NCBI GenBank assembly: GCA_944363925.1
Contig: CALVVS010000004.1
Location: 1-44,401 of the forward strand
From: an uncultured Bacilli bacterium
GTDB taxonomy: Bacteria > Bacillota_I > Bacilli_A > RF39 > UBA660
Direction of reading: 5' to 3'
Length of the DNA: 44,401 nt
Shown piece after piece: positions 1-44,401 of the stretch (position 1 is its first letter; the number at the start of each line of letters is the position of its first letter). Under the pieces are notes generated by a model. The model was not told the DNA's origin. It saw only the letters and a program-made list of their open reading frames with translations, and made no database searches. A program made the position numbers and the translations under genes.

Positions 1-180
1 GTGACGAAAGATATTTTACAGATTCACATGTCTTTTTGCAATTGGAAAGTGTTGCACTTCAAATTTAAATTAACACAAGAAATAAAATTTGACTATAAAA
101 TTAATATTTGTTATATATAAACTTGCTTTTTGTATTTACTTTAAGTTACAATATAAATAAAGGAATATTATTTTTATACG

Positions 181-396
181 TTGAATTGGGCTGATACTTT
201 GTTTTATGTGATAGAGTCTATGTTAGAAGAGATTTTACAAGTGGTTTTACTAGCTATTATAATTTTTTTTGCGTGTTTTCTAATAAAGTTTCTTTTATAT
301 GATTTTCTCGAAAACCACTTTATTATAAATGTTTTAATAACTGTAGTTATACCACTATTAGTGATTGTATTTGAAATTATTACATTGTTTTTATAA
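181..396 (+). CDS. Small hydrophobic membrane protein, unknown
   Basis: This is a 71-residue protein starting at TTG, with AAAGGA about 14 bases upstream. Two hydrophobic stretches (about residues 17-42 and 47-71) suggest two membrane segments joined by a short acidic, aromatic loop. A possible promoter lies upstream (TTGTAT near 133, TATAAA near 155, spacing 16). I do not recognise the family. It sits in the accessory left end of the window, next to a nucleotidyltransferase and an integrase, so it is probably element cargo. The start codon and the gene itself are uncertain. Confidence 0.4.
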   Translation: MNWADTLFYVIESMLEEILQVVLLAIIIFFACFLIKFLLYDFLENHFIINVLITVVIPLLVIVFEIITLFL

Positions 397-433
397 AAGA
401 ATAACATAAAAATAATAAAGCAAATTAGCCTTA

Positions 434-1210
434 TTATTTTTTGTTTCTTGATTTAATTAAAACTCTACTACATTTAGGATTTAAAAAATATTCTCCCTTA
501 ACATAATTATATAAATCATTTATTATTTTAAGTCGTTCTTTATTAGATTTTGACTCATCAAGACAGCTATAATAAAGTTGGATAAATTCAACAGGAGGTG
601 TTACTTTAAAAATGGTATTACTATAAGTATCATCCCTATAAAAATCTAACACTTTGGAAGTTGGTATTTCTGGTAACCCATTTTTTTTATAATAAAATTT
701 TCTTATCTTCTCAACAGTTAAATGATATAAATGGATAAAATATTCATCATTTATTAGACCTAGTCTTTCTAAATCAATCATTCGATTATTTATAATAGCT
801 ATTTGTTCGTAGATTTCATTATCTGATAAGCCTTGAAGCGGGACACTATATAAATCTAAAATATAGTCCTGTAATTTTTTTATTTCGCCATTTCTATCGA
901 AAAGTACCTTTCCATGACCTATCATCGATAATAGTACATTTGATTGATTATGAAAATCACTAATTGCTCTACCGTATATATCTTCAAGTGGCTTTTCGAA
1001 ATATTCTATCCTAAAACCATCAACACTATCAACACCTCTAATAATTATTTCAGGGTTATCATTATTAAAGATAATGTGTAAATCTATATCAGATTGATCG
1101 TTATAAAAACCGGTAGAATAACTTCCGTAAAAAACTACACCTTCGCAGTTTTTATTTTCAAGATACCCCATTTTATTCAGAAAATCAACAATTGCATTTC
1201 TGAAATTCAT
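434..1210 (-). CDS. Nucleotidyltransferase-fold protein (MNT/antibiotic NTase-like)
   Basis: This is a 258-residue soluble protein. The ATG at 1210 is chosen because GGAGG (1219-1223 on this strand) lies 8 bases before it. Residues 29-43 carry the polymerase-beta-type signature: a G-S pair, then D41-x-D43, which binds Mg2+ and NTP. The C-terminal half is helical, as in aminoglycoside nucleotidyltransferases and in MNT proteins of HEPN/MNT pairs. The likely reaction is transfer of a nucleotide to a small molecule or a protein; the substrate cannot be told from sequence. No HEPN partner is adjacent. It reads opposite to the integrase genes and looks like cargo of the mobile region. Confidence 0.7.
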   Translation of the reverse strand: MNFRNAIVDFLNKMGYLENKNCEGVVFYGSYSTGFYNDQSDIDLHIIFNNDNPEIIIRGVDSVDGFRIEYFEKPLEDIYGRAISDFHNQSNVLLSMIGHGKVLFDRNGEIKKLQDYILDLYSVPLQGLSDNEIYEQIAIINNRMIDLERLGLINDEYFIHLYHLTVEKIRKFYYKKNGLPEIPTSKVLDFYRDDTYSNTIFKVTPPVEFIQLYYSCLDESKSNKERLKIINDLYNYVKGEYFLNPKCSRVLIKSRNKK

Positions 1211-1359
1211 ATTCCTATCCTCCAAATATAAATTAACATATTGGCAACCAAAAAAATCAAAACAATGTCTGAAATGACATTTATAATGTTCGAAATAAAA
1301 AAACTATAACTTTGAGTAACAAAATAAAGCATAAATACAAAAAAAGAAAGGAGTTTTAA

Positions 1360-1735
1360 ATGATAAAAAAAACATAATAGTCTTATACGGGCAGAAAGAA
1401 TTTTAAATAGTTTCAATAATAGTACTTATGATAAAAAAAATTTAGATGGTGTAATAGAAACCTTTAAACAAAAAGATAAACAAGGGTATGTTTTAAAAAT
1501 ATATAAAAGTTATGAGCCAGAGCAAGATGTGTGCTTATGGATATATGAAGAAATGAATAATAAAAAAATTTATACAATACAAGGAACACGTAGTAATTGC
1601 GATGAGTTAAACAATTATAGTGGTGTAGATTTAATTGTTAAAGAATATCCTATAAAAACAAATATAAAAAGAGAAATAGTGGCAGATTTAGTTGATAGTG
1701 TTTATTCATATTATAATAAAAAAATAAAACTATAA
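1360..1735 (+). pseudogene. Unknown ORF upstream of xis/int, frameshifted at its start
   Basis: An ideal start is present: AAGGAG at about 1349-1353, then ATG at 1360. The ATG frame stops after five codons. The coding frame (open 1365-1735, about 120 residues, hydrophilic) continues if the run of eight A at 1365-1372 were seven, giving M-I-K-K-H-N-S-L. Without correction the first in-frame start is GTG at 1529, giving 68 residues. It is followed at once by AGGGAGGG and the excisionase-like gene, so the three genes form a tail operon. The lesion may be a real mutation, transcriptional slippage on A8, or an assembly error. Family not recognised. Confidence 0.5.
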
Positions 1736-1748
1736 GGGAGGGAAAAAA

Positions 1749-2027
1749 GTTAATAAAGATACTTTAACACTAGGTCAATTAATAAGAAAAATTGGTGATT
1801 TAATAATTGAATATGAAAAAATAACAATTAATAATAACTGTACTCCTACCCAATTATTAAAAACTAAAGATGTAATATCAATGTATCCATCAATTACATT
1901 ATATTCGTTAAATAAAGCACTTAAAGAAGAAAGAATACCGGTTGTTAAAATAGGTAATCTTAACTATTTTAGGCAAGAGGATATAGAAAAATTTCTTACT
2001 TCAAAATCTTGGAGGAAGTATAAGTAA
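1749..2027 (+). CDS. Excisionase-like helix-turn-helix protein without a normal start codon
   Basis: The frame is open for about 92 codons. The C-terminal 60 residues look like a MerR/excisionase winged helix: a T-K-D-V-I segment, a predicted recognition helix, R-I-P-V-V-K-I-G, then a Y-F-R-Q-E-D-I helix. Proteins of this type load onto target DNA and steer integrase towards excision. A strong SD (AGGGAGGG, 1735-1742) ends 6 bases before codon GTT (1749), exactly where a start should be. No ATG, GTG or TTG occurs before ATG 1881, which would remove half the protein. Its stop overlaps the integrase start position by GTAA (2024-2027), suggesting an ancestral GTGA overlap. It may be inactive or start unusually. 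Confidence 0.55.
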   Translation, partial: VNKDTLTLGQLIRKIGDLIIEYEKITINNNCTPTQLLKTKDVISMYPSITLYSLNKALKEERIPVVKIGNLNYFRQEDIEKFLTSKSWRKYK

Positions 2028-3655
2028 GAAAAAAACAAACTGAAGAAGAAAAATTAAGAAAAAAATTAGAGTCGTTTGATATTAGTTATGAAGAAACTGT
2101 AAAAGTTGGTATAACATATGAACAGATAAAAGGTATTACCGAAGTTATACCTAACAAAGAATATGATATCAAGCCTACCACAGGTAAACGTTCAAAAAAG
2201 AAATTTTATGGTACACTATTAGGTGCAATTACATTTAAAAAAAAATTATCAGAGGCAAAAAGCGATGAAATCGAAGATGAAAAAGAATATAATAAAAAAA
2301 TATTAAAATCAGTAACATTAATAGAAGCAATAAATGATACAATTAACTATCTAAAAACATTAGCTAAAGAAACAGATTCAATTGATATCAATACAGTATC
2401 AGGGTATTATAAAAATATCAAAAAGCACATTATTCCTTATTTTGGCAAAAACAAAAAGATGTATGAAATTACTTCTGAATCAGTAAAAAAATTTTTGAAG
2501 CATTTGTTTGAAAAAAAGAAAACAAATAGTGATGATTTATTAGATGTTGAAACAGTAAAAAAAGTATATTCTGCTTTTAAATGGATAATCAAGTATAGTA
2601 GTCAAATAGCATCCCCTAGACTTATAGAACGCAATATCCTTAAAAATATGCGCTTTAAAGATCAAATTCCTAAAGGAAGATCCTTTAAACAAAAAAGAAC
2701 AAAAAATCATTCATTGGATAGATTATTGGAGTTAGTTGCAACAATAGATAAGCAAGCAAATATAAGATTAAAAACCCAAATTAATTTTGTCGCAGATGTA
2801 GGATGCCGAAGAGAAGAAATTTTAGGAGTAAAATGGCGGAATGTAAATTTAGATACGGGTGAAGTATATTATGATGAGGCAGTTACAGCTATGATTTCTA
2901 GAGAATTTAGTGAAGAATATAGTGGAACAAGAATAAAAGAATTAAAAAGTGATTATAGTTATAGAACTAATTTTTTAACACCATATACAATTAATCTTTT
3001 AAAGCAATTAAAACAATTTAAAGAAGCCTTAGGTTTATCTGTAGGTGATAATGATTATATCTTTACAAGATGGGATTGTGATGAAGTACTATCTCCTATA
3101 TCATTTTCAGATGAATATAAAACATTTCGAGATAAATTTGGATTTGAAGATATTCCTGCTCATGATATCAGACATATCATCAGTAACTTATTACAAGAAA
3201 AAGGGTATCCACCAGAATATGTTGCTCAATATTTAGGAAATACACCAAAAACATTGCTAAATTCATATACAGATATTTTAAACCACACACAAGAAAATAT
3301 GAGAATCACTATTAATGAAGCAACAAGAAACAAAAATAAAAGAAATTTTAACATTGAAGTGATTGCAACAATACTTAATAGCGATGGTAATTTAATAGAT
3401 GAAAGTAAAGAAAGTTATGATTTATTGGATTTCTTAAATGGAACTCATGTTAGTGCTAATAATCTTATGACTAGTATTTATGTTGCCCAAAAAACATTAT
3501 TAAAACAATATCCACAGCTTGAGGTTTTCTTGAGTAATAATCCATCTGAACTAAAGGGAAAAATAAAGACATTTAAAGCATTCAATAAACCACAATTTGA
3601 ATTGACTTATAATAGCACCATAGTTTCAGAAATTAGAAAAAGTTATACTATTTAA
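2024..3655 (+). CDS. Tyrosine recombinase/integrase, start codon lost (GTA at start position)
   Basis: The frame is open for 543 codons. It has a basic N-terminal arm, a SAM-like core-binding region (about residues 95-165) and a catalytic domain with Arg in C-R-R-E-E-I, Lys in E-L-K-S-D, H-D-I-R, and the nucleophile Tyr in L-N-S-Y-T-D. The usual second His (L-G-H) is Asn here (L-G-N). A C-terminal extension of about 100 residues follows. GGAGG (2011-2015) is well spaced from GTA at 2024, which overlaps the upstream stop; the first normal start is ATG 2459, which would remove the arm and much of the core-binding domain. It integrates or excises the element whose end is just downstream. Family call is firm; activity is doubtful. 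Confidence 0.8.
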   Translation, partial: VRKKQTEEEKLRKKLESFDISYEETVKVGITYEQIKGITEVIPNKEYDIKPTTGKRSKKKFYGTLLGAITFKKKLSEAKSDEIEDEKEYNKKILKSVTLIEAINDTINYLKTLAKETDSIDINTVSGYYKNIKKHIIPYFGKNKKMYEITSESVKKFLKHLFEKKKTNSDDLLDVETVKKVYSAFKWIIKYSSQIASPRLIERNILKNMRFKDQIPKGRSFKQKRTKNHSLDRLLELVATIDKQANIRLKTQINFVADVGCRREEILGVKWRNVNLDTGEVYYDEAVTAMISREFSEEYSGTRIKELKSDYSYRTNFLTPYTINLLKQLKQFKEALGLSVGDNDYIFTRWDCDEVLSPISFSDEYKTFRDKFGFEDIPAHDIRHIISNLLQEKGYPPEYVAQYLGNTPKTLLNSYTDILNHTQENMRITINEATRNKNKRNFNIEVIATILNSDGNLIDESKESYDLLDFLNGTHVSANNLMTSIYVAQKTLLKQYPQLEVFLSNNPSELKGKIKTFKAFNKPQFELTYNSTIVSEIRKSYTI

Positions 3656-3707
3656 AGTGTCCCAGAAATCCCAAATGCCCCAAATGTACCCAAATAAATT
3701 CAAAGAG

Positions 3708-3744
3708 ATACGATTTAAATCAAATTAAATCGTATTTTTTTTTT
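3708..3744. terminator. Hairpin with T-run after the integrase; likely element end
   Basis: An inverted repeat of about 10 bp (3708-3717 with 3726-3735, core ATACGATTTA) is followed by ten T (3735-3744). It terminates the integrase operon. It also overlaps the last codons of the oppositely oriented truncated gene, so it probably marks the junction between element and host DNA. Confidence 0.75.
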
Positions 3745-4468
3745 CCCATTTTTGACCATTATAAAACTTAAAAAAATCATTAAAAGATTTAATTACAATA
3801 ACCTCATCAATCTGATGAGTATTTAAAATATAATGTATAAGCATTTTTGCATTAGTCGTTTTTCCTGAACCTGCATCACCAGATAAAATAACTATATTAT
3901 TTTTTTTAATAGACTCTTTAAGCTTGTTAAAACATTTTGTCTCAACATAATATTTCCTTACATGTTCAATATTTTCATATAACCATATGCAGTTTCTATA
4001 AGGATCTTCATCATCAATCTCATCATTAGAAAAAATATTTATACTAGCCATTACCCTTTGTTTAAAATAATTTAAAACAGACTTGTATTTACTATTTCTT
4101 AAATAATTGTCGATATCTGCTCCATTAATAAAATCTGTATTATCAGTAATATAATCTTTAAAAATATTCAAAATTTCGTCTTTTCTCTTAGGTCCTAACG
4201 CCATTGAAATAATTAAAATATAACGGTCTGGATTGAGCTTTTTCACTTTAGCTAACTCTATATTCTTTAGTTCTCTTTTTAAAGTATTATAATTACTAAT
4301 ATGCTTGATTTGAACAATTATCTTTTGACCATTTAAGTTACCTCTAAGGTCAATTCCACTATCTTTGCCCTCTCCAAAGCATTCAAACTGGATTCCTTCT
4401 CTTATTTGAATGAGATCAGTACACATATTTGCAAAATCACTAGGACTAAGTAATGGATATTTATCCAT
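3725..4468 (-). pseudogene. Restriction-endonuclease-like + STAND ATPase gene, truncated after the P-loop
   Basis: This is a 247-residue reading frame with ATG 4468 preceded by GGAGTGAT. The N-terminal 110 residues look like an Mrr-type PD-(D/E)xK nuclease (G-I-D40-L, then V-Q53-I-K55). A P-loop follows at residues 197-205 (G-D-A-G-S-G-K-T-T), as in STAND-type NTPases. In that architecture the ATPase and sensor continue for several hundred residues; here the frame ends about 45 residues after the P-loop, in a poly-A stretch at the integrase-side hairpin. The intact gene would be a candidate anti-phage protein. The simplest reading is that the integrative element split it. Domain calls are from motifs only. 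Confidence 0.6.
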
Positions 4469-4669
4469 AAATCATCACTCCAATAAATTAAATATATTTT
4501 ATCACACTTAAAATATATTTACTATAAATTGCCATATCAATATTAAATCTTTGCTTAAATATTTCCATGAATAAAATAATAAAAAATGTTATAACATATA
4601 CTTTTATTAAAGAAAATAATAATTAGATAGAAAATATATCCACAAAACAATCACAAAATAAAAAATAAA

Positions 4670-4678
4670 TGATATAAT
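4670..4678 (+). promoter_or_regulatory. Extended -10 promoter for the SAM riboswitch-metK transcript
   Basis: The sequence TGATATAAT lies 11 bases before the riboswitch. No convincing -35 is visible. The rest of the stretch 4469-4669 is A+T-rich with nothing else I recognise. Confidence 0.6.
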
Positions 4679-4688
4679 ATATTTGAAA

Positions 4689-4770
4689 CCTTATAAAGAG
4701 TGATGGAGGGACTGGCCCTGTGAAATCACAGCAACCTATTTAAGTTAGGTGCTAAAGCCGGACGATAAGG
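4689..4770 (+). promoter_or_regulatory. SAM-I (S-box) riboswitch
   Basis: The conserved S-box core is present: AAAGAGTGATGGAGGGACTG at 4695-4714, then GGCCCTGTGAAA, CAGCAACC, and GGTGCTAAAGCC near 4748-4759. P1 closes by pairing CCTTAT (4689-4694) with ATAAGG (4765-4770). It binds S-adenosylmethionine. When SAM is abundant the downstream terminator should form and metK should be off. Placement directly before metK is the textbook arrangement. Confidence 0.95.
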
Positions 4771-4775
4771 AACCA

Positions 4776-4799
4776 AACAAGTTCCTCACTTGTTTTTTT
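4776..4799 (+). terminator. Intrinsic terminator of the SAM riboswitch expression platform
   Basis: AACAAGT (4776-4782) pairs with ACTTGTT (4788-4794), followed by a run of T. It lies between the aptamer and the metK SD, as expected for transcriptional attenuation. Confidence 0.85.
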
Positions 4800-4829
4800 C
4801 TTTATAAAGGTTTAAAGAAGGAGGAATTT

Positions 4830-5852
4830 ATGAAACTATATTCAAACGAAATTGTATTTCGTGGTCACCCAGATAAAGTATGTGACCAAATAAGTGATGC
4901 CCTTTTAGATGCTTATTTGAAAAAAGATAAATTATCTAGATGTGGTATCGAAGTAATGGGAGGTAAAAACAAAATATTCATCACCGGTGAAGTAACCTCA
5001 AAAGCCAATATCAACATAAATAAAATTGTCAAAAGAGTTTTAAAAGATATAGGCTATAAAACACACTATGAAATAATAAATAATCTAGGAATTCAAAGTA
5101 AAGACATTGCCTTAGGAACAAATGATGAAGTAGGAGGAGCCGGAGATCAAGGCATGATGTTTGGTTATGCTTGTAATGATACTAAAGAAATGCTCCCTCT
5201 CGCCCAAGTAATACTTCAAAAATTAAGTATGTGGTATGATCAAAAAAGAAAAAACTGCCCATATTTACTTCCAGATGGTAAAGCCCAAATAACAGGATAT
5301 TATGACGAAAACATGAAGCTAAAAAAGATAAAATACTTCACAGTATCATACCAAAACGATGAAAAACATAGGGATTATACTGATAACCTAATCAAAGAAA
5401 AATGCTTAGAAATATGTAGACAATATAATATAGAAATTGAAAACTTTTTAATAAATCCAACTGGTAAATTTGAAATTGGTGGCTTTGAAGGAGATGCTGG
5501 CTTAACTGGCAGAAAAATAGTTGTTGATAGTTATCACTCATTCGCCAAAGTAGGCGGTGGCGCCTTTAGTGGTAAAGATCCAAGTAAAGTAGATAGATCT
5601 GGCGCATATAAAGCTAGAGAAATAGCTAAAGAATATTTAAAAAAACATAACCTAAAATGGTGCCAAGTGCAAATTAGTTATGCCATTGGTCTTCCAAAGC
5701 CCCTTGCCATCTATATAGATAGCGATAAAGGAAAAATCAAAGTTCCAGAAAAACTATACGAAAACTGCACTCCAAAAAATATAATTAAAGACTTAAATTT
5801 ATATAATATATCTTATGAAGAAAAAGCTAAATTTGGACACTTCATAAATTAA
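4830..5852 (+). CDS. metK: S-adenosylmethionine synthetase, compact form
   Basis: The enzyme makes SAM from methionine and ATP in the cytoplasm. ATG 4830 follows AGAAGGAGGAATTT, a strong SD. Conserved motifs are G-H-P-D-K (residues 13-17), G-A-G-D-Q-G-M-M-F-G-Y, a G-G-F-E-G-D-A-G-L-T-G-R-K block and G-G-G-A-F-S-G-K-D-P-S-K-V-D-R-S. At 340 residues it is shorter than the usual 380-400, ending right after the G-H-F motif. The residue before G-H-P-D-K is Arg rather than the usual Glu. All visible ATP- and methionine-site motifs are otherwise kept. Regulated by the upstream S-box. Function is confident; the compact form is notable. Confidence 0.95.
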   Translation: MKLYSNEIVFRGHPDKVCDQISDALLDAYLKKDKLSRCGIEVMGGKNKIFITGEVTSKANININKIVKRVLKDIGYKTHYEIINNLGIQSKDIALGTNDEVGGAGDQGMMFGYACNDTKEMLPLAQVILQKLSMWYDQKRKNCPYLLPDGKAQITGYYDENMKLKKIKYFTVSYQNDEKHRDYTDNLIKEKCLEICRQYNIEIENFLINPTGKFEIGGFEGDAGLTGRKIVVDSYHSFAKVGGGAFSGKDPSKVDRSGAYKAREIAKEYLKKHNLKWCQVQISYAIGLPKPLAIYIDSDKGKIKVPEKLYENCTPKNIIKDLNLYNISYEEKAKFGHFIN

Positions 5853-5935
5853 AAAAATTCCATATTTTTCCTTCATAATTAGTCAAACTTGTTGTATACT
5901 ATAAAATAGTTAAAATTAAAAAAGTGGGTGGTATC

Positions 5936-6790
5936 TTGAAAAAATTAAAACTTATCATATTTATAACACTTCTCTCGTTTTTACCATTAAATATAGTCAA
6001 AGCCGATGAAGGCGTAGTCTATAGTCCAAGAACATGCTTTGGTAAAACCTATGCCACCCATAATAACCATTGGCACGAAGCCATCGAGCAAAATGGCCAG
6101 TATATCGCTACCGGTGCCCCAATTTATACTTACCCATGTAACCCGTCCAATGATCCAACATTAAAAACACTAACCATCAATAATAATAACATAACCATAA
6201 ATGAAAAAATGGAATTTACAACCTATGATGAAAATGCGACCATCATCGCTACTCCAAACAATCAGTCTGCTAAAATAGAATATGAACAAAATAAAAAATT
6301 AAACATAGGTGATAATCCAGTAACCATAAAAATAACTGGCGTAAGTGGTCTAACCAAAACCTATGAATTAAACATCATAAGAAAAAAAGTACTAAGTACA
6401 AATAATAACATCAAAAAAATAACCATCGACGGCCAGGAATATCAATTCAAAAATAACGTCATCAAAGATTTATTTATCACCTCAAACCAAAAATCATTAA
6501 ATATCAAAATAACCAAAGAAGATAAAACCGCCACAATAATCATAAAAGGTAATGAAAACCTAAAAGCTGGTGATAACACCATAACAATTATTTCAAAAGC
6601 CGAAAATGGTGATAAGCAAACCTATTATATAAAATTTCATAAAAGCATGGCTATAACCGATATCATAGGCACTATAATTGGAATATTAATATTAGCTCTG
6701 CCAATCATTATCATAATTGCCATTATCGCCCATAAAAATAAAAAGAAATATATCAATCATAGTAATCGTTATAAAAAATATAAACTATAA
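5936..6790 (+). CDS. Secreted, membrane-anchored protein with two cadherin-like beta domains
   Basis: I take TTG 5936 as start because GGGTGG lies 7-12 bases before it, giving 284 residues with a signal peptide ending near V-K-A-D (residues 1-21). After it comes a Cys/His-rich segment (C-F-G-K, H-N-N-H-W-H, a second Cys), which could bind metal. Two repeats of about 75 residues follow, each starting like K-T-L-T-I or K-K-I-T-I and ending in a T-Y-x-L/I-x-I strand, as in cadherin-like beta-sandwich domains (PF12733). A C-terminal membrane helix (about 242-264) and a basic tail anchor it. Probably a surface adhesin or structural protein; ligand unknown. A terminator follows directly. Confidence 0.75.
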   Translation: MKKLKLIIFITLLSFLPLNIVKADEGVVYSPRTCFGKTYATHNNHWHEAIEQNGQYIATGAPIYTYPCNPSNDPTLKTLTINNNNITINEKMEFTTYDENATIIATPNNQSAKIEYEQNKKLNIGDNPVTIKITGVSGLTKTYELNIIRKKVLSTNNNIKKITIDGQEYQFKNNVIKDLFITSNQKSLNIKITKEDKTATIIIKGNENLKAGDNTITIISKAENGDKQTYYIKFHKSMAITDIIGTIIGILILALPIIIIIAIIAHKNKKKYINHSNRYKKYKL

Positions 6791-6815
6791 TTCCACAAAA
6801 ATTGTGGAATTTTAA
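6789..6815 (+). terminator. Terminator after the cadherin-like protein
   Basis: ATTCCACA pairs with TGTGGAAT around a short A-rich loop, followed by TTTTA. It overlaps the stop codon of the upstream gene. Confidence 0.8.
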
Positions 6816-6830
6816 AATGCTAAAAAAATG

Positions 6831-6859
6831 TTGTACAAATGACAATATAATGATAAAAT
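6831..6859 (+). promoter_or_regulatory. Promoter of the acyltransferase gene
   Basis: The -35 is TTGTAC (6831-6836), the spacer is 17 bases, and the -10 is TAAAAT (6854-6859) preceded by TGA, making an extended -10. Confidence 0.65.
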
Positions 6860-6898
6860 TGTATATAGTAGGAAACTACTTAGAAGGAGGGGCAAAAA

Positions 6899-8164
6899 TT
6901 GAAAGAAAAAACAGTCAAAAAAAGAAATAGTGCAATTGAACTATGGCGATTCTTAATAGCTATTGCCATCGTTGGATTCCATATAGGCTTTATTATTGCC
7001 AATACTTGTAATGGCTCTAATGGTTATTATTTGGAATCATCAAACTGGTTCTTTGGTTCAAGTGAGGTACTATGGATATTTACCATAACTGCTGGATACT
7101 TCATGGTATCACACTTCAAAAAACGTAATGCCGATAAAGAATATAAAGAAAGAAGTGCCTCATCAAAAGCATGGGAATATACATGGTCAAGAATCAAAGC
7201 CTTAATTCCAGTTTTAATTATTGGCTATATACTAGGAGTAATTATCTGTACAAGTTTCTATTATCCAGATTATAATTTCCAACAAGTATGTACAATGATT
7301 ATCAATAGCTTTTGGGAATTCTTAGGCTTCCATGCCGCTGGACTTAGAAGTTTAGGCAATGAATTCTTTAATCTAAATGGACCACTTTGGTTTATTTCAG
7401 CTATTATCATCGTTGGCTATTTCCTATATTGGGGACTATGTAAAAACGAAGACTTCTTGTCAGGAATAATAGCTCCATTCATCTTTATCTTCTTAGGTGG
7501 TTGGTGGTGTTTTACTGACACTAGAGCTTCACAAACTGCATGGTCTACCTTTGGTGCACAAACAGCTTCTACAAATGGTACAGGAGGTTCAGCAACTGCC
7601 ACAACAGCTATATTCGGAATGAATAATGGTCTAGTATTTGTTCTAATGGGCATGCTTGCTGGAATAATGTTATACTACTTTATTCAAAAAGTTAAAGACC
7701 ATAAATTTACTTCAAGCGGTAAATTTGCTTTAACACTTCTATACTTAGTAGCTGGTGGCCTACTTCTATGGTATACCATTTATCCACCAACTTGGTTTGG
7801 CCTAGAAAGATGGACAGTTGCCTTATTATGTATCGTTGTTATTGGCTTAACCCTATTAAATAAAGATAGTATTACCCATGCCTTAAATAACAAATACATA
7901 AATGGAATATTAAGTTATCTTGGTAGTATTTCATTACATATCTATATGTTACACTACCCAGTAGCTATCTTCATCTTAAAAATGTTTGGACCAAATACGG
8001 CAACCACTACTTACTCTTTCTGGTCAGTATATATCCCAGCTGTATTAATTACAATTGTATTTAGTGCACTATTAAAAGAATTAATGGATATATTCAAAGA
8101 AGATAGAGAAGCAGCTAAACTTGAAGCAGCCAAAAAAGCAAAAAAAGAAGTTAAACAAAGTTAA
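6899..8164 (+). CDS. Acyltransferase 3 family membrane protein (OafA-like)
   Basis: This is a 421-residue protein with about ten hydrophobic segments. TTG 6899 follows GAAGGAGGGG. The N-terminus carries the family signature: R-N-S-A-I-E-L-W-R-F, then G-F-H in the first membrane helix (catalytic-type His). Such enzymes O-acylate cell-surface polysaccharides, peptidoglycan or lipids using an acyl donor from the cytoplasm. A Ser/Thr/Ala/Gly-rich loop near residues 200-240 probably faces outside. The C-terminus is a Lys/Ala-rich cytoplasmic tail. It has its own promoter and terminator, so it is a single transcription unit. The acylated substrate is not inferable. Confidence 0.85.
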   Translation: MKEKTVKKRNSAIELWRFLIAIAIVGFHIGFIIANTCNGSNGYYLESSNWFFGSSEVLWIFTITAGYFMVSHFKKRNADKEYKERSASSKAWEYTWSRIKALIPVLIIGYILGVIICTSFYYPDYNFQQVCTMIINSFWEFLGFHAAGLRSLGNEFFNLNGPLWFISAIIIVGYFLYWGLCKNEDFLSGIIAPFIFIFLGGWWCFTDTRASQTAWSTFGAQTASTNGTGGSATATTAIFGMNNGLVFVLMGMLAGIMLYYFIQKVKDHKFTSSGKFALTLLYLVAGGLLLWYTIYPPTWFGLERWTVALLCIVVIGLTLLNKDSITHALNNKYINGILSYLGSISLHIYMLHYPVAIFILKMFGPNTATTTYSFWSVYIPAVLITIVFSALLKELMDIFKEDREAAKLEAAKKAKKEVKQS

Positions 8165-8181
8165 AAAACTAACTTTGTTTT
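8153..8181 (+). terminator. Terminator overlapping the acyltransferase stop
   Basis: AAACAAAGTTA (8154-8164) pairs with TAACTTTGTTT (about 8170-8180) and continues into TTTTCTTT. Confidence 0.8.
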
Positions 8182-8227
8182 TCTTTATAATTAAAAAAAA
8201 CTGTGTTATCATAATATTGGTGATAAT

Positions 8228-9787
8228 ATGAGAATAATAAAAAAGGGGGATCTAAGAAATCTTATCCATGATAATGATACAGTGGCTATAAGCGGTTCAG
8301 GAGGATCTGGCTCAGCTGAAGCCATTATCAAAGGCATAAGCGATAGCTTTGTCAAAACCGGCCATCCTAAAAATCTAACAGTAACTTGTGGAATTAGTCC
8401 AGGAAATTTAACCAATGATGAAGTTGGTATGAATATGCTGGCCAAAAAGGGACTAGTTGGTAAAGCCATATGTGCTCATTTAGGCATGGGAAGAGTCTTT
8501 GGAGGTGTCATTGGTCAAAATCAGTTTCCCGCTTTTGCCGTCCCATTAGGCGTTATCAATCATTTATATAGAGCCATCGCCGGTCATGAAATAGGTCTTT
8601 TAACCAAAGTAGGTTTAAACACCTTTGCTGACCCTAGAATAGAAGGCTGCTGCGCTAATGAAAAAGCCAAAAAATTAAAACCAATTGTCGAACTATTAAC
8701 CATAAATGGTCATGAACAATTATTCTATAAATCATTTCCAATAAACGTCGCTGTTATTAAAGCAACCTACGCCGATGAAGAAGGTAATATTTCCTTAGAA
8801 CACGAAGCCGTCATTGGTGAACAATATAATATGGCCATAGCCGCTCATAATAGCGGAGGCATCGTCATCGTCGAAGTTGAAAAAATCGTTCCTAAAAACT
8901 CATTAAGAGCTAGAAATGTCTTAATTCACTCATCAATTGTCGACTATGTGTTAGTATCTAAACCAGATATGTCACTAGGTGATTATAATATGCCAGTCTA
9001 TAGACCGGAAATAACCGGCGATAAAAAAATACCTTTAGAAGATATAAAAATAAGACCATTAGATAACCGTAAAATCTGTGGTAGAAGAAGTGCAATGGAA
9101 CTTAGAAAAGGTTATGTCGTAAACTTAGGCGTTGGTATGCCAGATTCAGTAGCAAATGCCTGCGCCGAAGAAGGCATCAGTGACGATATATTCTTATCAG
9201 TTGAATCAGGCCCAACCGGCGGCGTCCCAATCGGCGGAGTAGCCTTTGGTGGAGCCATAAACCCAGATTCAGTAATTCCAACCGCCGAACAGTTTGATGC
9301 TTATAATGGTGGATCTTTAGATATGGCCATATTAGGCTTGGCCGAAGTTGATAAAGAAGGTAACGTCAACGTCAGTAAATTTGGTACTAGAGTAACAGGA
9401 CCTGGTGGTTTTATAAACATCACTCAAAACACTAAAAAAGTAATCTTTATGGGCACATTTACCACCCATAAATTAAAAGAAGAAATTAAAGATAATAAAA
9501 TAATAATTCAAAATGAAGGCGAAAATAAAAAATTCGTTCAAAAAGTTCAGCAAATAACCTTCTCAGCTAAAAATGCCATCAAAAACAAACAAGACATACT
9601 ATATGTAACTGAAAGAGCTGTCTTTAAACTAACCGAAAAAGGCCCAGAACTAATTGAAATAGCACCCGGTATTGACTTAGAAAAAGATATTTTAAATCAA
9701 ATGGAATTTAAACCACAAATTTCACCAAATTTAAAAGAAATGGATAAACGAATCTTCAAAGAAGAAAAAATGAACTTAAAAATATAA
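8228..9787 (+). CDS. Acetate/propionate-type CoA-transferase (family I)
   Basis: A 519-residue single-chain enzyme that fuses both CoA-transferase subunits, as in YdiF and propionate CoA-transferase (Pct). The N-terminal half has the S-G-S-G-G-S-G-S-A-E CoA-binding loop. The C-terminal half has the catalytic Glu326 in V-E-S-G-P-T-G-G and a G-V-G-M-P-D loop. It moves CoA between acyl-CoA and a free acid such as acetate or propionate, in short-chain acid metabolism. ATG 8228 lies after GGTGATAAT, a weak SD. No neighbouring fermentation genes support a specific substrate. A promoter-like TGTTATAAT and a hairpin follow its stop. Confidence 0.85.
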   Translation: MRIIKKGDLRNLIHDNDTVAISGSGGSGSAEAIIKGISDSFVKTGHPKNLTVTCGISPGNLTNDEVGMNMLAKKGLVGKAICAHLGMGRVFGGVIGQNQFPAFAVPLGVINHLYRAIAGHEIGLLTKVGLNTFADPRIEGCCANEKAKKLKPIVELLTINGHEQLFYKSFPINVAVIKATYADEEGNISLEHEAVIGEQYNMAIAAHNSGGIVIVEVEKIVPKNSLRARNVLIHSSIVDYVLVSKPDMSLGDYNMPVYRPEITGDKKIPLEDIKIRPLDNRKICGRRSAMELRKGYVVNLGVGMPDSVANACAEEGISDDIFLSVESGPTGGVPIGGVAFGGAINPDSVIPTAEQFDAYNGGSLDMAILGLAEVDKEGNVNVSKFGTRVTGPGGFINITQNTKKVIFMGTFTTHKLKEEIKDNKIIIQNEGENKKFVQKVQQITFSAKNAIKNKQDILYVTERAVFKLTEKGPELIEIAPGIDLEKDILNQMEFKPQISPNLKEMDKRIFKEEKMNLKI

Positions 9788-9793
9788 AAAACA

Positions 9794-9802
9794 TGTTATA
9801 AT
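9794..9802 (+). promoter_or_regulatory. Extended -10 promoter for the G5-domain gene
   Basis: TGTTATAAT lies 6 bases after the CoA-transferase stop. Transcription would begin near 9809, upstream of the hairpin at 9816-9848. Confidence 0.5.
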
Positions 9803-9810
9803 TGAATTGT

Positions 9811-9854
9811 AAAGTGCTAGTACAGACTTTATATGGTTTTGTGCTAGCTTTTTT
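9811..9854 (+). terminator. Terminator or leader attenuator before the G5-domain gene
   Basis: GCTAGTACA (9816-9824) pairs with TGTGCTAGC (9840-9848) with one G-U pair, followed by six T. It can end CoA-transferase transcripts. Because the extended -10 lies upstream of it, it would also act on transcripts of the next gene. Confidence 0.7.
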
Positions 9855-9869
9855 GTAAGGAGTATGATT

Positions 9870-10671
9870 ATGAAAAAAGTAGTAGGATTTATTTTATTAA
9901 TAGTTTCTTTAACGCCAGTTAACATCTTTGCTCAAAGAGGTTGTTGTTCATCACATGGCGGTGTTTCAGGTGCTTGCCGAAACGGTTATCAAGTTTGTAA
10001 TGATGGAACCACCAGCCCAAGTTGTACATGTAGTAGTTCGTCTTATTCAAATCAAACGTATACCCCCAGTTATATATGGATGTACTGATCGAAATGCCAT
10101 AAATTATAATGTAAGTGCCAATAAAGATGATGGTAGCTGTATTGCCAAAATATCAGGATGTACTAATAAAGATGCTATCAACTATAATGCATCTGCTAAT
10201 ACTGATGATAATTCATGTCAGTTTGAAAAAGAAATAACTGAAACAGAAATAATAAAATATAAAACGAAATACTTAGATAATAATGAAATGATTATAGGTG
10301 AAGAAAAAACAAAAACAACCGGTCAAAACGGCGAAAAGCAAATCACATACACTGTCATACTAGATTCATCTGGCAAGGAAATATCAAGAGAAAAGAAAAG
10401 TGAAGTTATAACAAAAAAAGCAAAAGACGAAATAATAGAACAAGGTACTAATGATGGGGGAATTATTATTATAAGTATTTTATGGATTGTATGTTTAATA
10501 ATATCTTTCTATTATGCCATCAAAAATAAAAATGGTAATTTATTATTAAATAAAATTCAAAAACAAAGAAAAGAAGAGTCAATTTTATTATATATATTTT
10601 ATGTAATGATGGTAATTCCAGCTTATATTGATGTTACTATAATTATCATAAATAAAATAAAACATAAATAA
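9870..10671 (+). CDS. Secreted G5-domain surface protein with GCTD repeats, frameshifted
   Basis: The open frames 9870-10088 and 9928-10671 together make one protein interrupted by a frameshift, probably at the C5 run 10063-10067 (four C would restore frame). ATG 9870 is preferred over 9864 because AAGGAG (9857-9862) is 7 bases away. Order: signal peptide ending at F-A-Q; a Cys-rich segment (G-C-C-S-S-H-G-G-V ... C-T-C); two 21-residue GCTD-type repeats; a G5 domain of about 75 residues; one or two C-terminal membrane segments. G5 domains occur in sortase-era surface proteins and wall hydrolases. Whether this is a real lesion, programmed frameshifting or assembly error is open. Confidence 0.65.
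10078..10218 (+). repeat. Two 21-residue GCTD-type repeats in the G5-domain protein
   Basis: The repeats are at 10078-10140 and 10156-10218. Consensus: G-C-T-(D/N)-x-x-A-I-N-Y-N-x-S-A-N-x-D-D-x-S-C. The spaced Cys pair and the D-D turn are typical of this secreted repeat. Confidence 0.85.
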
Positions 10672-10687
10672 AAATAGTCAAACAAAG

Positions 10688-10718
10688 CGAGTATATAAAA
10701 CAAGGTATACTCGTTTTT
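10688..10718 (+). terminator. Terminator after the G5-domain gene
   Basis: CGAGTATA (10688-10695) pairs with TATACTCG (10706-10713), followed by five T. Confidence 0.8.
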
Positions 10719-10760
10719 ATATAAAAATTCCCATAAAATGTCCAAAACTAAAGATTCAGG

Positions 10761-10769
10761 TGTTATAAT
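10761..10769 (+). promoter_or_regulatory. Extended -10 promoter of addBA
   Basis: TGTTATAAT is 18 bases before the addB start; no strong -35 is visible. Confidence 0.6.
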
Positions 10770-10787
10770 TAATTAGGAAGTGATGCT

Positions 10788-13088
10788 ATGCAAATAAACG
10801 AAGGATTAATAATTGCTCCTAATTATATCAAAAAAGAAATCCTAAAAAAAATCTCTCAAGAAAAAAAACTAATAAATATAAAAATCATGGATAAAAAAGA
10901 GTTCATCCAAAACTACTATGGTAAATGCCAAAAAGAAGCTCTTTATTTTATTATGGAAAAATATAAATTAAACTATGAAATAGCCAAAAACTATATAAAT
11001 AATATATTCATAAATAGTAAAACCATAAAACCATTTTTTGACGCCTTAAAAAAAGAAAACTTAATCGAAATAAACCCATACTTCAAAAATAATCTAAAAA
11101 ACATAACCGTAATCGGCTATAACGATATAGATCCCTATATATTAAAAGACCTAAAAAAATATCACTTAAACATAATAAAAAATGAAATAGGAAACCTAAA
11201 TCCACCAGTATATGATTTCGATACCCAAACAGACGAAATAACATATGTCGCTGTAGACATAATAAATAAAATAAAAAACGAAAACATAGATATAAATGAT
11301 ATCTTCATATCAGGCATTACTGAAGAATATAAAAGCGAACTAATAAGAATATTTAATCTCTTTAAAATACCATTTTCCTTTAAAAACCAAACCCCACTTT
11401 ATAGCGCTCCCCTAGTCCAAAATTTTATAAATAATCTAAAAGAAACAAAAAACCTAGAAAAATCATTAGAAAACCTTCCTAATATAGAACTAAAAAATAA
11501 AATAATCGATATCATAAATAACCTCTCCTTCCCTAAAATAGATAAAATAGCCATAGAAATAATAGAAAACAATCTAAAAAACATCAAACTAGAAAATACC
11601 ATAATCAAAAATGCCGTAAAAATAATTGATATTAATGAAATAACCGATAAAACAAAACACTATTACATACTAGGCCTAAATCAAACCATAATTCCCCATA
11701 TATATAAAGATGATGACCTCATCAAAGATAAAGAAAAAGAAGCACTTGGACTACTAACCTCACTTCAAAAAAACGAAATAGCCAAAGAAAACATCAACTA
11801 CATTATAAAAACATTTCCTAATCTAACCCTGTCATATAAACTAAAAGATACCTTTAATACCTATTATTCATCATCAGTCATCTCAAACCTAAAAATAATC
11901 AAAAATAATCAAATAACCTATAACCACTCAAACAACTATAACAAACTAAAACTAGGAATAATGCTAGATAACTACTATAACTATAATGAAAAAAATGACA
12001 TACTACCCGCACTATATAATACCTATAAAAATATCCCCTATAACGAATATTCCAATAAATACACGAAAGTAAATGAAAAAGATCTAAAAGAATATATAAA
12101 AAATAACCTCACACTCTCATACACCAGTTTAAATAACTATGCCCTATGCCCCTTCAAATTCTATCTAAAACATATATTAAAACTAGAACCCTTTGAAGAA
12201 ACCTTTTCCTTATTAATAGGCAACCTATTCCACTACGTACTATCACACCTCTATAATAAAAATTTCAATCTAGAAGAAGAATACTATGGATACTTAAAAG
12301 ATATAAACCTCTCAGCAAAAGAAAAATTTTATATAGATAAACTCTATAAAACACTAAAGCAAGATATCGAAATCATCAAATGGCAAGAAACCAAAAGTAA
12401 ATATAATAATCATCTAACCGAAAAACAAGTCGAAATAGATAAATCAAAAGATATCAAAATAACCTTCAAAGGCATAATCGATAAAATAAACTATCAAGAA
12501 GAAAATAACAAAATAAATGCCATCATAATTGACTATAAAACAGGTAAAGTATCCCAAACTTTAGATAATATAAACTATGGCCTAAACATGCAGCTTCCAA
12601 CCTATATATATCTAGTTCAAAAAGGTTTAGGTAAAACCTATCAAGTAAATGGCTTCTATCTGCAAGAACTTTTAAACGAAAGCCCATTAGATAGTAAAGA
12701 TAATGAAAAAGATATAAAAAATAACCTAAAACTAAAAGGTTATACCATAAATGATGAAAACATCATCGAAAAAATAGACGAAACATATCAAAATAGTGAA
12801 ATAATAAATAGTATGAAAACCACCCAAAAAGGTTTTTATACATACTCCAAAATAATAGACCAAGAAGACATAAAAAAACTAGAAAACATAACCGAAAATA
12901 ACATCGATAACACCATCGATAATATTTTAAAAGCTAACTTTAAAATAAACCCTAAAAGAATAAATAATAAAAACATCAGCTGTGAATTTTGTCCCTTCAA
13001 AGACATCTGCTATGTCAAAGAAGAAGATATTGAGGACCTAAAAGAAACTAAATTCAAAGACATCATAGGAGGTGAAACAAATGCCTAA
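10788..13088 (+). CDS. addB: ATP-dependent helicase/nuclease subunit B (AddB), compact
   Basis: This is the nuclease partner of AddA in double-strand-break end resection. The 766-residue protein is well below the roughly 1150 of Bacillus AddB, mainly through a reduced helicase-like N-terminus. The C-terminal PD-(D/E)xK nuclease is clear: L-S-Y-T-S-L-N-N-Y-A-L-C454-P-F, then D582-Y-K584-T-G. Four Cys (454, 732, 735, 741) match the iron-sulfur staple that clamps the nuclease in AddB proteins. Start ATG follows GGAAGTGATGCT. It overlaps addA by 8 bases, so the two are co-translated. Confidence 0.88.
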   Translation: MQINEGLIIAPNYIKKEILKKISQEKKLINIKIMDKKEFIQNYYGKCQKEALYFIMEKYKLNYEIAKNYINNIFINSKTIKPFFDALKKENLIEINPYFKNNLKNITVIGYNDIDPYILKDLKKYHLNIIKNEIGNLNPPVYDFDTQTDEITYVAVDIINKIKNENIDINDIFISGITEEYKSELIRIFNLFKIPFSFKNQTPLYSAPLVQNFINNLKETKNLEKSLENLPNIELKNKIIDIINNLSFPKIDKIAIEIIENNLKNIKLENTIIKNAVKIIDINEITDKTKHYYILGLNQTIIPHIYKDDDLIKDKEKEALGLLTSLQKNEIAKENINYIIKTFPNLTLSYKLKDTFNTYYSSSVISNLKIIKNNQITYNHSNNYNKLKLGIMLDNYYNYNEKNDILPALYNTYKNIPYNEYSNKYTKVNEKDLKEYIKNNLTLSYTSLNNYALCPFKFYLKHILKLEPFEETFSLLIGNLFHYVLSHLYNKNFNLEEEYYGYLKDINLSAKEKFYIDKLYKTLKQDIEIIKWQETKSKYNNHLTEKQVEIDKSKDIKITFKGIIDKINYQEENNKINAIIIDYKTGKVSQTLDNINYGLNMQLPTYIYLVQKGLGKTYQVNGFYLQELLNESPLDSKDNEKDIKNNLKLKGYTINDENIIEKIDETYQNSEIINSMKTTQKGFYTYSKIIDQEDIKKLENITENNIDNTIDNILKANFKINPKRINNKNISCEFCPFKDICYVKEEDIEDLKETKFKDIIGGETNA

Positions 13089-16000
13089 TTGGACCAAAGA
13101 ACAATCACTTGCCATAAATAAAACAGGCGAAAATATCATCGTCTCAGCCGGAGCTGGCTCTGGTAAAACCGCCGTTTTATCTGAAAGAGTAATCACCAAA
13201 TTAAAACAAAAAATTAGCTTAGATAATCTCTTAATCTTAACCTTTACCAATGCCGCTGCCGCCGAGATGAAAGATAGAATTAGAAAAAAAATAATCAAAG
13301 AAAATATAACTAAAGAAATAAATAAAGTCGATACAGCTGACATCACCACCTTTGATGCTTACGCCCTGTCCCTCGTAAAAAAGTATAGCCATAAACTAAA
13401 CATCACCAATAAACTTTCCATAGTAGACCAAAGTATCATCGCCCTAGAAAAAAAACACATAATCATAAAAATATTCGAAGAAAACTATGAAACTAAAAAT
13501 AAAAAATTTTTAAAACTAATAAATAATTTCACCCTAAAAGATGATAAAAAAATCATAAAAAATATCCTCAAACTAAACGAAAGCTTAGATAATCTCTATA
13601 ATAAAGACGAATTTCTAAAAACATATATCAAAAACTACTATAATGAAAATAAACTAAATGAATTTCTAGACGAATATCAAACCTTAATAAAAGAAAAACA
13701 AAAAAGTATAAAAAACGCAGTCAAAACATTAAGCTATTACGTAGACGGAAATTACATCGAAAAACTAGAAAACAATCTAAACAATTTATTAAGCGCTAAA
13801 ACTTACGAAGAAATAAAAAACTCATTTCCCGAAAGACTTCCAAATATGCCAAAAGGAGCAGATGAAGAAGCTAAAACCACTAAAACAGAATTAAAAAACC
13901 TCATCGACGAATTAAAAGAACTCACCAAATATGAAAACATAACCGAAATAAAAGAAAACATCAAAAGCACCAAAGACTATGCCGAAATAATAGTAGATAT
14001 CATATTAAAATTAGATGAAAAACTAAACCAATATAAAAAAGAAAAACAAGTCTATGAATTTATCGATATCGCCACTATGGCCATTAACCTCTTAAAAGAA
14101 AATGAAGACATTAGAACTTCCTTAAAAGGAAAATATAAAGAAATACTAATAGACGAATATCAAGATACCAATGATATCCAAGAAACATTTATCTCATATA
14201 TTGAAAATAATAATGTCTATATGGTCGGCGACATCAAACAATCTATCTACCGCTTTAGACATACAAATCCAAAGCTTTTCAAAACAAAATATGAATCATA
14301 TAGTAAAAATAATGGTGGCTATAAAATAGACCTAAATAAAAACTTCCGCTCAAGAAAAGAAGTCTTAGAAAACATCAATGAAATGTTTAACCAAATAATG
14401 GACTCTAATATCGGCGGTGCAGATTATATAAAATCACATCAAATGATATTTGGTAATACCGCCTATAACGAAATAAATCAAGAAAACTATAACATGGAAA
14501 TATTAAACTACCAAAAACCTGAAGAAAAAAACTTCAGTAAAGATGAAATAGAAATCTTCGCAATTGCAAACGATATAAAAAATAAAATAAAAAAGAAATT
14601 TCAAATCATGGATAAAGAAACAAATCAAAAAAAGAATCTCGAATATAAAGACTGCGCCATCCTAATAGACCGTTCATCAAACTTTGAACTATATAAAAAA
14701 ATATTCGAATATATGCAAATACCAATAACCATCTACCGAGATAAAGCCCTAAACACCTCAGACGAAATAATAATAATCAAACATATATATAATTTAATTC
14801 TCTCAAATAAAATAGACGAAAACTTCAAATATTCCTTCACCTCACTAGCTAGAAGTTATATATTTGAATATAAAGATAATGAAATATTAAATTATATAAA
14901 CAAAAAAAACTATCAAGATACTGAAATAATGCAAAAAATAAATTTACTAAAACAAAATATCAATCAAAAAACAAACGAAATATTAATAAGAGAAATCATC
15001 GATAACTTTGATATATATCAAAAAATGATTAAAATAGGCGATATAAAAAATAGAATAACCGTAATAGATTCCTTAATAAAAGTCGCCCAAAACTGTGATA
15101 AATTAGGCTATAAAATAAGCGATTTCTATGAATATCTAAACGAAGTTCTAGAAGAAGGCTTAAATATAACTCTCGCTTTAAACAAAGAAAACTCAAACTC
15201 CGTTAAAATAATGACCATCCATGCCTCAAAAGGACTAGAATTCCCCGTATGTTACTTTAGTTCATTAAATAAAAAATTTAACATCGACGATTTAAAAAAT
15301 TTGTTCTACTTCGAAGAAAAATATGGCCTAATCTTGCCATATTATAATAATGGCCCTAAATCTACCATTTTAAAAACCTTATTAAAACATAGCTATCTAA
15401 AAGAAGAAATATCCGAAAAAATAAGACTATTTTATGTAGCCCTAACAAGAGCAAGAGAAAAAATAATCTTAGTAACCAATCTAGAAGAAAAACCAGTCTT
15501 TAAAGATAATGGCATAGTAGATAATAGTATAAGATTAAAATATGCCTCATTTATAGATATTTTAAACTCGGTTTATAAAACCTTAGAAAAATATATAACC
15601 AATATCGACTTATCCACCTTAAAACTAACTAAAGAATATAATCTGTCAAAAAAATCAATGTTAAAATTAGACTTTTCCACAGTAAAACCTTTAAATATTG
15701 AAGAACTGAATATTCAAAAAGAAGAGATAACCAAATCACATTTTTCCAAAACATCACATACATTGTACACAAAAGAAGAAAAACAAAATATCGAATTAGG
15801 TTTAAAAATGCATAACATCTTAGAAAATGTTGATTTTAAAAACCCAGACCTTAGTGCCCTAACCCCTTTTGAAAAAAACAAAATAACCTCATTTATAAAT
15901 ACTGGTATTTTAAATAACGCCAAACAAATATATAAAGAATATGAATTCATCTATGAAGAAAACAATGAAGAATATCATGGTATTATCGACCTTCTTTTAA

Positions 16001-16170
16001 TAAAAGAAAATGAAAATGTCATAATCGACTATAAGCTAAAAAATATAACTGATGATGCTTACTTAAAACAACTAAATGGTTATAAAAAATATATCGAAAA
16101 TATTACTAATAAAAATACAAAAATTTATTTATATTCTATATTAGATGAAAAATTAGTAGATTTAAACTGA
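13081..16170 (+). CDS. addA: ATP-dependent helicase/nuclease subunit A (AddA)
   Basis: ATG 13081 is chosen because AGGAGGT (13067-13073) lies 7 bases before it, giving 1029 residues. Superfamily 1A helicase motifs appear in order: Walker A with K29-T30 (S-A-G-A-G-S-G-K-T), L-T-F-T-N-A-A-A-A-E-M, I-D-E-Y-Q-D-T, V-G-D-I-K-Q-S-I-Y-R-F-R, T-I-H-A-S-K-G-L-E-F-P, and Y-V-A-L-T-R-A-R. A C-terminal RecB-type nuclease follows: G-I-I-D-L-L and I-I-D-Y-K. With AddB it unwinds and degrades DNA ends and loads recombination. It is somewhat shorter than Bacillus AddA (about 1230) but complete in motifs. Confidence 0.93.
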   Translation: MPNWTKEQSLAINKTGENIIVSAGAGSGKTAVLSERVITKLKQKISLDNLLILTFTNAAAAEMKDRIRKKIIKENITKEINKVDTADITTFDAYALSLVKKYSHKLNITNKLSIVDQSIIALEKKHIIIKIFEENYETKNKKFLKLINNFTLKDDKKIIKNILKLNESLDNLYNKDEFLKTYIKNYYNENKLNEFLDEYQTLIKEKQKSIKNAVKTLSYYVDGNYIEKLENNLNNLLSAKTYEEIKNSFPERLPNMPKGADEEAKTTKTELKNLIDELKELTKYENITEIKENIKSTKDYAEIIVDIILKLDEKLNQYKKEKQVYEFIDIATMAINLLKENEDIRTSLKGKYKEILIDEYQDTNDIQETFISYIENNNVYMVGDIKQSIYRFRHTNPKLFKTKYESYSKNNGGYKIDLNKNFRSRKEVLENINEMFNQIMDSNIGGADYIKSHQMIFGNTAYNEINQENYNMEILNYQKPEEKNFSKDEIEIFAIANDIKNKIKKKFQIMDKETNQKKNLEYKDCAILIDRSSNFELYKKIFEYMQIPITIYRDKALNTSDEIIIIKHIYNLILSNKIDENFKYSFTSLARSYIFEYKDNEILNYINKKNYQDTEIMQKINLLKQNINQKTNEILIREIIDNFDIYQKMIKIGDIKNRITVIDSLIKVAQNCDKLGYKISDFYEYLNEVLEEGLNITLALNKENSNSVKIMTIHASKGLEFPVCYFSSLNKKFNIDDLKNLFYFEEKYGLILPYYNNGPKSTILKTLLKHSYLKEEISEKIRLFYVALTRAREKIILVTNLEEKPVFKDNGIVDNSIRLKYASFIDILNSVYKTLEKYITNIDLSTLKLTKEYNLSKKSMLKLDFSTVKPLNIEELNIQKEEITKSHFSKTSHTLYTKEEKQNIELGLKMHNILENVDFKNPDLSALTPFEKNKITSFINTGILNNAKQIYKEYEFIYEENNEEYHGIIDLLLIKENENVIIDYKLKNITDDAYLKQLNGYKKYIENITNKNTKIYLYSILDEKLVDLN

Positions 16171-16214
16171 ATAAATAAATAATAAATACACCATAATTAT
16201 TATAAGGTGAAATT

Positions 16215-16739
16215 ATGTCCAAAAAAGAAAAACGAAAAATAGTCCAAATGATTTTAAATCAAAATCTTGAAAAACAAGATAAGGAAGATATAATAGACCT
16301 TCTAGCCGACTCCTCAGTTGCCATCGATGTTGATAAAGAAGAGCAAAGAAAACTTACCTTTGGTGAAAAAATGGCTGATAAAATATCGGAAATAGCCGGC
16401 AGTTGGTCTTTCATATTTATATCAATAATCTTTCTAATAATGTGGATGCTAATAAATACCATAATTCTAAAAGAAAATAAAATAGATCCCTATCCTTATA
16501 TATTATTAAATCTAATCTTGTCATGTATATCCGCTCTTCAAGCTCCAATTATCATGATGAGTCAAAATAGAGCTTCAAAAAAAGATAGTCTAAGAAATCA
16601 AAATGATTATAAAATAGACCTAAAAAGTGAACTTCTTTTAGAAGATCTACATCATAAAGTCGAAATTTTAATCAACAATCAAAATAGACTTCTAAACATA
16701 TTAGATAAAGCCATAACCGAAGAAAATATTGAAAAATAA
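16215..16739 (+). CDS. DUF1003 family membrane protein
   Basis: This 174-residue protein starts at ATG 16215 after AAGGTGAAATT. It has a short acidic/basic N-terminus, then the family core: a G-E-K-M-A-D-K segment, G-S-W-S-F-I-F, two membrane helices (about 65-85 and 95-118) with W-M-L-I-N and P-Y-P-Y-I-L-L-N-L between them, then S-C-I-S-A-L-Q-A-P-I-I-M-M-S-Q-N-R. The C-terminus is a helical, partly coiled-coil tail. The family has no well-established function. It is 44 bases downstream of addA and could be read from the same transcript. Confidence 0.85.
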   Translation: MSKKEKRKIVQMILNQNLEKQDKEDIIDLLADSSVAIDVDKEEQRKLTFGEKMADKISEIAGSWSFIFISIIFLIMWMLINTIILKENKIDPYPYILLNLILSCISALQAPIIMMSQNRASKKDSLRNQNDYKIDLKSELLLEDLHHKVEILINNQNRLLNILDKAITEENIEK

Positions 16740-16775
16740 ATAAAATATATAATTAAAGAAAAACAAATTATTAAA

Positions 16776-16802
16776 AAATCTCATCAAAAAGGTGAGATTT
16801 TA
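16776..16802. terminator. Bidirectional terminator between converging genes
   Basis: AAATCTCATC (16776-16785) pairs with GGTGAGATTT (16791-16800), with A-runs on the left and T on the right. It can serve both the DUF1003 gene and the variable surface protein gene. Confidence 0.75.
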
Positions 16803-16809
16803 AAATGCT

Positions 16810-17706
16810 TTAAAGTGAAATTTGGTATGGATTAGATTGACTACCATTTCCACCAGTAATTTTGATGTCTGATGAAAGATATAAAGCAGGGCGGACCGCA
16901 TCATCATATTCACAATAATAGTTACTAAAAAAACCATCTCCCCACACATCATATGCCTGGTAGCTGTCATCTGGTGTTAGGGTCCACCAATTATTATTAG
17001 TTATCATCCATGTAGTATTTTTGCATATTTGATCATTGTCATAATCATTTTCAATTAGTTTTCCAGTTCCACAACCACTTTTATTACTATTGCTTCTTAT
17101 ATACTCTGATACTGTGGCTAAAGCTATTTTTCCATTCCATGTTATACTACTTTCATCATTAACTTGATTAGCTAGGTCATTATCCCAACCAGTAATTGAC
17201 CCTATATTCCAATTGCGTGATATTATTTGATTTTGGGCAATACTACTTAACCTATTATAATATGTTTCATTTAAATATGTATTTAAACTTGCTGGTCTGG
17301 CCCAATTACTACTATTTGATGTATCCCATGCCATATTTCCTATACTTTTTATCCTAATTATTTTTATTGTTCCATCACACTCGACTGATATTATTCTCCA
17401 GCCAGCTTTTTCTCCATTGAAAGTTACATAGTTATTTGGATTTGCCCCTGTAAAGAAATATCTACACTCGTACGGATCTTTTTCAAGGACAGCATTTTCT
17501 ATAATAGTTTCTCCAGCCGTTGGTTCTTTTGTACACTCAGTATAAAGTTCATCAATAGCATCTTGAACATTTTCTGACTTTAAACCACTCACACCATTAT
17601 CATAAGTAACATCACTACTTGCAAAATAAGTAGCTGCATACACACTGCCACACAATAAAACACTTATAATAAAACCTACACAATAACTTTTTAAAAATTT
17701 TTTCAT
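16810..17706 (-). CDS. Secreted protein with hypervariable C-terminal segment (DUF6273-like)
   Basis: This 298-residue protein has a signal peptide (M-K-K-F-L-K then a hydrophobic stretch ending V-Y-A-A) and an SD of GAAGGGGA before ATG 17706. A central part carries W-R-I-I-S, I-R-I-K-S-I-G-N and W-N-G-K-I-A-L-A-T motifs. The C-terminus reads W-W-T-L-T-P, then 24 unusual residues rich in Tyr, Asp, Ser, Asn and Phe, then A-V-R-P-A-L-Y-L-S-S-D-I-K-I-T-G-G. I read the fold as a sulfatase-modifying/C-type-lectin-like domain with a variable ligand face (inference). A truncated relative lies at 22037-22369. Divergent XRE gene and an operator-like palindrome adjoin its promoter. Probably a surface ligand-binding protein. 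Confidence 0.65.
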   Translation of the reverse strand: MKKFLKSYCVGFIISVLLCGSVYAATYFASSDVTYDNGVSGLKSENVQDAIDELYTECTKEPTAGETIIENAVLEKDPYECRYFFTGANPNNYVTFNGEKAGWRIISVECDGTIKIIRIKSIGNMAWDTSNSSNWARPASLNTYLNETYYNRLSSIAQNQIISRNWNIGSITGWDNDLANQVNDESSITWNGKIALATVSEYIRSNSNKSGCGTGKLIENDYDNDQICKNTTWMITNNNWWTLTPDDSYQAYDVWGDGFFSNYYCEYDDAVRPALYLSSDIKITGGNGSQSNPYQISL

Positions 17707-17739
17707 ATAGTTCCCCTTCTACCATTTTTAATTAACTAA

Positions 17740-17769
17740 ATTATAACACATTTGTTGCCAGTCTGACAA
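17740..17769 (-). promoter_or_regulatory. Promoter of the variable surface protein gene
   Basis: On the minus strand, -35 TTGTCA (17764-17769) and -10 TATAAT (17740-17745, preceded by TGT) are separated by 18 bases. The -35 lies inside the palindrome at 17754-17770. Confidence 0.6.
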
Positions 17770-17770
17770 C
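17754..17770. promoter_or_regulatory. Operator-like palindrome in the divergent promoter region
   Basis: GTTGCCAG-T-CTGACAAC: the two 8-base arms match at 7 positions. It covers the -35 of the surface-protein promoter and is 50 bases before the XRE gene, so it is a good candidate binding site for that regulator. A second inverted repeat, TTTCTC...GAGAAA (17775-17796), lies next to it. Confidence 0.55.
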
Positions 17771-17819
17771 ATACTTTCTCGCTAAAAAATGAGAAAATAT
17801 GTAGTATAAGGTGATACAA

Positions 17820-18110
17820 ATGAAAATAGATAAAAAAAGTGATGATTTTTGTTTCTATCAAGCTAGAATAAATATCAAAAAATATCGCAAAAAATTAGGT
17901 ATAACCGCTCAAGAATTGGCCGATAGAACTGAACTTTCTCATCAATTTATAAGAAGTTTAGAAGCTATAAAAATAGTCAAAAGACCTAGATTAGATACCC
18001 TCTCTAGAATTGCTAGAGCTTTAAATATAGAATTAAGACAACTTTTTGATGACATTAATATAGAAGATATAGATATAAAAAAACAAAACAACTCTAAAAA
18101 TAATAAATAA
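17820..18110 (+). CDS. XRE-family (Cro/CI) helix-turn-helix regulator
   Basis: This 96-residue protein starts at ATG 17820, because AAGGTG (17808-17813) lies just before it. The HTH covers about residues 15-70: I-K-K-Y-R-K-K-L-G-I-T, A-Q-E-L-A-D-R, then the recognition helix S-H-Q-F-I-R-S-L-E, and L-D-T-L-S-R-I-A-R-A-L as the last helix. The tail is short and charged, with no ligand domain. It is divergent from the variable surface protein and precedes the SPFH cluster by 76 bases. It probably represses from the palindrome at 17754. A terminator overlaps its stop, so the SPFH gene likely has its own promoter. Confidence 0.85.
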   Translation: MKIDKKSDDFCFYQARINIKKYRKKLGITAQELADRTELSHQFIRSLEAIKIVKRPRLDTLSRIARALNIELRQLFDDINIEDIDIKKQNNSKNNK

Positions 18111-18123
18111 AAGTTGTTTTTTT
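18086..18123 (+). terminator. Terminator of the XRE gene
   Basis: AAACAACT (18086-18093) pairs with AGTTGTTT (18112-18119), followed by T; it overlaps the end of the gene. Confidence 0.7.
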
Positions 18124-18186
18124 CTTTAAAACATTGCTTAAAAAAATTAACTAGTATATAATTAAAATAAAGGAGAGTGAATAATA

Positions 18187-19332
18187 ATGGGTTTAATAAA
18201 AGCCGTAACTAGTTCAGTATCATCTGGATTAGGTGATCAATTTAAAGAATTTATTGAATGCCCAGAGATTGCAAATAATGTTTTAATTCAAAGAGGAAAA
18301 GTTAATCATGGAGAGGGTAATAAAAATCCTGAAGAAGGAATTATCACCAAAGGTAGCCAAATAGTCGTTCCAGAAGGTATGGCTATGATGGTCATCGATA
18401 ATGGTGCAATTGCTGACTTCTCAGCTGAACCAGGTATCTATACCTATGAACAAAGCACTGAACCAACAGTCTTCGACGGTGGTTTCTTTAAAGGTGTAAA
18501 AGAGACAATAAAAAATATTGGAAGGCGTATTACTTATGGTGGACAGCCTGCCCACGACCAAAGAGTATATTATGTTAATACTAAAAATATGCTTGGAAAT
18601 AAATTTGGTAGTCCACAACCAAAAAAAATAACCGATGAAAAATATGGAACTTTAGAAGTTACCTTCTTCGGTGAATATGCTGTTAGAGTTGTCGATCCAG
18701 CAGTATTAATAGCAAGTGTTATTGGTACAAATCCAAAAGACACAATCACCTTTGACGAAGTTGTTGGTAGCCAGTTAAAAACAAAATTCATTGAAAAAGT
18801 TACTCTAGCCATATCTAATGTCATGCGAAATAAAAAAGTATCATTTGGTGACATGGGTCTTTATGGTAGTGATATTTCTGATGAAATGAATAAATGCCTA
18901 GATGACTCTTGGAAAAAACAATATGGCCTAATGGTAACTGATGTCGCAATGGGCGATATTAATCTAACCGATGAATCAATGAAAAGAGTATCGCGTATTG
19001 ATGATGCCAAAATATTCTCAGATCCAACTTTACAATCTGGTTTAATGGCAAGTGCTTCTGCTGAAGCTATGGAAAGTGCCGCCTCTAATGAAGCTGGTTC
19101 AATGATGGGCTTTATGGGTATGGGCTTAGCTAACCAAACTGGAGCCAATATGATAAATGCTGTTAATCAAAATCTAAATAATGCCCAGACCACTGCTCAA
19201 GCAACTCCGCAAGCTACTACTCAAGTAGCCGGTGCCGTCCAAACAGATACCAATGCTCCAAAATTTTGTAGTAATTGCGGTGCCAAATTAACCGGTAAAT
19301 TCTGTAGTAACTGTGGTAAGGAAGCTAAATAA
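18187..19332 (+). CDS. SPFH/Band-7 domain protein with C-terminal zinc ribbon (YdjI-like)
   Basis: This 381-residue protein has a strong SD (AAAGGAGAG) before ATG 18187. The N-terminal 280 residues are an SPFH domain of the YdjI type: I-E-C-P, L-I-Q-R-G, G-S-Q-I-V-V-P-E-G, F-S-A-E-P-G-I-Y-T-Y and G-E-Y-A-V-R-V. A Gly/Met/Ala-rich and a Gln/Ala/Thr-rich linker follow. The C-terminus is a double-CxxC zinc ribbon (C-S-N-C-G ... C-S-N-C-G). SPFH proteins form oligomeric membrane scaffolds; Bacillus YdjI belongs to the PspA membrane-stress operon. Here PspA is absent and the partners are three Tim44-like zinc-ribbon proteins, the first overlapping its stop by one base. Confidence 0.9.
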   Translation: MGLIKAVTSSVSSGLGDQFKEFIECPEIANNVLIQRGKVNHGEGNKNPEEGIITKGSQIVVPEGMAMMVIDNGAIADFSAEPGIYTYEQSTEPTVFDGGFFKGVKETIKNIGRRITYGGQPAHDQRVYYVNTKNMLGNKFGSPQPKKITDEKYGTLEVTFFGEYAVRVVDPAVLIASVIGTNPKDTITFDEVVGSQLKTKFIEKVTLAISNVMRNKKVSFGDMGLYGSDISDEMNKCLDDSWKKQYGLMVTDVAMGDINLTDESMKRVSRIDDAKIFSDPTLQSGLMASASAEAMESAASNEAGSMMGFMGMGLANQTGANMINAVNQNLNNAQTTAQATPQATTQVAGAVQTDTNAPKFCSNCGAKLTGKFCSNCGKEAK

Positions 19333-19865
19333 TGAACGAAATATTAAAATACGATCCAGAATTTTCTGAAAGTAAATTCAAAACATATGTCGATAATGTC
19401 TTTATCCAGCTTCATATGGCTGTTGTTACTAAAGAATTAGAAAACGTTAAACATTTTTTATCAGAAGATGTATATAATAAATATAAACAAAAAATAGATG
19501 GCTTAAATAGTAAACATCAAATTCAAATGTATGATGAACTAAACGTCGCCCAAACTGAAATATTAAGTTATGAAATAACAAATACAGATATGATAATTAA
19601 AGTATATATTTTATCTCGTTACTTAGATTATTTAATGGATGAGGATGCTAATTACATAAGTGGTGATACAGATGTCAGAAGTGAAAGAGCTAATTATCTC
19701 ACATTTACAAAAAAAATAAATCATCAGGAAACTGGAACGGTTAAAAAATGTCCCGGTTGTGGTGCCTCCATTGATGTTAATGCTAACGGAAAATGTGCTT
19801 ACTGTGGAACCATCTATAACCTAGATGAAACGGGATGGGTACTAACTTCAATTGAAACAAAATAA
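19332..19865 (+). CDS. Tim44-like domain protein with C-terminal zinc ribbon
   Basis: This 177-residue soluble protein starts one base inside the stop of the SPFH gene, so the two are translationally coupled. Residues 1-125 form an alpha+beta domain with the Tim44/Mba1-like pattern: D-P-E-F-S-E-S-K-F, V-F-I-Q-L-H-M-A, L-E-N-V-K-H-F-L, Y-N-K-Y, then beta strands. A zinc ribbon follows (C-P-G-C-G ... C-A-Y-C-G) and a short G-W-V-L tail. No membrane segment. Tim44-like domains bind membranes or unfolded chains in transport proteins. It is the simplest member of a three-gene family here. The role is inferred from fold and context only. Confidence 0.7.
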   Translation: MNEILKYDPEFSESKFKTYVDNVFIQLHMAVVTKELENVKHFLSEDVYNKYKQKIDGLNSKHQIQMYDELNVAQTEILSYEITNTDMIIKVYILSRYLDYLMDEDANYISGDTDVRSERANYLTFTKKINHQETGTVKKCPGCGASIDVNANGKCAYCGTIYNLDETGWVLTSIETK

Positions 19866-19877
19866 AGGAGTAAACAT

Positions 19878-20735
19878 ATGAATAAAAAGGTCAAAAATAT
19901 ATTAATAATCATTTTTGCTTGCTTTGTTTTATTAATACCTTTGTATCATCCAGAAGCTGATTCAGGATTTGATGGTAGTTACTCAGGAGGTTCATCTGGA
20001 GGTGGCTTTAGCTCTGGTTCAAGTTGGAGTGGTGGCTCTTCTTATGGTGGCCGTTACTATAGTAGTGGTAGTGCTGATCCTGTAACTGCCTTTATAACTT
20101 TAGGTATAACATTAATAATTGTTGCTGCTGTCATATTAAAAACTAAACAAAATGGTCATATGCCAACTACAACATTAAAAAATATTCCACCATATAATAA
20201 AGATGAATTGACAAAAATACTTCCAGACTTTAATGAACAAAAATTCCAAAAAGAAGCCTATGATATATATAAAAATATTCAAATTGCTTGGATGAACTTT
20301 GATAACGATACAATTAGAAAAAATGTCACTGATGAAATGTACAATATGTATAAATCACAATTAACAACCTTAAAAGTCAAAAAACAAACCAATGTTATGA
20401 AAGATTTTAACCTATTAGGATTTAATATTGTAGGCATGGACATAAAAAAGGAATTTGTATCATTAACCGTAATCATGCAAGTAGAATGCTTTGATTATAT
20501 AACAAATAAAGATAATAAAGTTGTAAGAGGAACAGACAAGAAAAAAGTTATCTACAATTATGCTATGACCTTCAATAAAGGTATTAGTAAAAAAGATAAT
20601 AAATGTCCAAATTGTGGTGCACCTTTAGAAAACGTTAACTCTAGTAAATGCCCATACTGTGACTCGACAATAATTAATAAAAAATATGACTGGGTACTAG
20701 CAAAAAAACAAGTCTTATCACAAAGATATAAATAG
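19878..20735 (+). CDS. Membrane-anchored Tim44-like protein with Gly/Ser-rich region and zinc ribbon
   Basis: This 285-residue protein follows AAAGGAG. It begins with a signal-like hydrophobic segment (about 7-24), then a Gly/Ser/Tyr-rich low-complexity stretch (about 30-66), then a second membrane helix (about 72-90). The cytosolic part carries a Tim44-like domain (I-L-P-D-F-N-E-Q-K-F, I-Q-I-A-W-M-N-F-D) and a zinc ribbon (C-P-N-C-G ... C-P-Y-C). The tail D-W-V-L-A-K-K-Q-V-L-S-Q-R-Y-K is shared with the next gene. It is probably the membrane anchor of the SPFH assembly. Confidence 0.75.
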   Translation: MNKKVKNILIIIFACFVLLIPLYHPEADSGFDGSYSGGSSGGGFSSGSSWSGGSSYGGRYYSSGSADPVTAFITLGITLIIVAAVILKTKQNGHMPTTTLKNIPPYNKDELTKILPDFNEQKFQKEAYDIYKNIQIAWMNFDNDTIRKNVTDEMYNMYKSQLTTLKVKKQTNVMKDFNLLGFNIVGMDIKKEFVSLTVIMQVECFDYITNKDNKVVRGTDKKKVIYNYAMTFNKGISKKDNKCPNCGAPLENVNSSKCPYCDSTIINKKYDWVLAKKQVLSQRYK

Positions 20736-20757
20736 GGAAGCCAATAAGCTTCCTTTT
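20736..20757 (+). terminator. Terminator between two Tim44-like genes
   Basis: GGAAGC (20736-20741) pairs with GCTTCC (20748-20753), then TTTT. Probably partial, because the next gene has an SD only 5-10 bases further on and no clear promoter. Confidence 0.6.
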
Positions 20758-20771
20758 ATAAGGAGTTTAAT

Positions 20772-21566
20772 ATGTATCAAAATAATTTTAATATACTTGT
20801 AGTCATTGACCTAAGACTTTATACCGTCGGCTTAATTGCCGTAGTAGTTCTTTTACCAATAATTTCACCAATATTAAATAGAATTTTCTTAAATATGTGG
20901 GAACCAAATAAAATATTTAGAAAAAAATCTAAAACCTTTGTCAAAAGAAAATATATCCCATTTAATGAAAAAGAAATTCTTAAAGTAGATAAAACCTTTA
21001 ATAAAATAGAATTTCAATCAAAAGTCTTTAATATCTATCAAATAATTCAAACCGCTTGGATGAACTTCGATTATAATACCATCAGAAAATACACCACTGA
21101 TGAAATATATAATATGTATAAATCATTAGGTCAAAACCTTCAAAAGAAAAAAAGAAAAAATATCACCAAAGACTTCACCTTAAAATATTTTAATATATCT
21201 GGCATGGAAATAAAAAAAGATATAATATCTTTAACTGTCTTTGTCAAAATAGAAGAATTTAACTATATAATAAATCATAAAGAAAAAGTAGTAAGCGGCA
21301 ATAAAAGAAAAAAAGTCATAAGAAATCTTCGCATGACATTTATAAAAACAAAAAATCAAAATAATAATAAATGTCCAAACTGTGGTGCACCACTTCCAAA
21401 TATCAATTCAAATACCTGTATGTATTGTAATTCCATAGTTTATGGTGAAAACCATGATTGGATACTTTCTGAAAAATTAGTCGTCTCACAAAAATATAAA
21501 CAAAAAAAGTCCACTGACCAATTATTTCTATCATTAATGAAAAAACATCACACAAAAAATCGTTAG
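20772..21566 (+). CDS. Second membrane-anchored Tim44-like zinc-ribbon protein
   Basis: This 264-residue paralogue of the preceding gene starts at ATG 20772 after AAGGAG. It keeps one N-terminal membrane helix (about 12-35) but lacks the Gly/Ser-rich region. The Tim44-like domain (I-I-Q-T-A-W-M-N-F-D, Y-N-M-Y-K-S) and zinc ribbon (C-P-N-C-G-A-P-L ... C-M-Y-C) align closely with the neighbour, including the D-W-I-L-S-E-K-L-V-V-S-Q-K-Y-K tail. A basic segment (residues 45-60) follows the helix. It looks like a recent tandem duplication that diverged at the N-terminus. Confidence 0.7.
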   Translation: MYQNNFNILVVIDLRLYTVGLIAVVVLLPIISPILNRIFLNMWEPNKIFRKKSKTFVKRKYIPFNEKEILKVDKTFNKIEFQSKVFNIYQIIQTAWMNFDYNTIRKYTTDEIYNMYKSLGQNLQKKKRKNITKDFTLKYFNISGMEIKKDIISLTVFVKIEEFNYIINHKEKVVSGNKRKKVIRNLRMTFIKTKNQNNNKCPNCGAPLPNINSNTCMYCNSIVYGENHDWILSEKLVVSQKYKQKKSTDQLFLSLMKKHHTKNR

Positions 21567-21589
21567 AATAAACTTCTAGCGATTTTTTT
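21556..21589. terminator. Bidirectional terminator between converging genes
   Basis: AAAATCGTTAGAA (21556-21568) pairs with TTCTAGCGATTTT (21574-21586) with one G-U pair, ending in a T-run. Serves the Tim44-like gene and the opposing XRE gene. Confidence 0.8.
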
Positions 21590-21604
21590 ACACCCCACAA
21601 CTAA

Positions 21605-21850
21605 CTACTCTGATTTTGGTTTCTCGTAATACATAATATCACTTAATTCACACTCTAATATAAAACATATTTTGGCAAGTACATCTTTGTCATATCTAGA
21701 AATGCTGTTCTCATAATACCTGTCAATTATTTGATGATGTAATCCAGTTCTCTTCGCAAGCATCGTCTTGGTTAAATTCCTTTTCTTCATCATCGTTTTT
21801 ATATCAAAGTGAATATCACCATAATCGACATAAACAATTACACTGTTCAT
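21605..21850 (-). CDS. Small XRE-family (YozG-like) regulator
   Basis: This 81-residue protein starts at ATG 21850, which has AAGGGTG five bases upstream. Residues 15-75 form a compact HTH: I-K-T-M-M-K-K-R-N-L-T, K-T-M-L-A-K-R-T-G-L, recognition helix H-H-Q-I-I-D-R-Y-Y-E, then L-A-K-I-C-F-I-L-E-C-E-L-S-D-I-M-Y-Y-E. This matches short regulators of the YozG/HTH_26 type. It is divergent from the truncated variable-protein copy at 22037. The intact variable protein also has a divergent XRE gene, so the pairing occurs twice. Target unknown. Confidence 0.8.
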   Translation of the reverse strand: MNSVIVYVDYGDIHFDIKTMMKKRNLTKTMLAKRTGLHHQIIDRYYENSISRYDKDVLAKICFILECELSDIMYYEKPKSE

Positions 21851-21954
21851 AATATCACCCTTGTATTTATTGTACCATGTGTATTCTTTTTGCAAAACAG
21901 CTTTCACAAATTATTTATACATTCGGAATATATATTCAAAAAATTAAAAAATTG

Positions 21955-21963
21955 TGTTATAAT
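21955..21963 (+). promoter_or_regulatory. Extended -10 upstream of the truncated variable-protein copy
   Basis: TGTTATAAT; a weak -35 (TTCAAA, 21935-21940) lies 17 bases upstream. A perfect 12-base palindrome, GAATATATATTC (21926-21937), overlaps that -35. Confidence 0.5.
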
Positions 21964-22036
21964 CAAATTAAATACGATAATATTCGACATAACCTATTTA
22001 CTATAATCAAACTAAGGATAAAATGGAGGAACAAAA

Positions 22037-22369
22037 TGGAACGGGAAAGTAGCTTTAGTTACAATGAGTGAATATATAAGAAGTAATAGTAATAAAAATA
22101 GTTGTGGATCAGTAAGTTTAATTTATGCTAATAGAGATACTTGTAAAAATACCAATTGGATGATAAATAGTAGTATATTTTGGACTTTGTCGCCTGCTTT
22201 TGCCAGTTCTAACTACGTGTTCCTTGTCTACAACGATAGCAGCATTGACCGTAACTATGGCGTGATCTATGCGGGCGACGCAGTACGACCAACCCTCTAT
22301 CTTTCATCAGATATCAAAATCACCGGTGGAACAGGAACCTCTTCTGACCCCTACCAAATTTCACTATAA
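22037..22369 (+). pseudogene. Truncated copy of the variable secreted protein, C-terminal domain only
   Basis: The frame from TGG 22037 encodes W-N-G-K-V-A-L-V-T-M-S-E-Y-I-R-S-N-S-N-K and continues to 22369, aligning with the last third of the 16810-17706 protein. The signal peptide and N-terminal two thirds are missing, and a TAA is in frame just upstream (22022-22024). ATG 22064 could start a 101-residue piece but has no SD. After W-T-L-S-P there are 28 residues unlike the other copy, then A-V-R-P-T-L-Y-L-S-S-D-I-K-I-T-G-G. Bases 22201-22297 contain 50 G/C in 97, far above the surroundings. It is a remnant, a silent cassette, or a domain left by rearrangement. Confidence 0.65.
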
Positions 22370-22401
22370 AAACACGTTAGAAATAAACCCTAACGTGTTT
22401 T
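22369..22401. terminator. Bidirectional terminator between the remnant and clpB
   Basis: AAAACACGTTAG (22369-22380) pairs perfectly with CTAACGTGTTTT (22390-22401). Confidence 0.85.
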
Positions 22402-22405
22402 AAAA

Positions 22406-24517
22406 TTACTTAATAATAAACTCGCCATTTTTAACATCAATAACAACCTCAGAATTAAACTTGATATCCTCATTAATAATAGCTCTCGCAATCAAAGTTT
22501 CGATATTTCTACTTACATATCTCTTAATTGGTCTAGCCCCATATTTTTCATCATATGAATTATCAATAATAAACTCTTTAGCCTTATCAGTTACTTTAAT
22601 GGTTAATTTTTTATCACTTAATCTATTTTCAATCTCTTTAATAATCTTATCTAATATTTCATAAACAACATCTTTAGAAAGAGAATTAAATATAATAATT
22701 TCATCAATACGGTTAATAAACTCAGGTTTAAATGTCCTTCTAAGTTCACTCATAACCATCTCATCACTATCTTCATGACCCTCTAATATATAATCACTAC
22801 CTAAATTAGAAGTCATAATAATAATTGTATTTTTAAAATCAACCATACGTCCTTGTGAATCAGTAATTCTACCATCATCTAGTATTTGAAGTAATATATT
22901 AAATACGTCTTTATGAGCTTTCTCAATTTCATCAAAAAGTACAATACTATATGGATTACGCCTAACCGCTTCCGTTAACTGACCACCATCGTCATATCCA
23001 ACATATCCTGGAGGCGAACCAATTAATCTAGAAACAGAGTGTGCTTCCATATATTCACTCATATCAATTCTGACCATATGTCTCTCATCATCAAATAATT
23101 CATAAGCCAAAGACTTAGCCACTTCAGTCTTACCAACACCAGTTGGACCTAAAAATATAAATGAACCAATTGGTCTATTTGGGTCCTTAATACCAGCACG
23201 CGCCCTAATAATAGCCTCACTAACTAGGTGCAAAGCCTTATCTTGACCCTTAACTCTTTTCTTTAAATTATCCTCTAAATGAAGTAATTTTTCCCTTTCA
23301 GTGCCAACTAACTTGCTAATCGGAATATTTGTCCATTTAGAAATAATCGCAGCAATTGACTCATCATCAACCACATCACTTAAAATAGAATTCTTATTGT
23401 TTCGCTTAAGTTCTTCTAACTCTTTCTCTAAAGAAGGAATAACCCCGTGACGAAGCCTAGCCGCCGACTCTAAATCATACTTAGACTCTGCATACTCTAA
23501 ATCACGGTTAGCCTTCTCAATTTCTTCCTTCTTACGGTTAATAGAATTATTAATCTCCTTTTCATGTTCCCAAGCTTCTCTTAACTCTTTCTCCTTAGCC
23601 TTTAAAGAACTAAGTTTCTCATCAATCTCTTTAATTCTATTTTTTGAAAAATCATCCTTTTCTTTTTTCAAAGCTTGCCTTTCAACCTCTAATTGCATAA
23701 TCTTACGGGTCAAAGTATCTAAAGAAGTAGGCACAGACTCTAATTGAACCTTAATAGTCGCACATGCTTCATCAACCAAATCAATTGCCTTATCCGGTAA
23801 AAATCTGTCAGTAATATACCTGTCAGATAAAGTCGCTGCCGCAACTAACGCCCTATCCTTAATCGTCACACCATGATATACCTCAAAACGAGATTTCAAA
23901 CCACGTAAAATAGTAATAGTATCAAGAACTGTTGGTTCAGATACTAATACCTTTTGAAAACGTCTTTCCAAAGCCCCATCTTTCTCAATATATTTGCGGT
24001 ACTCATTTAAAGTTGTAGCCCCAATACAGTGAATTTCACCACGTGCCAGCATCGGTTTAAGCATATTTCCTGCATCCATCGCCCCTTCCAATGCTCCGGC
24101 TCCAACAATCATGTGAATCTCATCGATAAACATAATTATCTCACCGTCAGAATCTTTAACTTCCTTAAGTACTGCCTTTAATCTATCTTCAAACTCACCA
24201 CGATATTTAGCTCCTGCAATCAAAGATCCCATATCAAGCTCCCAAATACGTTTATCCCTTAAACTGTTAGGAACATCACCTTTGACAATACGCTGAGCCA
24301 AACCTTCGACAATCGCTGTCTTACCAACACCAGGTTCACCAATCAATACTGGGTTGTTCTTAGTCTTACGTGATAAAATACGCGTAATACTTCGAATTTC
24401 ATCATCACGGCCAATAACTGGATCAACCTTGCCATCCTTAACCGCTGAAGTAATATCTCGCCCATACTTTTCTAAAACATTTTGTAAACCTTCTTGATAA
24501 GCTTGTCCTTCGTTCAT
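22406..24517 (-). CDS. clpB: ClpB disaggregase lacking the N-terminal domain
   Basis: This AAA+ chaperone solubilises aggregated proteins with DnaK. The 703 residues start at N-E-G-Q-A-Y, with [10 protein letters not shown] about residue 14, so the usual N-terminal substrate domain (about 150 residues) is absent. Present in order: NBD1 with G-E-P-G-V-G-K-T and I-M-F-I-D-E-I-H, a coiled-coil middle domain (about 255-370, including the [12 protein letters not shown] motif), NBD2 with G-P-T-G-V-G-K-T and [11 protein letters not shown], and the C-terminal domain. ATG 24517 has AGGAGGTG upstream. A CIRCE operator overlaps the promoter. The N-terminal domain is dispensable in known short ClpB forms. 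Confidence 0.95.
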
Positions 24518-24567
24518 AATAACACCTCCTTGTTAAAATTCTAATCTTTATGCAAGATTACATTATA

Positions 24568-24596
24568 ACTATATCACCACTTTTAGCACTTGTCAA
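24568..24596 (-). promoter_or_regulatory. Sigma-A promoter of clpB
   Basis: On the minus strand, consensus -35 TTGACA (24591-24596), a 17-base spacer and -10 TATAGT (24568-24573) preceded by TGA. The -35 is inside the CIRCE element. Confidence 0.85.
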
Positions 24597-24609
24597 GGGC
24601 GAGTGCTAA
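24583..24609. promoter_or_regulatory. CIRCE operator (HrcA binding site)
   Basis: TTAGCACTT (24583-24591), nine bases, GAGTGCTAA (24601-24609). This matches the CIRCE consensus TTAGCACTC-N9-GAGTGCTAA with one mismatch. It implies repression of clpB by HrcA and induction by heat or unfolded protein. Confidence 0.95.
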
Positions 24610-24662
24610 AAATAAATAATATTATTTTAACACCAAAAACACTTAATTTATAAATAGTAACC

Positions 24663-24691
24663 TTGCTAAAATAATCATAAATTGTTAAAAT
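24663..24691 (+). promoter_or_regulatory. Promoter of the glycosyltransferase gene
   Basis: -35 TTGCTA (24663-24668), 17-base spacer, -10 TAAAAT (24686-24691) preceded by TGT. Confidence 0.6.
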
Positions 24692-24706
24692 AAAAGCGGT
24701 GATAAT

Positions 24707-25786
24707 ATGAAAACAATATCTCTTTGTATGATTGTCAAAGATGAAGAAAAAGTCTTAGATACTTGCTTAAATAGTATTCATGACTTAGTCGATGAAATAA
24801 TTATCGTAGATACTGGCTCTACTGATAAAACCAAAGAAATAGCTCAAAAATATACAGATAAAATCTATGATTTCAAATGGGTTGATGACTTCGCTAAAGC
24901 TAGAAACTATTCGTTTTCCAAAGCCACTAAAGACTATATAATGTGGTTAGATGCCGATGATTACTTGCCAGAAGAAGAAAAACCAAAATTTAAAAAACTA
25001 AAAAAATCGCTAAATGACACAGTAGACATGTATACCATGATTTATATATATAGTAGAGATAAAAATGGCATGCCCACCTATGTACAAAGAAAATATCGTT
25101 TGTTAAAAAGAAAAAATAATTATCAGTGGGAAAGTCCAATCCATGAATTTATAAAACCGAAAGGCAAAATAGTCACCACAGATATAACCATTATCCACAA
25201 TAAAATTCATGTAAACGACCCCAATAGAAACCTTCGCATCTTTGAAAAAATGATTAAAGAAAACCATAAATTTACAATCAGAGAGCAGTACTGTTATGCC
25301 GATGCCTTGTATAGAAATAGAAATTATCAAAAAGCTATTGAATTATTTGAAGAATTTGTCGCAAAAACATTAACTAATTATAATCAAAATAAACATTATC
25401 TATATCTAGCCCTAATCGAATTAGCAGATTGCTATAAATTTACAAATAACCCAAGAAAAGAAATAAACACCTTGCTTTTAATCTTAAAAAATCAAATTCC
25501 AACAGTTAATCTCTTATATAAAATAGGTGACTTTTTCCGTAGACAAAAACAATATAAAATGGGTGTCTATTGGCTCAATCTTGCAGTAAATAGTTCAGAA
25601 GTTTCCGATAATCAACAATACGAAAAATACTTAAGTTACATAAGCTTAGGCATATGCTATTATTATTTAAAAGATTATGAAAAAGCCTATAATACCAATG
25701 AAAAAGCCGGAAAAATATCACCTAATAGCCAAACATATATAAATAATAAAAAAATATATCAGCAGTTTCTAAAAAATAACCAGTAA
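24707..25786 (+). CDS. Family 2 glycosyltransferase with C-terminal TPR repeats
   Basis: This 359-residue cytosolic protein has an N-terminal GT-A domain: S-L-C-M-I-V-K-D-E-E-K, E-I-I-I-V-D-T-G-S-T-D-K-T, A-R-N-Y-S-F and the metal-binding D-A-D-D of W-L-D-A-D-D-Y. From about residue 195 the sequence is helical with TPR-like pairs (Y-C-Y-A-D-A-L-Y-R-N-R-N-Y-Q-K-A-I-E-L-F; L-G-I-C-Y-Y-Y-L-K-D-Y-E-K-A-Y). This SunS-like GT2+TPR layout is seen in peptide and protein S- or O-glycosyltransferases and in surface-glycan enzymes. No precursor peptide is adjacent. SD is weak (GGTGAT). Confidence 0.85.
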   Translation: MKTISLCMIVKDEEKVLDTCLNSIHDLVDEIIIVDTGSTDKTKEIAQKYTDKIYDFKWVDDFAKARNYSFSKATKDYIMWLDADDYLPEEEKPKFKKLKKSLNDTVDMYTMIYIYSRDKNGMPTYVQRKYRLLKRKNNYQWESPIHEFIKPKGKIVTTDITIIHNKIHVNDPNRNLRIFEKMIKENHKFTIREQYCYADALYRNRNYQKAIELFEEFVAKTLTNYNQNKHYLYLALIELADCYKFTNNPRKEINTLLLILKNQIPTVNLLYKIGDFFRRQKQYKMGVYWLNLAVNSSEVSDNQQYEKYLSYISLGICYYYLKDYEKAYNTNEKAGKISPNSQTYINNKKIYQQFLKNNQ

Positions 25787-25819
25787 AATCTGATTATTTA
25801 AAAATAATAAAACTTCTAT

Positions 25820-25848
25820 TTTACATTTAATTTTAACCATGCTATACT
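25820..25848 (+). promoter_or_regulatory. Promoter of the sortase gene
   Basis: -35 TTTACA (25820-25825), 17-base spacer, -10 TATACT (25843-25848) preceded by TGC. Confidence 0.6.
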
Positions 25849-25879
25849 ACTAATAGTTAATAAAGAAAGGGAATAAAGT

Positions 25880-26503
25880 ATGTCAAAATTTAGTAATAAA
25901 ACAATAGTCATTATTGCCTTTATAGCCATAATAGGAGGAACTTTATTAATATCAGCAGATTACCTACAAGGAAAAAAAGATAAAGTTTATAAAAAAGTCA
26001 GCATCTCACTTTATAGTGAGATAAATAATCAAAAACAAGATAACACACCTCAAAATATTGAAGAAACAGAAGAACCATATGTACCAACACCCAACCCCAA
26101 TGGCTATTTAGGTATTTTAACAATAGATAAAATAGAATTGCAGCAAGGCTTCTTTGACAAAAACAATGAAGATAATAATGTCAGTAAAAATTTAACTTTT
26201 CTAGCTCCATCAAACTATCCAGACGAAAAAAACGGCAATGTTATCTTAGTCGCTCACTCCGGAGTAACCCATATCGCATACTTCAAAAATCTTTATAAAT
26301 TAAATGTTGGAGATAAAGCAAAAATAGAATATAAAGGCCATTTATACACCTATAAAATAGATAATATATATAATGAAACAAAAGATGGTAATGTTACTAT
26401 ATATAGAGATACAAATAGACAAACTCTAACCATGATAACCTGTACTAAAAACGATGATACCAAACAAACTATATATATTGCCTACCTAGAAAGCGTCAAA
26501 TAA
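25880..26503 (+). CDS. Sortase, with Gln in place of the catalytic Arg
   Basis: This 207-residue transpeptidase is anchored by an N-terminal helix (about 8-27), with SD AAAGGG. It has the sortase beta-barrel motifs G-Y-L-G-I-L-T-I-D-K-I, V-A-H126-S-G and M-I-T-C188-T. The strand after Cys reads T-K-Q196-T-I-Y-I-A; the catalytic Arg normally sits where Gln196 is. Lys195 next to it could substitute. Sortases attach proteins with a C-terminal sorting signal to the wall or to each other. No LPxTG-type substrate is evident in this window; the secreted proteins here use membrane helices or lack anchors. Class is uncertain (B- or D-like). Confidence 0.85.
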   Translation: MSKFSNKTIVIIAFIAIIGGTLLISADYLQGKKDKVYKKVSISLYSEINNQKQDNTPQNIEETEEPYVPTPNPNGYLGILTIDKIELQQGFFDKNNEDNNVSKNLTFLAPSNYPDEKNGNVILVAHSGVTHIAYFKNLYKLNVGDKAKIEYKGHLYTYKIDNIYNETKDGNVTIYRDTNRQTLTMITCTKNDDTKQTIYIAYLESVK

Positions 26504-26591
26504 CTTATTCCCCTTAAATTCCCAAATATCATCCGCACTTTTAACCTATATATCTTCTTATTATTGTAAAAACCATTTCCACCTTTTTCAT

Positions 26592-26668
26592 CGGGAAATA
26601 GCTTAGTTTGGTAAAGCGCTACGTTCGGGACGTAGAGACCGCAAGTTCAAATCTTGTTTTCCCGACCA
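26592..26668 (+). tRNA. tRNA-Pro, anticodon CGG
   Basis: The 77-base cloverleaf has acceptor CGGGAAA with TTTCCCG, D arm AGCTTAGTTTGGTAAAGC, anticodon stem CTACG/CGTAG around loop TTCGGGA, T loop TTCAAAT, and an encoded CCA. The anticodon CGG reads CCG. That codon should be rare in such A+T-rich genes. Confidence 0.95.
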
Positions 26669-26677
26669 TAAAAAGTC

Positions 26678-26708
26678 AAGCTTAGATCCTAAAATCTAAG
26701 CTTTTAAT
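26678..26708 (+). terminator. Terminator after tRNA-Pro
   Basis: AAGCTTAGAT (26678-26687) pairs perfectly with ATCTAAGCTT (26694-26703), then TTTTAATTTT. Confidence 0.9.
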
Positions 26709-26721
26709 TTTACATTTAAAA

Positions 26722-26730
26722 TGCTATACT
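26722..26730 (+). promoter_or_regulatory. Extended -10 for the zinc-ribbon membrane genes
   Basis: TGCTATACT, identical to the -10 of the sortase gene, 23 bases before the start codon; no clear -35. Confidence 0.5.
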
Positions 26731-26752
26731 AAAATAAAAAAGGAGAAAACTT

Positions 26753-27343
26753 ATGAAATGTAATAACTGTGGAAAAGAAATAAAAAAAGGACAACACTTC
26801 TGCCCATCATGCGGAATAGTCACAAATAGTTTTATAAAAATAAATAAAAACCATCCAAACATAAAATATATAATAATAACAGTCTTAATGGCTCTATTGC
26901 TATTAATCACTATTATCAGCTTTATAATCTTTCAAAATCAAGGCCAAATCGTAAATATGAACGGTATCAAAGTCTATGTACCAAACACCTATGAAGAAGA
27001 AATAAAAGATGGCTATAATAAATCTTTCGTCTCCAAACAAGAAGACGTAAGAATAGCTACCGTAACTGAAACAAATAAAAATCTAACCCATGATGAATAC
27101 ATAAAAATATTTGAATCTATCGCAAAACAATCATCGTCTTATAAATGTGAAAAAAAATTCACTAAAACCATCAAAAAAACCAAATGGACTAAATTCACAT
27201 GTACCGAAAAAAACTCAAAAGCTAATCTTTATATAGCCGTAGATAAAGAAAAAATATACAGCGTATCTTTAGAAAGCCTTAAAACAAAAAATATCAAATT
27301 AATCGAAAAACGTTTAGAAAATAGTTTGGAGTTGATAAAATGA
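26753..27343 (+). CDS. Zinc-ribbon membrane protein, extracytoplasmic C-domain
   Basis: This 196-residue protein starts at ATG 26753 after AAAGGAG. It has an N-terminal zinc ribbon (C-N-N-C-G ... C-P-S-C-G, residues 3-23), a basic linker, one membrane helix (about 43-64) and a C-terminal domain of 130 residues predicted outside the cell. That domain opens with I-K-V-Y-V-P-N-T-Y-E and has two Cys (Y-K-C and F-T-C) that may form a disulfide. The gene overlaps the next by ATGA (27340-27343), so the pair is coupled. Family and function unknown; a sensor-like layout with a cytosolic ribbon and an outside domain. Confidence 0.7.
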   Translation: MKCNNCGKEIKKGQHFCPSCGIVTNSFIKINKNHPNIKYIIITVLMALLLLITIISFIIFQNQGQIVNMNGIKVYVPNTYEEEIKDGYNKSFVSKQEDVRIATVTETNKNLTHDEYIKIFESIAKQSSSYKCEKKFTKTIKKTKWTKFTCTEKNSKANLYIAVDKEKIYSVSLESLKTKNIKLIEKRLENSLELIK

Positions 27344-28797
27344 TATGTCCAAATTGCCATAACCAAGTAACAAAAAAAGACTCATACTGCCCGCACTGTG
27401 GAGCTGAACTAAAACCAACCATAAATCAAATAAAAAACGCTTGGGCATCTTCAAAAGAACGTAAAGCCATTAAAAACTTTGTCAAAAAGAAAACCCTAAA
27501 ACCATTAATAGGCGCCCACTTCTTTATAATTTTCCTAATATTCTTAATATACTTCATAGACACCTTAATTTTAGAAAACATAAACATCTCAGATGGTGTA
27601 AGACTATTCATGGGTCTAGCCACCATATTCCTAACCTTCTTCCTGCTGCTATTCGGTAGTATCGGGCTTTTTGGTGTAGCCCTAGATATATCAAGAGGAC
27701 AAAAACTAAAACTAATAGACATATATAAAAAATCAATAACCATATCTCATAAAATTCTCATAACCCTCTTTCTAGGTCTATACATCATCATAAGAATAAT
27801 TACCGTTATTGCCTTCATCATGCCACTACCATTTATCATAAAATTAGGCGTAATCATCTGTCTAATATTTATCTTGCCAATTATAACAACCGTCGTAATT
27901 AGACTTATGGATAGTAATGTACCAAAAAAAGAAAAGAAAGCCTCATACCTTTGGAATGAAGCCATAATAATCATCAAAGGTCATAGAGTAGAATACTATG
28001 GACTAATATTTAGTTTCTTATTTTGGATATTAATAGAAATATCCTCTATCATCGGCGCCCTTATTTTCATTTTAGCCAAAAATGTACAATTATCATTAAT
28101 TTGCCTTATTATATTTGCTATAACATACATAATCTTTACTCCATATTTTGCCTCATCCCTCGTAAACCTCTACCGATTTTGGTTAAACGAAGAAAAATTT
28201 GAAACCGCTAAACCTGGTATAAATAACGGCACCATAATTTTTGCCGTATCAGCTTTTATAATAATTGTAATCCTCTCTGCAAATATGCTTATCGATTGGC
28301 TTCCTAAATCTAAACTTGGCGATAAAATACTCTATTATATTGAAAACATCGACTATAACCTAAAAGCAACAGAATTCACAGTCGGGGAAAACAAAAATAA
28401 AATAACCTTCAAAATCCCCAAAAACTATAAACTAACCAAAGATAGTGACTATGAATATGCCTATCTAGAAGGCGAAGGCTACGCTGATTATCACTACCGG
28501 GACACCACATACTTTACCATCGAAGAAAATTATCAAAATAGCATAGAATCAGCCAAAAGAACCCAAAACGAAAAATGTAGTTATAACTATGAAGAATTCA
28601 CTTTAAATATCAATAATAAAAACATAAAAGCTTTCACCGTAGAAGAAAACTGTGAACAATACACCCTAGATTACACATTTGAAGCAAGACTATTTTACCC
28701 AATAAATAAAAATAGCAATGTCGAAATATGGATAACTAACTATAAAAAACCATATACCAAAGACGAACTAAAAAACTTTGTCGATATAAAAAAATAA
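27340..28797 (+). CDS. Zinc-ribbon multi-pass membrane protein with extracytoplasmic C-domain
   Basis: This 485-residue protein has an N-terminal zinc ribbon (C-P-N-C ... C-P-H-C-G), then six to eight hydrophobic segments (about 55-325), then an outside domain (340-485). The outside domain resembles that of the preceding gene: K-I-T-F-K-I-P-K-N-Y and Cys residues in K-C-S-Y and E-N-C-E. The membrane part, with an amphipathic S-R-G-Q-K-L-K-L-I-D-I-Y segment, is reminiscent of DUF975-type proteins. It is translationally coupled to the preceding gene. Function unknown; the pair likely forms a complex. Confidence 0.65.
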   Translation: MICPNCHNQVTKKDSYCPHCGAELKPTINQIKNAWASSKERKAIKNFVKKKTLKPLIGAHFFIIFLIFLIYFIDTLILENINISDGVRLFMGLATIFLTFFLLLFGSIGLFGVALDISRGQKLKLIDIYKKSITISHKILITLFLGLYIIIRIITVIAFIMPLPFIIKLGVIICLIFILPIITTVVIRLMDSNVPKKEKKASYLWNEAIIIIKGHRVEYYGLIFSFLFWILIEISSIIGALIFILAKNVQLSLICLIIFAITYIIFTPYFASSLVNLYRFWLNEEKFETAKPGINNGTIIFAVSAFIIIVILSANMLIDWLPKSKLGDKILYYIENIDYNLKATEFTVGENKNKITFKIPKNYKLTKDSDYEYAYLEGEGYADYHYRDTTYFTIEENYQNSIESAKRTQNEKCSYNYEEFTLNINNKNIKAFTVEENCEQYTLDYTFEARLFYPINKNSNVEIWITNYKKPYTKDELKNFVDIKK

Positions 28798-28906
28798 CCA
28801 AAATGAATAAAATTCACCCTCTAAAACATATAATAATAGTGAGGACACTTTACCCTTATATTTAAAGCAAAATCAAAAATAATAAAAGCCTCGAATTTTG
28901 TCTCAA

Positions 28907-28936
28907 TTTGACGCATACGTCAAAATATGCTAGAAT
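28907..28936 (+). promoter_or_regulatory. Promoter with embedded inverted repeat, first GH73 gene
   Basis: -35 TTGACG (28908-28913), 17-base spacer, -10 TAGAAT (28931-28936). A perfect inverted repeat TTTGACG-CATA-CGTCAAA (28907-28924) covers the -35, a likely operator. The second GH73 gene has the same TTTGACG without the second arm. The rest of 28798-28979 shows nothing else, apart from a possible CCTGT/ACAGG pairing near the SD. Confidence 0.65.
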
Positions 28937-28979
28937 AAGGCCTGTTTTCTGATTTTTAGTTTTACAGGAGAGGGTGAAA

Positions 28980-29789
28980 ATGGAAACAAACCAATCGGTT
29001 AAGGCCAGTACTATGGCCATAATCATTTTAACAATAGTATTTGTCTATTGGCATCCTACTATTGTAAAGGCTCAAAGCCTAAAACAAATTAGAAACTCAT
29101 TTATGACTAATACTCTTATGCAAAAAGACTTAGATGTAAATGACGTAAATGAAGAAACACCTTTGAATATAAACAAACTAGAAATAAAACCAATTAATAG
29201 TGAATTAGTGCAAGACGTAGAATCACTAAAAATTGAAATTAACATCGAAGAATTAAGACAAATAAAAATTGCTCGTAAAAAAGCATTAGAATTAGAAAGA
29301 AAAAAAGAAGAAGAACGCAAAAAAGCCGAAGCTAAAGCTAAAGCCGATGAAGCTGCAAGACAAATAACTGCTAAATCAGGAACAAGCATATCTTATGACG
29401 AATTAGTAGCTAAATTAAATCGTTCTTTGAACTCCACCTTAGCTGGAAAAGGTGAAAGTTTTGCTAAATATGCCACAGAACTTGGTATAGATCCATATCT
29501 AGCTGTTGCCATCGTTCTGCACGAAACCGGCTGTAAATGGAACTGTTCATCTCTTCTAAGAAATTGTAATAATGTTGGTGGAATGAAAGGTTCACCAGGC
29601 TGTAACGGTGGTTCATATAAAGCCTTTCCAAGTTTAGATGAAGGAATTAAAGCCTTTATGAATAACTTGTATAAAAATTATTACGCTGTAGGTTTAACCA
29701 CGCCAGAAACTATTGGCCCTAAATATGCTGCCAGTAGCACTTGGCCATCTAAAATTAGAACCTACATGAACGAAATAGAAGCCAAATAA
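28980..29789 (+). CDS. Secreted glucosaminidase-like peptidoglycan hydrolase (GH73)
   Basis: ATG 28980 follows AGGAGAGGG; 269 residues. The signal or anchor helix (about 9-30) ends at V-K-A-Q. A charged coiled-coil stretch rich in Lys, Glu and Ala follows (about 85-125). The C-terminal 140 residues form a GH73 domain: L-N-R-S-L-N-S-T-L-A-G-K-G, F-A-K-Y-A, G-I-D-P-Y-L-A-V-A-I-V-L-H-E182-T-G (catalytic Glu), N-N-V-G-G-M-K-G, Y-A-A-S-S-T-W. Four Cys in the domain probably make disulfides. It should cut glycan strands during growth or separation. The gene 128 bases downstream is a paralogue. Confidence 0.88.
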   Translation: METNQSVKASTMAIIILTIVFVYWHPTIVKAQSLKQIRNSFMTNTLMQKDLDVNDVNEETPLNINKLEIKPINSELVQDVESLKIEINIEELRQIKIARKKALELERKKEEERKKAEAKAKADEAARQITAKSGTSISYDELVAKLNRSLNSTLAGKGESFAKYATELGIDPYLAVAIVLHETGCKWNCSSLLRNCNNVGGMKGSPGCNGGSYKAFPSLDEGIKAFMNNLYKNYYAVGLTTPETIGPKYAASSTWPSKIRTYMNEIEAK

Positions 29790-29860
29790 AATTTTAGCTT
29801 CTTTTCTTTTTGCCCAAAGTCAAGCTTAAATTATAAGGAAAACCTCCACTATACACAAAT

Positions 29861-29889
29861 TTGACGCCTTCATTTTATTGTGATAAAAT
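29861..29889 (+). promoter_or_regulatory. Promoter of the second GH73 gene
   Basis: -35 TTGACG (29861-29866), 17-base spacer, -10 TAAAAT (29884-29889) preceded by TGA. The -35 context matches that of the first GH73 gene. Confidence 0.7.
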
Positions 29890-29917
29890 AAAAAGCAGAA
29901 TAGTAGGAGAGATGTAA

Positions 29918-30610
29918 ATGAACGAGGTCAAAAAAGTAACAGTAGTTGTAACATTAGGAGTATTAATTTCCTTTGCTCTACCACATCTTGTAACAATCAA
30001 TCAAACAAAAACTTTCGAAACAAACGAAGTGACAAAAACCGAAAAAGCCAGCACCAGTAACGAAGTAGCCATTGTCACAAATGAAGATGAATCAGGAACA
30101 CCTGTAAAAGTAGAACAACCAGAGCCAGTAAATGAAGCTCCTGCTGTCACAAACGAAGCGCCAGTCCAAACGCCAGAACCTCAAGCCGAGCCAATCGTCT
30201 ATGACGGATTAACCATAAGTGAACTTACTGAAAAATTAAATCGTTCTCTGCACTCTACACTCTCTGGTACCGGTGCAACTTTTGCTAAATATGCTATTGA
30301 AATGGGCATCGATCCATATCTTGCCGTTGCCATCGTTTTGCACGAAACAGGTTGTAATGGAACATGTAGTAAACAAGTAAGAGAATGTTATAACGTTGGA
30401 GGAATGAAAGGTGGCCCTAGTTGTAATGGAACCTCATATAAACGGTTTAATAGCCTAAATGAAGGTATCTACGCCTTCATGAGTAATCTAAAAAGGAATT
30501 ATTATGATAAAGGCTTAAAAACGCCAGAAGCCATGAATAAAAAATATGCCGCTTCTAAAACGTGGGCTTCCAAAATTCATCATTATATAAATAAAATTAA
30601 AGCCGCTTAA
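29918..30610 (+). CDS. Second secreted GH73-type peptidoglycan hydrolase
   Basis: This 230-residue paralogue has SD GGAGAG. After the signal or anchor helix (about 9-27) comes a Glu/Pro/Val-rich, low-complexity linker (about 35-95), instead of the coiled coil of its neighbour. The GH73 domain keeps the catalytic Glu143 (V-L-H-E-T-G), N-V-G-G-M-K-G-G, L-N-E-G-I-Y-A-F-M and Y-A-A-S-K-T-W, and the Cys set. The two enzymes share the catalytic domain but differ in wall-spanning linker, which suggests different reach or localisation. Own promoter and terminator. Confidence 0.88.
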   Translation: MNEVKKVTVVVTLGVLISFALPHLVTINQTKTFETNEVTKTEKASTSNEVAIVTNEDESGTPVKVEQPEPVNEAPAVTNEAPVQTPEPQAEPIVYDGLTISELTEKLNRSLHSTLSGTGATFAKYAIEMGIDPYLAVAIVLHETGCNGTCSKQVRECYNVGGMKGGPSCNGTSYKRFNSLNEGIYAFMSNLKRNYYDKGLKTPEAMNKKYAASKTWASKIHHYINKIKAA

Positions 30611-30630
30611 ACACCAAAAAAGGTGTTTTT
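30609..30630 (+). terminator. Terminator of the second GH73 gene
   Basis: AAACACC (30609-30615) pairs with GGTGTTT (30622-30628), followed by T; overlaps the stop. Confidence 0.8.
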
Positions 30631-30645
30631 ATTTCGAAATAGCTG

Positions 30646-30654
30646 TGATATAAT
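30646..30654 (+). promoter_or_regulatory. Extended -10 of the RDD gene
   Basis: TGATATAAT, 22 bases before ATG 30676. Confidence 0.6.
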
Positions 30655-30675
30655 CATAATAAGGAGCGTGAAAAT

Positions 30676-31647
30676 ATGCAAAAGGGGTGTCCAAAATGTG
30701 GTAGGATGATCGATGTAGAAGCTGTAAACTGTCCATATTGTAACTATAACTTTCAAAGTATGGATAGTTTTTTCCAAAAAGTAACCGCTGATAATTATAT
30801 CGAAAATGAAAAATATGCTGGTTTCATCAAAAGACTTGTTGCTGGTCTATTTGATATTTTCTTAATTGGTACTATAACATATTTAATCATTGTCCTCATA
30901 AATCAATTTTTAATCAAAATAGATCAAAATAATTTATATATTATCTTCCTAGCTATATTTATTCCATTTTATATACTGTATAATGCCGCCTGTGAAAGAA
31001 CCGCATGGCAAGGTTCCATCGGTAAACTAATTCTAGATATATCCGTTGTCGACGAAAATGAAAACCCAATAACCTTTCCAGTTGCCTTAAAAAGAAACCT
31101 AGCCAAACTAATAAATGTCATCACCTTTGGTATAGGCTTTGTGTTCTCGGCTGTCCCACCACAAAAACAAGCCATAAATGATAAAATAGCCCATACTTAT
31201 ATCATTAATAAACTAATCATGAAAGAAGATACTTATCTAGTCTATGCCAGCCCTTTAAAAAGATTTGTCGCCTTCGTAATCGATATCTTAATTATAAACT
31301 TAATCTGTTATGGAATTTTATCCTTAAGTGGTCTAATTCACATCTTCGATTTTACTCAAATAACCATAAATACCCTAAGTGATGCTAGATATATCCTTTG
31401 CCTTGTCGTCCTCTTCTTCTATTTTCCGTTTTCTGAAAGTCGAACTGGCTCAACCATCGGTAAAGGTATGATGCATATAAAAGTAACTAAACTAGATGGT
31501 GAAATTCAAGGCGTTATTGCCTCATTTATTAGACAGTTAATACTAGTTCTAGACATATTTACCTTAGGTTTTCTCGCATCTTTTGTCACCCCTAAAAAGC
31601 AAACCATTAAAGATATCCTAACTAGAACCGTCGTAATTGATAGATAG
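30676..31647 (+). CDS. RDD-family membrane protein with zinc ribbon and two RDD domains
   Basis: This 323-residue protein starts with a zinc ribbon (C-P-K-C-G ... C-P-Y-C). Two homologous RDD modules follow. The first has A-G-F-I-K-R-L-V-A-G-L-F-D, then G-S-I-G-K-L-I-L-D-I-S-V. The second has L-K-R-F-V-A-F-V-I-D, then G-S-T-I-G-K-G-M-M-H-I-K-V. Each contributes two to three membrane helices, and each ends in a cytosolic P-K-K/P-Q-K-Q motif. RDD proteins are poorly understood; some act in ion transport. Tandem duplication within one chain is notable. A single gene between two terminators. Confidence 0.85.
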   Translation: MQKGCPKCGRMIDVEAVNCPYCNYNFQSMDSFFQKVTADNYIENEKYAGFIKRLVAGLFDIFLIGTITYLIIVLINQFLIKIDQNNLYIIFLAIFIPFYILYNAACERTAWQGSIGKLILDISVVDENENPITFPVALKRNLAKLINVITFGIGFVFSAVPPQKQAINDKIAHTYIINKLIMKEDTYLVYASPLKRFVAFVIDILIINLICYGILSLSGLIHIFDFTQITINTLSDARYILCLVVLFFYFPFSESRTGSTIGKGMMHIKVTKLDGEIQGVIASFIRQLILVLDIFTLGFLASFVTPKKQTIKDILTRTVVIDR

Positions 31648-31673
31648 GTCAAAGCAAACTTGACCTGTTTTTC
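31646..31673 (+). terminator. Terminator after the RDD gene
   Basis: AGGTCAA (31646-31652) pairs with TTGACCT (31660-31666), followed by GTTTTTC. Confidence 0.8.
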
Positions 31674-31693
31674 TTTAAAAATAAGAAAATATA

Positions 31694-31702
31694 TGATAAA
31701 AT
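31694..31702 (+). promoter_or_regulatory. Extended -10 of the asnB-murE operon
   Basis: TGATAAAAT, 32 bases before asnB; no clear -35. Confidence 0.5.
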
Positions 31703-31734
31703 GAATATGACCTATACTAAAAGGAGGCAGTAAT

Positions 31735-33558
31735 ATGTGTGGCTTTGTTGGATATATCAATAAAGAAAAAGATAAAACCAAAAACATCAAAAAAATGGCA
31801 GATTTAATTGCCCATCGTGGACCAGATTCCGAAGGTTACTACTGTGATAAAAATATTGCCTTAGGTTTCAGAAGACTTAGTATAATAGATTTAAAAAGTG
31901 GTTCCCAGCCAATTTATAACGAAGATAAAACCAAAGTAATAATATTTAATGGTGAAATATATAACTTTGAACCCTTAAGAGAAGAACTTATTCAAAAAGG
32001 ACATACCTTCAGTACCAAAACCGATACCGAAGTACTTCTTCATGGCTACGAACAGTGGGGCGAAAATCTTTTAGATAAACTAAGAGGTATGTTCGCCTTC
32101 GTTATTTATGATACCAAAACAAATGAAATGTTCGCCGCTAGAGACTTCTATGGAATAAAACCATTTTATTATGCGAAAATGGGTAATACCCTAATCTTTG
32201 GCTCTGAAATAAAAAGTTTCCTAATTCACCCACATTTCAAAAAAGAATTAAATACTAAAATGCTAGAATATTATCTAACTTTCCAGTATAGCGTAGGTGA
32301 AGAAACCTTCTTCAAAAATGTCTATAAACTAATGCCCGGACATTACATGAAATATAAAAATGGCAAACTTGAAATAAAGAAATATTATGAAATAAAATTT
32401 AAAGAAGATAATACCAAAACCTATGAAGAGTGGAAAGAAGGTATCAAAGATCATCTTAAAGACTCGATCAAAGCCCATAAAATAAGCGACGTCGAAGTTG
32501 GTTCCTTCCTATCAAGTGGTGTTGATTCATCCTTTATCGCCGCTAGTAGTGATGTAGATAAAACATTTACCGTTGGCTTTGAAAATAAAAAATATAGTGA
32601 AATAGATTACGCTAAAGACCTGTCAAGTAAAATAAATACCAAAAACATAAATAAAATAATATCCAAAGAAGAATACTTTAAAAACTTGCCTAATATCCTA
32701 TATTATATGGATGAACCTTTGGCCGACCCATCATCAATAGCCTTGTACTTCGTAGCTAAAATAGCTAGTGAAAATGTCAAAGTATCCTTGTCAGGTGAAG
32801 GTGCCGATGAAATATTTGGCGGCTATAACATATACCAAGAACCCCTAACTGCCAGTTGGTATTATAAAATACCATATCCACTTAGATTTACCATTGGTAA
32901 AATAGCTAGTATTTTTCCACATAAAAAAGGTATTAATTTCCTAATCAGACGTGGTAAAAAACTCGAAGATAAATTCGTTGGTAACGCTTTCATATTTGAT
33001 AATAAAGAAGTTAACAAAATTCTAAAAAATAAAAGACAAACAAAAGGTTTCCAAGACCTAACCAAACCATACTATGAAAAAGTTAAAGATAAAGATGAAG
33101 TTACCAAAATGCAGTACATCGATTTCAACTTTTGGTTAATAGGCGATATTTTATTAAAAGCCGATAAAATGAGTATGGCCAACTCCTTAGAAGTCAGAGT
33201 TCCATTCTTAGATAGACCATTAATAGATTATGCACTAGGCCTTCCTACCGAATTTAAAACCGATAAATATAAAACCAAAAAAATTTTTAGAGATATCGCT
33301 GGTGAAGTTTTAGAAGATAAAGTGTCAAATAAAAAGAAATTAGGCTTTCCAGTTCCAATCCGTGAGTGGATGAAAGATGAAGATATATATAAACAAATCA
33401 AAGCCCTATTTACCAAAGACACCGAATTCTTTAACACTAAAAAAATCGTTAAACTATTAGATGACCATTGTAAAGGAAAAACCGATAATAGCCGAAAAAT
33501 TTGGACTATCTATATATTCTTACTTTGGTATGAAATTTTCTTTGGAGGTAGCAAATGA
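31735..33558 (+). CDS. asnB: AsnB-type glutamine-dependent amidotransferase
   Basis: This 607-residue cytosolic enzyme has Cys2 as nucleophile of the N-terminal glutaminase (M-C-G-F-V-G-Y; A-H-R-G-P-D-S-E-G; F-N-G-E-I-Y-N). The C-terminal synthetase domain has the PPi loop S-S-G-V-D-S-S and the S-G-E-G-A-D-E-I-F-G-G-Y motif. By family it makes asparagine from aspartate, glutamine and ATP. Some AsnB paralogues instead amidate meso-diaminopimelate in peptidoglycan precursors. Because it overlaps a membrane protein that in turn overlaps murE, the second role is possible here. SD is AAAGGAGG. Confidence 0.9.
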   Translation: MCGFVGYINKEKDKTKNIKKMADLIAHRGPDSEGYYCDKNIALGFRRLSIIDLKSGSQPIYNEDKTKVIIFNGEIYNFEPLREELIQKGHTFSTKTDTEVLLHGYEQWGENLLDKLRGMFAFVIYDTKTNEMFAARDFYGIKPFYYAKMGNTLIFGSEIKSFLIHPHFKKELNTKMLEYYLTFQYSVGEETFFKNVYKLMPGHYMKYKNGKLEIKKYYEIKFKEDNTKTYEEWKEGIKDHLKDSIKAHKISDVEVGSFLSSGVDSSFIAASSDVDKTFTVGFENKKYSEIDYAKDLSSKINTKNINKIISKEEYFKNLPNILYYMDEPLADPSSIALYFVAKIASENVKVSLSGEGADEIFGGYNIYQEPLTASWYYKIPYPLRFTIGKIASIFPHKKGINFLIRRGKKLEDKFVGNAFIFDNKEVNKILKNKRQTKGFQDLTKPYYEKVKDKDEVTKMQYIDFNFWLIGDILLKADKMSMANSLEVRVPFLDRPLIDYALGLPTEFKTDKYKTKKIFRDIAGEVLEDKVSNKKKLGFPVPIREWMKDEDIYKQIKALFTKDTEFFNTKKIVKLLDDHCKGKTDNSRKIWTIYIFLLWYEIFFGGSK

Positions 33559-34106
33559 TATTCTTTTATATTTCCCTGTCAACCTATATCTGTTTTAACA
33601 TCATCAAATATAGACAAATCTTTTCCGACTTACAAAAAAATAAATATAGTCTAAAATCTTATAATAAGTGGCTAGCCCAAAATAGCAAGTCCGTATTCAT
33701 AAATAAAGAATTACTATCCATCATCTTAATCATCATCGCCGTTAACTTCGATTTAAAAATAATTGGTATAAGCACCGTTGTTTTATATACCATATTATTC
33801 CTTCTTAATTATAAAAAGAAAAATAAAGTCAAAGTAAATTACAAACTAATAACTAGAAGCATTATCTTAATACTCATGTATATTGGATTAAATACTTGGT
33901 TTATTCTCGATTTTATTAGCTATCATAACGCTCTTATTATCTTCGATAATACCGCTTTCTATTATATTGTTCTAGTTATTATAAGTTATTTTTCATACCT
34001 TATCATGTGGCTTGTCAATATTATTGCTATCCCATTTGATAAAATTGTAGAAAGCATAGGTGGTAAACGTGCTAAGAGTAAACTCAAAAAAAATAAAACC
34101 AGGTGA
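33555..34106 (+). CDS. Membrane protein between asnB and murE
   Basis: This 183-residue protein starts within the asnB stop (ATGA) and ends 38 bases inside murE. Hydrophobic segments lie near residues 1-15, 52-66, 70-86, 100-122 and 130-155, and the tail is basic (K-R-A-K-S-K-L-K-K-N-K-T-R). The pattern resembles the N-terminal membrane segment that precedes the ligase domain in some Mur ligases (MurF-like) of uncultured Bacilli. It may tether the ligase to the membrane as a separate subunit. That is inference from order and overlap; no motif identifies the function. Confidence 0.65.
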   Translation: MIFFYISLSTYICFNIIKYRQIFSDLQKNKYSLKSYNKWLAQNSKSVFINKELLSIILIIIAVNFDLKIIGISTVVLYTILFLLNYKKKNKVKVNYKLITRSIILILMYIGLNTWFILDFISYHNALIIFDNTAFYYIVLVIISYFSYLIMWLVNIIAIPFDKIVESIGGKRAKSKLKKNKTR

Positions 34107-35394
34107 TACCTTTTTGGCCCTAGAAGGTCCATATACTAATGGCCACGACTATATAGACGAGGCCATTGATAAAGGTGCCGCCTGCATCATCGCCACACAT
34201 GGTGAATATCCCGTAAAAACAATCATTACCGAAGACACGAGAACTTATCTTTCAAATTACTTAAAAGAGCTAAATTTAGAAAAATTAGAAAAACTAAAAT
34301 TAATCGCTGTTTCTGGTACCTATGGAAAAACCACCACTGCTGATATCATATATCAATTACTAAATAACCTAAATATCAAAACAGCATCTATCACTACTAA
34401 CGGTTTTATCATAGATGGTAAAATAACCAAAACTTCATCATCAACCCCTGATATTTATGAACTATATGAACTAATTGGCCAGGCCGCTGATGCCGGATGT
34501 GAAGTCGTCATCATCGAAACCTCATCTAAAGCTATAAGTGAAAGACATATCGAAGGTTTAAGATTTGACGTTGCCATCTTTACAAACTTTATTCCAAATG
34601 AAAATAATGATAAATATCTACAGGAAAAAATAGAACCCTTTAAAATGCTAAAAAAAACAGGATATGCCATTATCAATAACGAAGATCCATATTATGAATA
34701 TTTCCTTTTACCACAAAATACCAATATTCTATATGGAGGACAAAACAGTAATTATCCATTAAATATCATAAATGTAGGTTATGAATATACCGAATTTACC
34801 ATTAAAGAAAATACCATAAAAATTCCTCTAGCTGGTAAATTTTATGCCCATAACTACGTACCCGCATATATCATAGCCAAAAACATGAATATCGATGAAG
34901 AAACCCTAAAATCAGTAAGTCTTTCCCTTCACCCAGTTGATGGCCGCTTTGACACCCTCAAATATAAAGATAGTTTAATAGCTATCGACTATGCCTATGA
35001 CTTAGACACCATAAAAAACATTATTCAAAAAACAAAAGAAATAAGTAAAGGTAAAATAATTACTGTAATAGGCTCCGGTGGCGAACATCATCAAAATCAA
35101 AGACCTCTAATCGGTAAATTTTTAACCGAAAACACCGATTACGTTATTTTCACCACCGATAACCCAAGATATGAAAATGAAGAAGAAATCATAAACGACC
35201 TAACCACCAATCTAACAAAAGATAACTTTCAAAAAATAACAAACCGTAAAGAAGCCATTAAAACCGGCATTGGCTTGTTAGAAAATGAAGATGTTTTATT
35301 AATTTTAGGTAAAGGACATGAAGACTATCAAATCTTTGGAAGTGATGAATTTCCTTTTAAAGACCGTGATGAAGTGTTAAAAAACATTAAATAA
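34069..35394 (+). CDS. murE: UDP-MurNAc-tripeptide synthetase-like ligase (MurE)
   Basis: GTG 34069 is chosen because AGGTGG (34058-34063) precedes it by 5 bases; 441 residues. Domain 1: V-N-S-K-K-I-K-P-G-D-T-F-L-A-L-E-G. ATP loop: G-T-Y-G-K-T-T-T (usually G-T-N-G-K-T-T). Then E-T-S-S-K-A-I (usually E-V-S-S-H-A-L), G-R-F-D, D-Y-A-Y-D-L-D (usually D-Y-A-H-T-P-D), G-S-G-G-E and T-T-D-N-P-R-Y-E; the C-terminus has G-K-G-H-E-D-Y-Q-I. The D-N-P-R motif is the one that binds meso-diaminopimelate. It adds the third stem residue in the cytoplasm. Several classic motifs are altered, so a MurE-like paralogue remains possible. Confidence 0.85.
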   Translation: MLRVNSKKIKPGDTFLALEGPYTNGHDYIDEAIDKGAACIIATHGEYPVKTIITEDTRTYLSNYLKELNLEKLEKLKLIAVSGTYGKTTTADIIYQLLNNLNIKTASITTNGFIIDGKITKTSSSTPDIYELYELIGQAADAGCEVVIIETSSKAISERHIEGLRFDVAIFTNFIPNENNDKYLQEKIEPFKMLKKTGYAIINNEDPYYEYFLLPQNTNILYGGQNSNYPLNIINVGYEYTEFTIKENTIKIPLAGKFYAHNYVPAYIIAKNMNIDEETLKSVSLSLHPVDGRFDTLKYKDSLIAIDYAYDLDTIKNIIQKTKEISKGKIITVIGSGGEHHQNQRPLIGKFLTENTDYVIFTTDNPRYENEEEIINDLTTNLTKDNFQKITNRKEAIKTGIGLLENEDVLLILGKGHEDYQIFGSDEFPFKDRDEVLKNIK

Positions 35395-35407
35395 AAAGGA
35401 AAACACT

Positions 35408-35443
35408 AAAGCCACCTCGTATATTATATATAGAGGTGGTTTT
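35408..35443 (+). terminator. Hairpin: murE terminator that also buries the helicase SD
   Basis: AAAGCCACCTC (35408-35418) pairs with GAGGTGGTTTT (35433-35443) with one G-U pair. The 3' arm contains the SD GAGGTGG of the next gene, whose GTG start is at 35447. Folding would both terminate murE transcripts and block helicase translation. Confidence 0.7.
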
Positions 35444-35446
35444 ACT

Positions 35447-36934
35447 GTGGAAAACATAACTTTAGATAAATATCAAAAAAAAGTCATTAAAAATAATTCA
35501 AAAAATCTGCTCGTCATCGCCGGCGCCGGTTCTGGAAAAACCCTAACTCTCGTCTATAAAATAAAACACCTAATCAAAAATCATATCAAACCCGAAGAAA
35601 TACTATGTATCACCTTTACCAAAGCAGCCGCCATCAGCCTTCAAAATAAACTTAAACAAGAAAATATCCATATAAACGTTAAAACCTTTCATAGTCTAGG
35701 TTATAACATTATCAAAAACTCTAAACCAGTATCTATAATTAAAGAAGAATTTTTAGATAACCTAATAACTCAAAAACTAAAAAAATATCCTAATTTAATT
35801 AAAATAATTCCCGCCACCTTCATTGAAATAGGTAAAGGAAATGCTCAAATAATCAAAAATAATCTTCTCCAAAACTCACCTTACTTATATAAACTAAAAG
35901 ATATAATCAAAACCTTTATTAACCTTTTCAAAGCTAGTAACTATAACTTAAATCAATTTAAAACCTTCTATAAAATAAATAAAAAAGAAAATCTCATTAA
36001 AACCCAAAATAGACATAAATTATTTCTAAACCTTGTTAAAACCATCTACTTGGAATATGAAGAATATTTAAACTATACCAATCAAATAGATTTCCATGAT
36101 ATGATAAATAAAGCCACTAAAGTAGTAAATAAAGAAGGAATATATCCTTATAAATATATAATTATTGATGAATATCAGGATACTTCATTAAATAAATGCC
36201 AGCTCATCAAAGCCATCCAAAATAAAACAAATGCCAAACTAATCGCTGTCGGTGATGACTGGCAGTCCATATATCAGTTCGCCGGTAGTAATCTAGATAT
36301 ATTCTTAAACTTTAAAAAGTACTTTCCCCACACCAAAATAATTAAATTAAAAAAAACATACCGCAATAGCCAAGAACTACTTAAAGTAGCAAAAAAATTT
36401 ATCATGCAAAACAAAAAACAAATTAATAAAAAACTCCATGCCATAAAACGCGAAACCAAACCTATAATAATATGTTACTATAATCAAAACATCATAAATA
36501 CATGGCCAAAAATAATCAAGCCATTAAAAAATAATACCCTAATATTAGGCCGTAATAAAAATGATATTAATAAAATTCCATATTTAAACAAAAATATGGA
36601 ATATATGACCGTTCATAAATCAAAAGGACTTGAAGCCGACAACGTCATAGTTGTAAACCTTGAAAACACCATAACCGGTTTTCCATGTAAAGTAAAAAAT
36701 AGCGAATATTTAAAATATGTCACAAAATCGTCAGATAACTATGATGAAGAAAGAAGACTATTTTATGTTGCCTTGACACGTACCAAAAATAAAATAATTC
36801 TCCTTGTAAATAAACAAAAACCCTCAATTTTCATAGATGAAATTCTAAAACAATCAAAAAAATATATTAAAATAATTGATATTACTGGTGAAATAATGTA
36901 TAATGAAATTCCATGCTTAAGCCAAAATAATTAA
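35447..36934 (+). CDS. UvrD/Rep-like superfamily 1 helicase, short
   Basis: This 495-residue ATP-dependent 3'-5' helicase starts at GTG 35447. Motifs: Q-motif region D-K-Y-Q-K-K, Walker A I-A-G-A-G-S-G-K-T, I-T-F-T-K-A-A, T-F-H-S-L-G, I-I-D-E-Y-Q-D-T, V-G-D-D-W-Q-S-I-Y-Q-F-A-G, R-N-S-Q-E-L, T-V-H-K-S-K-G-L-E-A-D and Y-V-A-L-T-R-T-K. It is about 200 residues shorter than UvrD, with a reduced 2B subdomain and no C-terminal tail. The V-G-D-D-W-Q-S-I-Y motif resembles the IV/HelD-like branch. Role in repair or replication restart is inferred. Its SD is in a hairpin. Confidence 0.88.
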   Translation: MENITLDKYQKKVIKNNSKNLLVIAGAGSGKTLTLVYKIKHLIKNHIKPEEILCITFTKAAAISLQNKLKQENIHINVKTFHSLGYNIIKNSKPVSIIKEEFLDNLITQKLKKYPNLIKIIPATFIEIGKGNAQIIKNNLLQNSPYLYKLKDIIKTFINLFKASNYNLNQFKTFYKINKKENLIKTQNRHKLFLNLVKTIYLEYEEYLNYTNQIDFHDMINKATKVVNKEGIYPYKYIIIDEYQDTSLNKCQLIKAIQNKTNAKLIAVGDDWQSIYQFAGSNLDIFLNFKKYFPHTKIIKLKKTYRNSQELLKVAKKFIMQNKKQINKKLHAIKRETKPIIICYYNQNIINTWPKIIKPLKNNTLILGRNKNDINKIPYLNKNMEYMTVHKSKGLEADNVIVVNLENTITGFPCKVKNSEYLKYVTKSSDNYDEERRLFYVALTRTKNKIILLVNKQKPSIFIDEILKQSKKYIKIIDITGEIMYNEIPCLSQNN

Positions 36935-36936
36935 TT

Positions 36937-36976
36937 ACCAAATTTTTCTAAATAATTTTTTAGACAAATTTTGGTT
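36937..36976 (+). terminator. Imperfect hairpin after the helicase
   Basis: ACCAAATTTTTCTAAA (from about 36937) pairs imperfectly with TTTAGACAAATTTTGGT (ending about 36976). A+T-rich and long; terminator role is plausible. Confidence 0.5.
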
Positions 36977-36992
36977 TAAAAGCCCTAATATA

Positions 36993-37001
36993 TGATATAA
37001 T
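36993..37001 (+). promoter_or_regulatory. Extended -10 of the HTH gene
   Basis: TGATATAAT. Transcription would begin near 37008, giving an 88-base leader containing two hairpins. Confidence 0.6.
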
Positions 37002-37015
37002 AGGTACAATTTATA

Positions 37016-37067
37016 AGACATTTCTATTGTCAAAAAAATGTCCATAACATTATCATACGATAATGTT
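37016..37067 (+). promoter_or_regulatory. Two inverted repeats in the leader of the HTH gene
   Basis: A GACATTT / AAATGTC pairing (about 37017-37042) is followed by a perfect repeat AACATTATC-ATAC-GATAATGTT (37046-37067). The second is a candidate operator for the HTH protein or an RNA hairpin. ATTGTCA occurs twice nearby. Confidence 0.5.
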
Positions 37068-37095
37068 ACCATTGTCATAGCAAGGAGAGTTAATC

Positions 37096-37434
37096 ATGAC
37101 TAAAAAAGAAGAAGCTGTAAAATTAATCAAAGAAAAACTAAGTAAAAAAACTTTTTTAACCTATAAAGAAATAGCTGCTATTACAGGTTATCATCCTAAA
37201 TATATTTTAAAATTAAAAAAAGAAGTTATAAATGGTACCGTTAACTTTGTACATGGTAATAAAAATAGAGTACCAGCCAATGTCATGAGTGAAGAAGAAA
37301 GAAAAAAAATAATAGCTTTATATAAGAAAACTAATGTTAGTATTCGTAAATTTTGTAAATTTTATAATAAACGTAGCTATTCTTGTATCTATAATCTATT
37401 AAAAGAAGAAGGCTTAATTAAGCTAAATAAATAA
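37096..37434 (+). CDS. Orphan transposase-type helix-turn-helix protein
   Basis: This 112-residue basic protein has SD AAGGAGAG. The first half is an HTH: L-T-Y-K-E-I-A-A-I-T-G-Y-H-P-K-Y-I-L-K-L. Next come V-H-G-N-K-N-R-V-P and a second helical segment (R-K-K-I-I-A-L-Y ... Y-S-C-I-Y-N-L-L-K-E-E-G). This resembles the N-terminal DNA-binding part of IS1202/ISNCY-type transposases. No catalytic DDE domain follows, and a terminator comes 15 bases after the stop, so it looks like a free-standing, perhaps domesticated, DNA-binding protein. Family assignment is from memory of the motif and is moderate. Confidence 0.6.
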   Translation: MTKKEEAVKLIKEKLSKKTFLTYKEIAAITGYHPKYILKLKKEVINGTVNFVHGNKNRVPANVMSEEERKKIIALYKKTNVSIRKFCKFYNKRSYSCIYNLLKEEGLIKLNK

Positions 37435-37449
37435 AAATAGTCATAAATT

Positions 37450-37477
37450 AAGGAACCTAAATAAGATTCCTTTTTTT
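37450..37477 (+). terminator. Terminator of the HTH gene
   Basis: AAGGAA (37450-37455) pairs with TTCCTT (37467-37472), with a run of seven T. Confidence 0.75.
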
Positions 37478-37507
37478 GTCGATAAATAAAACACATAAAC
37501 ATTTAAT

Positions 37508-37532
37508 CCTCCTAATATCTTTTTATAGGAGG
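37508..37532 (+). promoter_or_regulatory. Hairpin that sequesters the Ca2+-ATPase SD
   Basis: CCTCCTA (37508-37514) is perfectly complementary to TAGGAGG (37526-37532), which is the SD of the ATPase gene (ATG 37540). Folding would block ribosome entry. No known riboswitch aptamer is visible upstream. Confidence 0.6.
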
Positions 37533-37539
37533 TGTCCAT

Positions 37540-40122
37540 ATGTACAAGGGCTTAAGTAATGAAGAAGTAATAAAAAGTAGAAAAAAATATGGCAGTAATG
37601 AAATTGTCGCCTCTAAAAAAGAGACATTTTTCCACAAACTAATAGCCACATTAGGTGACCCCATTATTAAAATTTTAATTATAGCTTTAGTAGTCAAAAC
37701 ATTATTTCTTTTCCAAAATTTTGATTGGTATGAAACAATTGGTATTGTAATAGCCATTTTTTTAGCCTCATTCATTTCCACTATCTCCGAATATGGTAGT
37801 GAAAAAGCCTTTGAGCAACTTCAAAACGATGCCTCAAAAATAAAAGTTAAAGCCATGAGAAATGGGGCTGTTACCGAAGTTAATATCGATGAAATAGTTG
37901 TTGGTGATATCGTATTATTAAATCCCGGTGATAAAATTCCAGCTGATGGCAAAATTATTAAAGGTATAATTTCTGTAAACGAATCTAACCTAAACGGCGA
38001 AATGAAAGAACAAAATAAAAAAGAAGGTAGTGAAGTATATCGCTCGTCAGTTGTTTATCAGGGGCTTGCCACTATGGAAGTAACCAAAGTCGGATCTCAA
38101 ACCTTCTATGGTAAATTAGCAAAAGAAGTTGGCGAAAAATCACCCACCAGTCCTTTAAAACTAAGACTTGTCAAACTCGCCCAAATAATCAGTAAAATCG
38201 GTTATATCGGAGCTGCCTTAGTAAGTATATCATACCTCTTTTCCGTTACAGTTATTGAAAATGATTTTGAGATAAATGCTATCACTAATACCTTGACCAA
38301 CTTTCCATTAATGTTTGGCCATATCTTAAAAGTTTTAACCCTTTCAGTAACAATAATTGTTGTCGCAGTTCCAGAAGGTCTTCCATTAATGGTTACTCTA
38401 GTCCTATCATCAAATATGAAAAGAATGCTTAAAAATCATGTGCTAGTACGTAAATTAACCGGAATTGAAACTGCTGGTAACATAAATATTCTTTTTACTG
38501 ATAAAACAGGAACCATAACTAAAGGTAAATTAGATGTTGTTTCAATCATTGACGCTGAAGGACATATATATAAAAATGAAGAAGAATTAAAAAAACACCC
38601 CGCTTATTATACGAGAGTAAAATTGTCCTTGATCGCCAATAATGAAAGTAAATATAGTGAACAAAATAAACCAATAGGTGGTAATATCACTGATAGAGCT
38701 ATTTTAAAATTCTTTCAAAAAAATTCCATAAATTATAAAATAAAAGATCGAATTCCCTTTAATAGTGAAAATAAATATTCATTAACTGAAATTGAATATC
38801 AAGGCAAAACAGTTAATTTTATTAAAGGAGCCCCAGAAATACTTATAAATAAATGCACTCATTATTATAAAGATGAACAAAAGAAACTTTTAACTAATAA
38901 ACAAAGCCTATATAATCAAATCAAACAAGCCACCGATAAAGGTATTAGAGTTCTTGCCTTTGGCACGACAATATCTAAAAGAAACATTGAAAGAATAACC
39001 TTAATTGGCCTTGTATATATTAAAGATGAAGTTAGACCTGAAGCTATTGAAGGCTTAAAACTAATCCAAAAAGCTCATATTAATACCGTTATGATTACCG
39101 GTGATAACATCGATACGGCTAAAGCTATCGGCAAAGAAGTCGGCTTAATCACTAAACCAACCGATATAATTTTAACCAGTAGTGAACTTAAACAAAAAAC
39201 CGATGAAGAAATAAAAAAAATCTTACCAAACTTAAAAATTTTAGCTAGATCTTTACCCCAAGATAAAAGCAGATTAGTCAAAATAGCCCAATCTGCCGGC
39301 CTAGTAGTTGGTATGACTGGTGACGGTGTCAATGATGCCCCCGCTTTAAAAAAAGCCGATGTCGGTTTTGCAATGGGATCCGGCACTGAAGTTGCCAAAG
39401 AAGCTAGTGATATTGTCATATTAGATGATAATCTTCTCTCAATATCCAATGCTGTATTGTATGGCCGAACAATCTTTAAAAGTATTCGTAAATTCATCAT
39501 CTTTCAGTTAACCATGAATATATGTGCCGTTAGTATATCCATCATCGGCCCATTTATTGGCGTTGATGTTCCTGTAACCGTAATCCAAATGCTTTGGATT
39601 AATATGGTCATGGATACCTTAGCCGGTATTGCCTTCTCATTTGAACCACCTCTAAAAGAATATATGTTTGAAAAACCTAAATCTAAAAATGAAAATATCA
39701 TCAATCGCTATATGAAAGATGAAATAATCTTCACTGGTGCTTTTTCAGCTCTCATGTGTGTATTTTTCTTAAAATCACCATTTATCCACAGCATTTTTCG
39801 TGATAGTACTAATGATAAATATCTAATGACTGCCTTCTTTGGCCTATTTATCTTCATGGGTATTTTCAATTCCTTCAATGCCAGAACCCATAGATTAAAC
39901 TTATTAGCCAACCTCTCAAAAAACAAAGTATTTTTAATTGTTATCATATTCATAATTGCTGTTCAAATATACTTAATTTATTATGGTGGTGATTTATTTA
40001 GAGCTTATGGACTAAATAGGTTAGAATTTGAAATAATGCTCCTTCTATCACTCACTGTAGTTCCTGTAGATTGGCTTAGGAAAATATACCTCAGAAAACA
40101 AGGTGAAAAAGGTGGCGTCTAA
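37540..40122 (+). CDS. P-type Ca2+-transporting ATPase (type IIB-like)
   Basis: This 860-residue membrane pump exports Ca2+ using ATP. Order: N-terminal cation-ATPase domain (G-L-S-N-E-E-V), helices M1-M2, actuator domain with N-L-N-G-E (usually T-G-E), M3-M4 with V-P-E-G-L-P (Ca2+ site), phosphorylation site D321-K-T-G-T, nucleotide-binding domain with K-G-A-P-E, hinge M-T-G-D-G-V-N-D-A-P-A-L, and M5-M10 with W-I-N-M-V-M-D-T. The actuator loop has N in place of T in the T-G-E dephosphorylation motif. SD AGGAGGTG lies in a hairpin. No partner genes. Confidence 0.92.
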   Translation: MYKGLSNEEVIKSRKKYGSNEIVASKKETFFHKLIATLGDPIIKILIIALVVKTLFLFQNFDWYETIGIVIAIFLASFISTISEYGSEKAFEQLQNDASKIKVKAMRNGAVTEVNIDEIVVGDIVLLNPGDKIPADGKIIKGIISVNESNLNGEMKEQNKKEGSEVYRSSVVYQGLATMEVTKVGSQTFYGKLAKEVGEKSPTSPLKLRLVKLAQIISKIGYIGAALVSISYLFSVTVIENDFEINAITNTLTNFPLMFGHILKVLTLSVTIIVVAVPEGLPLMVTLVLSSNMKRMLKNHVLVRKLTGIETAGNINILFTDKTGTITKGKLDVVSIIDAEGHIYKNEEELKKHPAYYTRVKLSLIANNESKYSEQNKPIGGNITDRAILKFFQKNSINYKIKDRIPFNSENKYSLTEIEYQGKTVNFIKGAPEILINKCTHYYKDEQKKLLTNKQSLYNQIKQATDKGIRVLAFGTTISKRNIERITLIGLVYIKDEVRPEAIEGLKLIQKAHINTVMITGDNIDTAKAIGKEVGLITKPTDIILTSSELKQKTDEEIKKILPNLKILARSLPQDKSRLVKIAQSAGLVVGMTGDGVNDAPALKKADVGFAMGSGTEVAKEASDIVILDDNLLSISNAVLYGRTIFKSIRKFIIFQLTMNICAVSISIIGPFIGVDVPVTVIQMLWINMVMDTLAGIAFSFEPPLKEYMFEKPKSKNENIINRYMKDEIIFTGAFSALMCVFFLKSPFIHSIFRDSTNDKYLMTAFFGLFIFMGIFNSFNARTHRLNLLANLSKNKVFLIVIIFIIAVQIYLIYYGGDLFRAYGLNRLEFEIMLLLSLTVVPVDWLRKIYLRKQGEKGGV

Positions 40123-40142
40123 TTTGCTTTTTCCACCGTATT

Positions 40143-40151
40143 TGATATAAT
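40143..40151 (+). promoter_or_regulatory. Extended -10 of the lipoprotein gene
   Basis: TGATATAAT, 22 bases before ATG 40174. Confidence 0.6.
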
Positions 40152-40173
40152 ATAAGCGAAAGAAGGAATAACC

Positions 40174-40755
40174 ATGAATAAAAAAATGTATCCAATGTAT
40201 TTAAAAGGCTTAACTGCTGTATTTAGTATGGCGGTTGCCAGCACTCTAATAGGTTGCCAACAGGCTAACCCCCAAAATCAAAATACCAATAACCAAAATA
40301 CTGAAACAACTCAAGAAGAAAACTATAGCGAAATGAAAGATTACTTACAAACCCAACAAGAAAAAGATACCAAAGCCGAAGCTGCAATTAGTATGATGTT
40401 AGATGGTGTTGAAGTTTTAAAAAATAAAGCCGAAGAATCAGCTAATAGTGAAGAAGTCCAGTATCAATTATCAGAAGCCATGAAAAATTTTCAGGTTTTA
40501 ACCGACTTCATATTTAATGGCGGTGAAATCGATGGTGTAACTTTTAGTGAATTAAGTGAAGAGGGTAAAGAAAACGTTAAAAACGCTCTAAGCACACTAG
40601 ATAATACATTAAATGAATTAATTCCAAACTATAAAGAAAGATTAAAAGAAACTCTTACCAGCGGTGCTGCCAAAGGATTAGATGCCCTTGATAGCCTAGC
40701 TGATAAAGGTAAAGATTTATGGGATGAAATTCAGCAAAAAAGAAAAACAAAATAA
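40174..40755 (+). CDS. Predicted lipoprotein, unknown function
   Basis: This 193-residue protein has SD GAAGGA and a signal peptide ending in a lipobox (S-T-L-I-G-C27), so Cys27 should be lipidated and the protein tethered outside the membrane. An Asn/Gln/Thr-rich linker (about 28-50) follows, then a helical, acidic domain (about 55-165) of coiled-coil type, and a basic tail (Q-Q-K-R-K-T-K). No domain recognised. It is a single gene between the ATPase and agrA, with its own promoter and terminator. Confidence 0.75.
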   Translation: MNKKMYPMYLKGLTAVFSMAVASTLIGCQQANPQNQNTNNQNTETTQEENYSEMKDYLQTQQEKDTKAEAAISMMLDGVEVLKNKAEESANSEEVQYQLSEAMKNFQVLTDFIFNGGEIDGVTFSELSEEGKENVKNALSTLDNTLNELIPNYKERLKETLTSGAAKGLDALDSLADKGKDLWDEIQQKRKTK

Positions 40756-40761
40756 AATAAA

Positions 40762-40796
40762 AAAAGGTAATATGTAAAAAAGTTACCTTTTTTTAT
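40762..40796 (+). terminator. Terminator of the lipoprotein gene
   Basis: AAAAGGTAA (40762-40770) pairs with TTACCTTTT (40783-40791), followed by T. Confidence 0.85.
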
Positions 40797-40812
40797 TGTG
40801 TTTCACCCAAAA

Positions 40813-40841
40813 TTGTGGTATATTTACATAGGTAATAATAC
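40813..40841 (+). promoter_or_regulatory. Possible promoter of agrAC
   Basis: -35 TTGTGG (40813-40818), 17-base spacer, -10 TAATAC (40836-40841). Weak match; no AgrA-type direct repeats seen. Confidence 0.4.
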
Positions 40842-40858
40842 TAATAGGAGGGAGAGTT

Positions 40859-41560
40859 ATGATAAATTTTATTATTTGTGATGATGTCCAAAAATATCGC
40901 GAAATGGCTGAACGCGTCATAGATAGCTATATGATGAAAAATAAATTAGAATATAAAACACATATATTTAAAGATTATGATAGTAAATTTATGGAAATAG
41001 TAGAATCTAGACTGTCATTTAAAGTATATATCTTAGATATCGAAGCACCAACTAAATCAGGAATAGATATAGCTAGAATTATCAGAACTAAAGATGTTGA
41101 TAGTGTCCTAATATTTTTAACCGGCCATCAAGAACTAGGCCAAGTCGTAATGAAAAATGACTTTCTATTTTTATCTTTTATTAATAAATTTGATAATTGT
41201 GAACAACGATTAAAAAACTCAATTGATAAAGCATTACAAGTATTTAAAGTTAAAAGTGTTGTTAGATTTAAAGATAATGGCATAGTATATGCAATTCCCC
41301 AAAATGATATTTTATACATTACTAGAGATAGTGTTGATAGAAAATGTATCATTGTTACAGATTATAATGAATTTAAAGTTGGAAAATCTTTAAGTGAATT
41401 AGAAGAGAAGGTTAATAATAATTTTGTTAAAACTCATCGTGCTTGTTTAATGAATAGTAAACGTATCCTAAGTTTTAGCAAATCGCAAAAACAAGTTATT
41501 TTTGACAACGGTATGATATCAGACTTAGTTTCCACTAGATTTGATAAGGAGTTGGTATAA
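40859..41560 (+). CDS. agrA: AgrA-like response regulator (receiver + LytTR)
   Basis: This 233-residue regulator has SD GGAGGGAG. The receiver domain (1-120) has the acidic pair D8-D9, phospho-acceptor D60 in Y-I-L-D-I-E, T88 in F-L-T-G-H and K110. The LytTR DNA-binding domain (about 130-233) has F-K-D-N-G, V-K-T-H-R-A-C-L-M-N and a C-terminal S-T-R-F. AgrA binds promoters as a dimer after AgrC phosphorylates it. agrC starts directly after the stop. In staphylococci the order is agrBDCA; here agrA comes first, and agrBD lies downstream on the other strand. Confidence 0.88.
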   Translation: MINFIICDDVQKYREMAERVIDSYMMKNKLEYKTHIFKDYDSKFMEIVESRLSFKVYILDIEAPTKSGIDIARIIRTKDVDSVLIFLTGHQELGQVVMKNDFLFLSFINKFDNCEQRLKNSIDKALQVFKVKSVVRFKDNGIVYAIPQNDILYITRDSVDRKCIIVTDYNEFKVGKSLSELEEKVNNNFVKTHRACLMNSKRILSFSKSQKQVIFDNGMISDLVSTRFDKELV

Positions 41561-42874
41561 ATGGATGTTTTAAACTTTGGTGCTCATTTAATTGGTAATA
41601 TTTTAATGATGATTTATAGTATGATATGTTGGGCAAAATTTAATAAAAATGATTTAAAAAAGGTTTTAAACATAATAATAATATTAATATCTTCTCTGTT
41701 TATGACAGCAATAAGTCAGTACTTTCCTAATCCTGTAAAAATGTTTAATTCATTTTTAATACTAATATTCACTTGCTATTTATCTGTAAACAAAGATCTA
41801 AAAACTAGTATCTTATCTGTAATTACAACACAATTAGTTTTATGGATACCAGAATGTAGTTTTACAATTTTTATTCCATTATTTAATATTCAAAATGCTG
41901 AAGCCCTTATTTCAAACCCAGCTATATATTTGTTATTAATTGTCTATATAGTTTCTATTGGATGTATATTATTAAAGTTTAAAATTCCACAAAAGTTATA
42001 TCATTTATTGATCAGTTCAACTAGTTCAATAAAAAATAATGAAACAATGATTTATTCATTTGTCATCATTGCAATTATAATCATCTCATCAGCTGAAAGT
42101 TATATGAAACTTCCTACTGCCTTTATGTTAATGACAAATGGGTTGATGGCTATTATTTTTATAACTATAGTTATAATTTCAAGTAAAACCAAAGATAATT
42201 ATAATAAGATAAGTAGTAAATATCAAACTAGTATATCTAGCCTAAAAGAATATGAAGTCATGATTAATAAATTTGGTGTTTATACACATGAAAATAAAAA
42301 TGAATTTTATACCATTAGAAATATGTTAAAAGAGGGTGAGGATAGAGATAAAGTCATAAAGTATATTGATGCTTTAATAAATAATAAAATTAAAGATAAT
42401 GAAAAGATTATGAAGAAAACGGCCAAAATACCTTCTGGTGGTCTAAGAGCTACCATATACTCTAAATTGTGTTTGATGGATAAATTAAAAATAAAATATA
42501 AGTTAAATATTTCTAGAGATGTAAGTACTACTGATTTGATTAATTTAGATGAAGATTTAATTTTAAAAATATGTAAAATATTAGGTGTCTTTTTAGATAA
42601 TTCTATTGATGCGGTTAAAAAATTAAAGAAAAGAGAAATATCTATAGAAATATATATTCTAAATAAATACTTATGTATTGATATTACTAACAATTTTAAA
42701 GGTAATTTAGATTTAGATAAAATAAGTGAAGCTAAGTATACAACTAAAGGTGAAGGTCATGGTTATGGACTTACCTTAGTTAAACAAATATTAAATGATG
42801 AGTCTAAAAAATTAGAAAATGAAAAAAGTATTAACCGTGATACTTTTACGCAAACCTTAAAAATAAAAATGTAG
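41561..42874 (+). CDS. agrC: AgrC-like sensor histidine kinase
   Basis: This 437-residue kinase starts directly after the agrA stop. The N-terminal 210 residues hold six to seven membrane helices that should sense the peptide. A helical linker follows, then the phospho-accepting His243 in H-E-N-K-N-E-F-Y-T-I-R-N-M. The GHKL-type ATPase domain has F-L-D-N-S-I-D-A-V (N box) and G-E-G-H-G-Y-G-L-T-L-V-K (G box). This is the AgrC/CitA-type HPK10 family. It should phosphorylate AgrA when the cognate autoinducing peptide binds. Confidence 0.88.
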   Translation: MDVLNFGAHLIGNILMMIYSMICWAKFNKNDLKKVLNIIIILISSLFMTAISQYFPNPVKMFNSFLILIFTCYLSVNKDLKTSILSVITTQLVLWIPECSFTIFIPLFNIQNAEALISNPAIYLLLIVYIVSIGCILLKFKIPQKLYHLLISSTSSIKNNETMIYSFVIIAIIIISSAESYMKLPTAFMLMTNGLMAIIFITIVIISSKTKDNYNKISSKYQTSISSLKEYEVMINKFGVYTHENKNEFYTIRNMLKEGEDRDKVIKYIDALINNKIKDNEKIMKKTAKIPSGGLRATIYSKLCLMDKLKIKYKLNISRDVSTTDLINLDEDLILKICKILGVFLDNSIDAVKKLKKREISIEIYILNKYLCIDITNNFKGNLDLDKISEAKYTTKGEGHGYGLTLVKQILNDESKKLENEKSINRDTFTQTLKIKM

Positions 42875-42892
42875 ATTTGACGTTCTACATTT
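42866..42892. terminator. Bidirectional terminator between agrC and agrD
   Basis: AAAATGTAGA pairs with TTCTACATTTT around TTTGACG, with T-runs on either strand. It separates the convergent agrAC and agrBD transcripts. Confidence 0.8.
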
Positions 42893-42893
42893 T

Positions 42894-43013
42894 TTATTTA
42901 ATTAAACTTTTTGGACATTCTGGTTCATCAAGCCAAAGAAAATCACATGCCACACTACTTGCTCCAGCAAATAGTCCTCCAATTGATGATAATAATGATG
43001 CGATAAAACTCAT
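42894..43013 (-). CDS. agrD: AgrD autoinducing-peptide precursor
   Basis: This is a 39-residue gene on the minus strand, between agrC and agrB, with AAAGGAG before ATG 43013. Residues 1-18 form an amphipathic leader (M-S-F-I-A-S-L-L-S-S-I-G-G-L-F-A-G-A). The core has Cys23 in A-C-D-F-L-W-L. The C-terminal tail (residues 29-39: D-E-P-E-C-P-K-S-L-I-K) matches the acidic D-E-x-E-x-P-K tail of staphylococcal AgrD. AgrB should cut before D29 and close a Cys23 thiolactone, giving a ring C-D-F-L-W-L (6 residues), or C-D-F-L-W if L28 is trimmed. Extracellular signal sensed by AgrC. Peptide ends are predicted. Confidence 0.85.
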   Translation of the reverse strand: MSFIASLLSSIGGLFAGASSVACDFLWLDEPECPKSLIK

Positions 43014-43067
43014 AAACAAACTCCTTTCTTTCAATCTATGTCTAAATTATAAAATTTAAACCAATAA

Positions 43068-43667
43068 TTATGGACGGTAATTTTTATAGTTATCGTATGT
43101 CTCACCACATATTTTATATGTGGTTGGAGCTGTAATAACACACTGTATAAGTAATGCTAAAATAAACGCATTGGATAACAAATTATTATCGATTATTATC
43201 GAACAAACAACAAATATAATTGCCACTATAGTTGAAATAATTTTATATACTAGTCTTCTTTTTGGACTAACAATTGGTTTCTTAGCTGTATCTGCTGGAC
43301 TGTTTTTATGAATTAAAATAATTCCTATAATACCTAAAATAATTTTAAAATTAATCGGTATTATAATCTTTGAACTTAAGTAAGCTGATAAAATAAATAC
43401 TGAAGTTGAGGCAACTAAACATATCCAACTTTTTGATGCATGAATTCCAAAAGATGGCAATCTTATTAAATTATAAATAAGTGTAAAAATAAGTAGCTCT
43501 TTAAATATCCCAAGAAAATAGGCGATTGCGAATATAATAATTGATTTAGTAATTAGTAAATATAACCCAAGTAATCCATACCTTAATTCTGCAAGTTTAA
43601 CTTCAGAATAATCAGGATAGTATTTCTTAATAATGTTCATCGAATTACTAATAAATGCCTCTTTCAT
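43068..43667 (-). CDS. agrB: AgrB-like peptidase and exporter
   Basis: This 199-residue membrane protein starts at ATG 43667 (SD AGAGAGGTAG). It has five to six hydrophobic segments. Catalytic residues H76 and C83 lie in R-L-P-S-F-G-I-H-A-S-K-S-W-I-C, with the spacing of staphylococcal AgrB (H77/C84). It removes the AgrD tail, forms the thiolactone and helps export. agrD starts 54 bases after its stop, in the same direction. The K-K-P-I-V-S-P-K-R-R segment is the positively charged loop typical of the family. Confidence 0.88.
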   Translation of the reverse strand: MKEAFISNSMNIIKKYYPDYSEVKLAELRYGLLGLYLLITKSIIIFAIAYFLGIFKELLIFTLIYNLIRLPSFGIHASKSWICLVASTSVFILSAYLSSKIIIPINFKIILGIIGIILIHKNSPADTAKKPIVSPKRRLVYKIISTIVAIIFVVCSIIIDNNLLSNAFILALLIQCVITAPTTYKICGETYDNYKNYRP

Positions 43668-44010
43668 AATACTACCTCTCTTTACCATAAAAAATAATAC
43701 AACAAAATTAGACAAAAAATAAAAAAAATGTTTAAACGACGTAAAATTTTACCGGTTCGAAGCAAAAGTATTCTACTAGTGACACTTGTTAGCGTTCAGA
43801 CAAAATTAATAATCATTGAAACAAATTATTGAAAATAACTCTAATCTACGTGTAAAATTAAACTCGTCGATGTAGTACTTGTGCACATTTTTTTATAGTT
43901 TAGATGTAGTAAAAATTTTGTCGGAAAATGCAATACTAATTTAATTGAAAACTTAAAACTTTTCATTTATACTAGTATTGTAAGAGATTTACTAGAAGGG
44001 AGATGTAATT
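43668..44010. other. Regulatory stretch between agrB and csp
   Basis: There is no convincing gene in these 343 bases. It holds a perfect 12-base palindrome GTAAAATTTTAC (43741-43752), a repeated GATGTAGTA (near 43870 and 43911), and the csp promoter at its right end. The agrBD promoter must be here (minus strand), but I cannot place its -35 and -10 with confidence. AgrA sites are not clear; CCGGTTCGA (43752-43760) and AGCGTTCAG (43791-43799) are weak candidates. Confidence 0.5.
43945..43973 (+). promoter_or_regulatory. Promoter of the cold-shock gene
   Basis: -35 TTGAAA (43945-43950), 17-base spacer, -10 TATACT (43968-43973). Confidence 0.7.
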
Positions 44011-44223
44011 TTGAAAGGCAAAGTAAAATGGTTCAACAACGAAAAAGGCTTTGGCTTTATAGAATACAACGATAAAGAAGATATATTCGTCCACTATTCA
44101 GCTATTCTTACACCTGGTTATAAAACATTAGTTGAAGGCCAGTATGTTGAATTCGATTTAGTCAGAACTGATAAAGGCTTGCAAGCAAAAAATGTTGTTG
44201 AAATTAAAACTGCACTTGTGTAG
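44011..44223 (+). CDS. csp: Cold-shock protein (CspA family)
   Basis: This 70-residue OB-fold RNA chaperone starts at TTG 44011 after AAGGGAGATG. The RNA-binding motifs are intact: [12 protein letters not shown] (RNP1) and D-I-F-V-H-Y (RNP2). Y replaces the usual F after the V-H. Length matches the family. It binds single-stranded RNA and melts secondary structure at low temperature or in rapid growth. It has its own promoter and a terminator that overlaps the stop. Confidence 0.93.
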
Positions 44224-44230
44224 TTTTTTT
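44207..44230 (+). terminator. Terminator of the cold-shock gene
   Basis: AAAACT-G-CAC pairs with GTG-T-AGTTTT, with a T-run; it includes the stop codon. Confidence 0.7.
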
Positions 44231-44284
44231 CTGCCTAAAACACATAATTTCCCATATAATAACATATAAATTCCATAAAATTTA

Positions 44285-44293
44285 TGATATAAT
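44285..44293 (+). promoter_or_regulatory. Extended -10 of hpf
   Basis: TGATATAAT, 19 bases before ATG 44313. Confidence 0.6.
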
Positions 44294-44312
44294 GTAAGTG
44301 GAAGGTGATGAT

Positions 44313-44401
44313 ATGAAATATATAATTCGTGGCAAAAAAGTCAAAGTCACAAATGACCTCAAAGAACATGCAGAAAAGAAGCTTTCAAAGCTTGATAAGT
44401 A
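44313..44401 (+). CDS. hpf: Ribosome hibernation-promoting factor, N-terminus (runs off window)
   Basis: The first 29 codons are present. ATG 44313 follows GGAAGGTGAT. The start M-K-Y-I-I-R-G-K-K-V-K-V-T-N-D-L-K and E-H-A-E-K-K-L-S-K-L-D-K matches the first strand and helix of HPF/YfiA proteins, which silence ribosomes by forming inactive dimers. Whether it is the long form (with a dimerisation domain) cannot be seen. Confidence 0.85.
   Translation, partial: MKYIIRGKKVKVTNDLKEHAEKKLSKLDK

Follow-up and report, generated by a model that had tools for sequence, protein, structure and literature searches.

A convergent agr locus with a cold-shock gene as putative output in uncultured gut Bacilli of the order RF39

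The four genes of an agr quorum-sensing locus lie at the right end of a contig from an uncultured member of the Bacilli (family UBA660, order RF39), with agrA-agrC on the forward strand facing agrB-agrD on the reverse strand and a cold-shock-domain gene, csp, beyond agrB (Table 1). The window analysed here is this entire contig of 44,401 bases, which is part of a 1.44-Mb assembly that is 76% complete, and additional targets, other copies of csp or a second agr system may therefore be absent from it. All four open reading frames (ORFs) were found where an initial, sequence-only reading of the contig had placed a complete agr locus and are recognised by curated family models, and we regard it as nearly certain that they constitute an agr circuit with convergent operons.

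Table 1 Genes and control elements of the agr locus, with positions in the window
Feature	Position	Strand	Description
agrAC promoter	40796..40824	+	TTGTGT-17-TATATT, extended -10 (TGG); no direct repeats
agrA	40859..41560	+	233 aa; response regulator with LytTR DNA-binding domain
agrC	41561..42874	+	437 aa; membrane sensor histidine kinase; hypervariable sensor (~1-205), GHKL kinase
Bidirectional hairpin terminator between the convergent operons	42865..42894		AAAAATGTAGA / TCTACATTTTT
agrD	42894..43013	-	39-aa signal precursor; leader MSFIASLLSSIGGLFAGASSVA, core CDFLWL, tail DEPECPKSLIK
agrB	43068..43667	-	199 aa; membrane endopeptidase processing AgrD; PF04647
Promoter-like block 3' of the repeats	43767..43785	-	GTGTCAC 43779-43785; -10-like AATACT/TATACT 43767-43772
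LytTR-type operator (predicted)	43792..43822	-	GTTTCAATGA-N11-GTCTGAACGC; consensus GTCTGAATGC twice, 21-bp period
Candidate csp promoter	43829..43858	+	TTGAAA-18-TAAAAT, just past the operator on the csp side
csp	44011..44223	+	cold-shock-domain RNA chaperone, divergent from agrB; PF00313, 92 bits

On the receiver side, profile searches identified in AgrA a LytTR domain (46.5 bits, cut-off 22.6) and a receiver domain that at 27.2 bits falls just below its cut-off of 30.2, with the phosphorelay residues present; the phospho-acceptor Asp60 and Lys110 are each kept in 51 of 52 sequences. Against the staphylococcal AgrA equivalog NF046049, this AgrA scored 39 bits compared with a cut-off of 400. 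AgrC contains a GHKL domain (PF14501, 47.1 bits); the phospho-His His243 and Asn347 are both present in 57/57 sequences, and a simple hydropathy scan detected five hydrophobic segments. Mean identity among AgrC proteins is 28.5% in the sensor half versus 65% in the kinase half. Four relatives (L033, L035, L081 and L091; genomes G008, G066, G087 and G040) have a tandem duplication of agrC between agrA and agrD, that is, two receivers per one regulator and one signal.

On the sender side, AgrB scores 103 bits against PF04647 (cut-off 23), and His76 and Cys83, on whose conservation the sequence-only reading had staked its case, are invariant in all 66 sequences. AgrD clears the cut-offs of both Pfam (PF05931, 23.1 bits, cut-off 22.7) and NCBIfam (TIGR04223, 27.2 bits, cut-off 19) and can therefore not be dismissed as a small ORF that arose by chance. 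A matching AgrD follows AgrB in nearly all relatives with enough sequence, and the proposed 39-residue AgrD with a Cys core and a DEPECP tail, for which an AgrD beside agrB in relatives had been named as a test, is thereby upheld. Among the 36 same-genus loci in which a Cys-core AgrD was automatically readable, the core invariably consists of Cys and five residues followed by DE or EE; the predicted macrocycle therefore has six residues, here Cys-Asp-Phe-Leu-Trp-Leu, in agreement with the six-residue ring with an aromatic residue suggested earlier. In other genera, the predicted ring has six residues in 17 of 21 cases, seven in three and five in one.

The ring core of AgrD is variable compared with the tail (mean identity 31.5% versus 88.5%). 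Across 28 complete loci, distances between AgrD cores track distances between AgrC sensors beyond those between AgrA proteins and kinase halves (partial Mantel r 0.35, p 0.0005), and distances between AgrD leaders follow those between AgrB proteins (r 0.40, p 0.0035). This co-variation is the pattern expected if peptide and receptor diversify together and if AgrB reads the leader. In four relatives (L095 in G016, L093 in G080, L137 and L235), Ser replaces the core Cys, as in SWIFWW and SYFWLS, implying a lactone and not a thiolactone. Another relative (L125:4001-8589) has a duplicated sender module in which a full agrB with the AgrD core CVIIFL precedes a truncated one that has its own AgrD (CWIWYM); two agrC genes come next, one broken and one intact.

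The stop codons of agrC and agrD are separated by 19 bp, and the corresponding gap spans 12-71 bp in the 36 same-genus loci, with overlap in none. The idea that the two operons overlap at their 3' ends is thus rejected for the coding regions; at most, the untranslated 3' ends of the agrAC and agrBD transcripts share the hairpin. That the operons meet at one terminator was, in contrast, borne out: the hairpin, with an 11-bp stem and an 8-nt loop, is terminator-like on both strands, folds at -10.5 and -10.1 kcal/mol on the two strands (z -4.8 and -6.1) and can end both transcripts. It was revealed by folding, while a generic terminator scan gave no hit because its stem rule demands three G-C pairs. 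Most same-genus loci retain the ATGTAGA..TCTACAT stem, whereas the loop and the length of the gap drift.

Counting the present genome, 42 of 44 genomes of the genus carry AgrB, as do many other genera of the family; sampling across the order detected it in 188/288 genomes and 75/102 genera. The convergent agrAC and agrBD operons read from the window recur in all 60 same-family loci in which agrB and agrC are both visible, as well as in named GTDB contigs (partly of the same species) and in approximately 20 further loci that include other genera. In the more distant Bacilli of the sample, agrB, agrC and agrA lie mostly in one direction, and convergence therefore seems to be characteristic of this lineage. 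The agr operons are also convergent in one Clostridia MAG (L139).

Sender and receiver have separate promoters. The promoter of agrAC has an extended -10 element, and a TGGTATATTT-like box of this type is conserved 5' of agrA in relatives; a pair of GTCTGAATGC units at 21-bp spacing was found upstream of agrA in none of the relatives, with a single borderline case (L091). Upstream of agrB lies the direct repeat that we predict to be a LytTR-type operator. Among 39 same-genus regions upstream of agrB, a spacing of 21 bp was the best of 20 tested in 28, and repeat scores of 16-18 out of 20 are common while 780 shuffles never gave more than 15, a spacing and shuffle test that is not independent, as the consensus was picked from the same 39 regions that were scored. 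A model built from the sequences of 28 sites recovered the agrB site in most congeners with agrB, the training sequences matching by construction, and gave no comparable site in the two congeners without agrB. In the divergent regions of other genera, the 21-bp signal is weak, and the orientation of the repeat differs among genera. LytTR regulators recognise 9-bp repeats placed 12 bp apart, i.e. with a 21-bp period, upstream of the -35 element (PMC6193735). At P2 and P3, the binding sites of AgrA are likewise direct repeats (PMC4227749). The repeat upstream of agrB is probably an AgrA operator. Because it precedes agrB and not agrA, AgrA feedback seems to reach the sender but not the receiver, in line with the earlier suggestion that the two can be regulated independently.

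Scanning the genome with an exact pattern of two near-consensus units gave no hit because the first repeat unit in this species is GTTTCAATGA. A search of the assembly that allowed mismatches yielded one real site, between agrB and csp, and one chance-like site inside a gene; the former is the sole strong repeat site in the assembly. Extra sites in relatives are mostly inside genes or in intergenic regions without a well-placed downstream gene, and we therefore claim no regulon. In one relative (L168; G015:C14 ~25743-25773), back-to-back copies of the operator lie 5' of a gene for a large secreted protein, DNRLRE/RHS-like by eye, which is a possible agr-controlled surface protein. The promoter-like block 3' of the repeats has a GTGT that is nearly invariant in the alignment of relatives, and the -10 element of agrB is ambiguous, with TATACT at approximately -100 and TATTAT at approximately -32 from the ATG. 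The GTGTCAC and TATACT block is also kept beside extra csp copies in G019 and G023, with no agrB following, and could be a third promoter or relate to a small RNA or a second factor.

The operator is located in the divergent intergenic region common to agrB and csp, which is the only cold-shock-domain (CSD) gene found in the 76%-complete assembly. csp is divergent from agrB, approximately 300 bp away, in 61 of the 66 loci with enough upstream sequence. Its candidate promoter matches the consensus at 10 of 12 positions, a level that shuffles reach as often, and the TAAAAT is conserved in relatives. In G019 and G023, csp is tandemly duplicated, and an operator that has clearly diverged but is intact persists at the extra copy. 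In two further genomes (G067 and G064), AgrB was undetected and agrA-agrC-csp lie in one direction, with an exact 11-bp repeat at a 21-bp period directly before csp (P ~0.001 or less for each by dinucleotide shuffles). The agrA-agrC pairs of these two genomes (L241 and L242, respectively), next to csp and with agrBD not found, might be signal-blind or eavesdropping receivers. In four other genomes (L243, L244, L245 and L246), a lone LytTR gene lies directly 5' of csp with no agrC, perhaps a remnant of the same system; no 21-bp repeat was found there. A match to the Rfam cspA thermoregulator (E 0.006, 22.6 bits against a gathering threshold of 78 bits) falls inside the csp coding region and was rejected as the gene itself. 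After csp, at 44313-44401, the window holds the start of a gene resembling the ribosome hibernation factor hpf.

Taken together, these observations lead us to favor, with a probability of roughly three in four, a model of an agr quorum-sensing circuit in which an AgrA-bound repeat raises the expression of agrBD and probably of csp. In this model, AgrB would cut AgrD before DEPECP and close the six-residue thiolactone; the exported peptide would be read by the variable AgrC sensor, and AgrC, as its conserved residues and those of AgrA suggest, would phosphorylate AgrA at Asp60. AgrA would bind the direct repeat in the agrB-csp divergent region and thereby raise agrBD, giving sender autoinduction, and probably csp as well, so that a cold-shock RNA chaperone would be the output where staphylococci place RNAIII. 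agrAC, on its own repeat-free promoter, would probably stay outside the feedback, and the bidirectional hairpin would insulate the converging operons.

The part of this model that calls for the closest weighing is the role of csp. The operator might serve agrBD only, with csp a bystander brought along by vertical inheritance and the real targets elsewhere under weaker sites. In relatives, csp is followed by hpf and a secA-sized ORF, an order that persists in genomes without agr, and the linkage of agr and csp could therefore be an inherited position; moreover, within the genus the repeat, together with GTGTCAC and the -10-like box, reads towards agrB, and agr regulons usually extend beyond the agr locus. 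However, the exact repeats before csp in the two genomes in which AgrB was undetected, the operator kept at the extra csp copies with no agrB following, and the lack of another strong repeat site in the genome all argue against this reading, to which we assign a real but clearly smaller chance. We lean, by a little, towards csp as a real AgrA target, which we consider the simplest reading, and it is plausible that the region is P2/P3-like, with an RNA chaperone taking the place of RNAIII. We are more tentative, at somewhat under even odds, about the broader picture of an agr system in a large order of uncultured gut Bacilli in which a P2/P3-like divergent region serves an often-single cold-shock RNA chaperone that replaces the regulatory RNA. 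If this were true, global RNA folding and translation would be under the direct influence of quorum, beside the ribosome-hibernation gene hpf.

Two other accounts depart further from this model. The strict conservation of convergence, with gaps down to 12 bp, might mean that the 3'-to-3' layout is itself regulatory, with read-through antisense RNA allowing sender and receiver to repress each other. What is conserved in the gap, however, is a terminator stem for both strands, and the ORFs never overlap; because the stem is kept while the loop and gap length drift, insulation is favored, and we consider antisense repression improbable. Still less probable is that the product of AgrBD is a small cyclic peptide directed against competitors, with AgrC sensing it for feedback only: the hypervariable, hydrophobic core with its aromatic residues would suit such a role, but core and AgrC sensor vary together, and the locus has no immunity or dedicated export gene.

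The quorum-sensing model has implications beyond this locus. To our knowledge, there is little or no cultured material for the order RF39, whose members are gut bacteria with small genomes and no virulence context; agr signalling is the norm among them (approximately two thirds of the sampled genomes). They provide dozens of natural sender-receiver pairs for studies of specificity. As far as we know, few agr targets have been described outside pathogens, and csp is a concrete, testable candidate output gene.

The system resembles agr of Staphylococcus aureus in its AgrB, AgrD, AgrC and AgrA families, in the Cys core and DE-P tail of AgrD, and in that the divergent control region adjoining agrB carries direct repeats of the LytTR type (PMC4227749, PMC12312760). 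In contrast to the single BDCA operon and five-residue core of S. aureus, AC and BD converge here and the core has six residues; the sequence of the repeat also differs, and the csp gene occupies the place of RNAIII, a search for which gave no match up to E 1. The novelty claimed in the sequence-only reading was overstated, in that six-residue rings of autoinducing peptides (AIPs) and separate agrBD and agrCA operons have already been reported in clostridia (PMC10301443, PMC12312760). Among these is the Clostridium acetobutylicum-type agr associated with CA_C0082, in which agrBD and agrCA form separate operons and six-membered AIP rings are predicted (PMC10301443); here, however, A and then C face D-B, the lineage is Bacilli and not Clostridia, and no LanM-like CA_C0082 gene was seen in the locus. 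The four relatives with a Ser core recall the GBAP lactone of Enterococcus faecalis fsr (PMC12312760), from which the system differs in its smaller predicted ring and convergent layout. The distant Bacilli G098, G109 and G147 have the same four families, but with agrB, agrC and agrA in one direction and a core of CIGF(A/I)Y before EP. We found no paper on convergent agr, a csp output or agr in RF39/UBA660 in a collection of mainly open-access papers, which is a weak negative. Thus, the locus is a member of the agr systems with a new structural layout, in which csp is a well-placed putative output gene.
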